A program made the translations under genes and the position numbers. A DNA stretch of 64,000 bases, from the NCBI RefSeq assembly GCF_937129525.1, contig NZ_CAKZNK010000087.1, positions 1-64,000 on the forward strand. The letters are read 5' to 3'. This document shows, piece by piece, positions 1 through 64,000 of the stretch; the first letter of the stretch is position 1; each line of letters starts with the position of its first letter. Origin of the DNA: an uncultured Chloroflexus sp. (GTDB taxonomy: Bacteria; Chloroflexota; Chloroflexia; Chloroflexales; Chloroflexaceae). The notes beneath the pieces were generated by a model, which saw only the letters and a list, made by a program, of their open reading frames with translations, did not search any database and had not been told where the DNA came from.

Positions 1-120
1 GCCGCGCCGCCGACCGTCGTCATCCCCCCTGACCGACCCGCCGCGCCGCCGACCGTCGTCATCCCCCCTGACCGACCTGCCGCGCCGCCGCCAACGACCG
101 TTATCCCACCTGAGCGGCCT
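1..120 (+). repeat. 39 bp in-frame tandem repeat (13 aa: AAPPTVVIPPDRP), two exact copies plus one diverged 42 bp copy
   Basis: gccgcgccgccgaccgtcgtcatcccccctgaccgacc at 1 and 40; diverged copy at 79. May continue upstream of the window. Confidence 0.9.
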
Positions 121-996
121 GCTACTCAGCCCACGCCGCCAATCATTCCACCCACACCGAGCGCAAGCGCGCCACCAGACCCTTTTATGCCACCGTCATC
201 GGGGTATGGTCAACCGGGTAGCAACATCCCCTCTTACATCCCGCCAGCGCCACCGATTTCAAACAGTCAACCTAACCGGAAGCTGATCTGGGGGCTGTTA
301 GGTGGAATTGGGTGTTTGCTAATCATCCTGGTCGCAGCCTGTGGCTTTATTCTGGTCGCACTGTATACAACCGCTACCAATGAGGTAACCAGCGTCTTTT
401 CTACACCTGCGGTGAATGAAGGCGGAGGCGGAGCCGTCGTATCAGGCATTGGTGGAACGGAGCTGCTGCGCGACGATTTTGATAACCCCACAACAAGCAG
501 CCTGGGTGTTCGTAATGACAGCAGCTCAAGCTATTCCTTTGAACAGGGAAGCTACGTGATCGAGGTCAAGGAGCCAGAATTGCTGGTGTGGGCATTGATT
601 GAAGGTAACTATCGGGATGTCGTGATTGAGACCAGTTACTCAACGCCACTTAACGCGCCAAATCTGGCTGCCGGACTGATCTTCCACTATCAGGATGAAG
701 ATAACTTTTACCTGTTTAGTGTCTCGAATGACGGTTACTATGCGCTTGAGCTGCTCGAGAACAACCAGTGGATCACACTGATCGACTGGACGCAACATAA
801 TGCGATTGCAGCGGAGAGTAATCGACTGCGGGTTGAATTGAGCGGCGATCAAATCACGCTTTTCGTTAATGACCGCCGGCTAGAGCAAACCCGCGATCCA
901 ACTTTCACTCGCGGTGAAGTGGGGTTGGCAGTAACGAGTTTCGATGAAGGTGGAGCGGTTGTGCGTTACGATGAGATCATTGTGCGACAGCGCTGA
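1..996 (+). CDS. Membrane protein, 5' truncated by window: Pro-rich repeat region, TM helix, C-terminal LamG/DUF1080-like beta-sandwich
   Basis: Frame 1 is open from base 1 (AAPPTVVIPPDRP repeats), so the listed ATG at 187 is internal; TM segment LLGGIGCLLIILVAACGFILVAL; C-terminal 'GLIFHYQDEDNFYLFSVSNDGYYAL' is typical of concanavalin-like domains. Confidence 0.7.
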   Translation, partial: AAPPTVVIPPDRPAAPPTVVIPPDRPAAPPPTTVIPPERPATQPTPPIIPPTPSASAPPDPFMPPSSGYGQPGSNIPSYIPPAPPISNSQPNRKLIWGLLGGIGCLLIILVAACGFILVALYTTATNEVTSVFSTPAVNEGGGGAVVSGIGGTELLRDDFDNPTTSSLGVRNDSSSSYSFEQGSYVIEVKEPELLVWALIEGNYRDVVIETSYSTPLNAPNLAAGLIFHYQDEDNFYLFSVSNDGYYALELLENNQWITLIDWTQHNAIAAESNRLRVELSGDQITLFVNDRRLEQTRDPTFTRGEVGLAVTSFDEGGAVVRYDEIIVRQR

Positions 997-1230
997 TCTT
1001 GTGGCACACCGACGATAGATTGCATTCGCTGCCTCCTTTCCCACGTTGCGCGAGGGGAGGCAGCGTGTATTTCTCTCGCTCTGGTCAGTATGTTCCCCAT
1101 AGAGGCGCGGCACTACCGCGCCCATCCCCCCTCTACCTCCGTAAAGACTGCACTGCCGCGCCATCCCCACTACCGCGCTGCCCCGCCCGACACTCACGAA
1201 GGTACCCCTCTCGTCGCAGCGCGATAACCC

Positions 1231-1244
1231 TGGAAGCGCTTTCA
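1231..1244. promoter_or_regulatory. LacI-family operator candidate O1, TGGAAGCGCTTTCA
   Basis: Near-perfect palindrome around a central CG, matching the LacI-family operator form. Confidence 0.7.
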
Positions 1245-1271
1245 CGGTTTTGTGCAAGTGATTCGCGCTTT

Positions 1272-1305
1272 TTGACAAGCCAGCCGCTCCTTCTTTCGAT
1301 ACGAT
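1272..1305 (+). promoter_or_regulatory. Candidate sigma70-type promoter with TTGACA -35
   Basis: Perfect TTGACA at 1272-1277; weak -10 candidates TTCGAT (1295) or TACGAT (1300); lies between the two operators. Confidence 0.4.
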
Positions 1306-1314
1306 AAGCGTAGT

Positions 1315-1328
1315 TGGAAGCGTTCCCA
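1315..1328. promoter_or_regulatory. LacI-family operator candidate O2, TGGAAGCGTTCCCA
   Basis: Imperfect palindrome of the same type as O1; centre-to-centre distance from O1 is 84 bp. Confidence 0.6.
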
Positions 1329-1347
1329 GTCAGTGGCGGCAAGGCAT

Positions 1348-2373
1348 ATGAACATCACTCTTGATGACATCGCCCGGCGAGCCGGAGTCTCTCGCTCGAC
1401 TGCATCGCGGGTACTCAATAATCACCCTCACGTCAACCCGGCAGTGCGTGAGCGAGTCTGGCAGGCGATCCGTGACACCAATTATCAGCCCAACCATCCG
1501 GCTCGTTCGCTGGCCAGCCGCCGCTCACAGGTGATCGGGATCGTCATTCCCCAACCGATTAATGCATTATTCGCCGATCCCTACTTCCCGCTCTTGATTG
1601 AAGGTATTGCGCAGATCTGCAACGAACGTCAGTTCTCAATCATGCTGGAGCTGGCTACTACTACCACAACCGATGGCAACCCCTATCGTCTGATCGGTCA
1701 ACGCGGGTTTCTCGATGGCGCGATTGTTGCGTCAGCCGTCGAAGACGAGTTTCTTTTGCAGTGGTTGACGCGCGAGACGATACCGGTTGTGGTAGTAGGA
1801 CGCATTACGTCGCATACTTCCATTCCCTACGTCGATGTTGATAATCGCTACGGCGCGCAGAAGATGATCGAACATCTGCTCGAGCAGGGGTACCGGCGAA
1901 TTGCGACGATCACCGGCCCGATGAACATTGTGGCCGGGCGCGACCGCTTTGCCGGTTACTGCGATGCGCTGACGGCTGCCGGATTGCCGGTAGTGCATGA
2001 ACTGGTGATTGAGGGAAATTTTAGCGAGCAGAGTGGGTACAACGCAATGCGGACACTCTTGCAGTGCGATCCGCTTCCTGATGCGGTCTTTGCCGCCAGT
2101 GACATGATGGCTCTGGGCGCGTTGAAAGCCGCGCGCGCCGCCGGATTAGATGTCCCTACTGATCTGGCGCTTACCGGCTTTGATGATATTCCACTGGCTG
2201 CCGCAATGACCCCGCCACTTACTACAGTGCGCCAGCCGATTGGCGAATTGGGCCAGAGCGCAGCCCGATTGCTGCTCGATTGGATCTCGTCCGCTGCCAC
2301 GCAACCGGCAGTTCAGCAGGTAGTTTTGCCCACTGAATTGATTGTGCGCGACAGTTGTACTCGATCCTGGTGA
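1348..2373 (+). CDS. LacI family transcriptional regulator
   Basis: N-terminal HTH 'ITLDDIARRAGVSRSTASRVLNNHPHVNPAVRERV' and periplasmic-binding-like domain; ATG 1348 preferred over upstream GTG 1333. Confidence 0.92.
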   Translation: MNITLDDIARRAGVSRSTASRVLNNHPHVNPAVRERVWQAIRDTNYQPNHPARSLASRRSQVIGIVIPQPINALFADPYFPLLIEGIAQICNERQFSIMLELATTTTTDGNPYRLIGQRGFLDGAIVASAVEDEFLLQWLTRETIPVVVVGRITSHTSIPYVDVDNRYGAQKMIEHLLEQGYRRIATITGPMNIVAGRDRFAGYCDALTAAGLPVVHELVIEGNFSEQSGYNAMRTLLQCDPLPDAVFAASDMMALGALKAARAAGLDVPTDLALTGFDDIPLAAAMTPPLTTVRQPIGELGQSAARLLLDWISSAATQPAVQQVVLPTELIVRDSCTRSW

Positions 2374-2460
2374 AAGGAGGTGATGACGGCAGCTTCTCTA
2401 CCCACATTTCAACGGCAGGTTTGATAACAATGGTGTAGCTGTTCCAGAGGAGGAGACGCG

Positions 2461-3939
2461 ATGAAATCGTTCAAATTCACACTCCTGGGCCTGATGCTCA
2501 TGTTTGCCACCCTGATCACTGCTTGCGGTAGCGGAACGACAACCCCATCTGCCCAACCAACCAGTGCGCCTGCGCCAACCGAGGCCGCTCAGGTACGTCA
2601 GCCAACCCAGGCGCCGGCACCGGCGCAAACTGATCGTATCAAGGTGCGCTGGTTCGTTGGTCTGGGGGCCGGTTCTGATGAGGGCGCTATTCCAGCCCAG
2701 AACGCCTTCGTTGAACGCTTTAATGCCAGCCAGGATAAGATCGAACTGGTGATCGAGATTGTCGATAACAATGTCGCTTACGATACGCTGGCCACTCAGA
2801 TTGCTGCCGGTAACGCTCCCTGCCTGGTTGGTCCGGTCGGTATTCGCGGTCGTGACAGCTTCAAAGGCGCGTGGCTTGACTTGCAGCCGCTGATCGACAA
2901 ATACAACTATGATCTGAGCGACTTTGACCCCAATCTGGTCAAGTTCTATCAGGTGAAAGAAGAGGGTCAGCTTGGCATTCCGTTCGCGATCTTCCCCTCA
3001 TTCATCATCTACAACAAGGATCTGTTCGACGAAGCGGGCCTGCCCTATCCACCAGCCACCCATGGCGCGCCGTGGGTCGATGAAAACGGGGTTGAGCGAC
3101 CGTGGAACATGGAAACCCTCACCGAACTGGCAAAGAAGCTGACCGTCGATGTCAATGGGAACGATGCTACTTCGCCTGATTTCGACCCGGAAAAGATCGT
3201 GCAGTTCGGTTGGATGAACCAGTGGACCGACCCGCGCGGCATTGGCACCTTCTTTGGCGCCGGCTCGCTGGTTGACGAGAATGGCAACGCTCAGATTCCT
3301 GACCATTGGAAGGCGGCCTGGAAGTGGACTTACGATGGCTGGTGGAAAGACTGGTTCATTCCGAATGGCCCTTACGGTGGCGCAGACTTCCTGCAAGGAC
3401 CCGGTGGCCCCTTCTCGTCCGGTAATCTGGCAATGATCCACATTCATATGTGGTACGTCGCGCCGTGGGCATTGGGGAATGTTGACTTCGATTGGAATCT
3501 GGCTGCCACTCCCAGCTACAACGGCACTATCACGGCCAAGATGCATGCCGACACCTTCGGTATCCTCAAAGGGTGCCCCTATCCCGATGCTGCATTCGAA
3601 GTGCTCACCTACATGCTGAGCGCCGAGCACGTTAATGAACTGCTCACGATTTACGGTGGCATGCCGGCCCGCCTGTCATTGCAGAATGACTACTTCCAGC
3701 AGTACAATCAGACCGCCTTCCCCAACAAGAGTGATCTCAACTGGAACGTAGTGGTCGAAGCGATGGCATATGCCGATAATCCCAATCACGAAAGCTGGAT
3801 GCCTAGCTTCCAGGAAACAACTGACCGCTACAACGAATTCTGGAACTATCTGGCGAATACACCTGACGCCGACTTCGAGGCTGAAGTCGCCAGGCTGAAG
3901 GACGATTTGCAGAAGATTTTTGACGCAGCAAACAAGTAG
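2461..3939 (+). CDS. Sugar ABC transporter substrate-binding lipoprotein
   Basis: Lipobox 'LITACGSG', extracellular SBP family 1 features; next to two MalF/MalG-type permeases. Confidence 0.9.
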   Translation: MKSFKFTLLGLMLMFATLITACGSGTTTPSAQPTSAPAPTEAAQVRQPTQAPAPAQTDRIKVRWFVGLGAGSDEGAIPAQNAFVERFNASQDKIELVIEIVDNNVAYDTLATQIAAGNAPCLVGPVGIRGRDSFKGAWLDLQPLIDKYNYDLSDFDPNLVKFYQVKEEGQLGIPFAIFPSFIIYNKDLFDEAGLPYPPATHGAPWVDENGVERPWNMETLTELAKKLTVDVNGNDATSPDFDPEKIVQFGWMNQWTDPRGIGTFFGAGSLVDENGNAQIPDHWKAAWKWTYDGWWKDWFIPNGPYGGADFLQGPGGPFSSGNLAMIHIHMWYVAPWALGNVDFDWNLAATPSYNGTITAKMHADTFGILKGCPYPDAAFEVLTYMLSAEHVNELLTIYGGMPARLSLQNDYFQQYNQTAFPNKSDLNWNVVVEAMAYADNPNHESWMPSFQETTDRYNEFWNYLANTPDADFEAEVARLKDDLQKIFDAANK

Positions 3940-4005
3940 GAGCAATGACCGATCGGCAGCCCTGCGCCGTTTACACAGGGCTGCCGATTGACAAGGAGGT
4001 CGGCG

Positions 4006-4995
4006 ATGGCGCCTTTACCAGAATTCGGTGGCATCCTCCGGCGCGGTTTAGCCAAACCGCAGCGACGAAAACTGAGCAAGCTAGAAAAGAAAGAGATCAG
4101 TTGGGGACTATTCTTTATCAGCCCGTGGATGATCGGATTTCTTCTCTTCTATTTGCTGCCGATGATTGCGTCGTTTGGCTTTTCGCTCTACGATTTCAAT
4201 CCGGCTGTCCCTGATCAGGCTCGCTTTGTCGGTTTAGCCAACTGGGAACGCGCTCTGTTCAATGATCAAGAGGTCTGGCTCTCGTTGGGCCGAACCATCC
4301 ACTTTGCGGCCATTTCGTTGCCGATTTCGCTCCTGTTTGCGCTCTTTCTGGCCGTTTTGCTCAATTCTGAGCATGTGCTGGGCAAAAGTGTGTACCGCAC
4401 CCTCTTCTACATGCCGACGATGATCCCATTGGTGGCTACTGTCTTGATATGGAATGGAGTGCTGAACGATCAGACAGGTTGGATTAACGTTATCATCGAG
4501 CGGCTGACCGGGATTCGGGCCACCGGCACGCAGGGCTTGCGCTGGCTGGCCGACCCTAATCTGGTCTACTACGCCTACACAATGTTTGGATTGTGGGGTG
4601 TTGGGAATGCGATGATCATCTTTCTGGCCGGCCTGCAAGGCGTGCCTACCGAACTGTACGAAGCAGCTCAAATCGACGGCGCCAACTGGTTCCACCGCCT
4701 CTTCTTCATCACCATTCCGTTGATCACACCGGTGATCTTCTACCAGCTTGTGTTGGGAGTGATCGGTTCGCTGCAATATTTTCTGGCCCCCTTTGTGCTC
4801 AACGGCGGCACCGGTTTCCCTGAGGGCATGACCCGGTTTTTCATGATCTACTTCTACAAGCAGTCGTTTACCTTCTTCAATATGGGCTATGGCGCAACGC
4901 TGGCATGGTTGATGCTGTTCATCGCCATGGTGATCACGATTGTCCTCTTTGGCACCTCGCGGTTCTGGGTCTTCTACGCAGGGGAGGAACGGTGA
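4006..4995 (+). CDS. Sugar ABC transporter permease (MalF-like)
   Basis: Six-TM binding-protein-dependent permease with EAA loop 'YEAAQIDGANWFHRLFFITIPLI'; ATG 4006 preceded by AAGGAGG. Confidence 0.9.
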   Translation: MAPLPEFGGILRRGLAKPQRRKLSKLEKKEISWGLFFISPWMIGFLLFYLLPMIASFGFSLYDFNPAVPDQARFVGLANWERALFNDQEVWLSLGRTIHFAAISLPISLLFALFLAVLLNSEHVLGKSVYRTLFYMPTMIPLVATVLIWNGVLNDQTGWINVIIERLTGIRATGTQGLRWLADPNLVYYAYTMFGLWGVGNAMIIFLAGLQGVPTELYEAAQIDGANWFHRLFFITIPLITPVIFYQLVLGVIGSLQYFLAPFVLNGGTGFPEGMTRFFMIYFYKQSFTFFNMGYGATLAWLMLFIAMVITIVLFGTSRFWVFYAGEER

Positions 4996-6059
4996 TGGTA
5001 CACGCTCAACGCATGTTCGGTGGCGGCCTGCGCAAGTCAACCCAGGTCTTGATTGCTCGCATTACGCTCACCAGTCTGACTCTGGCGATCCTCGGCTTGT
5101 TTCTCATCCCGATGGTGTATGGCATCACCACGGCGATGAAGACCGATATTCAGATCTCCAGACCCGGCGCGCCGTGGTGGCCGGCCAGCACCCGCACATT
5201 CACTTATGAAGGCAAGGCGTATGAGGTCTATCTCGTGCCGATTGATGGCACAATCCGCGAGCTGGCTCTCTACCGTCCTGGTCGCCAGAGCAGTCTGTTT
5301 ATCGATCCGGAAAATCCTGATGCCGGGCCGATTGAGTGGCAAGGCCAGTGGCGACAACTCGAACGGGCCTGGACGCTCGACATTCAGTGGGCCAATTTCA
5401 CCCGGGCCTGGAATACGATCAATTTCCCCAACCTGCTGCGCAATACGCTGATGTACGCTGGCATTACTACCTTTGGCGCAGTGCTGTCAGCGGCGTTGGT
5501 GGCCTATGGCTTCGCTCGTTTCCGCATTCCCGGCAAGAACATTCTCTTTATGATTATGCTTTCGACGGTAATTTTGCCTGGAGCGGTGACTCTCATCCCC
5601 ACCTACTTCGTCTTCCTGCGCATCGGCTGGGTCGGCACGTGGCTACCGCTGATCGTACCGGCTTTCTTTTCTTGGGGAACGAATGTCTTTCTGCTCCGTC
5701 AGTTCTTCCTTTCCATCCCACGTGATCTGGAAGAGGCGGCGATGATCGATGGCGCCAGCCCGATTCGGATCTTCTTCTCGATTATCCTGCCCATGTCGCG
5801 CCCGGCGCTGACGGCAGTCGCCCTGTTTCACTTCTTCTGGGCCTGGAACGATTTCTTTGGCCCGTTGATCTACCTGGCCGGCAATCCAGATCTGTATCCG
5901 ATTACCGTTGGTCTCACCGCATTTAACAACCTCTACTCGCAATCGACCAATCTCATCCAGGCCGCGTCGCTGATTTCGGCAGTGATTCCGATTGTGGTCT
6001 TCTTCTTCGCGCAACGGATCTTCCTGGAAGGGGTTGTCATCAGTAACCTGGAGAAGTAG
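4995..6059 (+). CDS. Sugar ABC transporter permease (MalG-like)
   Basis: EAA loop 'LEEAAMIDGASPIRIFFSIILPMSRPALTAVA'; ATG overlaps the preceding stop (TGATG). Confidence 0.9.
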   Translation: MVHAQRMFGGGLRKSTQVLIARITLTSLTLAILGLFLIPMVYGITTAMKTDIQISRPGAPWWPASTRTFTYEGKAYEVYLVPIDGTIRELALYRPGRQSSLFIDPENPDAGPIEWQGQWRQLERAWTLDIQWANFTRAWNTINFPNLLRNTLMYAGITTFGAVLSAALVAYGFARFRIPGKNILFMIMLSTVILPGAVTLIPTYFVFLRIGWVGTWLPLIVPAFFSWGTNVFLLRQFFLSIPRDLEEAAMIDGASPIRIFFSIILPMSRPALTAVALFHFFWAWNDFFGPLIYLAGNPDLYPITVGLTAFNNLYSQSTNLIQAASLISAVIPIVVFFFAQRIFLEGVVISNLEK

Positions 6060-6066
6060 GCGAGCT

Positions 6067-7917
6067 ATGCGATGGCGACTGCTCTGCCTGATCGGATTGG
6101 GGTTGTTCATTGTCGGCGCTTGTGGAGCGCCTGCCGCGCCTCCAATTGCAACCGCAGTGGTCAATCAGGCTGCCACGATGTCGATTGCCGAACGGGTTGA
6201 GGCACTCTTGCAGCGAATGACCCTGGCCGAAAAGATCGGGCAAATGACCTTGATCGAGAAGAATAGCCTGACTCCCGATCAGGTGCGGGAACTGGCGATC
6301 GGTGGCATACTCAGTGGCGGAGGTGGTTACCCAACCACCGAAAATTCACCGCAAGCCTGGGCAGCGATGGTGAACACCTTTCAGCAGGCTGCGCTTGAAA
6401 GTCGACTCGGCATTCCGATCATCTATGGCGCCGATGGCGTTCACGGGCATAACAATCTCTATGGCGCGGTAATTTTTCCGCACAATATCGGGTTGGGGGC
6501 CGCCAATGATCCATTGCTGATGGAGCAAATCGGACGGGTGACCGCGATTGAAATGGCAGCCACCGGCGTCTTGTGGAATTATGCGCCCGGGGTGATGGTG
6601 CCGCAAGATGTGCGATGGGGCCGCGCTTACGAAGGGTATGCCGAGCGGCCCGACCACGTGGCAACGCTGGCCAGCGCCTTTCTACGCGGGTTGCAGGCTG
6701 CCGATGTGGTGGCGCCGCAACGGGTGATCGGCACTCCCAAGCACTTTCTGGGCGATGGCGGCACAGCCTGGGGATCGTCGAAGACCGAAAACTATGCGCT
6801 TGATCAGGGAGAAACCATCGGTGATGAGGCATGGCTGCGGGCAGTGCATCTCCCCCCGTACCAGGCAGTGATCGATGCAGGAGCGCAGGTAGTCATGGCC
6901 TCCTATTCGAGCTGGCAGGGAACAAAGATGCACGCCAGCTCTTACTGGCTGACCGAAGTGCTCAAGGGCGAAATGGGGTTCACCGGCTTTATCGTCTCTG
7001 ACTGGGCCGCGATTGATCAGATCGACCCTGATTATTATCGCGCAGTTGTGACCGCAATTAATGCCGGCATCGATATGAACATGGTTCCCTACGATGCCCG
7101 GCGCTTTATCGATACGCTGACCCGAGCAGTTCAGGCCGGTGAAGTGAGCGAGGAGCGGATCAATGACGCAGTGCGACGGATTCTCACCGTCAAGATGACG
7201 ATGGGACTCTTTGAACATCCCTTCGCTGCGACCGAATTGATCGGGCAGATCGGCAGCCCCGCTCACCGCGAGCTAGCGCGCACAGCCGTGGCTAAATCGC
7301 TCGTCTTGTTGAAGAATGAGCAGCAGTTGCTCCCGCTCGCCAAATCGATCCCACACCTTTTCATCGGGGGCCAGGCGGCCAATGACCCCGGTATGCAGGC
7401 TGGCGGCTGGACAATTGAATGGCAGGGCAAAACCGGCCCGATTATTCCGGCGACGACGATTCTGGAAGGCATTCAGGCCGCCGTTGCGCCGCAGACGGTG
7501 GTGGAATATGACCGCTACGGGCGGTTTAGCGGTGATCCAGGCGCCGATGATGCGGTTTGCATCGCGGTCGTGGGCGAATTACCCTACGCGGAAGGCCGGG
7601 GCGATAGCGCTCAACTTAGCCTGCCACCAACTGAACAGCGCGCGTTGCAGCGAATGGAAGAAGCCTGCGCGCGCCTGGTGGTTGTGCTGGTCACCGGTAG
7701 ACCATTGCTGATCACCGATTCGTTGCCGAAATGGGATGCGCTGGTTGTAGCCTGGCTGCCGGGGAGTGAGGGGGCCGGCGTTGCCGATGTGTTGTTTGGA
7801 GATCGCCCGTTTACCGGCAGACTGCCAGTGACCTGGCCACGCAGTCTCGATCAGCTCCCACTGGGGAGCGGCACCGGCGAGCCGCTCTTTCCGTATGGGT
7901 TTGGCTTGCAACCGTAG
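6067..7917 (+). CDS. Glycoside hydrolase family 3 beta-glucosidase-like lipoprotein
   Basis: Lipobox 'IVGACG'; 'EKIGQMTLIEKN', 'DGVHGHNN', nucleophile region 'GFIVSDWAAIDQI'. Confidence 0.9.
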   Translation: MRWRLLCLIGLGLFIVGACGAPAAPPIATAVVNQAATMSIAERVEALLQRMTLAEKIGQMTLIEKNSLTPDQVRELAIGGILSGGGGYPTTENSPQAWAAMVNTFQQAALESRLGIPIIYGADGVHGHNNLYGAVIFPHNIGLGAANDPLLMEQIGRVTAIEMAATGVLWNYAPGVMVPQDVRWGRAYEGYAERPDHVATLASAFLRGLQAADVVAPQRVIGTPKHFLGDGGTAWGSSKTENYALDQGETIGDEAWLRAVHLPPYQAVIDAGAQVVMASYSSWQGTKMHASSYWLTEVLKGEMGFTGFIVSDWAAIDQIDPDYYRAVVTAINAGIDMNMVPYDARRFIDTLTRAVQAGEVSEERINDAVRRILTVKMTMGLFEHPFAATELIGQIGSPAHRELARTAVAKSLVLLKNEQQLLPLAKSIPHLFIGGQAANDPGMQAGGWTIEWQGKTGPIIPATTILEGIQAAVAPQTVVEYDRYGRFSGDPGADDAVCIAVVGELPYAEGRGDSAQLSLPPTEQRALQRMEEACARLVVVLVTGRPLLITDSLPKWDALVVAWLPGSEGAGVADVLFGDRPFTGRLPVTWPRSLDQLPLGSGTGEPLFPYGFGLQP

Positions 7918-8077
7918 GGCAGGATTGCCCGGAGCGCTGCGCCAGAGTACCCGATCGAGTACCCCTCATGTTTCCGCTAGACGAGGGGATCGATGCTCAG
8001 GTGATAGACGAAGTGCTGTCATTGAACGCCTTGCCGCCGAACTTGATCTGATCAGCACAGGGAGAAGGTGAAGGACT

Positions 8078-8914
8078 GTGAGAGTACGTATGACCGAACG
8101 GATTATCCGTCGCTGCTGCCAGTGCTGGTTGGCGCTCCTGGCGCTGACCGGATGCACAACGACGCCTGCGGCGTCGATTGCCCCCGAACCTCAACCAACT
8201 CCATCGCCGTGGACGTTGGTTTGGAGTGATGAATTTGACGGCGAGACTCTCAATCCACGAAACTGGTTGTTTGACAAGGGCGCTGGCGGTTGGGGAAACA
8301 ACGAATGGCAATTCTACACCGACCGGCCAGAAAACATTCGGATTGAGAACGGTGTCTTGATCATTGAAGCGCGTAAGGAGGAATACCTGGCCTGGGAATA
8401 CACCTCAGCCCGTATCAAAACCCACTACCTGCACTCGTGGGCGTATGGGCGGATCGAGGCGCGGATCAAGTTACCGCCCGGAGGCAAGGGTATCTGGCCT
8501 GCCTTCTGGATGTTAGGCGAGAACATTGCCACAGCCCGCTGGCCGGCGTGTGGCGAGATCGACATCATGGAGAACATCGGTAATCCAACGGTTGTTTACG
8601 GCACCGTACACGGGCCAGGCTATTCTGGCGGCAATGCCATCTCGCAATCGTTTACCAGCCCGGTCTCGCTGGCCGATAATTTCCACCTTTACGCGGTGGA
8701 ATGGGAAGCCGACGAAATTCGCTGGTACGTCGATGATCAACTCTACCACACCGTTCGGCGTGATCAAACGCCAGGCGAGTGGGTCTTCGATCATCCCTTC
8801 TTTATCTTGATCAATCTGGCGGTTGGCGGGAACTGGCCGGGGTATCCCGACGAGACAACCGTCTTTCCGCAACAGCTTCAGATCGACTACGTGCGGGTCT
8901 ATCAGCAGAGCTAA
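8078..8914 (+). CDS. Glycoside hydrolase family 16 endo-beta-glucanase (laminarinase/lichenase-type) lipoprotein
   Basis: 'LTGC' lipobox; GH16 catalytic motif 'GEIDIMENIG'; 'WSDEFDG' N-terminus of the domain. Confidence 0.92.
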   Translation: MRVRMTERIIRRCCQCWLALLALTGCTTTPAASIAPEPQPTPSPWTLVWSDEFDGETLNPRNWLFDKGAGGWGNNEWQFYTDRPENIRIENGVLIIEARKEEYLAWEYTSARIKTHYLHSWAYGRIEARIKLPPGGKGIWPAFWMLGENIATARWPACGEIDIMENIGNPTVVYGTVHGPGYSGGNAISQSFTSPVSLADNFHLYAVEWEADEIRWYVDDQLYHTVRRDQTPGEWVFDHPFFILINLAVGGNWPGYPDETTVFPQQLQIDYVRVYQQS

Positions 8915-9017
8915 TCAGGCCGGAGGGAGCTGACGGTTTTCCGCACCTCACCTCCAGTCAGGTCAATTTGCAAGAGTTGGTCAAGTCATCACGCAGAGCA
9001 CAGGTAAAGGACACAGT

Positions 9018-11474
9018 ATGCTTCATCATGACACCGAAACAATCGACTCCCTGCTCACCCAACTAACCATCGAGGAGAAGATCGCGCTGATCGCCGGCGC
9101 TGATGCCTGGCACACCGTTGCCATCCCACGCCTGGGCATACCGGCCATCAAAGTCACCGATGGCCCCAATGGCGCCCGCGGTGTGAGCCGCAACGGCGCC
9201 CATACCTCGGCCTGCTTCCCGATTGGGGTGGCAATGGGAGCGACGTGGAATCCGTCCCTGGTGCGTCAGATCGGCGAAGCGCTGGCCGAAGAGACCAGAG
9301 ACAAAGGCGCGCATATCTTGCTCGCGCCGACGGTCAACATCCATCGCTCACCGCTGGCGGGACGCAACTTTGAGTGCTTCTCGGAAGATCCCTACCTGAC
9401 CGGCACTATGGCAATTGCGTACATCACCGGGTTGCAAAGTCGTGGCGTTGGCGCATGCATCAAACATTTCGTCTGCAACGACTCAGAATTCGAGCGGTTT
9501 AGCATCAGCTCTGATGTCGGTGAACGACCGCTGCGAGAAATCTATCTGCGCCCATTCGAGATGGCAATTCGGCAAGCCAAACCCTGGACAATCATGTCGG
9601 CTTACAACCGGATCAACGGCGTCTGGGCCAGCGAAAACCACCGGCTCCTGGTCGAGATTCTCAAAGGTGAATGGCAATTCGATGGCCTGGTGATGTCTGA
9701 CTGGTACGGAACGTACAGCGAGCGCGCAATCAGCAACGGTCTCGATCTTGAGATGCCGGGGCCGGCGCGCTGGCTCAGCCGGGAACGGGTACTGGCAGCG
9801 CTTGAGCGCGGCGAGTTGCGTGAAGCCGAGCTTGATGACAAGGTACGCCGACTGTTGCGCGCGATCGAGCGGGTAGGCGGCTTTGAACGGCCAGCGCCTG
9901 CTGCTGAACAGGCCAATGATCGGCCCGAACACCGCGCGCTGATCCGCCGCGCTGGTGTCGAGTCAATCGTGCTGCTGAAGAACCAGGCCAATCTCTTGCC
10001 CCTCCAGACCGAACGGCTCCAAACCATTGCCGTGATCGGAGCTAACGCGCATTGGGCAGCGATTATGGGTGGTGGTAGCTCGGAAGTTGCGCCGCACTAC
10101 GTGGTAACGCCCTTGCAGGGTATTCGCAATCGCGCCGGCAGTCATTGTCGCGTTGAGTATGCCATCGGCACGCCTATCTTCCGCCGCTTACCTCATCTGG
10201 ATCCGGCCTGGCTGCAATTACCTGATAGTGATCGAAGCGGGGTACAGCTCGATTACTTCGCCGATCTGGATTTCGATAGCGCGCCACTGCGCACCGATAC
10301 GCTGAATACCCTGGAAGCAAGCTGGTTTGGCGATCGGATTGAATATCTAGACCTTACCACCTTTGCCACCAGACTAAGCTGCGATCTGTTGCCACCGCAT
10401 ACCGGAACTTACCAGTTGGGGTTGTCGTGTATCGGCCAGGCTCGCATCTGGCTCGATGGCGAACTGGCGCTTGATCGGTGGCACAAAGAGGTTATGGATG
10501 GCAACGAACAGCGCCAGACGATCACGCTGGAAGCTGGACGCCGTTACCGGCTGGTCGTCGAATTTCGCTGGCCGGTTGCCGGTAACTGGCGAGGGCTGCA
10601 AGTGGGGCTATGGCCGGAAAGCGACCGCGACCCGATTGAAGAGGCTGTCGAACTGGCCAGCCGGAGCGATGTGGCGATTGTCTTTGCCGGTCTGACCAAG
10701 GAATGGGAGAGCGAAGGCTTCGATCGCAGCGATATGGAGCTGCCAGGACGGCAGAACGAATTGATTCGACGGGTAGCGGCAGCCAATCCCCGCACAATCG
10801 TTGCGCTCAACGCCGGCTCACCGCTCAGCATGCCGTGGCTTAATGACGTTGGGGCCGTGGTACTGGCGTGGTACGGCGGTCAAGAGGCTGGCAACGCCAT
10901 TGCCGACGTACTGTTTGGCGATGCCGATCCGGGTGGACGCCTGCCGACCACCTTCCCCAGGCGGCTGGCCGACAACCCGGCCTATATCAACTATCCTGGC
11001 GAAAACGGTCACGTGTTGTACGGCGAAGGGTTATTTGTTGGCTACCGTTACTACGACCGGAAAGGAATTGAACCGCTCTTCCCGTTTGGCTTCGGACTGA
11101 GTTACACCGACTTCGCATACAGCAACCTGCGCCTCTCAGCCAACGCTATGCGCGCCGACGAAACGATCACCGTCAGCGTTGATGTCACCAACAAGGGAAC
11201 GCGCGCCGGGATGGAGGTGGTACAGCTCTACATTCACGACCAGGCAGCCCGGTTGATGCGACCCGACAAAGAACTGAAAGGCTTTTCCAAAGTAGCCCTA
11301 CAGCCAGGTGAGACAACGACCATCACCTTTACGATTGACCGACAGGCGCTCAGCTACTACGATCCGGCGGCGCCGGGTTGGGTGGCCGAACCGGGTGGGT
11401 TTACCGTTCTGATCGGTCGCTCAGCGGCTGACATTCGGTTGCAAGCGCAGTTTGAATTACTGAGCAGCGAATGA
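9018..11474 (+). CDS. Glycoside hydrolase family 3 beta-glucosidase with PA14-like insert and Fn3-like C-terminus
   Basis: 'DGPNGARG', 'VMSDWYGTYS', PA14-like 'HTGTYQLGLSCIGQARIWLDGELALDRW', C-terminal 'TNKGTRAGMEVVQLYIHD'. Confidence 0.92.
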   Translation: MLHHDTETIDSLLTQLTIEEKIALIAGADAWHTVAIPRLGIPAIKVTDGPNGARGVSRNGAHTSACFPIGVAMGATWNPSLVRQIGEALAEETRDKGAHILLAPTVNIHRSPLAGRNFECFSEDPYLTGTMAIAYITGLQSRGVGACIKHFVCNDSEFERFSISSDVGERPLREIYLRPFEMAIRQAKPWTIMSAYNRINGVWASENHRLLVEILKGEWQFDGLVMSDWYGTYSERAISNGLDLEMPGPARWLSRERVLAALERGELREAELDDKVRRLLRAIERVGGFERPAPAAEQANDRPEHRALIRRAGVESIVLLKNQANLLPLQTERLQTIAVIGANAHWAAIMGGGSSEVAPHYVVTPLQGIRNRAGSHCRVEYAIGTPIFRRLPHLDPAWLQLPDSDRSGVQLDYFADLDFDSAPLRTDTLNTLEASWFGDRIEYLDLTTFATRLSCDLLPPHTGTYQLGLSCIGQARIWLDGELALDRWHKEVMDGNEQRQTITLEAGRRYRLVVEFRWPVAGNWRGLQVGLWPESDRDPIEEAVELASRSDVAIVFAGLTKEWESEGFDRSDMELPGRQNELIRRVAAANPRTIVALNAGSPLSMPWLNDVGAVVLAWYGGQEAGNAIADVLFGDADPGGRLPTTFPRRLADNPAYINYPGENGHVLYGEGLFVGYRYYDRKGIEPLFPFGFGLSYTDFAYSNLRLSANAMRADETITVSVDVTNKGTRAGMEVVQLYIHDQAARLMRPDKELKGFSKVALQPGETTTITFTIDRQALSYYDPAAPGWVAEPGGFTVLIGRSAADIRLQAQFELLSSE

Positions 11475-11502
11475 GCGATAGACACTGGTGAACGCTAAAC
11501 AC

Positions 11503-11546
11503 GACAACCGTGGGGCGAATCATTGCCTGTTCGCCTCGCGGTTGTC
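11503..11546 (+). terminator. Hairpin downstream of the GH3 gene
   Basis: GACAACCG...CGGTTGTC outer stem and GGCGAA/TTCGCC inner stem; no clear T-tract. Confidence 0.5.
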
Positions 11547-11689
11547 ATATCGACCACTCCACAGAACAGAACGGTGTTCCCGTTAGCAAGATGAATGTCC
11601 GGCGGCGAGCAACTGGAACACGGGAATATCACTCGCTCCAAATGGTATCAGTTATTGAGCAGGGTATGCCATCAACATGCAGGAAGCTT

Positions 11690-12532
11690 CTATACTGGCG
11701 GCCAGGGCACATGGGGGCCAGGGCCGGGAGGCGGGTAGCGACCGGTTTCCAGCAGATGGTTGAGGCGGCGGCGCAATGCCCGCACCTCAGCTCGATCGAG
11801 CAGGGTATAGAGTACGTTACTCAATTGCGGATTCTGATCGAGCTGCTGGCGAAAGCTGGCAAAAGCAGCCATAACCTCATCGGGCAGCGGCTCGCCGACA
11901 AAATCCCAGAGCACGGTACGCAATTTTGGTTCGACATGGAAACAGATGCCGTGATCGATAGCCCATAAGCGGCCATCACGCCCTTGCAGGCAATGACCAC
12001 TCTTGCGGTCGGCATTATTAACCAGGCAATCAAACGCGCAAAGTTGCCGAATCTCCTGTTCGTAACCGCCCTGTTTCAACATGGTAAAGAGATGCACTTC
12101 TTCATCATTATCGATGAAGAGCTGCACCATACCAATCCCATAAGGCCCGTCGCGCACCACGGTAGGAGGCACCAGGTGAAAGCCAAGCGCCTCACTCACC
12201 ACGTAGGCCGCAGCTTCGCGCCGGTAGAGAGTACCACGGGGGAAATCCCACAACGGGCGCTCACCGCGCTGCGGTTTATAGACCGCCAGCAGATGCAGAT
12301 CTTCGTGGACAACACTGGTGAGCAGGGTGTAGTTACTGCTATACGGCATTGCTGCTTCGACGCTCATCTCACCCTGGGCCAGCGCTGTCAATACGCGAGC
12401 GACGCTCAATTCGTGCGAGTCATGCGAGTGGCTGCGCTCCATACCATTTCCTTGCCGTAACGGAGACTGACACCGACACGCAACACTGACCAAAATACCG
12501 CAATGAGCAGCGCTGCTCTGGCGATCTGTCAA
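11690..12532 (-). CDS. SCO1664 family protein (PI3/4-kinase-like fold)
   Basis: 'SNYTLLTSVVHEDLHLLAVYKPQRGERPLWDFPRGTLYRREAAAYVVSEALG' and 'NNADRKSGHCLQGRDGRLWAIDHGICFH'. Confidence 0.82.
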   Translation of the reverse strand: MTDRQSSAAHCGILVSVACRCQSPLRQGNGMERSHSHDSHELSVARVLTALAQGEMSVEAAMPYSSNYTLLTSVVHEDLHLLAVYKPQRGERPLWDFPRGTLYRREAAAYVVSEALGFHLVPPTVVRDGPYGIGMVQLFIDNDEEVHLFTMLKQGGYEQEIRQLCAFDCLVNNADRKSGHCLQGRDGRLWAIDHGICFHVEPKLRTVLWDFVGEPLPDEVMAAFASFRQQLDQNPQLSNVLYTLLDRAEVRALRRRLNHLLETGRYPPPGPGPHVPWPPV

Positions 12533-12556
12533 CCCGGCGCGCGTCTCGCGATCACA

Positions 12557-13081
12557 TCAACTGTAGACCGGACCGTGACCGTTGCGGTGCGGGCAGAAAT
12601 GGCCGCTCGGGTCAATCGGGCGACCACAATTTCCACAGATTGGACGACCGGCAGCGACAACTCGCTCAGCATGGATGCTGAGCGCCTTCATCTGTTCGCG
12701 GGTAGCGGAAAAGCGTGCCGACAATGGCTCGTCGTCGCCTTCTGGCATCCCTTGCGCCAGTAATACCACCCGATCGCGCTCACTATCGTATCCTAACCCC
12801 AACTGGTAAATACGAAATTCTGGTTCGAGCGGCTCTTCGAGACTCATATCGGTCACCAGCAAATCGTCAGACGTAGCCAGCCGCGGGTTGCGCTCGCCAA
12901 TCGTCTCGAGCAATCGGTTGATTGCGTTAGCCAGCTCGCGAATCTGTTCCTTCTCGGCCAGTAAGGTCACCAACCGGCTACCACGTCGGGCCTGCAGGTA
13001 AAAGACGCGCCGACCGCGCGGCCCGACTGCGCCGGCAGTAATCCGATGCACCGATTCCAGATCAAACGTAAACTCTGCCAT
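12557..13081 (-). CDS. DUF3090 family protein with C-terminal zinc ribbon
   Basis: 'MAEFTFDLESVHRITAGAVGPRGRRVFYLQA', 'CGNCGRPIDPSGHFCPHRNGH'; start moved from 13180 to ATG at 13081. Confidence 0.85.
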   Translation of the reverse strand: MAEFTFDLESVHRITAGAVGPRGRRVFYLQARRGSRLVTLLAEKEQIRELANAINRLLETIGERNPRLATSDDLLVTDMSLEEPLEPEFRIYQLGLGYDSERDRVVLLAQGMPEGDDEPLSARFSATREQMKALSIHAERVVAAGRPICGNCGRPIDPSGHFCPHRNGHGPVYS

Positions 13082-13085
13082 GGTA

Positions 13086-13793
13086 CTACTGAGCCTCCGT
13101 CGACAACGGGGACACTGGCGCCGGTTCCGCTGGCGCGGCAGGTGGTTTGGGGCGGAGGTGGGCCAGCGACCCGGTCTCATTGTAGGCTAACAGGCGTGGA
13201 CCCATCGGCTCAAAGGCAATAGCACTCAATGAGCACGGATTGATCACCAGCCGCTGAAACAGGTCAATATGCATGCCAATATAGTATGCCAGCGCCAACC
13301 GGATCAAATCAGCGTGCGATACAACTGCAATCATCTCACCCTGATGGCGCGCGCGCAATTGATCAAGCGCGCTCACCATCCGCATTTGCGCTTCACCTAA
13401 GGTCTCGCCATTGGGGAAACGAGTGCCACTGGGATAGTGTTGCACTCCAGGCCACAACTCGTGCTTATAAAGGTCTTTCAGCTCAGCTCCCTCCCATTCA
13501 CCGTAACGCACCTCACCGAGCTGCTCGACGATGCGCAACGGCAGACCACGCGGTTCGGCAATCGCGCGCGCCGTTTCCACACAACGGTCAAGCGGACTCG
13601 TGTACAGCGCCGTAATCGGCAAATCGCCGAGCCGTTCGCTGAGCGCTGCCGCCTGTCGCCGGCCCTCTTCGCTGAGATGAACACCCGGTAGCCAGCCGGC
13701 CAGCCGGCCATGCACCCAGTCGTTCATACCGTGGCGAATTAACAGCAGGATGGTTGGGCGGCGTTCTGGTTCTGACACAACTGCACCTGTCAT
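13086..13793 (-). CDS. Histidine phosphatase / MSMEG_4193-family putative phosphomutase
   Basis: RHG motif 'LLIRHGMNDWV'; 'VVSHADLIRLALAYYIGMHIDLFQRLVINPCSLS'. Confidence 0.85.
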   Translation of the reverse strand: MTGAVVSEPERRPTILLLIRHGMNDWVHGRLAGWLPGVHLSEEGRRQAAALSERLGDLPITALYTSPLDRCVETARAIAEPRGLPLRIVEQLGEVRYGEWEGAELKDLYKHELWPGVQHYPSGTRFPNGETLGEAQMRMVSALDQLRARHQGEMIAVVSHADLIRLALAYYIGMHIDLFQRLVINPCSLSAIAFEPMGPRLLAYNETGSLAHLRPKPPAAPAEPAPVSPLSTEAQ

Positions 13794-14044
13794 CTTTCTG
13801 TGTTTGGAAATTACCAGGCGTGGACAACAATCAAGGGCTCAATCTGCTACGTTCGCCCTTGAGACGTTCGGCAAGGCAACTAACGACCGCGCAAAGCTCT
13901 TGCATTACGTAGAACACTACTCACGGGCTGAAAGTCAAGTGGCTCCTGCGCGCGATGATTGTGCCCTACCTTCACCCTGGCTTTGGTGAATAGAACTTTT
14001 CGCTCTATGTCATGATACCATGGATATCCGTCACAACGAACGTA

Positions 14045-14548
14045 CTAGGCCGGCTCTACCCCGCTCGTAGACAGCGATGCGGTTAGTCTGGCCGCATCGA
14101 GAGTGAAGGCGCGCCCAAAGCCACCTACGTAACGCGCTTCGCGCAACTCAACCCGGAACAGGGTGAAATCAGGCAAAGAGAAGAGATGCTGCTGGCCGGG
14201 CAACCGCGCCAGATAACAAGCCTGCGCCTCTGCATAATCGGGCGCATCGCGGAAAACTGGCTGCGCAACACCTTGCAAGGTCACCCGCGCTACTGCCTGC
14301 GGATCAGGCACACTATCCGGCGAGGCAGTGATCAGGAGGGAGAGTCGTGGATCGGCCCGCAGATGGCCGGTATGCGCCGCCAGCCGGCTGAGCAAGAGCA
14401 ATAACCCCGGCGCGTACCCGTCACGCCGCTCTACCGCATAAAGGACATACGAAACAAACGGCGCGCCTTCCGGCGTGATCGTACCAAGAGCCGCAGTATG
14501 GTGTTCTTCAATGAGCCGACGCAACGCAACTCGATCTTCGTGACGCAT
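14045..14548 (-). CDS. Pyridoxamine 5'-phosphate oxidase-like FMN-binding protein (HugZ-like, short)
   Basis: 'HHTAALGTITPEGAPFVSYVLYAV', 'RVTLQGVAQPV'. Confidence 0.75.
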   Translation of the reverse strand: MRHEDRVALRRLIEEHHTAALGTITPEGAPFVSYVLYAVERRDGYAPGLLLLLSRLAAHTGHLRADPRLSLLITASPDSVPDPQAVARVTLQGVAQPVFRDAPDYAEAQACYLARLPGQQHLFSLPDFTLFRVELREARYVGGFGRAFTLDAARLTASLSTSGVEPA

Positions 14549-14585
14549 GCATTCACCCTCTTCCCGGTCAACAACCTGTTAATGA

Positions 14586-15707
14586 TCATAGCGCTGTTCG
14601 CGCATTGGCGGCAATCTCGGCCAGTGCCGCATCGTAGCGAGGAGCAAGAAACTCCCAGCGATATGGAGCTGCCAGCGCCATCCAGTCGCGCCGGCTCAAT
14701 TCTGGCAAGCGCGCGATCAGGCGTTCGAGCGCCGCCGGTAATGCGGCATCATCACTGTACAGACAGTCGTCATGCCAGGCTGACGGGATGAGGTCAGGGT
14801 AGTTAAGGCGCGCCGGCAAAAGGGGCACACAACCACAGGCCATAGCCTCAACAATTGCGATCCCGAAGTACTCCTGAATTGCCGCTGAAACCACAATATC
14901 AGCCTGCTGTAACAGGCGCAAATAGGTATCACGATCTGCGGCATACCCCCAATGAATCGTCTGCGCAGCCCAACGTTCGCGCGCGGCAACCAGATCGGCG
15001 GCAGCAGGATCAATATGCTCGCCGGTAACAATCAGGCGAAAATCGATCCCGCGCGCCGCCAGGGTTTCCAGCGCCGCCATAACCACCTGCGGCTGCTTAT
15101 CGTACTCCCAGCGCGCATTCCACAGAATCACCAGCGGCGCGGCTGGCTCACGCGGCAACCTTGGCGATAACGGCGGCAGATCAAGGCCGGGGGGTAAAAC
15201 CAGCGCTTTCGCCGCAATTTGATCGACCGTCTGCAACTCGTGATAATCGTGGTAGCGTCGCAACAGTTTCGGTAGCGCGGTAAGAAAATCGTGTTGATGA
15301 AACGCGGAATTGAAGATCACTGCATCAGCTACCAGCGCGCTGGTGAAATTGATCCACGCAAAGGCATCATCACGTTTGCGTCCTGGCGGCAGTGGGTAGG
15401 TTAGTTGATTTTCGTGAAAATAGACCGCCATCGGCACACACCCCAACTGACGACAGGTCAAGGCGCGCCAGGTTGCCAGATCGAGCATATCGGTCGCGAC
15501 AATCAAATCGGGTGGCTGGCGCAATGCAGCGACCTGGCGGGCCAGCGTCACTGCGCCGCCGCGCATGCGCCAGCGCCAGCCACCGGCCTGGCTGAGCGTG
15601 ATCAGGGTAACGCGATGCCGGCTATGCGCGGCGTACCCTGCCGCCACCGCCGCATGCGATCCACCGTGAAAGGGATCAAGCCACCAGATATCCATAAACC
15701 CAGGCAT
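14586..15707 (-). CDS. Glycosyltransferase with DUF3524-type N-terminus (QTMAN/GTDC1-like)
   Basis: 'IWWLDPFHGGSHAAVAAGYAAHSRHRVTLITL' N-terminus and GT-B C-terminus 'EYFGIAIVEAMACGCVPLLPARLNYPDLIP'. Confidence 0.8.
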   Translation of the reverse strand: MPGFMDIWWLDPFHGGSHAAVAAGYAAHSRHRVTLITLSQAGGWRWRMRGGAVTLARQVAALRQPPDLIVATDMLDLATWRALTCRQLGCVPMAVYFHENQLTYPLPPGRKRDDAFAWINFTSALVADAVIFNSAFHQHDFLTALPKLLRRYHDYHELQTVDQIAAKALVLPPGLDLPPLSPRLPREPAAPLVILWNARWEYDKQPQVVMAALETLAARGIDFRLIVTGEHIDPAAADLVAARERWAAQTIHWGYAADRDTYLRLLQQADIVVSAAIQEYFGIAIVEAMACGCVPLLPARLNYPDLIPSAWHDDCLYSDDAALPAALERLIARLPELSRRDWMALAAPYRWEFLAPRYDAALAEIAANARTAL

Positions 15708-15752
15708 CTCAATCTAACGTACCGGTCAACCGAAGTAGCGCATCACCCTGGA

Positions 15753-16445
15753 TCAATCTTCCACCCGCATCAGATATGCATTCACTCCCGCCGTTCCCAG
15801 TTGCGCTTCCAGGTTGAGCAGATAACGCAACGGCTGCCGGTAAGGATGATGATCGTCAAGCATTCGCGCCGCCGCTTTCCGGCTGCCGAGTTGCAAGAGG
15901 TGATGATACGCCACCCATTCGGCATGCCCTTCCCGCAGAAATTCGTTTTGGAGGAGTGGGCAATGCTCTGATTGCCAGGCATGGGCATACTCGTGCGCTG
16001 CTGTGATCCGAAACATCAGTTTCGGCAACCCGTGCAAAACATAGATCACACGAATATGTTGCTGGCGTCGGTAAAGACCAAGCGTATGTTGGCCGCGCGG
16101 CAACGGGCCACGCAACTGAGACATCGTGGGCGCGTCAACCAGTCGAAATGCTACCCCGATGTTCAACTGCAACCCCATACCCTCAACCAGCATTGCCGCC
16201 GTCTGCTGGAAAATCTGCAATGCCTGCGCCGGATCGTAGATCGCTACCGCGTGGCAGGCATCACACTGTCGCCGTCCATCGTGTAACTGCCAGAATCGAT
16301 TGCCCAGCGGCGCGCCACAGGTATCGCAGCGGGGTCGGGTCGCAATACACTGTGGACAAAACCGGTCGGGCCGGTCAACCAGCACATAGTAGCCGTTGGT
16401 CAACGATTGTCCACAACTGGCGCAACGCGAGCGATCAACCGGCAT
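15753..16445 (-). CDS. DA1-like protein: LIM-like zinc ribbons plus HExxH metallopeptidase-like domain
   Basis: CxxC repeats 'CASCGQ', 'CPQC', 'CDTCG', 'CDACH'; 'TAAHEYAHAWQSE' followed by 'EGHAEWVAY'. Confidence 0.75.
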   Translation of the reverse strand: MPVDRSRCASCGQSLTNGYYVLVDRPDRFCPQCIATRPRCDTCGAPLGNRFWQLHDGRRQCDACHAVAIYDPAQALQIFQQTAAMLVEGMGLQLNIGVAFRLVDAPTMSQLRGPLPRGQHTLGLYRRQQHIRVIYVLHGLPKLMFRITAAHEYAHAWQSEHCPLLQNEFLREGHAEWVAYHHLLQLGSRKAAARMLDDHHPYRQPLRYLLNLEAQLGTAGVNAYLMRVED

Positions 16446-16472
16446 TGCCTGCCTCTACCTCACCCGAAAGAA

Positions 16473-17141
16473 CTATTCTCCACTGTGCGGCGGCGGCTCA
16501 TCAAGACGTTCAGACAGCCAGTGCTGCATCAAGCTCAACCCATTCGGATGCAAACTATGCCCAACCGGATCTTCGTGGTAGCGATGGCGCGGCGCATACG
16601 GCGCCAGTAGATCGCGCGTAGCGCGGGCCTGCTCGACCGGGATCACCTCGTCGTAGCTCCCATGGAGCTGGAGAATAGGCAATCGCGCCAATCCTGCCGC
16701 TGGCGGCGGCATAGCCAGCGCCGGATCAAGATAGCCATTCGCCGCAATAATGCCGGCCAGGCGTTCGGGAATGCGCCAGGCCAGTGCCAGGCTGAGAATG
16801 GCGCCCTGACTGAAGCCAAACAGGTAGGTGCGCTGCGGATCGGTGCCGATCCGATCCGGCAGTTCACTTACAAAACGGATGAGCAGCTCAACCGCCTGTG
16901 CCCGGCCAACCGGATCGGGGATGAGGCGTCCGGGAGCGCCGCTAAGTTCGTACCAGGCAAAACCACCCCATGGCAGCGCAATTGGCGCGCGCGCGCTTAC
17001 GATATGCATCCGGTCATCGATCAGGTCAGCCAGCTCAAACAGATCGCGTTCGTGGCTACCAAAACCGTGCAGCATCAGTAACAATGGCGCCGGCCCGGTC
17101 TCAATGAGCGGACGACGTTCAATTGTGCGAATGGTTGTCAT
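16473..17141 (-). CDS. Phospholipase/carboxylesterase family alpha/beta hydrolase
   Basis: '[22 protein letters not shown]', nucleophile elbow 'GFSQGAILS', 'HGSYDEVIP'. Confidence 0.88.
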
Positions 17142-17758
17142 GGAATCACCAGTTCCTGGCCCACACGCAGGTTATCACCCTGCGCGGGAGTAAGATTGTT
17201 GGCCTGCAAGATTGCTTCAATTGTAACGCCAAATCGGTCAGCAATCGCGCGCAACGTATCACCAGCCTGCACGGTATAGCGGCGCGGGCCGGCGGCAGTC
17301 GGCTCTGGCGTTACCGTTGGTTCCGGCGTCGCGGTTGGTTCCAGGGTTGGCGTTGCCGTTGGCTCCGGTATCGCAGTTGGTTCCAGGGTTGGAGTGATCG
17401 TTGGCATCGGCGTCGTCGTTGGCCTTGGGGTCAACGTCGGCACCGCCGGCAACGGCGACAAAGTGGGGAACACCGGTACCGGCGCCAGTTCCGGCTCGGT
17501 CACCGCAGCAATCGGCGGTTCCCATGCCGGCAGCAGGGTCAAATCGCCGATCCGCAGTGGCGGCAACGGATTGCGGCTGATCGTCAACAACGCCACTGCG
17601 GCAATCGTCAGCAAACCAGCCGCACCCAGCCCAACGCCAACACTGCCAATGCGTGGCTGGAGGAGACGCAGCAGGATGGCGCCAAGCGGTGGCGCCAGCA
17701 AGGCTAATCCGAGCAGGAACCAAAGGGTTGTTTCCGAGAGCATACTACCGCTCGTCAT
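17138..17758 (-). CDS. Membrane-anchored LysM domain protein with TPEPT-rich linker
   Basis: TM segments, '[13 protein letters not shown]' repeats, C-terminal LysM '[29 protein letters not shown]'. Confidence 0.85.
17290..17440 (-). repeat. Low-complexity (T/E)PT(A/P)TP linker repeats within the LysM CDS
   Basis: Recurring 'ggttccagggttgg' / 'gttggttccggcgtcgc' units. Confidence 0.7.
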
Positions 17759-17846
17759 TACAAATTACGCAAGCGCAGAAGAAACCACGCGATCGGCATC
17801 CCATTCAGACACCGGGCTGAATGCTCTTCCGACAACCAGCCAGAGA

Positions 17847-19235
17847 TCACGGCGCCAGTGCCCACTGCGGATTGTAATCCTGTCCCAACACCAGCACAAT
17901 ATCGGCGCCCAGCGGCTGTGGCGGCGCATCAGGCGGCGGTGTCGCGAAGACTTGCGTTGCCGGCAAGCCGAGATGAGCAGCCAACCGCGCCAATGCCGTC
18001 GATTGACCGGTGTAATCGATCAGCATAGTTGTCGCCCGTCGTTCAGTATTACCGGGTGGCAAAGTTCGAAAACCAACACTTTCCAGCGCGCGACTGACCC
18101 GCGCAGCCAGACCATTCACCGGCGTTCCATTGAGCACCTGTACATTGGCCGACTCACGGTCAAGTCGCGGCCCGGCGCGCACTCGATCGACCAACGCCAT
18201 CAGATCACGCCGGTTCCAGTAGATATCCGATCCAATCTCGGCCACTACCGCCACGTTACGCGGATTGATACTGAACGTTGCCACCCGATCGGTGTCGATC
18301 ATTCTGGCCAAATCGATCAACTCGCGCAACGCTGCCGGATCATCAATCGGCAGCGTCGTCTTGATGCTACGCTGCGCCTCGGCAAGCAGAGCCGACACGG
18401 CGCCAGCCTGATCGAGCAAGCCACGCATGCGTATCGTCGCGAGCGCAGCGCGCAAAATTTCCTGTTGACGACGCGCGCGGTCGAAATCGCTAGAGCCGTG
18501 GCGCGAGCGGGCATAGCGGAGCGCAGTTGCGCCATCAAACACCTGCAACCCGGCGGGGATCAAGATGCGTTCGTAGCCGTAATCCTCAGTGGGAAAACTG
18601 CTATCAAGCAGCGGATACGGCACATCAATCACCAGGCCGCCGATTGCGTCGATCAGTCGTTCAAAGCCGGCAAAATCGATTTGAACCACATAATCAACCG
18701 GCAGATTAAGCAGTGTAGAGACTGTCTCGGCGGCTAATGCGCCTCCTGCCGCCGCCGGATCAACGCCGCGACCGTACAATTCGACAGCATTGCGATAGCC
18801 GTAACTATAGGCAGCGTTGATCTTTTGTTCGCCAAGGCCACGAATGACGGCAACCGTATCGCGCGGAATCGAGAGCAAACTCACCCAGCGCTCAACCGGA
18901 TGCACATAAGCCAGCATCAGCGTATCGCTACGCACTCCTTCGGCGCCATCAGCGCGCCGATCGATCCCCAGGAATAATACCGTAAATGGCTGGCGAAAGA
19001 TGGTATTTGCAGGAGCGCTCCTGTTCGACTGACGCGGATCGTCTAGCCGTAGACCGGCTACTGTCGCATTCCACAGTGACACTACACTCCAGGCTGCCAG
19101 CAACAAAGCGAGCGCAATCCCACCCGTTGCAACGATACGCCGCCAGCGCTGCCGCCGCTTCGCGCGCAGATATTCCACCCGCTCGCGCGCGCTCAACCGC
19201 GCGCGTTGCTGTCGCTCATCACCATACCGATCCAT
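17847..19235 (-). CDS. LytR-CpsA-Psr (LCP) family protein
   Basis: 'VLFLGIDRRADGAEGVRSDTLMLAYVHP', 'SLLSIPRDTVAVI', C-terminal LytR_C 'VQVLNGTPVNGLAARVSRAL'. Confidence 0.9.
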   Translation of the reverse strand: MDRYGDERQQRARLSARERVEYLRAKRRQRWRRIVATGGIALALLLAAWSVVSLWNATVAGLRLDDPRQSNRSAPANTIFRQPFTVLFLGIDRRADGAEGVRSDTLMLAYVHPVERWVSLLSIPRDTVAVIRGLGEQKINAAYSYGYRNAVELYGRGVDPAAAGGALAAETVSTLLNLPVDYVVQIDFAGFERLIDAIGGLVIDVPYPLLDSSFPTEDYGYERILIPAGLQVFDGATALRYARSRHGSSDFDRARRQQEILRAALATIRMRGLLDQAGAVSALLAEAQRSIKTTLPIDDPAALRELIDLARMIDTDRVATFSINPRNVAVVAEIGSDIYWNRRDLMALVDRVRAGPRLDRESANVQVLNGTPVNGLAARVSRALESVGFRTLPPGNTERRATTMLIDYTGQSTALARLAAHLGLPATQVFATPPPDAPPQPLGADIVLVLGQDYNPQWALAP

Positions 19236-19244
19236 ACATACCGA

Positions 19245-20027
19245 CTACATATCCTGAGCTTCACCGTTAGCGGGATCATCAGGCGGTTCATAGTAACCAG
19301 TCGCAATAATCGGCGCACTCACCGTCATGCGGCGCAACCCGGGCGCATCACCGCATGGCAAGACACCGAGCACGACGATACTCATATCATCAGTGGGTTG
19401 ACCCTCGTCGAGCGCAAGCGCTTGCTGCATGATGCTATCAACCAGCGTCTGCGGATCGCGCCCCTCGCGCGCTGGCCATGCAGCCAGATAGTTGGGTAAG
19501 CCCAAATCCTCGCCCCGCCGCTCACCTGCTCGCAGCAACCCATCGGTAAACAAGACCACGTAGGTATACGCCGCAATCGGCAATTCGCTGATCTGTGGCC
19601 GGATCAACGGTTGCAACCCGATTGGCGTCGAGGGTGCATTAAAGCTCCGCAATCCCTGCGGAGTCAGGACAAAAAATGGCACCGGGTTATGGCGTGTAAC
19701 CAGAATCTTGTTGCCGGCAAAATCGATCGAGAGAATATTCAGCGTCGCCGCCACCTTTCCCATGCGATAGGTATACAGATAGTCATGCACTGCGCGCGCC
19801 ACTGCCCCATCGCGCGCGCCATCCTTCAGCAAAGCGATCGCTCGCGTCGCCACCAGATGGGAAATCGTTTTGGCCCTTCGTCCGCTACCCTGTCCGTCAA
19901 CCAGCACAAACGAAAACCCGCCGCCCGGTCGCTCGATTGTCTCGATCGTCTCGCCACTCTCGATCTCGCCATAGCGGGGAATTTTGGCAACTGCAACACG
20001 CATTTCCAAATTTGCCATCATTGACAT
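19245..20027 (-). CDS. SpoIIE-type PP2C serine phosphatase domain protein
   Basis: 'FSFVLVDGQGSGRRAKTISHLVATRAIALL', 'YVVLFTDGLLRAGER', 'DDMSIVVLGVLP'; exact start uncertain (20018-20045). Confidence 0.75.
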   Translation of the reverse strand: MSMMANLEMRVAVAKIPRYGEIESGETIETIERPGGGFSFVLVDGQGSGRRAKTISHLVATRAIALLKDGARDGAVARAVHDYLYTYRMGKVAATLNILSIDFAGNKILVTRHNPVPFFVLTPQGLRSFNAPSTPIGLQPLIRPQISELPIAAYTYVVLFTDGLLRAGERRGEDLGLPNYLAAWPAREGRDPQTLVDSIMQQALALDEGQPTDDMSIVVLGVLPCGDAPGLRRMTVSAPIIATGYYEPPDDPANGEAQDM

Positions 20028-20141
20028 CCCCTCTCGATCGCTCAATATCCGTTACAGCATACCATAATTTGCCGCATGCTATAATCAAGATGTTAATGCA
20101 CAACCAGTCTGAAGTTTACTTTTATGTCAAGGAGGACGAAG

Positions 20142-21638
20142 ATGTCCGCACCGCGGATCTTTCACAACCTGATCGGCGGCGAATTTGTGCCTGCCCAGAG
20201 CGGAAAAACCTTTGAGCGCCGCAACCCGGCTGACACGCGCGATCTGGTCGGTGTCTTTGCCGATAGTGACGAGCGTGATGTCAATGCGGCGGTTGAAGCC
20301 GCTAAAGCCGCCTTTGCGACCTGGAGCAAGGTACCGGCGCCGAAGCGTGGCGAAATTCTGTTGCGCGCTGCCGAACTACTGCAAGCGCGCAAAGAGCAGT
20401 ATAGCCGCGATCTGACGCGCGAGATGGGCAAACCGTTGTTTGAGGCTGGCGGCGATATTGTCGAAGCGATTGGGATGGCTCAGTACGCTGGCGGCGAAGG
20501 CCGACGCATGCACGGGGTAACAACCCCTTCGGAGTTGCCCAACAAATTTCAGATGAGTATCCGACAGCCAATTGGTGTAGTCGGTCTGATCACTCCCTGG
20601 AACTTCCCGATGGCAATCGCCTCCTGGAAGATGTTACCCGCGATTGTCTGCGGCAATACCGTTGTGATCAAACCGGGCGAAGACGCCTCGGTCAGCACCT
20701 ACAATCTGGTCCAGTGCCTGATGGAGGCCGGCTTGCCCCCCGGCGTGGTCAATATTGTTACCGGTTATGGCCCACGCGCCGGTCAGCCGCTGGTCGAACA
20801 TCCTGACGTGCCGGTCATTTCCTTTACCGGCAGCACCGACACCGGTCGATTGGTTTACGAGCTGGGCGCGCGTCGGATCAAGCGAGTCAGCCTGGAGATG
20901 GGTGGCAAAAATCCCCTGATTGTCATGCCTGATGCCGATCTTGATCTGGCGCTCGATGGGATTGTGTGGGCTGCCTTCGGCACCACTGGCCAGCGCTGCA
21001 CTGCAACCAGCCGACTCATCGTTCATCGAGCGGTGGCCAAAGAGCTGGTTGATCGCGTAGTTGCCCGCGCTCAATCGCTACGGATTGGCAACGGCCTCGA
21101 TCCGAACACCGAAATGGGGCCGCTGGTCAACGAGAAGCAGATGCAACGGGTGTTGAACTACATCGAGATTGGCAAGCAAGAGGGAGCAACGCTGCTCTGC
21201 GGCGGGTATCGACTGACCGGTGGCGATTACGATTACGGTCACTTCATTGCCCCTACGGTCTTCACCAACGTCACCCCACAGATGCGCATCGCGCGGGAAG
21301 AGATCTTTGGACCGGTGCTCAGCGTGATCGAGGTTGATAGCCTCGATGAGGCAGTCGCCGTCGCCAACGACGTTGCTTACGGTCTCAGCTCGGCCATCTA
21401 CACTCGTGACATCAATGCCGCCTTCCGCGCAATGCAGGCATTGCAGGCCGGTATCGTGTACATCAATGCCCCGACTATTGGCGCCGAAATCCATCTGCCC
21501 TTCGGCGGTGTCAAGGCTACCGGTAACGGCCATCGCGAAGCCGGCCCCACGATGCTCGATGTCTTCTCAGAATGGAAGAGCGTGTACATTGACTACAGCG
21601 GCGCGTTGCAGCGTGCCCAAATCGACAATGCCGACTAG
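20142..21638 (+). CDS. Aldehyde dehydrogenase family protein
   Basis: '[24 protein letters not shown]', '[20 protein letters not shown]', 'GQRCTATSR'; ATG 20142 preceded by AAGGAGG. Confidence 0.92.
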
Positions 21639-21667
21639 GGCAAGTCGGTATCTCACAGCGTAACAAT

Positions 21668-21695
21668 GTCGGGGTGGTCGCGATGCCACCCCGAC
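21668..21695 (+). terminator. Perfect 10 bp hairpin downstream of the aldehyde dehydrogenase
   Basis: GTCGGGGTGG-TCGCGATG-CCACCCCGAC. Confidence 0.6.
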
Positions 21696-21815
21696 CGTCC
21701 ACTAGATAAACATATTGTCATCAACTATTAACATGGCAGGTTCACTATCGTAATGGTGTGGCAATTCCGCATAATATGCTGAATTCAGGATGATATTTCT
21801 TCGTCAGGGGTCTTT

Positions 21816-22874
21816 GTGCGATTGTTGCTACCGTTCATCTTGTTTGGCTGCTGCCTGTTCCTGGCCGCATGCGTCACTGCTTCGCCGTCTCCTTCCGTTC
21901 CGGCGAAACTGACTATCGCCGGCTGGCACGGGTATATGCCGCCAGAATTGCTGGAGGCATTTCAGGCCGAAACCGGCATTATTGTGGAGTACGCAGGCTA
22001 TGATACGCAGGAAGAAGCAATTGAGCGACTGCGGCAGGGCGAAACATATGACCTCATGGTGATGGGCAATGCTTTCATCTCATCGCTGGTTGCCGATGAG
22101 ATGATCGTTCCGCTTAACTACGCCAATCTTCCCAACGCGCGTAATATCAGCTTGAATTTCCGCGATCTCAATTTTGATCCCGAGAGCCGCTACTCAGTCA
22201 TCTATCAATGGGGAACGACCGGCCTCCTCGTTCGCACCGATCTGATTGATCGGCCAATTACCCGCTGGACTGATCTGTGGGATCCGGCGCTCGATGGCAA
22301 AATCTTGCTCTGGCCGATACCTCGCGATACTGTCAGCGTGCTGCTCAAATCGCTGAGCTACTCAATCAACACGATTGATCCTGCCCACCTTGAGGCAGCC
22401 TTGCAACGCGCGCCAGAGCTGGCGCAACGAGTAAGTATGGCGCCGCCAACAGCCGAGTCTGCAGTTCCATATCTTGTCAGTGGAGAATTCGCAGTCGCGC
22501 TGGGCTGGTCATTCGATGCCGTGCAAGCCCGCGATCAGGATGCGCCAATCGCGTACATTATTCCTGCCGATGGCACCATCCTCTGGTTTGATTGCCTGGT
22601 GATACCGGCATCCAGCCGAAATCAGGCGTGGGCTGAACGATTTATCGATTTCTTCCTGCGACCAGAGATGAGCGCGCTGGTGACGAATCGTTTGGGCATC
22701 GCAACCGCTAACGAAGCCGCTCTGCCGCTCATCGATCCAGTTTTGCGCGCTGATGAGAGCATCTTCCCATCACCAACTGTTTTCCAACGGGCCGAAGCGG
22801 AACTGGCCCTTGAACCGGCAATTCAGGCCTACCACAATCGCATCTGGCAGGAGTTTCAAGCCAATCGACCCTGA
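21816..22874 (+). CDS. PotD/spermidine-putrescine-type extracellular solute-binding lipoprotein
   Basis: Lipobox 'FLAACVTA'; 'LTIAGWHGYMPPELLEAFQAETGIIVEYAGYDTQEE', 'YQWGTTGLLVRTD'. Confidence 0.85.
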   Translation: MRLLLPFILFGCCLFLAACVTASPSPSVPAKLTIAGWHGYMPPELLEAFQAETGIIVEYAGYDTQEEAIERLRQGETYDLMVMGNAFISSLVADEMIVPLNYANLPNARNISLNFRDLNFDPESRYSVIYQWGTTGLLVRTDLIDRPITRWTDLWDPALDGKILLWPIPRDTVSVLLKSLSYSINTIDPAHLEAALQRAPELAQRVSMAPPTAESAVPYLVSGEFAVALGWSFDAVQARDQDAPIAYIIPADGTILWFDCLVIPASSRNQAWAERFIDFFLRPEMSALVTNRLGIATANEAALPLIDPVLRADESIFPSPTVFQRAEAELALEPAIQAYHNRIWQEFQANRP

Positions 22875-22892
22875 TAGGACTCGGCATATACT

Positions 22893-25682
22893 ATGTCCAG
22901 CGAAAAAGGTTCAATCGCGCGTCAACTGCAACATTTGCCACAATCACTCTACCACTACCTGAATACCAGCTTGCAGGTCAAGCTGTCTCTGCTGCTGGCG
23001 ATGCTGCTGGCCATCATTCTGCTGGGAGCAGGGTACAGCGTTTTCCAATTCGTCGAGTCGATCGAGCAAGAAGGCTGGGCCGGTCGCCAGCGCGAAGCGG
23101 CAATCAGCGCCGTCCATACCATTGACGATTTTCTCTTGCGGGCAGAAGATGTGATGAAACTGGTGGGCGCGCTCTCGGTTGAGCAGATTCAGCGCTCCCC
23201 TGACCTCTTGCCGGAACTGCTCAATCGGTCGCCGGCATGGATTGAGATCGCTCGAGTTGATGCAAATGGTCAGTTGATCGCCCAGGCTACTCGTGATCGC
23301 CCAATCATTGGCAATCTGGTCACTATTCCATTGGCCAACTGGTTTCAACAGGCGCGAGCCGGCCAGCGTTACCTGGGGCCGTTGTTGATTACCGCCGAAA
23401 GCGAGCCATACATTGTGATGGCTGTGCCAGCCGCTGATGGTGGTGTCGTCGCCGGACGACTGCGCATGAACCTGATCTGGGAAACGGTTGCCACCCTTCG
23501 CTTCGGACGACTAGGAACGGCATTTATCGTCGATGAACAGGGGATCATTATTGCCCATCCCAATCAGCAGGTGATCCTCACTTATACCTCGATGATTGAT
23601 CGGCCAGAGTTTCGCGATGTTCCACCTGATGGTCGCCAGCGATTTTACATCAACATTTTTGGTGAAGAGACACTAGGAGTTTCGCTCAACATCCCCGGCA
23701 CGCCATGGCGTCTCTTTAGTGAAGTTCCAGAGAATGAAGCAACCGAACTCTCAACGCGGGCCGGAATCGTCTTCACGTTCAGCCTGATTGTGTTTGGATT
23801 AATCCTGCTCGGGACGATGAATTATCTGCTTCACCACATCGTTTTCCGTATCCTGAAGCAGATAGAGCAAGGCGCCGAACGGATTGGCAAAGGCGATTTA
23901 AGCCATCCTCTGCCGGTCAGACCCGAACGCGAAGTGGCCCAGGTCGCGCGCGCCTTTAATGAGATGATGCGCCAGTTACAGGAGCGAAATGCGGAAATTG
24001 CCCGCCAGACTGCCAGTTTGCAGGCCGAGGTTCAAGAACGACGCCGGGTTGAACGAGAGCTGATTGGCGCGCGCGATGCTGCCGAGGCTGCTTCGCGCGC
24101 TAAGAGCACCTTTCTCGCTACTATGAGCCACGAGTTGCGCACGCCATTGACCGCTATTATCGGGTACAGTCAGCTCATGGAACAACTGGCAGCGAAGGGG
24201 ATTTATGACACGGTGGCCAGTGATGCCAGCCGCATTCGAGCCGCCGGGCTGCATCTACTGACCTTGATTAACGACATCCTCGATATTTCGAAGATTGAGG
24301 CCGGACGGATGACGGTGAACGCTGAATATGCCAGCGTCGCCGAGCTGGTGCGCAGTGCGGTTGATGTTGTTCTGCCGCAAATGCAAAAGAACCGGAATCG
24401 GCTCCAAACGCATTGCCCGCCCGATATTGGCATCTTGCACAGCGATACAACCAAAGTGCGTCAGGCGTTGATCAATCTGCTCAGTAACGCGGCCAAGTTT
24501 ACCGAAGATGGCGAGGTGACCCTTACAGTCACTCGCCACCAGCACAATGATCGTGTCTGGTTCCGCTTCGAGGTTGCCGATACCGGAATCGGCATTCCAG
24601 CCGATAAGATAGATAAACTCTTCAAAGCCTTTTCCCAGGTTGATGACTCACCCACCCGCAGGTATGGCGGCACCGGATTGGGACTGGCGTTGAGCCAGCG
24701 TTTGTGTGAGTTGATCGGCGGTCGCATCACTGTGCAGAGTGTTGTGGGCAAGGGTTCGGTGTTTACAATGGAGATTCCGGCAGAACTCGGTAACGAGTTA
24801 CCGACGCCAACGCTCATCGAGACGCTTGCGCCGGCATCAACAGCTCCCAACGGAGCAGCGCCATCACCGGTCGAGGCCGACGCATCAGCAAGTAATGCGC
24901 TCGTCCTGGTCATCGACGATGACCCGACCATTGGTGATCTCATCCGGCGGCTGGTGCCGGCCAACGATGCATATGTGATAACTGCTGAAACCGGTAGCGA
25001 AGGCGCGCGAATTGCGCTTGATCTCATTCCAGATCTGATCGTGCTTGATCTGAAGTTGCCCGACCGCCATGGGCTAGAGGTACTGGCCGACTTGCGATCA
25101 AAACCTGAGCTGGCCAATACCCCGATTGTTGTGTTGACGATTGACGAGCAAGCGCAGCGCGGTCTTACCCTGGACGTGGCTGAGTATCTGGTAAAGCCCA
25201 TCGAACCGCAACGACTGCTTACGGTTGTGCAACGCTACTGTCGCCGCACCGATAAGGGATCTCAGCCCTTAATCCTGGTGATTGAAGATGATCGGGACCT
25301 GGCCGAGCTGGTGGCACGAACATTGCGCACTGCCGGATGGCAGACCGAGGTAGCTTTTGACGGCGCTACTGGACTGTCGATGGCGCTCAGTCGCCAGCCT
25401 GACCTGATCTTGCTAGACTATATGCTGCCGCAGCTCGATGGCTTACAACTCCTGACGCAGTTGCGATCTCAACCGGCGGGATCGGCTATTCCGGTTATCT
25501 TCATGACTGCGCGCGATCTGACAAGTGAGGAACGGAGTTATCTGGCAACCAGCGCAAACGCGATCTTGCGTAAAGCCGATCTGAATATCGAACAGATCGT
25601 GGTTCATATCCGACAGATCATACAACCACTATCCACTGCAACACCACAGCAATCAGACATGAATTATCAGCGTTCATCGTGA
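22893..25682 (+). CDS. Hybrid sensor histidine kinase (dCache-like, HAMP, HisKA/HATPase, two receiver domains)
   Basis: 'SHELRTPLTAIIGYSQLME', 'GTGLGLALSQRL', receivers 'VLVIDDDPTIGDLI' and 'ILVIEDDRDLAELV'. Confidence 0.92.
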   Translation: MSSEKGSIARQLQHLPQSLYHYLNTSLQVKLSLLLAMLLAIILLGAGYSVFQFVESIEQEGWAGRQREAAISAVHTIDDFLLRAEDVMKLVGALSVEQIQRSPDLLPELLNRSPAWIEIARVDANGQLIAQATRDRPIIGNLVTIPLANWFQQARAGQRYLGPLLITAESEPYIVMAVPAADGGVVAGRLRMNLIWETVATLRFGRLGTAFIVDEQGIIIAHPNQQVILTYTSMIDRPEFRDVPPDGRQRFYINIFGEETLGVSLNIPGTPWRLFSEVPENEATELSTRAGIVFTFSLIVFGLILLGTMNYLLHHIVFRILKQIEQGAERIGKGDLSHPLPVRPEREVAQVARAFNEMMRQLQERNAEIARQTASLQAEVQERRRVERELIGARDAAEAASRAKSTFLATMSHELRTPLTAIIGYSQLMEQLAAKGIYDTVASDASRIRAAGLHLLTLINDILDISKIEAGRMTVNAEYASVAELVRSAVDVVLPQMQKNRNRLQTHCPPDIGILHSDTTKVRQALINLLSNAAKFTEDGEVTLTVTRHQHNDRVWFRFEVADTGIGIPADKIDKLFKAFSQVDDSPTRRYGGTGLGLALSQRLCELIGGRITVQSVVGKGSVFTMEIPAELGNELPTPTLIETLAPASTAPNGAAPSPVEADASASNALVLVIDDDPTIGDLIRRLVPANDAYVITAETGSEGARIALDLIPDLIVLDLKLPDRHGLEVLADLRSKPELANTPIVVLTIDEQAQRGLTLDVAEYLVKPIEPQRLLTVVQRYCRRTDKGSQPLILVIEDDRDLAELVARTLRTAGWQTEVAFDGATGLSMALSRQPDLILLDYMLPQLDGLQLLTQLRSQPAGSAIPVIFMTARDLTSEERSYLATSANAILRKADLNIEQIVVHIRQIIQPLSTATPQQSDMNYQRSS

Positions 25683-25699
25683 AAGTGCAGGAATGACTT

Positions 25700-26077
25700 A
25701 TGGCGCGAGTGCTAATCGTTGAAGATGACGCTAATAACCGTGAGCTGATCGCCCGCCTGGTAGCACTGATGGGACACGAACCGATTCTGGCCGAAGATGG
25801 TGCTCAGGGAGTGGCGCTGGCCCGCAATGAGCTACCGGATCTGATCATTATGGATATGGGTTTGCCGGTGCTCAATGGCTGGCAGGCCACTCACCGGATC
25901 AAAGCTTATTCCAAGACCAGCCACATCCCGGTTCTGGCCCTTACTGCATATGCGCTGAATGAAGATCGAATCCGGGCTCTGGCATCTGGCTGCGATGACT
26001 ACGAGACGAAGCCGATTGACTTTGCCAGTTTTCAGCAAAAGGTAACCAACTTACTGCAAACCGGAGGAAAGAGATAA
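25700..26077 (+). CDS. Single-domain response regulator (DivK-like)
   Basis: 'VLIVEDDANNRELIARLVALMGHE', 'LPDLIIMDMGLPVLNGW'. Confidence 0.9.
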   Translation: MARVLIVEDDANNRELIARLVALMGHEPILAEDGAQGVALARNELPDLIIMDMGLPVLNGWQATHRIKAYSKTSHIPVLALTAYALNEDRIRALASGCDDYETKPIDFASFQQKVTNLLQTGGKR

Positions 26078-26328
26078 GTCGCTGTTGTTGAGCATGCAAG
26101 AGCGAGCAGTTGATGCTTGATTGTTCTCACAATCCGACCGGTATCTCATCGCAATGCCAGTGAAGGCCAGACCTACGCGATAACGCCGGGTTTGCCACAC
26201 TGCTTGCCACACCGACATCCACCCGGGCAGTTTAACTACATTCCTCTTCATTGTGCGGCAAATCGCCATCACCGCGCCGTTAACGCCGTTTCTCGTGCTA
26301 TACTGCTCCAGAACGGAAAGGAGCATCT

Positions 26329-28653
26329 ATGGCGTTGACGCAGTGGCGACTGGTGGGATTCCTGCTGTGCTGCTGTCTGGTTGCGTGCTCAAGCCCGACC
26401 GGATTACCTTCCCCCACCACAACCACAACCCTGATCCCTACTCTTCCAACCGAACCGCCGCTGACGCCGGCAGATCTTCTGCAACGCGCGCAAGCTGCCG
26501 CTATGATCGGCGATGCTGAAACGCAGGGCGCCGCGCTGAGCCAGTTATTACAGCTCTTCCCCACTGCCGACGAAGCGCCAGCGGCCCGGCTGTTACTGGC
26601 TCGCTTATTTGCCGACTATGGCCGGTGGACTTCGACGATAGAGGTGTTGCGACCACTGCTGACCGATCCTGCCACACCGGTCTATGCGCCATCCTTACTG
26701 CTCAGCGCGCGAGCGCACGAGGGGGCCGGCTCGCACGCGGCGGCGATCGATGCCTATCAGCGCTATGAAGCGCTCGGCACTCCGCTGGCACCATATGCAG
26801 CACTGCGCGCTGCCGCTCAATTTCAGGCCTTACAGCAGTTCGCAGAAGCTGAAACATCCTATCTGCGCGCGGCAACCGGCGACATTGCCATCGGGCAGCG
26901 CGCCGCAGCGTATGAGCGGGCAATCGAGCTGGCAGTCGCGCAAGGTCGTCTAAACGACGGATTGGCATACGCGCAAGGAATCCTCGGTTTTGCCGTTCAG
27001 CCCAATTACCGATCGCAAGTGCTGGCGCGCGCTGCCGATCTGGCGGCAAGCGCAGGCGACCCGGCAACCGCAAGCGCGTTACGCCGTGACGCGATCGCAA
27101 CGTATGCCGGCGCAGCGGCAGCCAGCGCTGCCGACGCTCTGCGCGCGGCTGGTGATCCCGCCCTCGACCCATACGCCGCAGCTCAGGCCTACCGCGCAAT
27201 GGAGCGCTGGCAGGATGCGATTGCTATGCTCGATCAGGCGATTGCGGCTGGTCAAAATGTAGCCGAGGCGCTGCGTCAACGCGGCCTGGCCCGACGCGCG
27301 CTGGGTGACTTTAGCGGCGCGCTGGCCGATCTGGCCGCGGCGCGCGATGATGATGCCGGGAGTGACACCAGCCGACAGGCAGCACTCGATTGGATTCAGA
27401 CTTACGGTCAGAGCGGGGCAACGGCTGAAGCAGCCGCATTGTACCGTCAATACGCGGCTGATTTCCCCACCGATCCGCGCGCGCCGGTTGCGCTCGACCG
27501 GGCAGCTCAACTGTATGACCGGTTAGGCGACGAGGCGTCGGCGATGGCCGTCAGGCGCGAACTTGGCGAACGTTATCCGACTACAACACCCGGTATTACT
27601 GCGCTCCACCGGCTGGCGTTGAGCCGCTTCGATAGCGGTGATGTTAGCGGAGCGCGCGAAGTCTGGCACCTGCTTGCGCAGCGCGGCGAGGGCATCGGGC
27701 AGGCACTGGGCGCATTCTGGGCCGGAAAAACAGCGCAAAGGTCAGGCGATCCCATAGCAGCCGACTACTTCCGCCAGGCATTGCAAGCTGCGCCAGATAG
27801 TTACTACGCGGCGCGGGCAGCAGAAGAGTTGGGCGAAGTGCCGGTTAGCATCATCCCGCCCGATGCGCCGATAACCACCGAAGCCTGGAATGCGCTGGCC
27901 GAATGGGTACAGACCTGGACATCAACCAACACCGATCAGACGCTGGCTCTAGTAGCCGAGCGAGCCAGATTGCTATATGAGGTTGGACTGTATAGCGAGG
28001 CTTTGGGCGAATGGCTCGACGGTTTGCGGCAAGCCGGCGAAACACCCCAACTGCTGCTCGATCTTGCTCAACGCGCTTACCAGGCTGGCGCAACCTACCC
28101 GGCGCTGCTGGCGGCTGAGCGGTTGGCGCTGCTAGCGCCGGCAGACGTGGCTGCGCCAACCGCTCTGCGCCGATTGCGCTTTCCTACACCTTACCCCGAA
28201 CTGGTACAGCGAGAAGCGGCAGCCTTTGGAGTTGACCCGCTCTTGATGTATGCCCTCATTCGCCAGGAAAGCCTCTTCAATCCGGCAGCAACGTCATGGG
28301 TTGGCGCCCGTGGCCTGGCGCAGATCATGCCCGACACTGGACGCGGGATTGCCCAGAATCTGGGTGTAACCACCTTCCAGCTCGATGATCTCTACCGGCC
28401 TCATGTCAGCATTCGCTTTGGAGCCTTCTATCTCGGTCGTCGGATCAGGGACATGAACGGCAGTCTCCACGGAGCGTTGGCGGCCTACAACGGCGGTTTG
28501 GGCAACGCCCAACGCTGGGCAGGTGGGAATGTGGTGCTCGATCCCGATCGATTTGTCGAAACCATTGACTTTAGCGAAACGCGCCATTATGTTTGGGCAG
28601 TCTATGCCTTTTATGGAGTCTACCGCGAGCTGTATGCGCCGCCATCAGAGTAA
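26329..28653 (+). CDS. Soluble lytic transglycosylase-like lipoprotein with TPR repeats
   Basis: 'LVACSSP' lipobox; TPR-rich; SLT motif 'LMYALIRQESLFNPAATSWVGARGLAQIMPDTG', 'ALAAYNGG'. Confidence 0.9.
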   Translation: MALTQWRLVGFLLCCCLVACSSPTGLPSPTTTTTLIPTLPTEPPLTPADLLQRAQAAAMIGDAETQGAALSQLLQLFPTADEAPAARLLLARLFADYGRWTSTIEVLRPLLTDPATPVYAPSLLLSARAHEGAGSHAAAIDAYQRYEALGTPLAPYAALRAAAQFQALQQFAEAETSYLRAATGDIAIGQRAAAYERAIELAVAQGRLNDGLAYAQGILGFAVQPNYRSQVLARAADLAASAGDPATASALRRDAIATYAGAAAASAADALRAAGDPALDPYAAAQAYRAMERWQDAIAMLDQAIAAGQNVAEALRQRGLARRALGDFSGALADLAAARDDDAGSDTSRQAALDWIQTYGQSGATAEAAALYRQYAADFPTDPRAPVALDRAAQLYDRLGDEASAMAVRRELGERYPTTTPGITALHRLALSRFDSGDVSGAREVWHLLAQRGEGIGQALGAFWAGKTAQRSGDPIAADYFRQALQAAPDSYYAARAAEELGEVPVSIIPPDAPITTEAWNALAEWVQTWTSTNTDQTLALVAERARLLYEVGLYSEALGEWLDGLRQAGETPQLLLDLAQRAYQAGATYPALLAAERLALLAPADVAAPTALRRLRFPTPYPELVQREAAAFGVDPLLMYALIRQESLFNPAATSWVGARGLAQIMPDTGRGIAQNLGVTTFQLDDLYRPHVSIRFGAFYLGRRIRDMNGSLHGALAAYNGGLGNAQRWAGGNVVLDPDRFVETIDFSETRHYVWAVYAFYGVYRELYAPPSE

Positions 28654-28887
28654 TCAGATCAGGGCGAAACCTGATTCGCCCTGATCCAGGCTCGCGATCT
28701 TCGCACCTTCCTCCGACTGGCGCAGGATGAATGTTGACATCCTGTCATTGGACAGAGATAATATCGTGTAGCATCCCCATACTTCAGCCACGTCTGCTTC
28801 ACCGACACTGTTGCCGTCGGTTTCTCCACCGTCGCAGTTTGATGATGATGATTCGCTCGCCGCCGTCTCATAGCAGGTGAATAGACT

Positions 28888-30390
28888 ATGGCGCTCCTGG
28901 TCATCTTACTTACGGTCGTTATCCTCACCGCCAGCATCGTGTACGTCCTGCTGCAAGATGCGCGCGCAACTGCCAATCGCCTCTTCGCCCTCTTCACCAG
29001 TGCCTCGCTCTTGCTCAGCAGCGCCGGCGCAGTGCGCTTCGCGAGCCGCGATCCGGCTGAGATCTGGCTGCTATCCGGTCTGCTCACAACATTACTGGCG
29101 ATCATTCACGGGTTGTTAGTCTGGCTGATCATGCTCCTGTTCATGCCACACCGGTATCGACAACCTTCGATCCGTTGGGCAGCATTCGCCCCCTATGCCA
29201 CCATGACTATCGTGTTAGGAGTAGACTGGTATGGCGGCATTGGCCTGATTGGGCGTGATGTGGCGCTCGCCGATTCGGGCCTTCTCGAATTTGTGCGCGG
29301 ACCGCTCTTCTGGCCGGTATTTACCCTCTATCTGATCGGGTGCGTCCTGGTGCCGTTGATCATATTGATCACGATTGCTGTGCGGCATCGCTCTGCGCGT
29401 GGGCCGGCGCTCTGGCTAACCGGCGGCGCATTCGCAACCTTTCTCACAGGGTATGTATTCCGCGAGGTCGGGCTGCCGGTCCTGACCTATGTCAGTCTCC
29501 TGCCACTCCACCTGTCATTCGGTTGGGTTACGCTCCGTTATGGTCTGTTCCGACCATCGCAGATTGCCTTACAGGCGGCGGTAGAAAACCTGCCCGATGG
29601 CATCCTGGTGCTTGACAACGAAAGAAATGTGCGTTTTGCCAATCGGGCCGGACAGCATTTGTTGTCGTTACCGCAAGGCAATCTTCAGCGCTTTGAGCAG
29701 GTCCTGGTTCAGCTCGGATTTCACGAACAAACGACCGCCACCGATCGAGAACAGGGAGTGCGGCGATTTCACCGCCGTGATGGCGATGAGCGAACGTTTC
29801 TGGTTACAGAGGTTGCTGTCGTCGATGAGCAGGGAAAGGCCAGTGTGGTAACGCTCCGCGATGTCACGATTGCCGAACGTCAGCAGGCCGAATTGCTCGC
29901 TTCGCGGGCGGCGCTAGCTGAGCGGACAGTCGAACTCGAGCACTCGCTGGAAGAGATTCGGCAGCGCGATGCCCTGATTACCCGCCTGACCTTGCCGCTG
30001 ATTCCGTTGACCGAAACCGCGCTGGTCGTCCCCCTGATCGGCGCTTTCGATCAAGCTCGTTGTCAGGCCCTGATCCATCTCGTACTCAACCAAATCGGTC
30101 AACGAAATGCGCAGACTCTTTTAATCGATCTGACCGGCCTGACCGTTTTCGATCAGACACTGGCGCACGCGCTACGCCAGCTCAGCAATGGCGCGCGCCT
30201 GATGGGAGCAACGATGGCATTGTGTGGCGTTCGCCCCGAAGTAGCTGAGGTCATGATCCAGACCGGCAATGCCTGGTCTGATGTGCGCCACTTCGCCACG
30301 TTGCAGGATGGTGTAATGGCATTGCTTGCGCCTGCAAGGCGAAACCAGATGAATGCTCAACGCCAGGATGCCGGCATCGAGCCTGCCTGA
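28888..30390 (+). CDS. Polytopic membrane PAS-STAS domain protein (RsbR-like regulator)
   Basis: N-terminal multi-TM region, PAS 'ENLPDGILVLDNERNVRFANRAG', C-terminal STAS 'TLLIDLTGLTVFDQTLAHALRQL'. Confidence 0.78.
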   Translation: MALLVILLTVVILTASIVYVLLQDARATANRLFALFTSASLLLSSAGAVRFASRDPAEIWLLSGLLTTLLAIIHGLLVWLIMLLFMPHRYRQPSIRWAAFAPYATMTIVLGVDWYGGIGLIGRDVALADSGLLEFVRGPLFWPVFTLYLIGCVLVPLIILITIAVRHRSARGPALWLTGGAFATFLTGYVFREVGLPVLTYVSLLPLHLSFGWVTLRYGLFRPSQIALQAAVENLPDGILVLDNERNVRFANRAGQHLLSLPQGNLQRFEQVLVQLGFHEQTTATDREQGVRRFHRRDGDERTFLVTEVAVVDEQGKASVVTLRDVTIAERQQAELLASRAALAERTVELEHSLEEIRQRDALITRLTLPLIPLTETALVVPLIGAFDQARCQALIHLVLNQIGQRNAQTLLIDLTGLTVFDQTLAHALRQLSNGARLMGATMALCGVRPEVAEVMIQTGNAWSDVRHFATLQDGVMALLAPARRNQMNAQRQDAGIEPA

Positions 30391-30452
30391 GCGTAGCGAC
30401 GCAAGAGAGCAATTGACGCTTCACTCTATTTGCCGCTGCCACAGCAGTCGCC

Positions 30453-32069
30453 TCAGCCAGGTGATCGCCCTAAACCGGCCAGCGCCTGCGCCACCGTTAA
30501 CCAGCCTCGTCCCGGAAAGAGTTTGGCTACCTGCGACGAGAAGATCAGGCTGTTACCGAGCAGCTCAGTAGCCGGCCCTTCAACGACCACCTCCCCTTCA
30601 CCGAGCAATACAACCCGGTCGGCACAAGCGGCGGCCAGTTCGACATCGTGGGTCGCCATAACCACTGTGCGCCCTTCATCGCATAAACGACGCAAGATTG
30701 CCGTCAAATCCGCTTTGGCGTGATAATCCAGACCGCGCGTTGGTTCATCGAGCAGAATGAGCTGTGGATCGCCAACCAGTCCGGCGACCAGCGCAGCCCG
30801 CTGCGCTTCACCACCACTCAGGCTGCGCGGATACTGCAAACCCAGATGAGCAATGCCCAACCGGGTCAGAGCTTCGGTAATTGCGCTCACAGAAGGTCGC
30901 AGCCCACGCCCCCGCATGCTAAAAGCTATTTCGTCGTTGAGAGTGTCGTGAAAGAGCATACTGCGCGGATCTTGCGGCACATAGGCGATCCGGCGAGCCA
31001 GCTCTTCGACCGGGATCGGCGCAATATCGCGTCCCTCAATCTCAACCGTGCCAGTAACCGGGCGCGCCAGCCCGATCAGCGTTTTGAGCAGCGTGCTCTT
31101 GCCGCTCCCGTTACGCCCCATTAAAGCAACCAGCGCGCCGCGCGGCAGATCAAGGTTCACCCGGTAGAGTGCTTCATGCTGCCCATACTGCACAGTCACG
31201 TTCCGCAAGCGCGCCAACGGCGGCGCGCCAGCCCTTGCATTGGCAGTCGGTGTCGTCACTGGCAGATCATTGGGCACAAACCGCCGTCCTTCCTTGATCG
31301 TCAGCGGCAACGGTTCCCAACCTAATGCTGCGCCGAGGTGTTGCAGAGGCGGACGCAACTCAATCCGCGCCAGCACTTCCCGCGGCAGACCGAGTTCGAT
31401 CCGGCCACCCGGCGCCAGATAGAGCATACGGTCGGCGTATTGCACGACTCGTTCCAGGCGATGCTCACACAAGATCACGGTAATGCCGAGATCGGCATTG
31501 AGCTTTTGCAGCGCGGTCAAGACCTCTTCAGCGCCATGCGGATCAAGCTGACTGGTCGGCTCATCGAGCACTAATGCGCGTGGTTGCGCCGCCAGCGTAG
31601 CCGCAATTGCGACGCGCTGCTGCTCGCCACCACTGAGCGTGGCAACATGCCGATGGCGTAAATGAGCAATCGCCAGTTGATCGAGTACCTCTTCCACCCG
31701 CCGCCGCATCACTGCCGGCGGAACGCCTAAATTCTCCATGGCAAAGACGATCTCGTCTTCCACTCGTTCGACTACAAACTGGCTTTCCGGGTCTTGAACC
31801 ACGAAACCGACCAGGTTGGCCAGATCCCGCGGCTGGCAGGTCAACGTATCGCGACCCCATACACGCACTCGACCACTGAAACGACCGCCGTGGAAGTGGG
31901 GCACCAGACCGTTGAGCAGGCGTAAAAAAGTGCTCTTGCCAGCGCCGCTCGGCCCACAGACGAGCAAAAACTCACCCGGCGCGATCTGGAGGGTCACGTC
32001 ACGCAAGATTGGCGCCGCCGCGCCGGGATAGGTATAACTTACACGGTCGATGTCAATCATAAGCGCCAT
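30453..32069 (-). CDS. Double-ATPase ABC protein (ECF-type EcfA-EcfA' fusion)
   Basis: Two Walker A/LSGGE sets: 'GPSGAGKSTFLRL...LSGGEQQRVAIAA' and 'GRNGSGKSTLLKT...LSGGEAQRAALVA'. Confidence 0.88.
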   Translation of the reverse strand: MALMIDIDRVSYTYPGAAAPILRDVTLQIAPGEFLLVCGPSGAGKSTFLRLLNGLVPHFHGGRFSGRVRVWGRDTLTCQPRDLANLVGFVVQDPESQFVVERVEDEIVFAMENLGVPPAVMRRRVEEVLDQLAIAHLRHRHVATLSGGEQQRVAIAATLAAQPRALVLDEPTSQLDPHGAEEVLTALQKLNADLGITVILCEHRLERVVQYADRMLYLAPGGRIELGLPREVLARIELRPPLQHLGAALGWEPLPLTIKEGRRFVPNDLPVTTPTANARAGAPPLARLRNVTVQYGQHEALYRVNLDLPRGALVALMGRNGSGKSTLLKTLIGLARPVTGTVEIEGRDIAPIPVEELARRIAYVPQDPRSMLFHDTLNDEIAFSMRGRGLRPSVSAITEALTRLGIAHLGLQYPRSLSGGEAQRAALVAGLVGDPQLILLDEPTRGLDYHAKADLTAILRRLCDEGRTVVMATHDVELAAACADRVVLLGEGEVVVEGPATELLGNSLIFSSQVAKLFPGRGWLTVAQALAGLGRSPG

Positions 32070-32076
32070 TCTTTGA

Positions 32077-33276
32077 TCAGGCGAGCACTGCTCGCAGTCC
32101 GGCCAGCAACCGGTCGATGTCTGCCGGGCTATTGTACGCCTGAATCGAGATGCGGATCAACGGTTTCCCTTCCCAGATGAAGCATGGCACTTCCACGCGC
32201 CATTCACGCCAGAGCCGCGCCTGCACCTGGGTTGGATCGCATGGCGGCAATGGCAACGACCGCATCTGTACCCACCAGCCATTATCATCGGGTGTGAGCG
32301 GTGGCAAACCACTTAACGCTAACACGCACTGCGATGCTTCGCGTAACAATGCATGACAGGCCCGGCGCACTGACGGCCAATCGTTGTCCTGCTGAAATTC
32401 AATCGCCGCCGGAATGGTGAGTAACGCCGATGGTTCATCTGTCCCCATCCATTCATAATATGCCTGCAACGGGCGTCCTTCAGGATAGGCGAGAAAACTG
32501 CCCGACAGTGGTTCCGGCGGTTGCCAGCCCCAACTGACCACCAGCGGTTCAAGCATCGATTGCCATTCAGATCGCGCGTACAAAAACCCTGCCCCCTTGG
32601 GCGCGCACAACCACTTGTGGCAATTGCCGCCGTAAAAATCGGCGCCCAATGCAGTCAGATTCAGGTCGATCTGTCCGGGGGCATGGGCGCCGTCAATCAC
32701 GCTGATGATACCCGCTGCCCGGGCGCGACGACAGATTTCGGCCACCGGCATGATCAGCGCCGTTGGCGATGTGATGTGACTGAGCAAGATGACGCGAGTT
32801 CGCGGCGTAACACCCCGCCAGATCTGCGCTACAATCTCGTCAGGCGAGGTGACGGGCAATGTCACCGGGTGATTGACGTAGGTTGCCCCGCGCTGGTGGC
32901 AGACGTAGCGCCAGGCCCGTTCGATTGCGCCGTATTCGTGGGTAATCCCCAACACTTCATTTCCTGGTTGCAACGCAACCGAACGAGCGACAATATTAAG
33001 CGCATAAGTCACGTTGGGAACCAGCACCAGATCGTTAGCCGCCGCTCCCACAAATGTTGCCACCCGTTGCCGTGTCTGTCGGAGCAATTCGGATAAGCGG
33101 CGACCGAGAAACTCGACCGGCTGTGCCTCCAGCGCGCGTTGCCACTGTTGATAGACGGCAAATACCGGACGCGGACAGGCGCCGAAACTGCCATGGTTGA
33201 GAAAGGTCATATCGCGTCGGAGCAGAAACTGTTCGGCGAGCCTGGGGATGGGCAGTGATTCAGTGGTTGTAGTCAT
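32077..33276 (-). CDS. Class V aminotransferase (isopenicillin N epimerase-like)
   Basis: 'FLNHGSFGACPRPV', PLP lysine region 'YGGNCHKWLCAPKGAGFLY'. Confidence 0.88.
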   Translation of the reverse strand: MTTTTESLPIPRLAEQFLLRRDMTFLNHGSFGACPRPVFAVYQQWQRALEAQPVEFLGRRLSELLRQTRQRVATFVGAAANDLVLVPNVTYALNIVARSVALQPGNEVLGITHEYGAIERAWRYVCHQRGATYVNHPVTLPVTSPDEIVAQIWRGVTPRTRVILLSHITSPTALIMPVAEICRRARAAGIISVIDGAHAPGQIDLNLTALGADFYGGNCHKWLCAPKGAGFLYARSEWQSMLEPLVVSWGWQPPEPLSGSFLAYPEGRPLQAYYEWMGTDEPSALLTIPAAIEFQQDNDWPSVRRACHALLREASQCVLALSGLPPLTPDDNGWWVQMRSLPLPPCDPTQVQARLWREWRVEVPCFIWEGKPLIRISIQAYNSPADIDRLLAGLRAVLA

Positions 33277-34042
33277 ACCATCATTCCTTATCGGTGGAAC
33301 CTGACCGATACCATGTTCACCAGAAATGGCATCAGGTCAAGCGGTTTGATCTGGTCGCGATTGAACGTTCGGAAATTCCTTGACAGCATTGTTGTTTTGG
33401 TAGATACTGCCGACGGCGTATCTGGCGCCTGCACAATCAGGAGATGGCAAACTATTCCGCTGTGATCGTGTCAGGCGATATGGCTGCCTCACCGGTGGCG
33501 GCGCCGCAGAACGCGCGGGAAATGAACGCATTATAAGGTGTCGGCGTGAGATGATTTCCAACGAACCCTAACAGTCACCAGGCCGCTCCGGGCAACGCCG
33601 TGCCTGGGTATCACCAGGTCGTTGCTCACCGCGCAGAGAGGAAGGAACAGCGCGCAAACGATAACCGGGCACGGGCAGGTAACGAAGTATCCTCCCCACT
33701 GCCAGATGGGTAGACCGGAGCCGGCACACTGCTGAGCAAAGTGGCAGGCGCTGACGGCGCGCTACCACCAGTAGAATAATCCGCCCAGGATCAATACGCT
33801 GCGCATCACCATCGCCGGCAAATCATAGCGCACTACAGGCCAGGTCGCAATACCTGCCTGCAACGCAGTTCATCAACCTCCTGCAAGAGGGGATACATCT
33901 GCTGGAGCGTCAGCTCGCCGACAAGTAAGTTGAACCGGGCAGTCGCGCCGATGTGATTGTTAGCGCGAGGCATAGAACGCGCAACGACACCTGCTCTATC
34001 CGGTGCGTAGTCGGCGCAGAGTTCGTTTAAGGATGGAAGACA

Positions 34043-34609
34043 ATGTGGCTAATCGTCGGATTGGGCAATCCGGGAGAACGTTATGCGCGCACCCGCCACA
34101 ATATTGGCTTTCGCAGCGTTGAAACGCTGGCTGAACGGCATGGACTGACCTTTCGCAACCAGCGCGCAAACAGCGAGATTGCCGAAGGCAACATTCGCGG
34201 GCAACGAGTAGCTCTGGTCAAACCACAAACCTACATGAACCTGAGCGGGCAGGCTGTCGCTGCTTTGCGCGCCTGGTACAAAATCGATCCGGCGCGCGAG
34301 CTACTGGTCATTTACGACGATCTTGATCTCCCCTTTGCCAAACTGCGTCTGCGCGAACGGGGCAGCGCCGGCACTCACAACGGCATGCGCTCAATCGTCG
34401 CTCAACTGGGCACTACCGAATTTCCGCGGTTGCGGGTTGGTATCGGTCAACCGCCGGGCAAAATGGATGCTGCCGATTATGTGTTGAGCCGTTTCACGCC
34501 CGCAGAAGAAGCGATGTTGCCCGATCTGTTAACCCGGATCGCCGATGCAGTTGAGGTTGTCTTGAGTGAAGGGGTGATCACCGCAATGAACCGGTACAAT
34601 CCGTTGTAG
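34043..34609 (+). CDS. pth: Peptidyl-tRNA hydrolase
   Basis: 'LIVGLGNPGERYARTRHNIGF', 'KPQTYMNLSGQAV', 'GSAGTHNGMRSI'. Confidence 0.96.
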   Translation: MWLIVGLGNPGERYARTRHNIGFRSVETLAERHGLTFRNQRANSEIAEGNIRGQRVALVKPQTYMNLSGQAVAALRAWYKIDPARELLVIYDDLDLPFAKLRLRERGSAGTHNGMRSIVAQLGTTEFPRLRVGIGQPPGKMDAADYVLSRFTPAEEAMLPDLLTRIADAVEVVLSEGVITAMNRYNPL

Positions 34610-34696
34610 CGATTTTGTGCGATCAGGCGTTATCGGTTGGCAATCTGAGGTAGACTAACATAGGGAAGAACGAATTGGGCCTGATAAGGAGTCGTT

Positions 34697-35233
34697 ATGC
34701 CTCAAGAGTTAGCCACGTTAGCCGGCGGTTGTTTTTGGTGTCTTGAAGCAGTTTACGATCAGGTGATCGGCGTGCAGGATGTTGTATCCGGGTATATCGG
34801 CGGGCACGTCCCTAACCCTACGTATCGACAGGTCTGCGATGGCAACACCGGCCACGCCGAGGCAGTGCAGATCCGGTTTGATCCGGCTCAGATCAGCTAT
34901 CGTGAACTGCTCGAAATCTTCTTTAGCATTCACGACCCAACCACGCTCAATCGGCAAGGCGCCGATATTGGCACTCAGTATCGCTCGGCCATCTTCTACC
35001 ATTCAGACGAGCAACGACAGATTGCCGAACAACTGGTACGTGAACTGACCGAACAAAAGGTGTTCCGCGACCCGATCGTAACCGAAATCGTGCCGGCGAC
35101 CACCTTCTACCCCGCCGAAGATTACCACCAGGAGTATTTTGCCCGTAACCCTTACCAGCCCTACTGCCAGTTTGTGGTTGCGCCCAAAGTGGCGAAGTTC
35201 CGCAAGCTGTTTGCCGGGAAGGTGGCGCGCTAA
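34697..35233 (+). CDS. msrA: Peptide-methionine (S)-S-oxide reductase
   Basis: '[19 protein letters not shown]', '[11 protein letters not shown]', 'AEDYHQEYF'. Confidence 0.96.
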
Positions 35234-35286
35234 ACCTCCTGGCTTGAAGGCGCAACACCTGAGCGCATAAGCACCTTGTTGCGCCT

Positions 35287-35859
35287 TCACTCTTGCGTTT
35301 CAGGGCGGTGTTCATTGCGCATAATCTGCACAAAACGCCAGCCGTACTCTACAAACGAAATACTGAACGGCACTAGCGCGGCGTAAAGCGCCGGCTTCCC
35401 CCAACGCGATCCTCCGGCAAGGTAGAGCAGCGCAACAATCGTCATCGCCAGCGTGGTCAACTTGCCGCTACTCTGCGCGGTAGTGATATGAGCTTTGCGG
35501 CGTAGCACAATCAACCCGGCCAGCAAAATACCGACATCGCGGAAGATGAGCAGCCCGGTTGCCCACCAGGGGAAACCGCGGGTGCGCGAAAGCATCACCG
35601 CTGCCGAGTCGATCAACACCTTATCGGCAATCGGATCGAGGATCTGCCCTAACTTTGAGACCTCGCCTCGCCGTCGCGCAATCGGCCCATCGAGCGCGTC
35701 GGTCAACATAGTGATTGCCAGTAACACCAATGCCCGCTTGCGGCGATCAGTGCGCTGCATGTAGTAGATCGTCGCCGGCAAGAGCAACAACCTGCTGATT
35801 GTGAGCAGATTTGAAGGGTAGAGAAACTCGCGTGGATCGATGAGGTCACGGAGCGCCAT
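35287..35859 (-). CDS. pgsA: CDP-diacylglycerol--glycerol-3-phosphate 3-phosphatidyltransferase family
   Basis: CDP-alcohol phosphatidyltransferase motif 'DALDGPIARRRGEVSKLGQILDPIADK'; start set to ATG 35859. Confidence 0.85.
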   Translation of the reverse strand: MALRDLIDPREFLYPSNLLTISRLLLLPATIYYMQRTDRRKRALVLLAITMLTDALDGPIARRRGEVSKLGQILDPIADKVLIDSAAVMLSRTRGFPWWATGLLIFRDVGILLAGLIVLRRKAHITTAQSSGKLTTLAMTIVALLYLAGGSRWGKPALYAALVPFSISFVEYGWRFVQIMRNEHRPETQE

Positions 35860-35869
35860 AACCTTCTCC

Positions 35870-36532
35870 TCACTCTTGCAACAATGGCGATGAGACCTGG
35901 CGAACCGCTTGCCCAAGGAGATGACCGAAGACCAGCGCTGCGTAGGCCGTTGTAAACAGCGCACCGATGACCAATCCGACTGCACCCATACCGGCGACAA
36001 CATTGCACAGGATCGAAAGCAACCACAACACCAGCCACTCAGCCGGATTGCGCTGGAACAATGACAGAACGCCGCCTATCTGCAAGGCGGATCCCACTGT
36101 GCCGGAGGCCACGTAATTTCCACTACCGACGATCAGCAAGACCTGAATGATGACTGAGAGAGGCAGAAGCAGAACGTTGAGACACAGCACAGTTACTACC
36201 AATATCCCAGCCGCCGTTTGATCGTTACCGGTTGCTACAACTACCGCGACTGCGAAACATACAAACAGACAGACAAGCAAAAAGACCGGCAGATAGTAGG
36301 TGATGGCGATAAGCGCCCCCTTCAGACCTTCACTAAACACTAAACCGAACTGATTGAGACGGGGCAGCGGACGATCATGACCACTGACGACTGCGCGGGC
36401 AACAAACAAGACACATCCCAGAGCGGCAATTTGCCCGATGACAGGCACCAATTGCAGCAATCCCACCACCAGGACAGGCTGCCACCAGTCAGGATCATCG
36501 AAAACAAAGCTAAAGGCGCGTGTGACATTCAT
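35870..36532 (-). CDS. DUF4013-like multi-TM membrane protein
   Basis: 'AFSFVFDDPDWWQPVLVVGLLQLVPVIGQIAALG'. Confidence 0.7.
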   Translation of the reverse strand: MNVTRAFSFVFDDPDWWQPVLVVGLLQLVPVIGQIAALGCVLFVARAVVSGHDRPLPRLNQFGLVFSEGLKGALIAITYYLPVFLLVCLFVCFAVAVVVATGNDQTAAGILVVTVLCLNVLLLPLSVIIQVLLIVGSGNYVASGTVGSALQIGGVLSLFQRNPAEWLVLWLLSILCNVVAGMGAVGLVIGALFTTAYAALVFGHLLGQAVRQVSSPLLQE

Positions 36533-36757
36533 TGAGGTGCTCCGGTTCTTGCTTGTTGCCTTAATCTGTGAAGGCTGGCGAATCTACCGGTTATCGGCGA
36601 CGAAGCAACCAGGTCGAGGCATCCCGACCAGGTAAACAGGCTCTGTCAAGCACAGCTTGCGCCGTGAAGCTGGCTCAACAGATCGGTCACTGAAAAGGAC
36701 GATCCAGACTACGCCAATGATCGCTTCCTGGCGTCAACTGTACCATAAGATAGCAGA

Positions 36758-37483
36758 TTATGCGCGCTGCGTCATCTGCGCCTGTCGTTCAGCAGCTACA
36801 TACAGTTGCGCGCCAACCAGTTGGGCGAAGACGCCGGCGCTGCATACCAGCCAGCCGGCCAATCCGATCACGACCAGTGGCGCATTGAACGTGATCAAAA
36901 GACCGGTCATAAGCGCCAGTAACGCTGCTGGCAGATAGGCGGCCAGGCTGGCCAGGCGAGCGCGCCAGAAGAAGATGCGGTAGGGCGCGCTCAAAGCCCG
37001 GCGAATCGTTTCGAAACTGAGCGCGCGTTCAATCTGGCCCTCTTCGGCAAACAGGAGCCGGCCAATCGGAGCCACCCCGATCATAAAGAAGCATAACCAG
37101 ACCAGCCCCATCAGGGCCAGGATAGTATTGATGACCGGCGCGAGCAATGCAGTTTGCGCTGCCAGCGCAAGGAACAGACCACTACAACCCAGGATAAGGC
37201 CGCCGATCATCAACGGCAGCAGAAAGAAGGCCAGATCGATCAGGAGGGCAAAAATTCCGGTCAACGCTCGCAGCGTCCAATCACGCCATGGCGGCAGAGG
37301 TAGCGGGTAACCACGGCGAGTATTATCATAACTCTCCATGATGAACCCAACTGCCAGCGGCAACCCGATGATCGTTATGGCCAGCGCGCCATGGAGCAGG
37401 CACTTACGCCACCAGGTTGGATCACGCCAGATCAGCTCAACCGCAGCGCGAAGCGTGGTAGGAGGAGGGAGCGGCGTATACAC
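36758..37483 (-). CDS. DUF4013-like multi-TM membrane protein (related to the preceding one)
   Basis: 'AAVELIWRDPTWWRKCLLHGALAITIIGLPLAVGFIMESYDNTRRG'. Confidence 0.65.
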   Translation of the reverse strand: MYTPLPPPTTLRAAVELIWRDPTWWRKCLLHGALAITIIGLPLAVGFIMESYDNTRRGYPLPLPPWRDWTLRALTGIFALLIDLAFFLLPLMIGGLILGCSGLFLALAAQTALLAPVINTILALMGLVWLCFFMIGVAPIGRLLFAEEGQIERALSFETIRRALSAPYRIFFWRARLASLAAYLPAALLALMTGLLITFNAPLVVIGLAGWLVCSAGVFAQLVGAQLYVAAERQAQMTQRA

Positions 37484-38670
37484 TACTCAGATTCCCCGGC
37501 CAGATAGCGGCGAAGTAGATCGAGCGCCGCTGTGCCGATAAACTCACGACCATCACCCGAGCGCAGATCGAAGGGACGGGTAAGCCGGCGTTCACCTCCC
37601 GGCGCCAGCAGGACGAAAGCGACCGGAGTGAAACCCTGCTCATCGTGCCCGCTAGCCGGTTGCACACCTAACCCCAGATGACTCTGCCAGCGGTCAGCAA
37701 CCGAGGCCGCGCCAGCCGCAGCCAGATCCGATGCTGCCAGCGCATCTGCCGGACGGTCAAGCGGATGGATTTCAACTCCGCGCAAATACTGCTCAATGTC
37801 AGGCGCGGCCAGCAGAGCGCGCAACACCGGCCCCTGGAGGATCCCTTCGTACAGCGCCAGCGTCAACTGCCGTTCCCGCAGGAGACGGGCCACCACGACC
37901 GGCAACTCCTCTGTGCCCAGCAGATAGGGGCCGAGCCGTTCACGAATGATCGCCTCGGTCTGCGCAATCATCGCCTCTGCTTCGGCCTGACTCTCGGCGC
38001 GAGCGCCGATGCGGAGTTCGTACCGCGCCCGCTTGGCCGAAATACCAACGGTTGGATTGGCCTGTTGCATCAGATCGGCGATCCGCTCACCGATGACACT
38101 CTCTCCCAGACCAACTGCATGCAGTGTGCGCACGAGAATGACCGTCGTGACCCCTCGCTCCTCACGCAGATACGGGATCACTACCGTCTCAAACAGATAG
38201 CGCATCTCACCCGGCACGCCAGGCAGAACGATCACCGTCCCGCGTTCATCCTCGATCAGGAAAGCCGGCGCAGTCCCGCGCGGATTGGGGATGACCCGCG
38301 CCCCCGCCGGCACATAGGCCTGACGCCGGTTACTTTCACTCATCGGACGATTCATCGCAGCGAAGCGGGCCGCAATCTGATCGAGCAATTCCTGATGAAA
38401 CTCAAGCGGACGGTTGAATACGGATGCCACCGCTTCGCGGGTAACATCATCGAGAGTTGGGCCAAGACCACCGGTACAGATAACCAGATCAGAGCGTTCC
38501 AGCGCCTCGCGCACTGCCGTCGCGATCCGCTCAACATTATCGCCCACCACTGTCTTGCGATAGACATTGACGCCAGCGGCAGCCAGTTGACCGGCCAGGT
38601 AAGCGCTGTTAGTATCAACTGTTACGCCCAGTAACAATTCTGAGCCGATCGCGATAATTTCGGCATCCAT
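37483..38670 (-). CDS. CinA family protein (MoCF domain with divergent C-terminal PncC-like region)
   Basis: 'MDAEIIAIGSELLLGVTVDTNSAYLAGQLAAAGVNVYRKTVVGDN', 'VICTGGLGPTLDDVTREAVA'. Confidence 0.85.
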   Translation of the reverse strand: MDAEIIAIGSELLLGVTVDTNSAYLAGQLAAAGVNVYRKTVVGDNVERIATAVREALERSDLVICTGGLGPTLDDVTREAVASVFNRPLEFHQELLDQIAARFAAMNRPMSESNRRQAYVPAGARVIPNPRGTAPAFLIEDERGTVIVLPGVPGEMRYLFETVVIPYLREERGVTTVILVRTLHAVGLGESVIGERIADLMQQANPTVGISAKRARYELRIGARAESQAEAEAMIAQTEAIIRERLGPYLLGTEELPVVVARLLRERQLTLALYEGILQGPVLRALLAAPDIEQYLRGVEIHPLDRPADALAASDLAAAGAASVADRWQSHLGLGVQPASGHDEQGFTPVAFVLLAPGGERRLTRPFDLRSGDGREFIGTAALDLLRRYLAGESE

Positions 38671-38809
38671 AGCTCATTCCTCTGGCGCACAAAGACACAG
38701 ACATGCTGTGCCACTCACAATGCCGAAACCGGGAGGATAACAGAGTAACTGGGCGGCGCGTAGAACGCTGCCCATTGCCTCTGAAACGCTGCGGTATCTG
38801 CGATTCACA

Positions 38810-39346
38810 TCATGCCAGCGGTTCTGATGGCGGCTGAGGTGGTTCGCTGATCCGTTTGCGATACTCGCGCCACAATTCTTGTTCACGCTGAGCAGCGGCG
38901 CGCTGCCCGGCAGCGATAGCAGCTCGCAATCGCTCGGCAAACGACTGCCGTGTTACTCCGGCCCGCGCCACGAGCGCCTGGCGAATATCGCCACCTGAAC
39001 GCGGATTGAGCAAGGCTACCGCAGCTACGCCGATAACGGCGCCAATCAGGACGCCGGCAATAAACGCGCCGGTTGCCGATGCGGTTTGGCGTTCGTGTTC
39101 GCGGCGTAACGCTGCAAGCAGGCGCTGCGCCGCTTCACGCTCAGCAGCCAGCGCCTCGAAGGTGGCGGCGCGTTCGGAATGGAGCGCTTCGGCGAACCGG
39201 CGCGCGACTTCGGCAATCGCATCGTTCTCAACGGTCATCGGGAACTCCTCAACTGCTGCGGGTGCGAATCTCTTCCAGAGCGCGGGCCAAAAATGCATCA
39301 ACCGGCATTGCGCCGAGATCTTCACCGGCCCGGGTGCGAACAGCAA
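38810..39346 (-). CDS. Hypothetical protein with one TM segment and coiled-coil (YtxH-like); real start probably internal
   Basis: 'TGAFIAGVLIGAVIGVAAVALLNPRSGGDIRQAL'; N-terminus overlaps thrS, likely start near 39238. Confidence 0.55.
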   Translation of the reverse strand: MLFAPGPVKISAQCRLMHFWPALWKRFAPAAVEEFPMTVENDAIAEVARRFAEALHSERAATFEALAAEREAAQRLLAALRREHERQTASATGAFIAGVLIGAVIGVAAVALLNPRSGGDIRQALVARAGVTRQSFAERLRAAIAAGQRAAAQREQELWREYRKRISEPPQPPSEPLA

Positions 39347-41036
39347 CTGCGTCAGCAGCCTCTTCTCTGGCTCCGATTATAAGCATATACGGAATCTTCT
39401 GCAACTGCGCCCGTCGAATCTTCCCCTGCATGCGGTCACGGTTATCGTCAAGTTCAACCCGCAAACCGGCAGCAAAGAGGCGCTGGCGAACCTTATGGGC
39501 AAACTCCATCTGCTTATCCGTGATCGGGATGATGACGGCCTGTACAGGCGCCAGCCAGAGCGGGAAGGCGCCGCCGTAGTGCTCGATCAAGACCCCCATA
39601 AATCGCTCGGTAGTGCCGGTCACAGCGCGATGCAACACGACCGGCGTATGCGGCCTGTCATCTTCGCCAATATATTCGCATCCCAGGCGGGCCGGCTGGA
39701 TAAAGTCTACCTGGATCGTGCTCAACTGCCATTCACGCCCCAATACATCGCGGGCCAAAAAGTCGGCTTTGGGGCCGTAGAACGCCGCTTCACCCTCAGC
39801 CTCGAAATATTCGACATCGTTGGCTTCAAGCGCAGCGCGCAATGCGATGGTCGCCTGTTCCCACTTCTCATCGTCTTGAACGTATTTCCCATCCTTGCCG
39901 CGCAGCGATAGCCGCACTTTATAATCGGTGAATTTGTACGTGCCTAACACCTCTCGGATTACCTGCAACGCAAGGCTAAACTCAGCTTGAATCTGATCGG
40001 GTCGGCAGAAGATATGACAATCATCCTGGGTGAGGGCGCGCACTCGCGTCAAACCACTTAAGGCACCGCTATCTTCATAACGGTAGAGCGTGGCAAATTC
40101 GGCAAAGCGTAACGGCAAATCGCGATAGCTGATCACGCCGAGCTGATTGTAGAGCGTCATGTGGCTGGGACAATTCATCGGCTTGAGGCGGAAGACCAGC
40201 TCTTCGCTCTCGACCATCGGCGGGAACATACTATCCCGATAGTTGTCGTAATGGCCCGACTTGCGGTAGAGCTGCTCTTTGACGACATTCCCCGTCCAGA
40301 CATGTTGATAGCCGTAGCGCGTCTGCACTTCGCGTACGAACTTTTCCATTTCGTAGCGAATGATTTCACCCTTGGGGGTAAAGATCGGCAGACCGGGACC
40401 AATGTCATCAGAGAAGAAAAACAGCCCCAACTCTTTACCCAGCCGGCGGTGGTCGCGCTTGCGCGCCTCTTCCAACCGGTGCAGATAGGCTTCCAGTTCC
40501 TCTTTGGTATTCCAGCCGGTGCCGTAGATGCGCTGCAATTGGCGATTCTTCTCATCGCCACGCCAGTACGCACCGGCGATACTCATCAGCTTAAACGCTT
40601 CCGGGTTGATTTCGCCGGTATGGTTGAGGTGTGGCCCGCGACAGAGATCCTCGAAGGTGTCCTGGCGATAGGTGGAAATAACCGTATCGCCATGATGGGT
40701 TTCGCCATATTCATCCAAACCCTTAGCCAGCCCTTCGATCAATTCCAGCTTGTAGGGCTGGTTGGCGAAAAGCTGCCGGGCTTCTTCAGCGCTGACCTCA
40801 CGATAGATAAATGGATGGTTACCGGCAATGATCCGCTTCATCCGCTGCTCGATCTCGGTCAGATCTTCGGGAGTCAGCGGTCGTGGCAGATCGAAATCGT
40901 AGTAGAAACCGTTTTCAATCGGCGGCCCAATTGCGATTTTGCCTTCAGGAAACATTTCGAGCACAGCCTGCGCCATCACATGGGCCAGTGAATGACGCAG
41001 ACGGTAGTAGGGATCGCTGTTGGGATCGACTGGCAT
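39249..41036 (-). CDS. thrS: Threonine--tRNA ligase lacking an obvious N-terminal TGS domain
   Basis: 'RHSLAHVMAQAVLEMFPE', 'FRLKPMNCPSHMTLY', 'RFAEFATLYRYEDSGALSGLTRVRALTQDDCHIFC'. Confidence 0.96.
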   Translation of the reverse strand: MPVDPNSDPYYRLRHSLAHVMAQAVLEMFPEGKIAIGPPIENGFYYDFDLPRPLTPEDLTEIEQRMKRIIAGNHPFIYREVSAEEARQLFANQPYKLELIEGLAKGLDEYGETHHGDTVISTYRQDTFEDLCRGPHLNHTGEINPEAFKLMSIAGAYWRGDEKNRQLQRIYGTGWNTKEELEAYLHRLEEARKRDHRRLGKELGLFFFSDDIGPGLPIFTPKGEIIRYEMEKFVREVQTRYGYQHVWTGNVVKEQLYRKSGHYDNYRDSMFPPMVESEELVFRLKPMNCPSHMTLYNQLGVISYRDLPLRFAEFATLYRYEDSGALSGLTRVRALTQDDCHIFCRPDQIQAEFSLALQVIREVLGTYKFTDYKVRLSLRGKDGKYVQDDEKWEQATIALRAALEANDVEYFEAEGEAAFYGPKADFLARDVLGREWQLSTIQVDFIQPARLGCEYIGEDDRPHTPVVLHRAVTGTTERFMGVLIEHYGGAFPLWLAPVQAVIIPITDKQMEFAHKVRQRLFAAGLRVELDDNRDRMQGKIRRAQLQKIPYMLIIGAREEAADAVAVRTRAGEDLGAMPVDAFLARALEEIRTRSS

Positions 41037-41050
41037 AGTAGCATCTCCTT

Positions 41051-41671
41051 TTACCTGGTTACGATGGTAAGCGAACCGTCTTCAATCCGGGCCGCGACGA
41101 GCTGACGCCCTTGCCGGACCAGCTCGGTGTTAATCCGTTCATTCAACACTGTTGCCAGATCATCGGCTGAGACAAATGCCACTAGCGGACCCTCGATCTG
41201 CGGCGCGAGCGGCACGATCCGGCCATCACGCACTGTAACGCCGCTGCTGACCACGCTTGTCATACCATAGGCGCGCACGGTGATGATTGCCCGTTCGGCC
41301 ACCAACTGCACCCTGGCCTCTTCAACCGGCAACACTGCGTCGATCCCGCCGAGATAGCTATTAATCTCGGCTTCGCTAACGGTGACTTCACCGTTCGGCA
41401 ACGCCGCAATTAACGCCGGTAAGGGCGCCGCTGCTGCCGGCGCATTGACCGGTGGCACAAGCAGATCGGCGAGATAGCGACCAATGGCGGCGCTCAGTTG
41501 CGGTCGGGCCAGGAACAGATAGAGCGCTACAATGAACAGCAACCCTAACCCCAGGCGCGCAATCTGGCCGCCGCAGCTCCCCGCCTCACGGCGTCGCGCC
41601 GGTAACCGACGCGCAGAAGAACGCATAGACAGCCCCCTGGATGCGGGCAAGGTCGTCATAACCGGCTCCAT
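41051..41671 (-). CDS. Single-TM hypothetical protein between the T-box and thrS
   Basis: TM 'LGLGLLFIVALYLFLARP', extracytoplasmic 'VSEAEINSYLGGIDAVLPVEEARVQLVAERAIITVRAYG'; ATG 41671 preferred. Confidence 0.6.
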   Translation of the reverse strand: MEPVMTTLPASRGLSMRSSARRLPARRREAGSCGGQIARLGLGLLFIVALYLFLARPQLSAAIGRYLADLLVPPVNAPAAAAPLPALIAALPNGEVTVSEAEINSYLGGIDAVLPVEEARVQLVAERAIITVRAYGMTSVVSSGVTVRDGRIVPLAPQIEGPLVAFVSADDLATVLNERINTELVRQGRQLVAARIEDGSLTIVTR

Positions 41672-41709
41672 ACATCTGCGCAACCTGATATGCCGACCTT
41701 CAACTCAAA

Positions 41710-41955
41710 CAGCTCTCCGCCCGCACCGGGACGAAGAGCTGCTTCGTGGTTCCACCCTGTGTTCACGCAACGCCGGGTAGAGGCGTCGCGCCTCATTGCT
41801 CGCGATAACGGGCGAATCCCGTGCTCCCATACTGGCTTTGCGCGTTCCGGGAGCCGCTCGGAGGTGGTTTTCGCCCGACCCATCTCCAGACGCGCTCTCA
41901 GTCACGGCGCGCCCTCCCTGTGGTCGGAATCGGGGTACTCGTCCTCGTCGGCGCT
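41710..41955 (-). ncRNA. T-box leader (predicted threonine T-box) upstream of the thrS operon
   Basis: Minus strand: T-box AGGGTGGAACCACG (41758-41745), antiterminator partner CTTCGTCCC, AGTA loop-E element (41939-41936), GAAAACCA specifier-loop context with ACC (Thr) at 41868-41866; competing 13 bp hairpin CAGCTCTTCGTCC...GGGCGGAGAGCTG (41741-41710). Confidence 0.9.
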
Positions 41956-42143
41956 TTTTGATGTTGTTTGCCATGGTAGCGCGAAGCGCGCTGCGCGTCA
42001 AGGTGAAGATGCGGAAATCGGTGACATTCCTGCCATCAATTCATAGGGGATTGCGCAGGCGTGCCGCAGACACGAGACCGGCAAGCGTATGGCCCGCAAC
42101 GACCGGCAAACGACCGCAGACTGGCCGATTGCTTTGTTTCACG

Positions 42144-42932
42144 CTAAGCCCCTACTGCACTGTAGTGGTACACACCATTTCGCCAAAGCCAGCGCAGCAG
42201 CAAACCGAGTGCGATAGCCCATCCCAGTTGATGCGCTAACCCCCAGCCAATGGCCGCTGGATCGAGCCGACCCAACAACAGCTCCAACGGGAAGCTGAGC
42301 ATCGCCCGAAACGGCAACCACATCAACACTGCCGTTACCGGCGGCGGCAAGAGATCGAGCGGAATGAGGTAGCCGCTGCTGAAGGCGTACAGACCAAACC
42401 AGAAATCTTGCAACGCCAGCACCTGCGTCCACCAGAAACTTAATGCGCCGATGCAGCACTGGTTGAGGAAGTAGACAATAAACGCCAGGACGATGGCCAG
42501 CGGCAACACTGCCCAGGATAACGGCTCAGGTTGCGGAATTGCGCCAGGAGCAATCAGGGCAGCGATCAACGCAATTGGCGCCACCATGACCAACCGCAAC
42601 GGCTTGTCAGCCAGCGCCATCGCCAGATAACGCCAGAGCGGATGCACCGGTCGCAACAGGTACGGCGAGAGTTCACCTAGCCGAATTTCGCGCTCCATAT
42701 CCCAGATGATCCAGACGCCGGTAAGCTGACGAATGCAGAGCGCCCCGACAAAGTAGGCGACAAAATCGTCGCTGCCATAACCACCAATGACTCCGTCACC
42801 AGCCAGCGAACGCCAGACTGCCAGCATGATCAGTGGCAGCATGCCGGTAACAACCCAGATAAAGAGTTGAGCGCGATAGGCCAGCGCATCAGCCCAGGCT
42901 GCGCGCATCAGAACGGCAAATTTGGCGAGCAT
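42144..42932 (-). CDS. ABC-2 type permease (COG4587-like)
   Basis: Six TM segments, 'IWDMEREIRLGELSPYLLRPVHPLWRYLA'. Confidence 0.78.
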   Translation of the reverse strand: MLAKFAVLMRAAWADALAYRAQLFIWVVTGMLPLIMLAVWRSLAGDGVIGGYGSDDFVAYFVGALCIRQLTGVWIIWDMEREIRLGELSPYLLRPVHPLWRYLAMALADKPLRLVMVAPIALIAALIAPGAIPQPEPLSWAVLPLAIVLAFIVYFLNQCCIGALSFWWTQVLALQDFWFGLYAFSSGYLIPLDLLPPPVTAVLMWLPFRAMLSFPLELLLGRLDPAAIGWGLAHQLGWAIALGLLLRWLWRNGVYHYSAVGA

Positions 42933-43176
42933 AGACGCGCTACCTTCATGTCACTGCCGCAACGCTCGCGCGTTATTATCGATCAGACACTCTTTCTATT
43001 GTAGCAAAAGTGGCGCAACATTTTGAAGTTGTTGTCCATCCGCAGAGTTACCTTGCGCTGCTGAGCGGTCGGCATTGATCTTTTACTGATGACATTGAAC
43101 AAATTCCCGCTCTTTACAATGATCTGGCTCGTTTCGATTATGATAGAGAAGACAACGCACTCTAAACGGAGAACTC

Positions 43177-44232
43177 ATGCGCATCGCTTTTCTCGACTCG
43201 TGGATTCAGCAGGTGGCCGAAGGCAGTGGCACCGCCGCCGCAATTGGCGGTCTTGGCTACGCTTTGCGCAAACACGGCCATCACGTCGCCCGCATTTCGC
43301 CACCGGTCATGTGGCCACCCAACCTGACCTTGCGCCGGTTGCTATTCAACCTGTACGTGCCGGCACTGCTCCGCGCGCTACCCTACGATCTTATTGTCGG
43401 GGTAGATATTGATGGTGTTCTGGTAGCAGGACGAGTCACTTCCCCCTATGTCTGTAGCATTAAGGGAGTGATTGCCGAAGAACTGCAACACGAACGCGGC
43501 AACGTCCGTCGATTGCTCTGGTTGCTCTCGCGTCTCGAACGGATCAACGCCCGTCGCGCGCCACTCGTGATTACAACCAGTGTCTACTGCCGGCGCAGCG
43601 TGCAACACCACTACGGGGTGCCGGAAGAACGCATTCGGATTGTGCCCGAAGGGATCGATCTGGCGGCCTGGCCACAACCAGAGCGGCGAGGCGATGGCCA
43701 GACAATTCTCTGCGTAGCCCGTCAATATCCGCGCAAACACATCGCCGATCTGATCCGCGCTTTTGCTCAGGTACGGCGACAGTTCCCACAGGCCAGACTG
43801 GTGATCATCGGCGATGGGCCAGAACACGCCAACCTGCGCGCGCTGGCCGCCGGGTTAGATCTTAACGACGCCTGCCAGCTACTCGGCGCGCTGCCCAATG
43901 ATGACGACGTGAAGGCCTGGTATTATCGCGCCGATCTCTTCTGCTTGCCCAGCGTGCAAGAAGGTTTCGGCATCGTCTTTCTTGAAGCGATGGCTGCCGG
44001 GCTGCCGATAGTCGCTACCACTGCCGCCGCAATACCCGAAGTCGTGCCCCACGGCGAAGCCGGTTTACTGGTTCCACCCGGCGATATACCGGCGCTGGCT
44101 TCAGCGTTGAGCGCCTTGCTAGCCGATCCGGCCCTCCGTCAACGCTACGGCGAATTCGGTCGCGCATACGTCGATCGGTTTGATTGGATGCTCGTCGCCG
44201 AACGGTTTCTGACTGTGACCCGTGGTTGGTGA
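43177..44232 (+). CDS. Glycosyltransferase family 4-like
   Basis: 'RIRIVPEGIDLAAWP', 'PSVQEGFGIVFLEAMAAGLPIVATTAAAIPEVV'. Confidence 0.9.
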   Translation: MRIAFLDSWIQQVAEGSGTAAAIGGLGYALRKHGHHVARISPPVMWPPNLTLRRLLFNLYVPALLRALPYDLIVGVDIDGVLVAGRVTSPYVCSIKGVIAEELQHERGNVRRLLWLLSRLERINARRAPLVITTSVYCRRSVQHHYGVPEERIRIVPEGIDLAAWPQPERRGDGQTILCVARQYPRKHIADLIRAFAQVRRQFPQARLVIIGDGPEHANLRALAAGLDLNDACQLLGALPNDDDVKAWYYRADLFCLPSVQEGFGIVFLEAMAAGLPIVATTAAAIPEVVPHGEAGLLVPPGDIPALASALSALLADPALRQRYGEFGRAYVDRFDWMLVAERFLTVTRGW

Positions 44233-44254
44233 AGTTTTCGGAAAGAAATGCTGT

Positions 44255-45229
44255 ATGTCGATTGAAGTTCGCAATCTGCGCAAATACTACCAGGTCCATC
44301 GCAAAGAGGCCGGCCTTGCCGGATCGCTGCGCGCTTTCGCGCGCCGGCGTTACGAGACCGTCAAAGCAGTTGACGGTATCGATTTCACCATTGCCCCAGG
44401 CGAAATGGTCGGGTTTCTCGGCCCCAACGGCGCCGGCAAAACGACAACGCTCAAAGTGCTGGCTGGCCTGCTGCACCCAACCAGCGGCGAAGTGCGAGTG
44501 CTTGGCTACACGCCCTTTGACCGCCAAACCGCCTTTCTCAAGCAGATTACGCTGGTGATGGGACAAAAACAACAACTGCTCTGGGACCTACCGGCAATCG
44601 AGACCTTCGAAGTCAATCGGGTCATCTTCGAGGTACCGCTTGCCGAGTACCGCAGCACACTCGCCGAACTAATCGATTTGCTCGATCTCGGCGATCTGCT
44701 CAACAAACAGGTGCGCAAGCTCAGTCTCGGCGAGCGGATGAAGTGTGAACTGGCCGCAGCTCTCCTCCATCGCCCTAGAGTCCTCTTCCTCGACGAACCG
44801 ACTATCGGCCTCGACGTAACGATGCAGGCGCGGGTGCGCGAGTTTGTTGCCGAATATAACCGGCACTACGGCGCGACCGTACTGCTCACCAGCCATTACA
44901 TGGCTGATGTCACTGCGCTCTGTCGAAGAGTGATAGTGATCAACCACGGACGCTTACTCTACGACGGCAATTTGCAGAGTATGATTGAGCAGGTCGCCCC
45001 CCACAAGATCATCCATCTGGTTTTGAGCGAACCGGTTGCGGTAGAGATATTGGCGCGCTACGGCGAGGTGCAACGCGCTGAGGGGCTTGAAGTCGAACTA
45101 AAAGTTGCCCGCAATGAGACGACACGCATCGGCGCGCGGCTACTGGCCGAACTACCGGTCGCCGATGTAAATATCGCTGAACCGCCAATCGAAGAAATTA
45201 TCGGCGAAGTGTTCGGTCAGCCAGTGTAG
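44255..45229 (+). CDS. ABC transporter ATP-binding protein (COG4586-like)
   Basis: 'GPNGAGKTTTLKVLAGLL', 'LSLGERMKCELAAALLHRPRVLFLDEPTIGLD'; ATG 44255 preferred. Confidence 0.92.
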   Translation: MSIEVRNLRKYYQVHRKEAGLAGSLRAFARRRYETVKAVDGIDFTIAPGEMVGFLGPNGAGKTTTLKVLAGLLHPTSGEVRVLGYTPFDRQTAFLKQITLVMGQKQQLLWDLPAIETFEVNRVIFEVPLAEYRSTLAELIDLLDLGDLLNKQVRKLSLGERMKCELAAALLHRPRVLFLDEPTIGLDVTMQARVREFVAEYNRHYGATVLLTSHYMADVTALCRRVIVINHGRLLYDGNLQSMIEQVAPHKIIHLVLSEPVAVEILARYGEVQRAEGLEVELKVARNETTRIGARLLAELPVADVNIAEPPIEEIIGEVFGQPV

Positions 45230-45248
45230 GGAAGGTTAACAGCCCTCT

Positions 45249-46421
45249 TCAAGCCGACGCGCCATAGGTCACGACACTACCAGGCGCAACCACGCTTTGC
45301 GGCGCAACAAACGACCGCGCGGCAATCACAGCGCCGCGGGTACGCATCTCGGCCAGCGATAGTACACCGTTGACGACAGCCACCGGCTGCGCATCAGGGA
45401 GTTCAGCCGCATTCAGCGCGGCATGATGGCCAATTTGAGCCTCGTCGTCGATCCATGAATGGCTCACCATGGCATCTGCCCCTACCATCGCTTCAGCCCC
45501 AATCACCGAACCACCCACCATCGCGCCGGGACCAATTGTTGCGCCGGCTTCGAGCACTGAAGCAACTACCAGCGCGCCCGGCCCAACTATAGCGCGCGGG
45601 CCGATCACCGTCGGCCCGACAATCCGTGCCTGAGCCCCGATCTGCGCCCCCTCTCCGATCACAACCGTCCCCTCCAGCTCAACCTGATCATCGATCCGAG
45701 CGGTGGATGCAATCTGCGACTGCGCCATCCGCGCCAGCAAAAAGCGGGCCGCCAGCAATGCCTCCCAGGGTGTGCCGACCGGAATCCAGTGACCGGCACA
45801 GATGTGGCAGGCGATTGGATGGAGAGCGGACAGCAAGGCAATAAGATCGGTCAGTTCAAGTTCCCCGCGCGGCGACGGGATGATCTGCCGCGCCAGTGGA
45901 AAGACCTCCTCATCGAAATGGTAAATGCCGGGATTGGCAAGCGCATCAGCCGGCGGATGAGCCGGTTTCTCGATAATCCGGTAGACCAGCCCATCCCGCA
46001 CATCAAGCACGCCGAACGACCGCGGATCGGCAACGCGCAGACCGGCAACAGCGTAACGATGCTGACAGACCCCGATCACATCAGCGCGGTCAATCAGGTT
46101 ATCGCCGTACAGCAACAAAAAGGGTTCATCAATTGGCGCAGCAGCCAGTAACGCCCCAGCCGTGCCGTTAATCACGGTCTGATGGACGTAACGGAGCGCC
46201 ATCCCACGATATTCGGCGCCAAACTGAGCTATTATCTGATCGGCGCGATAGCCAACCACGAGGGTAACACGGTCGATCAGGCCAACCAGCTCATCGAGAA
46301 TGTGCGCCAGTAGTGGCTGGCCAAGCAGCGGAATCAATGGCTTTGGACGATGTTCGGTTAGCGGACGAGTGCGCGTTGATGCGCCGGCAACCAGAATTAC
46401 CGCATGACGAGCAGCAGGCAT
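45249..46421 (-). CDS. Sugar-phosphate nucleotidyltransferase with left-handed beta-helix (GlmU-like)
   Basis: 'VILVAGASTRTRPLTEHRPKPLIPLLGQPLL'; hexapeptide repeats in the C-terminal half. Confidence 0.88.
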   Translation of the reverse strand: MPAARHAVILVAGASTRTRPLTEHRPKPLIPLLGQPLLAHILDELVGLIDRVTLVVGYRADQIIAQFGAEYRGMALRYVHQTVINGTAGALLAAAPIDEPFLLLYGDNLIDRADVIGVCQHRYAVAGLRVADPRSFGVLDVRDGLVYRIIEKPAHPPADALANPGIYHFDEEVFPLARQIIPSPRGELELTDLIALLSALHPIACHICAGHWIPVGTPWEALLAARFLLARMAQSQIASTARIDDQVELEGTVVIGEGAQIGAQARIVGPTVIGPRAIVGPGALVVASVLEAGATIGPGAMVGGSVIGAEAMVGADAMVSHSWIDDEAQIGHHAALNAAELPDAQPVAVVNGVLSLAEMRTRGAVIAARSFVAPQSVVAPGSVVTYGASA

Positions 46422-46518
46422 AGTCTCCTCCCAGAATAGCTCGCTCCAGATTCAGGATACCACAGCCTGCTTGCAAATCATCTGCCATCTAAGCAACCGG
46501 CGTCTATCGATGACACTG

Positions 46519-47100
46519 CTAGCCATTTGACAACTGGTGGGTCAACAAGATCGCCTGGGCCACTTCCCGCATCGTCTTGCGGTTACGCATCGCCATTTGC
46601 TGAATCCGGCGAAACGCCTCGGCCTCAGTCAAACCGTGTTGTTCCATCAACACACCCTTTGCCTGCTCGATCTCTTTGCGTGTCTCAATCCGGTCACGCA
46701 ACGCCATCACCTCATTGCGACGCGCCTGATACATCTGCCAGCGCGCCAGGGTCACTTCGATCAAGGGCATCAACTCAGCATCGCGAAACGGTTTGATCAG
46801 ATAGCCAAACACACCGGCCATCCGCGCGCGCGCAGCCAGGTCTCGCGAAGCCGACGCGGTCAGCAAAATCACCGGCGCCACCTCCTCGTGGCACAGGATA
46901 GTTGCCGCTTCCAATCCATCAAGCTGCGGCATTTTGTAGTCAAGCAAGACCAGATCGGGGCGAAGCTGACGCGCCATCACAACCGCTTGCTGCCCATCTG
47001 CTGCTTCGCCAACAATCAGATAACCGAGCGACTGCAACGTTTCGCGTAGATGCATTCGAATCAGCGATTCATCATCAGCAATCAAGAGTCGCGCTGCCAT
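46519..47100 (-). CDS. Response regulator with ANTAR RNA-binding domain
   Basis: Receiver 'LLIADDESLIRMHLRETL'; ANTAR 'RKEIEQAKGVLMEQHGLTEAEAFRRIQQMAMRNRKTMREVAQAI'. Confidence 0.9.
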   Translation of the reverse strand: MAARLLIADDESLIRMHLRETLQSLGYLIVGEAADGQQAVVMARQLRPDLVLLDYKMPQLDGLEAATILCHEEVAPVILLTASASRDLAARARMAGVFGYLIKPFRDAELMPLIEVTLARWQMYQARRNEVMALRDRIETRKEIEQAKGVLMEQHGLTEAEAFRRIQQMAMRNRKTMREVAQAILLTHQLSNG

Positions 47101-47641
47101 GCGTGCTCCAAAAAAGAATAAGCACCCGCCGCCGCAACAGTGCGACGCGCAGGTGGCATCAATGCGAATAGTATCGATGTAATTTCAGTATACGTAAACA
47201 GAGCAGTACATGCTATGGTTGAATTGCACAATGTGTTATGGATAGGAGTAATAGAAAACGCTGCGCATCAATCGACGATGCCAGCGCAACTCCTGCTCTG
47301 TGAGCGCGCTACCCTCACCATCTCCCTGCTCGTACCGACTGCTACGCGGCGAGTTGACAAACAATGCCTGGCGAAGACTTCCTGATGCGGAAACTGCTGG
47401 TGGAAACGCTTGAGCAGATCAACGAGGGAGGTAGCCGGTCATCGTCACCCGCGACGCGCAACCGGGCGCGCTCCGCTTTAAGGAAGCCGCATGCGACCAG
47501 CGCCGGGATACAGCAGTACACCATCGCCGTCGCGCTCATCCGCCGATACTAATCGAGGCTCGAACAGTTCCCTGGTGTCGGCAACCAGCGCCGCGATGGC
47601 CCGGCGCGGACAGAAATGAACGAGACTGTGCAGTATGCGCC

Positions 47642-47833
47642 GAGAAATTTCCCAATGCAATCGGAAGACCCTTAACTGCTCAGTTCGTAGAGGATAATAC
47701 TATCGCGTTAGTTGAATTCGTGTTGACAGAAGAGGGTGTAAGGGTTTCCTCGGAAAGACATTATCGTTTAGTGTCTCTCGATGACCTTTCAGAAGAGGAG
47801 ATTAAAGAATACAACCGACATCGCTTAACTTAA
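47642..47833 (+). pseudogene. Orphan C-terminal gene fragment
   Basis: Frame 2 reads ...NAIGRPLTAQFVEDNTIALVEFVLTEEGVRVSSERHYRLVSLDDLSEEEIKEYNRHRLT*, protein-like but with no start or upstream domain. Confidence 0.5.
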
Positions 47834-47990
47834 TCTTGCAATAATGGATAGATTATCATTTTCCCCTCTACCTCTACCCCGAAGCCGAGCGCAAAGACCT
47901 CTTTAGCGACCAGGAGCCGCAGGGGCGCCGGCCAAATCTGAAACCAGACCTGCTCGCGGTGCTGCAAAAGGCGTATACTTCCTCCCCCCA

Positions 47991-48100
47991 GCCCCCTCCC
48001 CGCGAGCCGTATAACCCCACCCCCGCACCCCCTCCTCGCGAGCCAGATAACCCCACCCCCACACCCCTCCCCACGAGCGGGGAGGGGTGTGGGGGGAGGG
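47991..48100 (+). repeat. GC-rich ~35/36 bp repeats ending in a perfect 17 bp inverted repeat
   Basis: CGCGAGCC at 48001 and 48037, CACGAGCG at 48072; hairpin CCCCCACACCCCTCCCC-ACGAGC-GGGGAGGGGTGTGGGGG (48056-48095). Confidence 0.88.
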
Positions 48101-48983
48101 GTCTTGGCGTACCCCGCCGCACCTCTGGGAAAAACTCAAGCCCCTCGCCCAGGAGATGCGTCGGCATCCCACACCTGCGGAGAAGATGTTGTGGCAACAC
48201 CTGCGGGATAAGCAACTCTTGGGATACAAATTCCGGCGTCAGCACACCATTGGGCGCTTCATTGTGGATTTCTATTGCCGGGATGCAGGGCTGGTCATTG
48301 AGGTGGATGGGCCTATTCATCAATATACCGCAGAGGAAGACGCAATCCGCCAGGAGTTCCTGGAACGTCAGGGATTGCGCGTATTGCGTTTTACCAACGA
48401 CCAGGTCTTCACCGACCTAACGAGTGTGCTGGCCGCCATTGGCCGGGCCTTGAAAGAATCGTCGGTCTCCGTTACTCCGGAGCAGGTCTTCCATTACATC
48501 TACGCCGTGCTATACGCCCCAACCTATCGGGAGAAATACGCCGACTTCCTGCGCCGGGACTTCCCCCGCATCCCCTTCCCCGCCGACCCTGAACTCTTTG
48601 CGGAGCTGGCCGCCCTGGGCAAGAAACTGGTCGCCCTGCACCTGCTCCGTTCGCCCGACCACGATCCGCCCCTCGCCCACTTTGAGGGGACGGGGGATAA
48701 CCGCGTGGTCAACGTCGCCTACGACGCGGCAGCGAAGAAAGTCTCGATCAACGAGACCCAGTACTTTGCGCCGGTTGCCCCAGACGTGTGGGAGTACACC
48801 ATCGGCGGTTACCAGGTGTGTGAGAAATGGCTCAAAGACCGCCGGGGCCGGTCACTCACCCTGGACGACATCCGCGCCTACTGCCGCATCGTCACCGCCC
48901 TGGCGCGCACAATGGAGATTCAGGCGGAGATTGACAAGCTGTATCCGCGCGTGGAGCAAACGCTGCTATCTCTGAAAACCTGA
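48087..48983 (+). CDS. DUF559 (Vsr-like endonuclease fold) domain fused in frame to a type ISP RM C-terminal region
   Basis: DUF559 motifs 'RRHPTPAEKMLWQHLRDKQLLGYKFRRQHTIGRFIVDFYCRDAGLVIEVDGPIHQ...DAIRQEFLERQGLRVLRFTNDQV'; then 'VTPEQVFHYIYAVLYAP...'. True start could be an internal ATG near 48156. Confidence 0.82.
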   Translation: MWGEGSWRTPPHLWEKLKPLAQEMRRHPTPAEKMLWQHLRDKQLLGYKFRRQHTIGRFIVDFYCRDAGLVIEVDGPIHQYTAEEDAIRQEFLERQGLRVLRFTNDQVFTDLTSVLAAIGRALKESSVSVTPEQVFHYIYAVLYAPTYREKYADFLRRDFPRIPFPADPELFAELAALGKKLVALHLLRSPDHDPPLAHFEGTGDNRVVNVAYDAAAKKVSINETQYFAPVAPDVWEYTIGGYQVCEKWLKDRRGRSLTLDDIRAYCRIVTALARTMEIQAEIDKLYPRVEQTLLSLKT

Positions 48984-49341
48984 GCAGGATTGCCATTGCC
49001 CAACATGCCCATCCAGCCGACACGCTCCGCTTGCTGCGCTTGCTTCGCGCGCGACTGATGCCCAGCCTGGAGTATCGAGCAGCAGGCAATGTCAGCAGCG
49101 AGAGGTGAAAGGCTCGGCGAAAGGTGCAGGTACGCCAGGCTCTCAAGTTCGGCAGGACTATGGCGCAGCGCTTGCCATGGCCGGCCTGTGACGACGGTGA
49201 ACGGTTAGCGGGTGTTTTGGTAATAGTGTTGTGCTACCGTTGTGCTACAGTCATTGCGGAGTATGACAATATCGTTTGCGCTTTGCCAGAAGTGATAGGC
49301 GGGCTTGCAGACGGTGGGGTTTTGCTCCAGTCCGCATTGGC

Positions 49342-49402
49342 ACCCAACAAGCGATTCACCTGACGCCGCTGCGCGGCGCAGATGGAGCATATGCCGTTAG
49401 CC
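49342..49402. other. Integron attC-like site B (61 bp)
   Basis: ACCCAAC (RYYYAAC) at 49342, CGCCGC-TGC-GCGGCG central hairpin, GTTAGCC at 49396. Confidence 0.65.
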
Positions 49403-49422
49403 CGCTTATTTTAAGAAGACAT

Positions 49423-49874
49423 ATGATGTGTCGATTTTTTTCTGCGTTGTTTTTATTAGCATTGCTGGTAGTAATAAGCGGCTGCGGCTCCGCATACCCT
49501 GAACCTACTGAAATTAGCAGGAATACCATTGTGTATGAGATGAGATTATCCGCCTCAACAATGGTGGAGGCAAAGGAGACACAGACCAAATAGTAGCAAG
49601 AGATGTTGCAACAACTATTGAGTTTGGAGCAGGAATTGCTGCTGGATTTAAGTCCGTTGTAGAAGGAGCCATTTCTGCAAAGTACAGTGCGTATAGCAAC
49701 ACTTCAAAGAGTATCCGTGTAGTTGCACCCCCTGGAACGAATATGGAGTTTGTTTTGCGCTGGTTCTATGATGTGCGGGCCGGCAATGTGCAAATCAACG
49801 TACAGACCACGACATACGAAGTCCGAATACCGATTTCGGTCGAACAGATCTCAGCCCGAGATAGGGGTTGTTAA
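49423..49874 (+). pseudogene. Frameshifted cassette-borne lipoprotein gene
   Basis: Frame 1 MMCRFFSALFLLALLVVISGCGSAYPEPTEISRNTIVYE, continuing in frame 0 as IIRLNNGGGKGDTDQIVARDVATTIEFGAGIAAGFKSVVEG...ISARDRGC*; frame restored by removing one TGAGA copy. Confidence 0.7.
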
Positions 49875-50355
49875 ATATTGCCCTCTTAACCTACACAGAG
49901 CGCCAGCGCAGTCCATACTACTTCACGACCATACTTTACAAACTGACGGCTCATTTCGCGAGCACAAGTTAACGCCAATTGCAAGTACAGGAATCATAGC
50001 CCAGGGGACATATTGTGGCGGAATAGCCCCATTTGACGAAACAGAAACCTCGCAAAATCTTAATATTCAGCAAATAAGACTTGAAGAAATTTCAAATAGA
50101 TGTAACCACTATCCTTAACATAGAAAAATCTAACTTTTCTTCTATAAAGACATCGCTATCCATAAAAAAGTTTTTAGAACAACAAACAAATCAATAGAGA
50201 AACATGGTTATGTTTTTGATATGCATATCAATACAGGAGACAAAAAATTTTTTAACACACTTTGAACCATCAAAATCCATATAGTTTTAGATCTAGACTT
50301 ATATTATCATTGTGATAGTTACTGCTATCTTGGCAACTGCAAATAATATCAAGCG

Positions 50356-50427
50356 GGCTAACTCTCACTTGCGCCTGACACCGCCGCGCTACGCTTCGCG
50401 GCACGGATGAAACGCAAGCGGTTAGGC
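50356..50427. other. Integron attC-like site A (72 bp)
   Basis: GGCTAAC (50356), CTTGCG (50368) paired with CGCAAG (50413), GCCGCG/CGCGGC inner stem, GTTAGGC (50421-50427). Confidence 0.75.
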
Positions 50428-50483
50428 GCCAGAGAGTGTTTGGCGTCAAGACATACCATCTCAGCGTATTGAGGTGTACAGGT

Positions 50484-50759
50484 ATGAAACTGTTGAAGCG
50501 AATTTTCAGATCTCAGGAAAACAATCTTGTTGTCTGTTTTCGAGTTCAGAACTATGCAGAGATGTGCCAGCGCGACGCAAAAGCAATCCTGAAACTAGAG
50601 CACAATCTTGTAGAATCAGGAGCAATTTCTGCCAAAATTGACGTTCCATCAAAACTCTGTTGCGTAACAATTACGGATCCAACCGTGAAGCCCGAAGACA
50701 TCCGGCAAGTATTGGAAACGCTCGGCTCCCGCGTTATGCCCGAAATCAGGGAGGCGTAA
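50484..50759 (+). CDS. Small hypothetical protein (91 aa), cassette-associated
   Basis: MKLLKRIFRSQENNLVVCFRVQNYAEMCQRDAKAILKLEHNLVESGAISAKIDVPSKLCC...; begins 56 nt after the attC A core site. Confidence 0.6.
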   Translation: MKLLKRIFRSQENNLVVCFRVQNYAEMCQRDAKAILKLEHNLVESGAISAKIDVPSKLCCVTITDPTVKPEDIRQVLETLGSRVMPEIREA

Positions 50760-51005
50760 ATTGACATGAGCAAGCTTACCCGTAAGACTTTTTGAAGATA
50801 GGGCAGCAAACCCGGCAAGCCTCACTGCCAACCAATGCTTCCCCCCGACTCACCCACTACAACCTGCGACCGTTCTTGCCGTCCCGACTACCATAGACCA
50901 GTCAGCGGAACTTCTGTATTTGACTGGCGAGTAATCAGCCGCTCAGATCGAATGAGATTAATAGCGCTCTCGCTCGCGAGAGCATGAACACGCAGGAACT
51001 CTCGA

Positions 51006-52076
51006 TCAGGGATTAACGCCATGACCGGCGGTGATGTGGCTGAGGTCGATTGTGCCACCGCGCAACACAAAACCGCCTGAGAAGGGATTTTCAGCCAGAA
51101 AGAGCGGTGTATCGAGATCGACAAAGCGGAAGCCACCCAGACCGGCAGCAACATGCGCTGACATAGTCATCGCGAGAATCGATTCAACCATCCCGCCAAT
51201 CATCAGTCCTAATCCGGCAGCGCGCGCAATTGCCGCAATCTCTAACGCTTCCACCACCCCGGTCTTCATCAACTTAATATTGATCACTTGAGCTGCCCGC
51301 TCAAACGCAATCCGCAACACATGTGCCGCGCTGGAAGCCGTCTCATCGGCAGCAATCGGCACGCCGCTCCACCGCGCCAACTGCCGCATCCCTTCCCAAT
51401 CGTCAGCCGGTACCGGTTGTTCAACCAGAGCCGGCACAATCTGCTGCAGGCATAACGCTCCCAGCAACTCCAGTGTCGTCTCGGCGGTCAATCCGCCATT
51501 GCCGTCGAGAATCAACGGCGCGTCGGGTGCCACCGCCCGGATCGCTGTAATGCGCGCCAGATCGTGTTGTAGATCACTGCCGCCGATCTTAACCTTGATC
51601 TGGCGAATACCACGGTCAAGAATATCGAGCGCAGCCAGTGCCGCTTCCTCTACCGTACCGGTGGTGATGGTCATATCGGTTTCCAGCGTTTGGCCGGCGC
51701 CACCGAAGAAGACGTACAGCGGGATACCGTAGTGGCGCGTCAGCGCATCGAGCACTGCCGTCTCGATGGCGCAACGAGCCGATCCGCTTGCCCCGATCCG
51801 CTCGCGCAACAGGTCGGCAATCGCTCGCCACTCGCGCGCGTCTGCCCCTTCAATTGCCGTTCGCACCGACTCGATTGCCGCTTGTGCTCCGGCCTGCGTC
51901 TCGCCGTTGAAAGCGGGGAAAGGAGCAGCCTCACCGTAGCCCCGCACCCCATTTGCGAGTTCCACCGTAACCAGCAAATTACGGGCGATCTCCTGCGCGC
52001 CACCGGCAATGCCAAACGGACTGCGCAGCGGAATATCGAGCGGAGCGACATCGAGCGCGCGGATCACGGTATCCAT
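51006..52076 (-). CDS. Enolase-superfamily dipeptide epimerase (L-Ala-D/L-Glu epimerase-like)
   Basis: 'IRQIKVKIGGSDLQHDLARITAIRAVAPDAPLILDGNGGL', 'VPIAADETASSA', 'INIKLMKTGVVEA'. Confidence 0.85.
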   Translation of the reverse strand: MDTVIRALDVAPLDIPLRSPFGIAGGAQEIARNLLVTVELANGVRGYGEAAPFPAFNGETQAGAQAAIESVRTAIEGADAREWRAIADLLRERIGASGSARCAIETAVLDALTRHYGIPLYVFFGGAGQTLETDMTITTGTVEEAALAALDILDRGIRQIKVKIGGSDLQHDLARITAIRAVAPDAPLILDGNGGLTAETTLELLGALCLQQIVPALVEQPVPADDWEGMRQLARWSGVPIAADETASSAAHVLRIAFERAAQVINIKLMKTGVVEALEIAAIARAAGLGLMIGGMVESILAMTMSAHVAAGLGGFRFVDLDTPLFLAENPFSGGFVLRGGTIDLSHITAGHGVNP

Positions 52077-52118
52077 AGCTTCCTCGCTGCACGTTCATAT
52101 CACCCAGACCCAACAATC

Positions 52119-53060
52119 TTACTTCCTGGCGTGGGAACGACGCAAATAGATGGTAATCGTCACCAGCACGATACCTGCGCCCAACACTTGCCAGACACTT
52201 TGCAACTGCTCACCGAGCAACAATGCTGCCAGCGCCAGCGCACTGATCAGACGCCAGCCCATCGTGCTGCTGACCATTGGCGCGCCAAGCTGGCGCAAGG
52301 CCACAATCTGGCCAAGATTGGCGCCAAGCAGCACAAACACGATGAAAGCGGCAAAGACTGCCCAATCGAACGGGCCGATAACGGTAAACTGCTGCCACGG
52401 CTCACTTAAGAGCAGACTCATCGCGCCACAGGTCACGGTGAGCGCAATCAGTTGGATCAGCAGCATTGCTTCTGCCCGCACGTGACCGGTGCCGGTCGCG
52501 CGCGGTATCAAGATCATGTACAATGCCAGCGCGCAGGCCGAGACGAAGGCGATGGCAATGCCGATCAGATCGCTACCGGTGAGGCGCAACATGGCGCCAC
52601 TGCTCAGATCACCGCTCATCATCAGCAACGAACCGAAGATCGAGAGACCGATAGCCGGCAGCGTAAACGGTGGCAACCGTTCACGAAAGAACACCTTACT
52701 CATCAACGCGACAATGAGCGGGGTTAGCAACGTAATCAGTTGCACATAGATCGCCAGCGTGAAGCGCGCCGAGGTGAGGTTGGTCATCGCCCGCGCGCTG
52801 ACTACCAGCGCGAAAAGCCAGATGATCGGTGTTAACCACACGCGCCGATCGAGATGGCGATAGGCAAAGGGCAGGTAGATGAGCAGTGCAATCGCGTTGC
52901 CGAGAGCGAGAATAGCCATGCTGGGCAGATGGCTAATCGTTTGCAGATAGCGAGCCAGTACGGGATAGGCGCCCCAGCCGGTATGGGCAAAGAGGGCAAC
53001 AATCAGCCATGTCCACGTAACACCGGCCCGGGTTGCGGTAGCGGCAGATGAATTACTCAT
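52119..53060 (-). CDS. DMT/EamA family transporter
   Basis: About 10 TM helices with two EamA-like halves. Confidence 0.82.
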   Translation of the reverse strand: MSNSSAATATRAGVTWTWLIVALFAHTGWGAYPVLARYLQTISHLPSMAILALGNAIALLIYLPFAYRHLDRRVWLTPIIWLFALVVSARAMTNLTSARFTLAIYVQLITLLTPLIVALMSKVFFRERLPPFTLPAIGLSIFGSLLMMSGDLSSGAMLRLTGSDLIGIAIAFVSACALALYMILIPRATGTGHVRAEAMLLIQLIALTVTCGAMSLLLSEPWQQFTVIGPFDWAVFAAFIVFVLLGANLGQIVALRQLGAPMVSSTMGWRLISALALAALLLGEQLQSVWQVLGAGIVLVTITIYLRRSHARK

Positions 53061-53129
53061 GGCGAGTATTATAGCAAAAGTTGACTAAGCTAAAAATGTC
53101 TTTATGCCTGTCTGTCCGGGAGAACGCCT

Positions 53130-55568
53130 ATGCCTGTTCAGCTCGCCGATCTGATTGCCGCTGGTGGCACTCTGGTTGGAACTGCTTTTACCGATAGCTT
53201 CACCGATTGGAGTTATGACTCGCGGTTGACCGCCGCCGGCGAATGCTTTATCGCCCTCCGCACTGCCCGCGCTGACGGTCACGACTACATCCCGGCGGCG
53301 CTGGCCGCCGGAGCGCGTGGCGTGTTGTGCAGTCGCCCACCACGCGCTGACATCAACGCAACCGTCATTGTCTGCCCTGATCCGCAGACGCTCCTGCTGC
53401 GCTGGGCCAGTCAGCGCCTGCGCTCATTGCAACCAACCGTTATTGCAGTTACCGGCGGCATCGGCAAGACGTTAGCCCGCCGCGCGATTGCAGCCGTACT
53501 GGCAACCCGGCACCCCACCTTTCAAAGCCGGCGCAATTTTAACTCGCTGCTCGGTCTGCCAATTTCGCTCGCCCGCCTCCGCGACGATGACCGCTACGCA
53601 GTGCTCGAATTCGCCGGCGAGCACCTGGCTCCCCTGGCGGCAGCCTTTCCGCCGAGCCTGGCCGTCATCACGCCGGCAGCCGATCCCGGGATGGCAACGT
53701 TGCTGGCAGCGCAAGGAGCCAGTGTGCTCATCGCGACCGACAACTTTCACTACGCCGGCGCAGGCGGGATCGAGATCCAGGCCACAGCGATTGAATACGG
53801 ACGCCACGGCGTTACCTTCATCGCTCAGGGCAGTGGGATCAGATTGCCAATCGCTACTCCCTTGCTCGGCCCGCCGGGTGTGGCTGCGGCACTGGCGGCA
53901 GTTGCCACCGGCCTGGCCTGCGGTATCGCGCCATCAGCTATATCGCAGGCCTTGACCCAATTGACTACCCCTGCCGGACGTTTGCGACCCTTGCCGGGAT
54001 CACGCGGCGAAACCATCCTTGATGATAGCTTCAATGCCACGCTCCCGGCTATGATCGCTGCCTTGCAAACTCTGGCCGCATTGCCTGCGCAACGACGCAT
54101 TGCCGTGCTGGGAACACCTGCCGAGCTACCGGCTATCGATCCTACGCCGATGTTGATCGACCTGGGCACGCAAGCGGCGCGGAGCGCCGATTACCTGATC
54201 TTTAAAGGCATCGGCGCGGCGACGATGGCACATGCAGCGCGAGCAGCCAATCCCAATGCAGCCATCCATATCGTTGACACCAATAGCGCCGCCCGCGCCG
54301 CCCTTCCACATGACCGCGCTGCCGCCGATCTGATACTGGTATCAGGCGGCGCAGGCGAACGCCTCGAACAGATCATTGCGCCGCTGCTGGCGCCCGATCA
54401 TCCGCCAGAACATTATCTCATGCGGCAAGAACCGGCCTGGCGCAGCGCGCGGATCGGCGATCCCGGTCGGCCCACATGGGTTCATCTCGATCTCACTGCC
54501 ATCGCCGATAATATCCGCCTTCTGCGCGCCCACGCTGGCGTGCCTCTTATGGTTGTCCTCAAAGGTGATGGCTACGGCCATAGCGCGGCGCGGGTAGGAA
54601 GAGCCGCCCTTGCCGCTGGCGCCGACATGCTGGCCGTCGCCACACTCGGCGAAGGACGGGCATTACGCGCCCAGGGTATCAACGCGCCGATCCTCGTCTT
54701 GGGGTACACCCCGCCATGGCAGGCCGCCGACGCAATCCGCCTCGACCTGATGGTGACCCTCTTTGATGACGACACGGCCCAGGCTCTCAATGCCGCTGCG
54801 CGCGAACTCGGCCAGCGCGCGCGCGTCCATGTCAAAGTCGATACCGGTATGGCCCGTCTCGGGCTGTCGGTCACGGAAGCAGGCCCTTTCCTTGCGCGCC
54901 TCAGTGACCTTCCCGGCATTGAACCAGTAGGTATCTACACGCACTTTGCCCGCGCCGACGAGGCCGATCCTGCGCCAACTGAACGCCAGATAGCCAGATT
55001 TCAGACGGCGCTCAACGAAATTACTGGCGCCGGCCTGCGACCACCAATCGTGCATGCAGCCAATAGCGCCGCTACCTTACGATTCCCGGCAGCCCGATTC
55101 GATATGGTCAGACCCGGGCTGGCCTGCTATGGTCTCGCGCCCAGTCCAGCTTCGCCACTTCTACCCGGCATGCGCCCTGCGCTCAGCTTCTACAGCGAGG
55201 TGGCGCAAGTCCGCGAACACCCGGCAGGAACACCGATCTCGTATGGCGGCGTGTACGTCACCTCGCGACCTTCCCGCATTGCCACTATTCCGGTCGGTTA
55301 TGCCGACGGTTTGCGCCGCTCGCCGCCATGGCGCTTTGTGCTCATTCGTGGTCGCCGCGCGCCAATTGTCGGTCGAATCTGCATGGACTACGCGATGGTT
55401 GATGTCACCGACATCCCTGGTGTGCAACGGGGCGACGCGGTGACAATCATCGGCCGTCAGGGTGACGACGAAATTGGGGTGGATGAAATTGCCGGTTGGT
55501 TAGGAACAATCAGCTATGAGGTACTCACCGGTATTTTGCCGCGTGTGCCACGCGAGGTTGGATGGTGA
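53130..55568 (+). CDS. MurF-like / alanine racemase fusion
   Basis: MurF-like half with 'TGGIGKTLARRAI' and 'DDSFNATLPAM'; Alr half with PLP lysine region 'MVVLKGDGYGHSA' and 'PISYGGVYVTSRPSRIATIPVGYADG'. Confidence 0.88.
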   Translation: MPVQLADLIAAGGTLVGTAFTDSFTDWSYDSRLTAAGECFIALRTARADGHDYIPAALAAGARGVLCSRPPRADINATVIVCPDPQTLLLRWASQRLRSLQPTVIAVTGGIGKTLARRAIAAVLATRHPTFQSRRNFNSLLGLPISLARLRDDDRYAVLEFAGEHLAPLAAAFPPSLAVITPAADPGMATLLAAQGASVLIATDNFHYAGAGGIEIQATAIEYGRHGVTFIAQGSGIRLPIATPLLGPPGVAAALAAVATGLACGIAPSAISQALTQLTTPAGRLRPLPGSRGETILDDSFNATLPAMIAALQTLAALPAQRRIAVLGTPAELPAIDPTPMLIDLGTQAARSADYLIFKGIGAATMAHAARAANPNAAIHIVDTNSAARAALPHDRAAADLILVSGGAGERLEQIIAPLLAPDHPPEHYLMRQEPAWRSARIGDPGRPTWVHLDLTAIADNIRLLRAHAGVPLMVVLKGDGYGHSAARVGRAALAAGADMLAVATLGEGRALRAQGINAPILVLGYTPPWQAADAIRLDLMVTLFDDDTAQALNAAARELGQRARVHVKVDTGMARLGLSVTEAGPFLARLSDLPGIEPVGIYTHFARADEADPAPTERQIARFQTALNEITGAGLRPPIVHAANSAATLRFPAARFDMVRPGLACYGLAPSPASPLLPGMRPALSFYSEVAQVREHPAGTPISYGGVYVTSRPSRIATIPVGYADGLRRSPPWRFVLIRGRRAPIVGRICMDYAMVDVTDIPGVQRGDAVTIIGRQGDDEIGVDEIAGWLGTISYEVLTGILPRVPREVGW

Positions 55569-55585
55569 AGCTTGCGCGACATAAG

Positions 55586-55615
55586 TTGGCAAAACCTGAC
55601 AATCTATGCTATAAT
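55586..55615 (+). promoter_or_regulatory. Sigma70-type promoter for rpsO
   Basis: TTGGCA - 18 bp - TATAAT. Confidence 0.7.
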
Positions 55616-55686
55616 ATCGACAACTTTGAATGCAGGAACGCCGGGCTGCGCCGGCCCGCGCGCGATTACGCGAGGAGGAACCACTC

Positions 55687-55956
55687 GTGGCGCTTGAAAA
55701 AGAGGAAAAGTCGCAAATTATCAACGGGTATCAAATTCACGAGAGTGATACCGGTTCGCCCGAAGTTCAAGTTGCTCTTCTAACTGAGCGCATCAATCAA
55801 CTGATTGAGCACCTGCGCGTCCACTCCCACGACCACCATTCGCGGCGTGGCCTGCTCAAGCTAGTCGGGCGACGGCGACGACTGCTCAACTATCTGCAGT
55901 CTAAGGATCGTGAACGTTATCGTAGCCTGATTAATCGCCTCGGTCTGCGCCGCTAA
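55687..55956 (+). CDS. rpsO: 30S ribosomal protein S15 (GTG start)
   Basis: '[53 protein letters not shown]'; GAGGAGG just upstream. Confidence 0.97.
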
Positions 55957-55995
55957 GTATGGTAGGGGCAACCGTCGGTATGAAATAAGGTCGAG

Positions 55996-56030
55996 GAGGG
56001 CGCCAGCGGTATTCGCCGCGCGGCGCTCTT
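55996..56030 (+). terminator. Hairpin between rpsO and pnp
   Basis: GAGGGCGCC...GGCGCTCTTT stem followed by a short T-run. Confidence 0.55.
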
Positions 56031-56194
56031 TGCTTGTCAGTGGTCTGGCGCGGTGGTTCGGGATTGGCGCGTGCGAATGATACCCTCGTGCGCATACGCC
56101 AGTGCCGAACTCCGCGCCCCGGCTGCCAGCGCAGCCGTAGTTTGGTTTTGAGCGGGCGAGTAATGCCCATTCTGGTCAGGAGTAGCAAGCACGT

Positions 56195-58462
56195 ATGACA
56201 GAACGAAAAATTTATACCGTCAGCGCGGAGATTGCCGGTCGTACTTTAACCCTGGAAGCCGGACGTTTCGCCGAGCAGGCCGATGGCGCAGTGGTAGCCC
56301 GCTACGGCGACACGATGCTGCTGGCGACTGTTGTCTGCGCCAAAGAGGCGCGTGAAGGCACTGATTTCTTCCCGCTTACCGTCGATTACGAAGAGAAGAT
56401 GTACGCGGTAGGCAAGATTCCTGGTAATTTCTTCAAACGCGAAGGCCGACCTACCACCACAGCGATTCTCATCTCACGGTTAACTGATCGCCCACTGCGC
56501 CCCCTCTTTCCCAAAGGGTTCTACAACGAAGTACAGGTGATTATCACCACCTTCTCGATCGACATGGAGAACGATCCCGGTCCACTGGCCATTATCGCCG
56601 CCTCGGCTGCCTTGTCGATCAGCGATATTCCCTTCGCCGGCCCGGTGGGAGCGGTGCAGATGGGGCATCTCAACGGCGAGCTGGTCGTTAACCCCAAGAT
56701 GGGAGACATCGAAAAGAGCCGGCTTGATCTGGTTGTTGCCGGCACGAAAGATGCTGTGTTGATGGTCGAAGCTGGCGCGTATGAGTTGACTGAAGACGAG
56801 ATGCTCCAGGCGGTCATCGATGGGCACGCCGTCTGCAAACAGATTTGCGAGCTGCAAGAGCAGTTGGTGCAGCTCTGCGGCAAACCCAAGCGGCCCTTCA
56901 CTCCGCCTGTAATCGATACCTCGCTCGAAGAGGCAGTTAGCGCCTGGATGGGCGATCGCCTGCGCCAGGCCGTTCGCAGTCCGATTAAGCAGGAACGTGA
57001 GGCGCAAACCGAGGCGCTGAAGGCCGAGGTGATCGCTCACTTCACCGCCGATGAGCCGGAGGAAGAGATACCGAACCGCACCAAAGAGGTGACCAAGGCG
57101 TTCGAGAAGCTTCTCAAGGATGAAGTGCGCAACGCCATCCTTGATGAAGGCATCCGGGTCGATGGCCGTGCCCTCGATGAGATTCGCCCGATCAGCATCG
57201 AGGTCGGAGTCGTGCCTCGCGTCCACGGTTCGGCAGTCTTTACTCGTGGTCAAACCCAGGTGTTGACGATCACTACTCTCGGTTCGCCCGGCGATGAGCA
57301 AAAAGTTGACGATCTTGGCATCGAGACGACCAAACGCTACATTCACCACTATAACTTCCCGCCGTTTAGCACCGGTGAAGTGCGCCGACTCAGCACCCCT
57401 CGCCGGCGCGACATTGGCCACGGCGCTCTCGCCGAGCGCTCGCTGTACGCTGTGCTCCCTAGCGAAGAGGAGTTCCCGTACACGATCCGTCTCGTCTCTG
57501 AAGTGCTCTCATCGAATGGATCGTCATCAATGGCCTCAGTTTGCGGCTCGTCGCTGAGCCTGATGGATGCCGGCGTGCCGATTAAAGCGCCGGTAGCTGG
57601 GGTGGCAATGGGTCTGATCACCGGAGCAGATGGGCGCTGGCGTGTGTTGACCGATATTCAAGGCCTCGAAGATGCCCTCGGTGATATGGACTTTAAGGTA
57701 GCCGGCACTGCCAAAGGTGTCACCGGTTTGCAAATGGATATCAAGACTACCGGTATCACCTACGAGATTATGCGGCAGGCTTTCGCGCAGGCTCGCGCCG
57801 GACGGCTCTTCATTCTCGAGAAGATGAACGCAGTGATCAGCGCACCGCGCCCTGAGTTGTCGATCTATGCGCCGCGCATTATGACGATCCAGATCCCGGT
57901 GGAAAAGATCGGCGCGCTGATTGGCCCCGGCGGTAAGACGATCCGGAATATTTGCGATACGACCGGCGCTCAGATCGATATCGAAGATGATGGTCGCGTC
58001 TTTATTACCACACCTGATGGGGAAGCGGCTAAGAAGGCAATCAGCATGATCGAGGGGCTGACCCGCGAAGCAAAAGTGGGTGACATCTTTCTCGGCAAGG
58101 TAGTCAGTATTAAGCCGTTCGGCGCTTTCGTCAATATCCTGCCCGGCAAAGATGGCATGGTACACGTATCAGAACTTGACGATAAGCGAGTTGAGAATGT
58201 CGAAGATGTGGTTTCGCTCGGCGATGAGATCAATGTAATGGTGATTGATATTGACCGGACAACCGGCAAAATCAGCCTGAGCCGCCGGGCAGTGCTGACC
58301 GGCGAGACGCCGGAAGAACGAAAAGCTGCTGGCGCCGCGCCGCGCCCGCGTCCGCGGGATGAACAGCGCGGTGGACGCGATGAGCCGCGCAGTCTGCGCG
58401 AAGAGTTGCGTGGGCCGCGCCGCGATGCCGATCGGCCACGCCCAAGACGGCGCGACGATTAG
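56195..58462 (+). CDS. pnp: Polyribonucleotide nucleotidyltransferase
   Basis: Two RNase PH domains, KH 'IGALIGPGGKTIRNICDTTGAQIDIEDDG', S1 domain, Arg/Asp-rich tail. Confidence 0.97.
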   Translation: MTERKIYTVSAEIAGRTLTLEAGRFAEQADGAVVARYGDTMLLATVVCAKEAREGTDFFPLTVDYEEKMYAVGKIPGNFFKREGRPTTTAILISRLTDRPLRPLFPKGFYNEVQVIITTFSIDMENDPGPLAIIAASAALSISDIPFAGPVGAVQMGHLNGELVVNPKMGDIEKSRLDLVVAGTKDAVLMVEAGAYELTEDEMLQAVIDGHAVCKQICELQEQLVQLCGKPKRPFTPPVIDTSLEEAVSAWMGDRLRQAVRSPIKQEREAQTEALKAEVIAHFTADEPEEEIPNRTKEVTKAFEKLLKDEVRNAILDEGIRVDGRALDEIRPISIEVGVVPRVHGSAVFTRGQTQVLTITTLGSPGDEQKVDDLGIETTKRYIHHYNFPPFSTGEVRRLSTPRRRDIGHGALAERSLYAVLPSEEEFPYTIRLVSEVLSSNGSSSMASVCGSSLSLMDAGVPIKAPVAGVAMGLITGADGRWRVLTDIQGLEDALGDMDFKVAGTAKGVTGLQMDIKTTGITYEIMRQAFAQARAGRLFILEKMNAVISAPRPELSIYAPRIMTIQIPVEKIGALIGPGGKTIRNICDTTGAQIDIEDDGRVFITTPDGEAAKKAISMIEGLTREAKVGDIFLGKVVSIKPFGAFVNILPGKDGMVHVSELDDKRVENVEDVVSLGDEINVMVIDIDRTTGKISLSRRAVLTGETPEERKAAGAAPRPRPRDEQRGGRDEPRSLREELRGPRRDADRPRPRRRDD

Positions 58463-58557
58463 GCTGGCGGCTGAATGTCTCCAAGATGGTTCGATTCGGT
58501 TTTTTGTGACCAAAGACAAAGGACGGCGCGACGATTAGGCTGGCGGCTGAATGTCTC
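58446..58557 (+). repeat. Perfect 36 bp direct repeat (58446-58481 and 58522-58557) including the pnp stop codon
   Basis: GACGGCGCGACGATTAGGCTGGCGGCTGAATGTCTC present twice, offset 76 bp. Confidence 0.95.
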
Positions 58558-58768
58558 TGCCTGTTCTCTGTGATCGATGGGCAGTATGTCATTGTTGCGT
58601 CGTGTGTATGACGGTTACCGGGTTGTCAGATCGCGTAGCAACTGCAACCCGGTAACATAGCTCGATACAAATGTAAGGATAATTCAGGTGGGCGGACACT
58701 GAACCGGCTATCGGGAACAGTCTCTTTCTCCGCCCGTCTGCTGTCTGAAGCCTGGTGACAATGTTCCG

Positions 58769-59614
58769 ATGACGACCATGTCAGTCACCATCCCAACCTA
58801 TTGTGAGCTCGGAGGCCATGGCCCCCGTCTCATCCATATCGCGCCTGCTAACGGCTTTCCGCCAGAAGCATATGTCCCTCTCGCCGCCGGACTGTCGTCC
58901 TTTGGACGCATTCTCGGATACCGGCCACGTCCGTTGCGCGTCGATGGTGATTCGCAACCGGGGGGGACATGGCGCGATTTGGCGGCGGATCTGCTTGCCG
59001 ATCTGCAAACTGTAACTCACGAACCGGTGATCGGGATCGGTCATTCGCTCGGTGGGATTTTATCGCTCTTTGCCGCAGTCAAACAACCGGCATTGTTTCG
59101 CGGCCTGGCACTCATCGACCCGGTCTTCTTTCGCCGACGGCTACAGATGCTGATCTGGCTGCTCCAGCGCAGCGGTCAGGGGCATCGCTTCCCCCTGGCC
59201 CAGGGTGCGTTACGCCGACGCGATCACTTTGCCAGCATCGATGAAGCGCGACAGCGCTGGCAAGGTCGCGGCGTGTTTGCCGACTTCACGCCTGCCGCGC
59301 TCGAAGGCTATCTCAACGGTGGCTTGCGTCGCCATAGTAATGGCTACAAGCTGGCCTGGCCGAAACAGTGGGAGTCGCACATTTTCGCCTCGTCACCGGT
59401 CGATGGATGGCGCGATTTGCGCCGCTGGCAAGGCCCCTTGTTGATTGTGCGCGGCACCCGCTCTGAGCTGATTACCGATTCGGTCTGGCGCCGTTTCCAT
59501 CGAGCAGTTCCTCATGCCCGGCTGGTTGAAGTTGAGGCCGGCCATATGGTGCCGATGGAGAAACCGGCTGAAGTGGCGGCTATTATTGCCGATTGGTTGC
59601 GTGAGTTAACCTGA
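58769..59614 (+). CDS. Alpha/beta hydrolase
   Basis: 'VIGIGHSLGGILSLFAA', 'VEVEAGHMVPMEKPAEVAAII'. Confidence 0.85.
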   Translation: MTTMSVTIPTYCELGGHGPRLIHIAPANGFPPEAYVPLAAGLSSFGRILGYRPRPLRVDGDSQPGGTWRDLAADLLADLQTVTHEPVIGIGHSLGGILSLFAAVKQPALFRGLALIDPVFFRRRLQMLIWLLQRSGQGHRFPLAQGALRRRDHFASIDEARQRWQGRGVFADFTPAALEGYLNGGLRRHSNGYKLAWPKQWESHIFASSPVDGWRDLRRWQGPLLIVRGTRSELITDSVWRRFHRAVPHARLVEVEAGHMVPMEKPAEVAAIIADWLRELT

Positions 59615-59741
59615 TTGCAGCGCAGTGGGCTGGTAAGGGTAGGAGCAGGATTGCGTTCGTTATGCTCAAGCTGAAGTCGTTGATGCTGGTTGTCCCTGCT
59701 TGCTGAGCTTGTCAGTATTCACAAGAGATAGGCTATCTGTC

Positions 59742-59768
59742 GAAGTGGCAGTGCTTGCCACTTCTTTT
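59742..59768. terminator. Intrinsic terminator in a convergent intergenic region
   Basis: GAAGTGGCA-GTGCT-TGCCACTTC-TTTT, perfect 9 bp stem. Confidence 0.72.
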
Positions 59769-59859
59769 CGCGATGAGCGGGCAGAATACGCGCAACCACC
59801 CTTGCCGGTCGCAATCAGCATAGCCACTCCAACCTGCTTCCGGGAATAATTTGCCGCGT

Positions 59860-60735
59860 CTACCCTACCGTCTCGTCTGACCGCACTTCATAGATTGCCA
59901 TCCACAAACACACAACCGTGATGACGATCGCAAATGCAGTATAGACCAGCCATGGCGACGGTACCCACAGATTACCCACCGAGGAGGGAATCTCCCACAG
60001 CCATGGGCCATTGCCGGTTTCGAGCGCACCGGCAGTCATAGACAGCGCAATGAACGGATGCAGACAGAGGAAGGCCCCCATCGTGTAGATGTACCATGGG
60101 GAAAGCAGGTCATTGAAGGCGCCAATCAGTAACGAGATGACAAAAAACAAGAATGGCACCAACAACAGGATCGCAATAACCGTACCCTGGGCCAATACCG
60201 TCGCAGCCAGTGTCGAGCGCATCACTGTTGACCAGAATAGACCAATCGTTGCGTAGCTGATCGCCGTTGCCAGCAGACCCACAGTGCCGATCAGTACTTC
60301 TTGCCCGGTAACGCCCCCAAAAATGAGCGCCAGGCCCGCAATCGGCAACGAAGACGCTATTAGCAGTAGCGCAAAGGCGATGGCAGAGATCAGTTTGCCG
60401 ATGACGATTTGCCCTGGCGACAACAACGATGCCAGCAGCAGATCGTAGGTTTGTCGCTCTTTCTCACCCACAATTGCGCCGGCAGTCAACGAAGGCGAGA
60501 GAAAACAGACCTGTATCAGCGCAGCGGTCATCACCGTAAAGAAGATAGCCTTGCCAAGCGAGCGAGACGCTTCTGGATCATTGAATCTCGTCGAACTGGC
60601 AAAAACCGCGTAGATCAGTAAGGTTATTGCGCCGATGACAGTCAGATAGCCGGTCAGAATCAACCAGGCATTGCGTCCGCGAATGCGACCGAATAGCTCG
60701 CGATGAAGCACCGGATTAGCAAGCAAATCGCGCAT
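59860..60735 (-). CDS. ABC-2 type permease
   Basis: 'LSPSLTAGAIVGEKERQTYDLLLASLLSPGQIVIGKLISA'; ATG 60735 preferred. Confidence 0.82.
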   Translation of the reverse strand: MRDLLANPVLHRELFGRIRGRNAWLILTGYLTVIGAITLLIYAVFASSTRFNDPEASRSLGKAIFFTVMTAALIQVCFLSPSLTAGAIVGEKERQTYDLLLASLLSPGQIVIGKLISAIAFALLLIASSLPIAGLALIFGGVTGQEVLIGTVGLLATAISYATIGLFWSTVMRSTLAATVLAQGTVIAILLLVPFLFFVISLLIGAFNDLLSPWYIYTMGAFLCLHPFIALSMTAGALETGNGPWLWEIPSSVGNLWVPSPWLVYTAFAIVITVVCLWMAIYEVRSDETVG

Positions 60736-60874
60736 CAGTATACCTCTCTCACCCAATTACGCCGCTGCCTGCGCTCAGATCGAGACGGTCATCCGGCGAG
60801 TTGTTTCACCCCGGTATTGCCACGATCTCCCTGTTTATGGTATCACAAGAAGGTTCCGGCTGCTCATCGACCCA

Positions 60875-61855
60875 TCACTGCCCGCAATTAATCCGATCCA
60901 ACAGCGAGGTAACGGCATAGATCGCGCGCAAGGTAGGCGCCGGCGTGCCGGTCAATTCGGCCAATTCAACCACTGCCCCCAATAAGGCGTCAATCTCAGT
61001 GGGACGTTTGGCTTCAATATCCTGCAACATCGAGGTCTTATGAGCGCCGATCTCTTCGGCCATTCGAATCCGACGCTCGATAGAGACTGGAAACCGCGCG
61101 CCCAACGTCTCGGCAACCTGTTGCGCTTCTGCCATCATCGTTGCCGCCAATGTGTACGTACCCTGATCGGCGATAATCCGGTCAAGCGTAGCGCGTGTCA
61201 ACGCACTGATCGGGTTGAAGGAGAGATTACCCCACAGCTTGAGCCAAATCTCATTGCGAATATCGGTTTTCACCGGCGCGCGCAGACCAACCGATTCGAG
61301 CAGTTTACTCAGCCGCATCGTCCGTTCGCTGCGACTGCCATCAGGTTCGCCAAGTGTAAACCGATTGCCCTCGATGTGGCGGATCACACCGGGTCGCTCG
61401 ATGGCTGCTGCCGGATAGACCACACAGCCGATCACGCGCTCGATTTCAGTATTGGCAGCAATCACACCGCCGGGATCGACCGACTCGATCCGTCGCCCTT
61501 CATAAGGGCCGCCATGACGCAGAAAATACCACCATGGAATACCGTTTTGCGCGTACACCACTGCTGTAGTTGGGCCGTAGAGGGCGCGCATCGGCGCCGC
61601 CAGCGCCGGCAACGATTGCGCCTTCACCGCCACAATCACCATATCGTGCTGGCCGGCAGCAATCATATCGGCAGTGGCCATTGCCGGTTTCACCACCTCC
61701 TGGCGGCCATCCTGGTATATGATGGTCAATCCATGCGCTTCAATCGCGGCCAGATGCGCACCCCGCGCAATGAGAGTCACTTCGGCCCCGGCCTGAATCA
61801 ACTTCGCGCCGAGCCAGCCCCCAATTGCGCCAGCCCCAACAATGCAAATCCGCAT
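60875..61855 (-). CDS. panE: Ketopantoate reductase family protein
   Basis: 'MRICIVGAGAIGGWLGAKLIQAGAEVTLIARG', 'NEIWLKLWGNLSFNPISALTRATLD'. Confidence 0.87.
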   Translation of the reverse strand: MRICIVGAGAIGGWLGAKLIQAGAEVTLIARGAHLAAIEAHGLTIIYQDGRQEVVKPAMATADMIAAGQHDMVIVAVKAQSLPALAAPMRALYGPTTAVVYAQNGIPWWYFLRHGGPYEGRRIESVDPGGVIAANTEIERVIGCVVYPAAAIERPGVIRHIEGNRFTLGEPDGSRSERTMRLSKLLESVGLRAPVKTDIRNEIWLKLWGNLSFNPISALTRATLDRIIADQGTYTLAATMMAEAQQVAETLGARFPVSIERRIRMAEEIGAHKTSMLQDIEAKRPTEIDALLGAVVELAELTGTPAPTLRAIYAVTSLLDRINCGQ

Positions 61856-61921
61856 ATCACTTCCTCACTTATGACCAGCCGCCACGACCGAGAGGGCTAC
61901 CTTTGGCCAGCAGTTACGCTA

Positions 61922-62878
61922 CTACAACTTCCGCAGATAGACCCGCTCGAGTTCATGCCGCGACCCTTTAACCAGTATCAGATCGGCGCTCCAGCGCGTC
62001 GGCTCGATGTTTTGCTTCAAGTTGATGTAGTTAATTTCACGCCAGATCCGGCGAGCAGTCGCAATTGCCTCAGTTTCACTCAACTCAGCATAGCGGCGAA
62101 AATAGGATGAAGGGTCGCGGAAAGCCGTTTCACGCAACCGCAAAAAGCGCTCGATATACCATTGCTCGAGATCGCGCTCATCAGCATCGACATAGATAGC
62201 AAAATCGAAGAAATCAGACACATAGAGCTGCGGTTCACGGCGATGACTGGCGCCACGTTGCAACACATTCAGACCTTCGACGATCAGCACATCCGGGTGA
62301 TCGACCACCTGCACCTGATCGGGCACTATGTCGTAGATCAGATGTGAATAGACCGGCGCCGTCACCGGACCATAACCCGATTTAATATCGGCCATGAATT
62401 GTAACAAACGCCGCCGATCATAACTCTCTGGAAAACCTTTGCGGTGCATGATGCCCCGCTCTTGCAACACTCGATTAGGGTAGAGGAAGCCATCGGTGGT
62501 GATGAGATCAACCTTCAACCGGCCAGGACCGCGCGTCAACAGCGCCTGCAAAATGCGCGCTGTGCTACTCTTGCCAACTGCCACGCTACCGGCAATCCCG
62601 ATCACATATGGCACGCGCGCTGTTGCCGAACCAAGAAAAGAACTCGTTGCCTGATATAATCGGCAGGCATTTTCATAGTAGAGCTGTAACAGGCGAACCA
62701 ACGGCAAATAGATGTCAGCCACATCTTCGATTGAGACGCTGTCATTGAGACTAACCAGCGAATCCAGTTCGGCTGCGCTCAGCGGCATTGGCGTACCATT
62801 CCGCAATGCCGCCCATTCTGCGCGCGAAAAAGCCAGGTAGGGCGAGAGACGCCGTTCGAGTTCAGGCTTGAGAGTCAT
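61922..62878 (-). CDS. coaA: Type I pantothenate kinase
   Basis: '[23 protein letters not shown]', '[28 protein letters not shown]'. Confidence 0.94.
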
Positions 62879-63063
62879 GCCGCTTCCTGTCCATCAACAA
62901 CGGGCATTGATTACCGGCAGCACCATTGCAACGTTACGCATGCTCGCGCATTTGCGATCGCAAATGCTAGTATCATACCAGTTATCGTCAATTTGCCGAC
63001 AAACCAAACCCCGGCGCTTGCGCCTTACGCTCGCCACGGCGATACATGCGCGCCTCGGCGCAG

Positions 63064-64000
63064 CTACACCAAACCCAACGTTTTGGACATCGTAATACGC
63101 TGTAATTTGCCGGTAGCACCGCGTGGCAAGGCATCGAGAATATGGATCGCCCGCGGCACTTTGAAATCGGCCAGCAGACCGGCGCAGTGATCACGCAATT
63201 CGCGTTCACTGGCTTGCATTCCCTCGCGCAAGACGACCGCCGCATGCACTTCTTCCCCTAATGTTGGGTGAGGGACAGCAAAAGCCAGCGCCTCGGCCAC
63301 TGCCGGATGGCGCAGCAATACATCGTCGATCTCAAGCGGGGAAATCTTTTCACCACCGCGATTGATCAACTCTTTAATTCGACCGGTCAGACAGAGATAG
63401 CCATCCTCATCGAGATACCCTTGATCACCGGTGCGGAACCAACCATTCACAAACGCAACCGCATTTGCGTCAGGGTTGTTCTCGTAACCGTCAACCACAT
63501 TTGGCCCACGCACCACTACCTCACCTTTAGTGCCTGCCGGTAACAGTTGGCCATGTTCGTCCATAATAGCAACTTCCACCCCGAAACCAATTCCAACCGA
63601 GCCGGCTTTCCGCTGAGCGGGCGGCAATGGATTAGAAGTCATCTGATGCGACGCCTCAGTCATGCCGTAACTCTCAATCACCGGCGCGCCAAAGACCTGT
63701 TCCATCCGTTCCATCACCACTGGCGGCAGTGGCGCACTTGAAGAACGGATGAAGCGAAACGGATTGGCGGCAATGATCGCCGCATTTCGCTCAGCGCGCG
63801 CCAGCAAGACCTGATGCATTGTCGGCACTGCTGAGTACCAGGTAGGCCGCTCCTGCTCAACCCAGCTCCAAAACTTGAGCGCATCGAAACCGGGCGGGCA
63901 GATCACTGCGCCTCCGGCAGCGAGCTGACTGAGCAATGAGGCCACGATACCATGAATATGAAAGAGTGGCATTACGCAGAGCGAGCGGTCAGCGGCGCTC
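63064..64000 (-). CDS. AMP-dependent synthetase/ligase (acyl-CoA synthetase-like), N-terminus beyond the window
   Basis: 'VIESYGMTEASHQMTSNPL', 'GWFRTGDQGYLDEDGYLCLTGRIKELINRGGEKISP'; the frame stays open to the window edge. Confidence 0.88.
   Translation of the reverse strand, partial: SAADRSLCVMPLFHIHGIVASLLSQLAAGGAVICPPGFDALKFWSWVEQERPTWYSAVPTMHQVLLARAERNAAIIAANPFRFIRSSSAPLPPVVMERMEQVFGAPVIESYGMTEASHQMTSNPLPPAQRKAGSVGIGFGVEVAIMDEHGQLLPAGTKGEVVVRGPNVVDGYENNPDANAVAFVNGWFRTGDQGYLDEDGYLCLTGRIKELINRGGEKISPLEIDDVLLRHPAVAEALAFAVPHPTLGEEVHAAVVLREGMQASERELRDHCAGLLADFKVPRAIHILDALPRGATGKLQRITMSKTLGLV

Follow-up and report, generated by a model that had tools for sequence, protein, structure and literature searches.

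Palindromes that lie in frame within protein genes are known from the Rickettsia palindromic elements. To our knowledge, these elements carry no nuclease open reading frame (ORF) between their palindromes. They are named in a paper on REPIN/RAYT 'REPtrons', which combine short GC hairpins, a conserved tail and a gene flanked by the hairpins (PMC3733652). Among nucleases, DUF559, also known from YcjD, is a predicted PD-(D/E)XK enzyme related to Vsr (PMC1189080). I-Bth0305I is an EDxHD (Vsr-like) homing endonuclease (Taylor et al. 2011; reviewed in PMC3943268), which is longer than DUF559, has several domains and is grouped with mobile-intron enzymes (PMC3943268). Within a Thermosynechococcus genome paper, the section on inteins places a DUF559-containing gene in the EDxHD homing family (PMC9403480), and a Caulobacter study presents the DUF559 protein VsrA as a possible Vsr-like repair enzyme (PMC12907096).

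The locus described here lies in a window of 64,000 nucleotides, that is, the whole stretch of DNA that was analysed. A type ISP gene is interrupted in its target-recognition domain by an insert of about 494 bp (47977-48470), composed of a hairpin leader and a DUF559 ORF (Table 1). In intact homologues, the two ISP blocks are adjacent (L084, gap 0) or, mostly, joined by a short linker, and DUF559 is absent; the approximately 494 bp can thus be recognized as an insertion. This agrees with the first-pass annotation, which proposed a DUF559 insertion in a type ISP remnant, and the alignment to intact homologues that it advised provided the insertion boundaries. Its view that the blocks are normally contiguous holds for L084, while most homologues have the short linker. 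The joined-flank search matched 47851-47991, and the upstream block is 44% identical to L084 with a junction gap of 0; the downstream block shares about 45-52% identity with the closest intact ISP homologues. The remaining 5' part of the ISP gene is missing, so the host gene is a 5'-truncated remnant. Directly before it lies a short C-terminal fragment of another truncated gene (47648-47833, plus strand, ending in FPNAIGRPLTAQFVEDNTIALVEFVLTEEGVRVSSERHYRLVSLDDLSEEEIKEYNRHRLT and a stop), and a response regulator with an ANTAR RNA-binding output domain (PF00072 + PF03861) is encoded at 46519-47100 on the minus strand.

Table 1. Features of the interrupted type ISP gene in the window.
Feature	Position	Strand	Remark
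Upstream type ISP remnant, DYHFPLYLYPEAERKDLF...NLKPDLLAVLQKAY (ending LLAVLQKAY)	47851..47976	+	frame 1; joined-flank search
Insert 5' boundary: two degenerate copies and the tail of a third copy	47977..48055	+	
Left terminal hairpin, perfect 17-bp stem, CCCCCACACCCCTCCCC-ACGAGC-GGGGAGGGGTGTGGGGG	48056..48095	.	
ORF of 298 aa starting within the hairpin: DUF559 fused in frame with the ISP C-terminal part	48087..48983	+	
DUF559 nuclease domain (EDxHD/Vsr-like PD-(D/E)XK)	48132..48452	+	E 1.7e-36
3' junction: DUF559 tail KESSVS directly abuts ISP	48453..48470	+	
Downstream type ISP block, VTPEQVFHYIYAVLY...	48471..48980	+	PF18135 positions 181-339

The fused ORF matches the DUF559 profile (PF04480) over residues 16-122 (E 3.6e-36; 123.8 bits against a curated cut-off of 20.6) and Type_ISP_C (PF18135), the specificity domain of a type ISP host, over residues 115-278 (profile positions 181-339, E 6e-51). 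The first-pass annotation had assigned both ISP blocks to frame 1. This is incorrect: frame 1 holds for the upstream block, but DUF559 and the downstream block lie in frame 3, and the insert length is not a multiple of 3. Only the downstream half is consequently fused in frame. The GC-rich leader that it pointed out is real. The hairpin has a DNA folding z-score of -7.6 and is preceded by two degenerate copies, each consisting of an outer tail and half a hairpin (ACTTCCTCCCCCCAGCCCCCTCCCCGCGAGC; ATAACCCCACCCCCGCACCCCCTCCTCGCGAGC), which form direct repeats with spacings of 36 and 35. This 5' boundary coincides with the ACCTCACCCC boundary of the related loci L113, L118 and L152, and the right-hand hairpin present in L118 and L152 is missing from the window copy. 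The hairpin core (CCCCTCCCC-loop-GGGGAGGGG) occurs only once in the 4.48 Mb genome, at this locus, where it adjoins the sole DUF559 of the genome; a genome search pattern, CCCCTCNCCC, does not match the hairpin variant of the window. The explanation that we favour, and which seems reasonably probable, is that of a selfish DUF559 nuclease gene, bounded by inverted REP-like hairpins, that homes as a non-spliced in-frame element. It is also the most economical account, and the window unit would be a decayed copy of such a small mobile unit.

DUF559 is matched in 182 of 399 Chloroflexota genomes, strongly in 139. At most of the 30 loci inspected, there is an upstream hairpin with a tail and an inverted downstream copy. 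The sequences are lineage-specific, and the tails are of the CCCTCACCC type. Within 200 bp, stems of 8 bp or longer were present upstream at 68% and downstream at 55% of 79 loci, which were retrieved with the window's own domain and are biased to its relatives, compared with 6.2% of 1101 control windows drawn from the same loci. These loci include Cyanobacteria, Bacteroidota and Latescibacterota. Plasmid records from Deinococcota and Alphaproteobacteria display the same layout in several loci, not all, and the units of Deinococcus psychrotolerans and D. proteolyticus terminate in inverted repeats of roughly 50 bp or longer. On Deinococcus plasmids, the unit of one species is located between hpaE and an oxidoreductase gene, which overlap in the other species (empty state), and that of this other species between the oxidoreductase gene and hpaB of the same hpa operon. 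A target-site duplication was sought in this operon in Deinococcus, and none was resolved. Elsewhere, DUF559 is a free-standing ORF, and phages contain few copies (3 records).

In Nostocales, conservation extends 5' of the hairpin to a promoter and a start codon, which means that the hairpin does not mark the outer end in this group. The Nostocales copies occur in differing gene contexts, which may reflect ordinary rearrangement and are given little weight for this reason. Nostocales hairpins (L122, L123, L128, L135, L150, L156) have one conserved T.G mismatch (C.A on the other strand) at the same position of both ends; despite the chemistry of Vsr, no weight was given to it because T.G arises from any transition. 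Clusters of copies were also encountered. The DUF559 unit is tandemly duplicated in Nostoc sp. FACHB-110 (L151, 2249-2811 and 2940-3502), and five copies or fragments lie on one strand within 4 kb of G379 C14 (14.4-18.3 kb; L256, L260, L265, L270), with a similar cluster in G063 C1 (780-783 kb). A composite repeat in a Chloroflexus-like genome (L077 10225-10502; G007 C33, 99.4-101.4 kb) was left out of the analysis as it is made up of other repeats. BLAST matches to it number well over 100 in two genomes that share the genus of the window, it holds a CCCCTCTCCC hairpin pair, and a 90-base part of it recurs about every 113 bp near the contig end.

The number of hairpins in a genome is related to DUF559. 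Matches to CCCTCNCCC-loop-GGGNGAGGG had a median of 21 in the 139 genomes with a clear DUF559 versus 0 in the 217 genomes without it (p 1e-25, with kinship ignored). The tendency is also found within families (0.69, permutation p 0.002), with exceptions in both directions; G038 and G041 contain hundreds of hairpins and no DUF559. Such hairpin-rich genomes, the occurrence of solo hairpins and the G400 locus, where DUF559 has a complete hairpin pair on either side, would fit passive hitchhiking, in which a different enzyme moves the REP-like hairpins and DUF559 is either cargo trapped between two such hairpins or a gene that tolerates them. We consider this explanation unlikely. Symmetric two-sided flanks occur in several phyla with lineage-specific sequences, the sole hairpin core of the window genome adjoins its sole DUF559, and the purifying selection in MetH and the predicted homing-enzyme fold described below also speak against it.

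The strongest support for homing comes from MetH. In family f13, a Chloroflexota family other than that of the window, empty, hairpin-only and hairpin-DUF559 alleles exist at one MetH linker. The 13 DUF559 sequences residing in MetH form one clade (SH-aLRT 94), and their presence on the MetH tree (40 rows) corresponds to 11 changes, against a random expectation of 11.2. In AU tests, the MetH topology was incompatible with the DUF559 alignment (p 7e-4 for protein and 1.3e-4 for codons). Such a tree conflict indicates horizontal spread, and DUF559 is more similar than its host in G095/G379 (81% vs 71%) and G470/G095 (72% vs 57%), while both are congruent in G444/G458. The pN/pS of DUF559 in MetH is 0.25, equal to that of MetH, with pS near saturation; judged by these ratios, the nuclease is under purifying selection. 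Other in-frame inserts were seen at the MetH linker of f13 as well (L220-L223, L232, L233, L286; e.g., QVDTYTGTQVDT, GTGLAPVQGAGASPAPT), which suggests that it is a tolerant hot spot.

Taken together, the single clade, the random presence and the conflicting trees fit a homing signature, with repeated horizontal transfer into one site. Site-specific horizontal spread between alleles, as looked for in an EDxHD homing enzyme, is found at the MetH site. The homing-type character suggested by the first-pass annotation is thus supported by the MetH phylogeny and by the fold, and cleavage and mobility are putative. A single ancient insertion in MetH that was inherited vertically and lost many times, with no homing, is rather improbable. 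It would also leave one clade and congruent pairs such as G444/G458, but the number of changes is that of a random distribution, congruence is rejected by the AU test, and the nucleases of G095/G379 and G470/G095 are closer than their hosts. As far as these trees allow one to judge, the incongruence is not explained by vertical loss alone; part of the pattern could also be produced if MetH segments were repeatedly exchanged or precisely lost. By analogy, and given the recurrent use of the same linker, homing may extend to the ISP site of the window.

The nuclease domain itself was modelled with AlphaFold2 (pLDDT 90). Foldseek placed NGO0050 (3hrl, DUF559-like) first, followed by I-Bth0305I (3r3p; E 1e-4, TM 0.68/0.80), whereas the match to Vsr was weak (E 0.13). 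As modelled, DUF559 is nearer the homing endonuclease I-Bth0305I than Vsr. Residues E19, D48, E59, D61 and H65 (numbering of alignment A1) are intact in the window domain; within A1, E19, D48, E59 and H65 are invariant and D61 is nearly so. The match to 3r3p and this conservation are consistent with a predicted EDxHD/Vsr-like fold with conserved acids and a histidine. The PADLOC homing endonuclease model gave a weak match to L113 (3e-5), and TIGR00632 matched a Deinococcus relative only below its cut-off. It is improbable that the gene is a Vsr-like mismatch-repair gene, comparable to Caulobacter VsrA, that was rearranged near palindromes by chance. The YcjD (DUF559) profile is related to Vsr (PMC1189080), and VsrA has DUF559 and was functionally linked to a cytosine methyltransferase (PMC12907096). 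A repair gene is, however, difficult to reconcile with the patchy presence (182/399 genomes), with units inserted inside genes and with Vsr as such a weak structural match.

The range of host genes is wide. Long host frames with DUF559, mostly in frame, encode type ISP and type IIG enzymes, N6/N4 methylases, DUF1156 proteins, MetH, PyrF and a GltD-like oxidoreductase; in a CCA-adding enzyme, DUF559 is situated at the C-terminal end of the frame. Pfam scans of the host ORFs revealed no splicing domain. The first-pass annotation had envisaged a compact unit of DUF559 and GC-rich leader that lands in genes and is able to fuse in frame, and the search of other genomes that it recommended bore this out at many loci. 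DUF559 with hairpins was found inside type IIG, DUF1156, MetH, PyrF and GltD-like oxidoreductase genes, and occupied and empty alleles were compared. The ISP linker of the window is occupied in five records (the window, L113, L118/L075, L152 and L119). L113 has an uninterrupted frame of 1121 aa and contains the closest relative of the window's DUF559 domain in the scan (72%), L118 and L152 have the unit ends ACCTCACCCC...GGGGTGAGGT at this linker, and L091 has a solo hairpin there. A second ISP site is used in L077 and L145, where DUF559 lies before the specificity domain. In G274 (L075/L118), the ISP N part ends in a hairpin array, and DUF559 and the ISP C part are in another frame; this is a split gene resembling that in the window.

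As MetH, PyrF and the GltD-like oxidoreductase are also hosts, a preference for restriction genes and a link to type ISP alone were both rejected. A single ISP-specific DUF559 lineage is likewise unsupported (4 changes for 4 ISP rows). One DUF559 clade spans several unrelated host genes, which is looser than strict homing. The first-pass annotation named a stable DUF559 domain at this position as its own refutation, and the alignments do not bear this out. It is very improbable that DUF559 belongs to type ISP or other restriction enzymes as a stable nuclease domain with a function of its own and that no insert is involved: although it is in frame in several restriction genes and some other ISP genes do have it at the window's linker, homologues alignable across that linker in the joined-flank search are empty alleles without it, the same unit is found in MetH, PyrF and the GltD-like oxidoreductase, and it is framed by hairpin-coded peptides.

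In the selfish-nuclease account, the mobile unit would be a Vsr/EDxHD-type (DUF559) nuclease gene between inverted REP-like hairpins with short tails. Units of this kind lie in the linkers that join protein domains and between the genes of operons. Read-through of hairpins and ORF is possible, so that the unit may persist as an in-frame insert without an intron or intein. We infer that, most likely, the nuclease cuts an allele without the unit, or a hairpin already at the site, and that repair from the occupied copy then transfers the unit, which is homing. DUF559 would mobilise the hairpins in this way, and a solitary hairpin would be a remnant, a non-autonomous derivative or a target. The unit of the window would have landed in the type ISP target-recognition linker and afterwards lost its right hairpin, and the host would have lost its 5' part.

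By current thinking, a homing gene inside a conserved protein depends on an intron or intein for its survival. Here, the nuclease ORF and hairpins form an uninterrupted frame within MetH and other enzymes and seem to pass from species to species at a single linker. Should this hold, a common GC-rich palindrome family acquires a candidate mobiliser, DUF559 gains a testable role, and an explanation emerges for annotated proteins that have odd nuclease domains or low-complexity peptides.

In the open-access literature, searches brought up no earlier account of a non-spliced DUF559 element bounded by hairpins. Caulobacter VsrA is similar in its Vsr-like DUF559 domain, but it is a chromosomal gene with a proposed repair role, and the excerpts describe no element (PMC12907096). 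The Thermosynechococcus case differs in its intein context, and its intein section does not describe a hairpin-bounded, non-spliced element (PMC9403480). I-Bth0305I is the best functional structural match (3r3p) and resembles the unit in horizontal spread at one conserved site; in contrast, DUF559 here comprises only ~108 aa, is in frame and hairpin-flanked, and has no splicing domain in the Pfam scans. Rickettsia palindromic elements share in-frame palindromes within protein genes, whereas the DUF559 unit has a nuclease ORF between its hairpins. With REPtrons, the unit shares GC hairpins with a conserved tail, in paired and inverted arrangement, many solo copies and a gene between hairpins (PMC3733652). 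Hairpins that flank a gene, together with solo hairpins, are found for the DUF559 group, and the window genome has one hairpin core. The protein is, however, a PD-(D/E)XK DUF559 nuclease instead of an HUH tyrosine transposase (PMC3733652), and the tails are GGGTGAGGG/CCCTCACCC instead of GTAG. We tentatively suggest, as a possibility somewhat short of probable, that DUF559 with inverted REP-like hairpins represents a widespread, undescribed class of mobile elements whose members home, unspliced and in frame, into protein genes and seed genomes with solitary hairpins, a nuclease counterpart of REPIN-RAYT.
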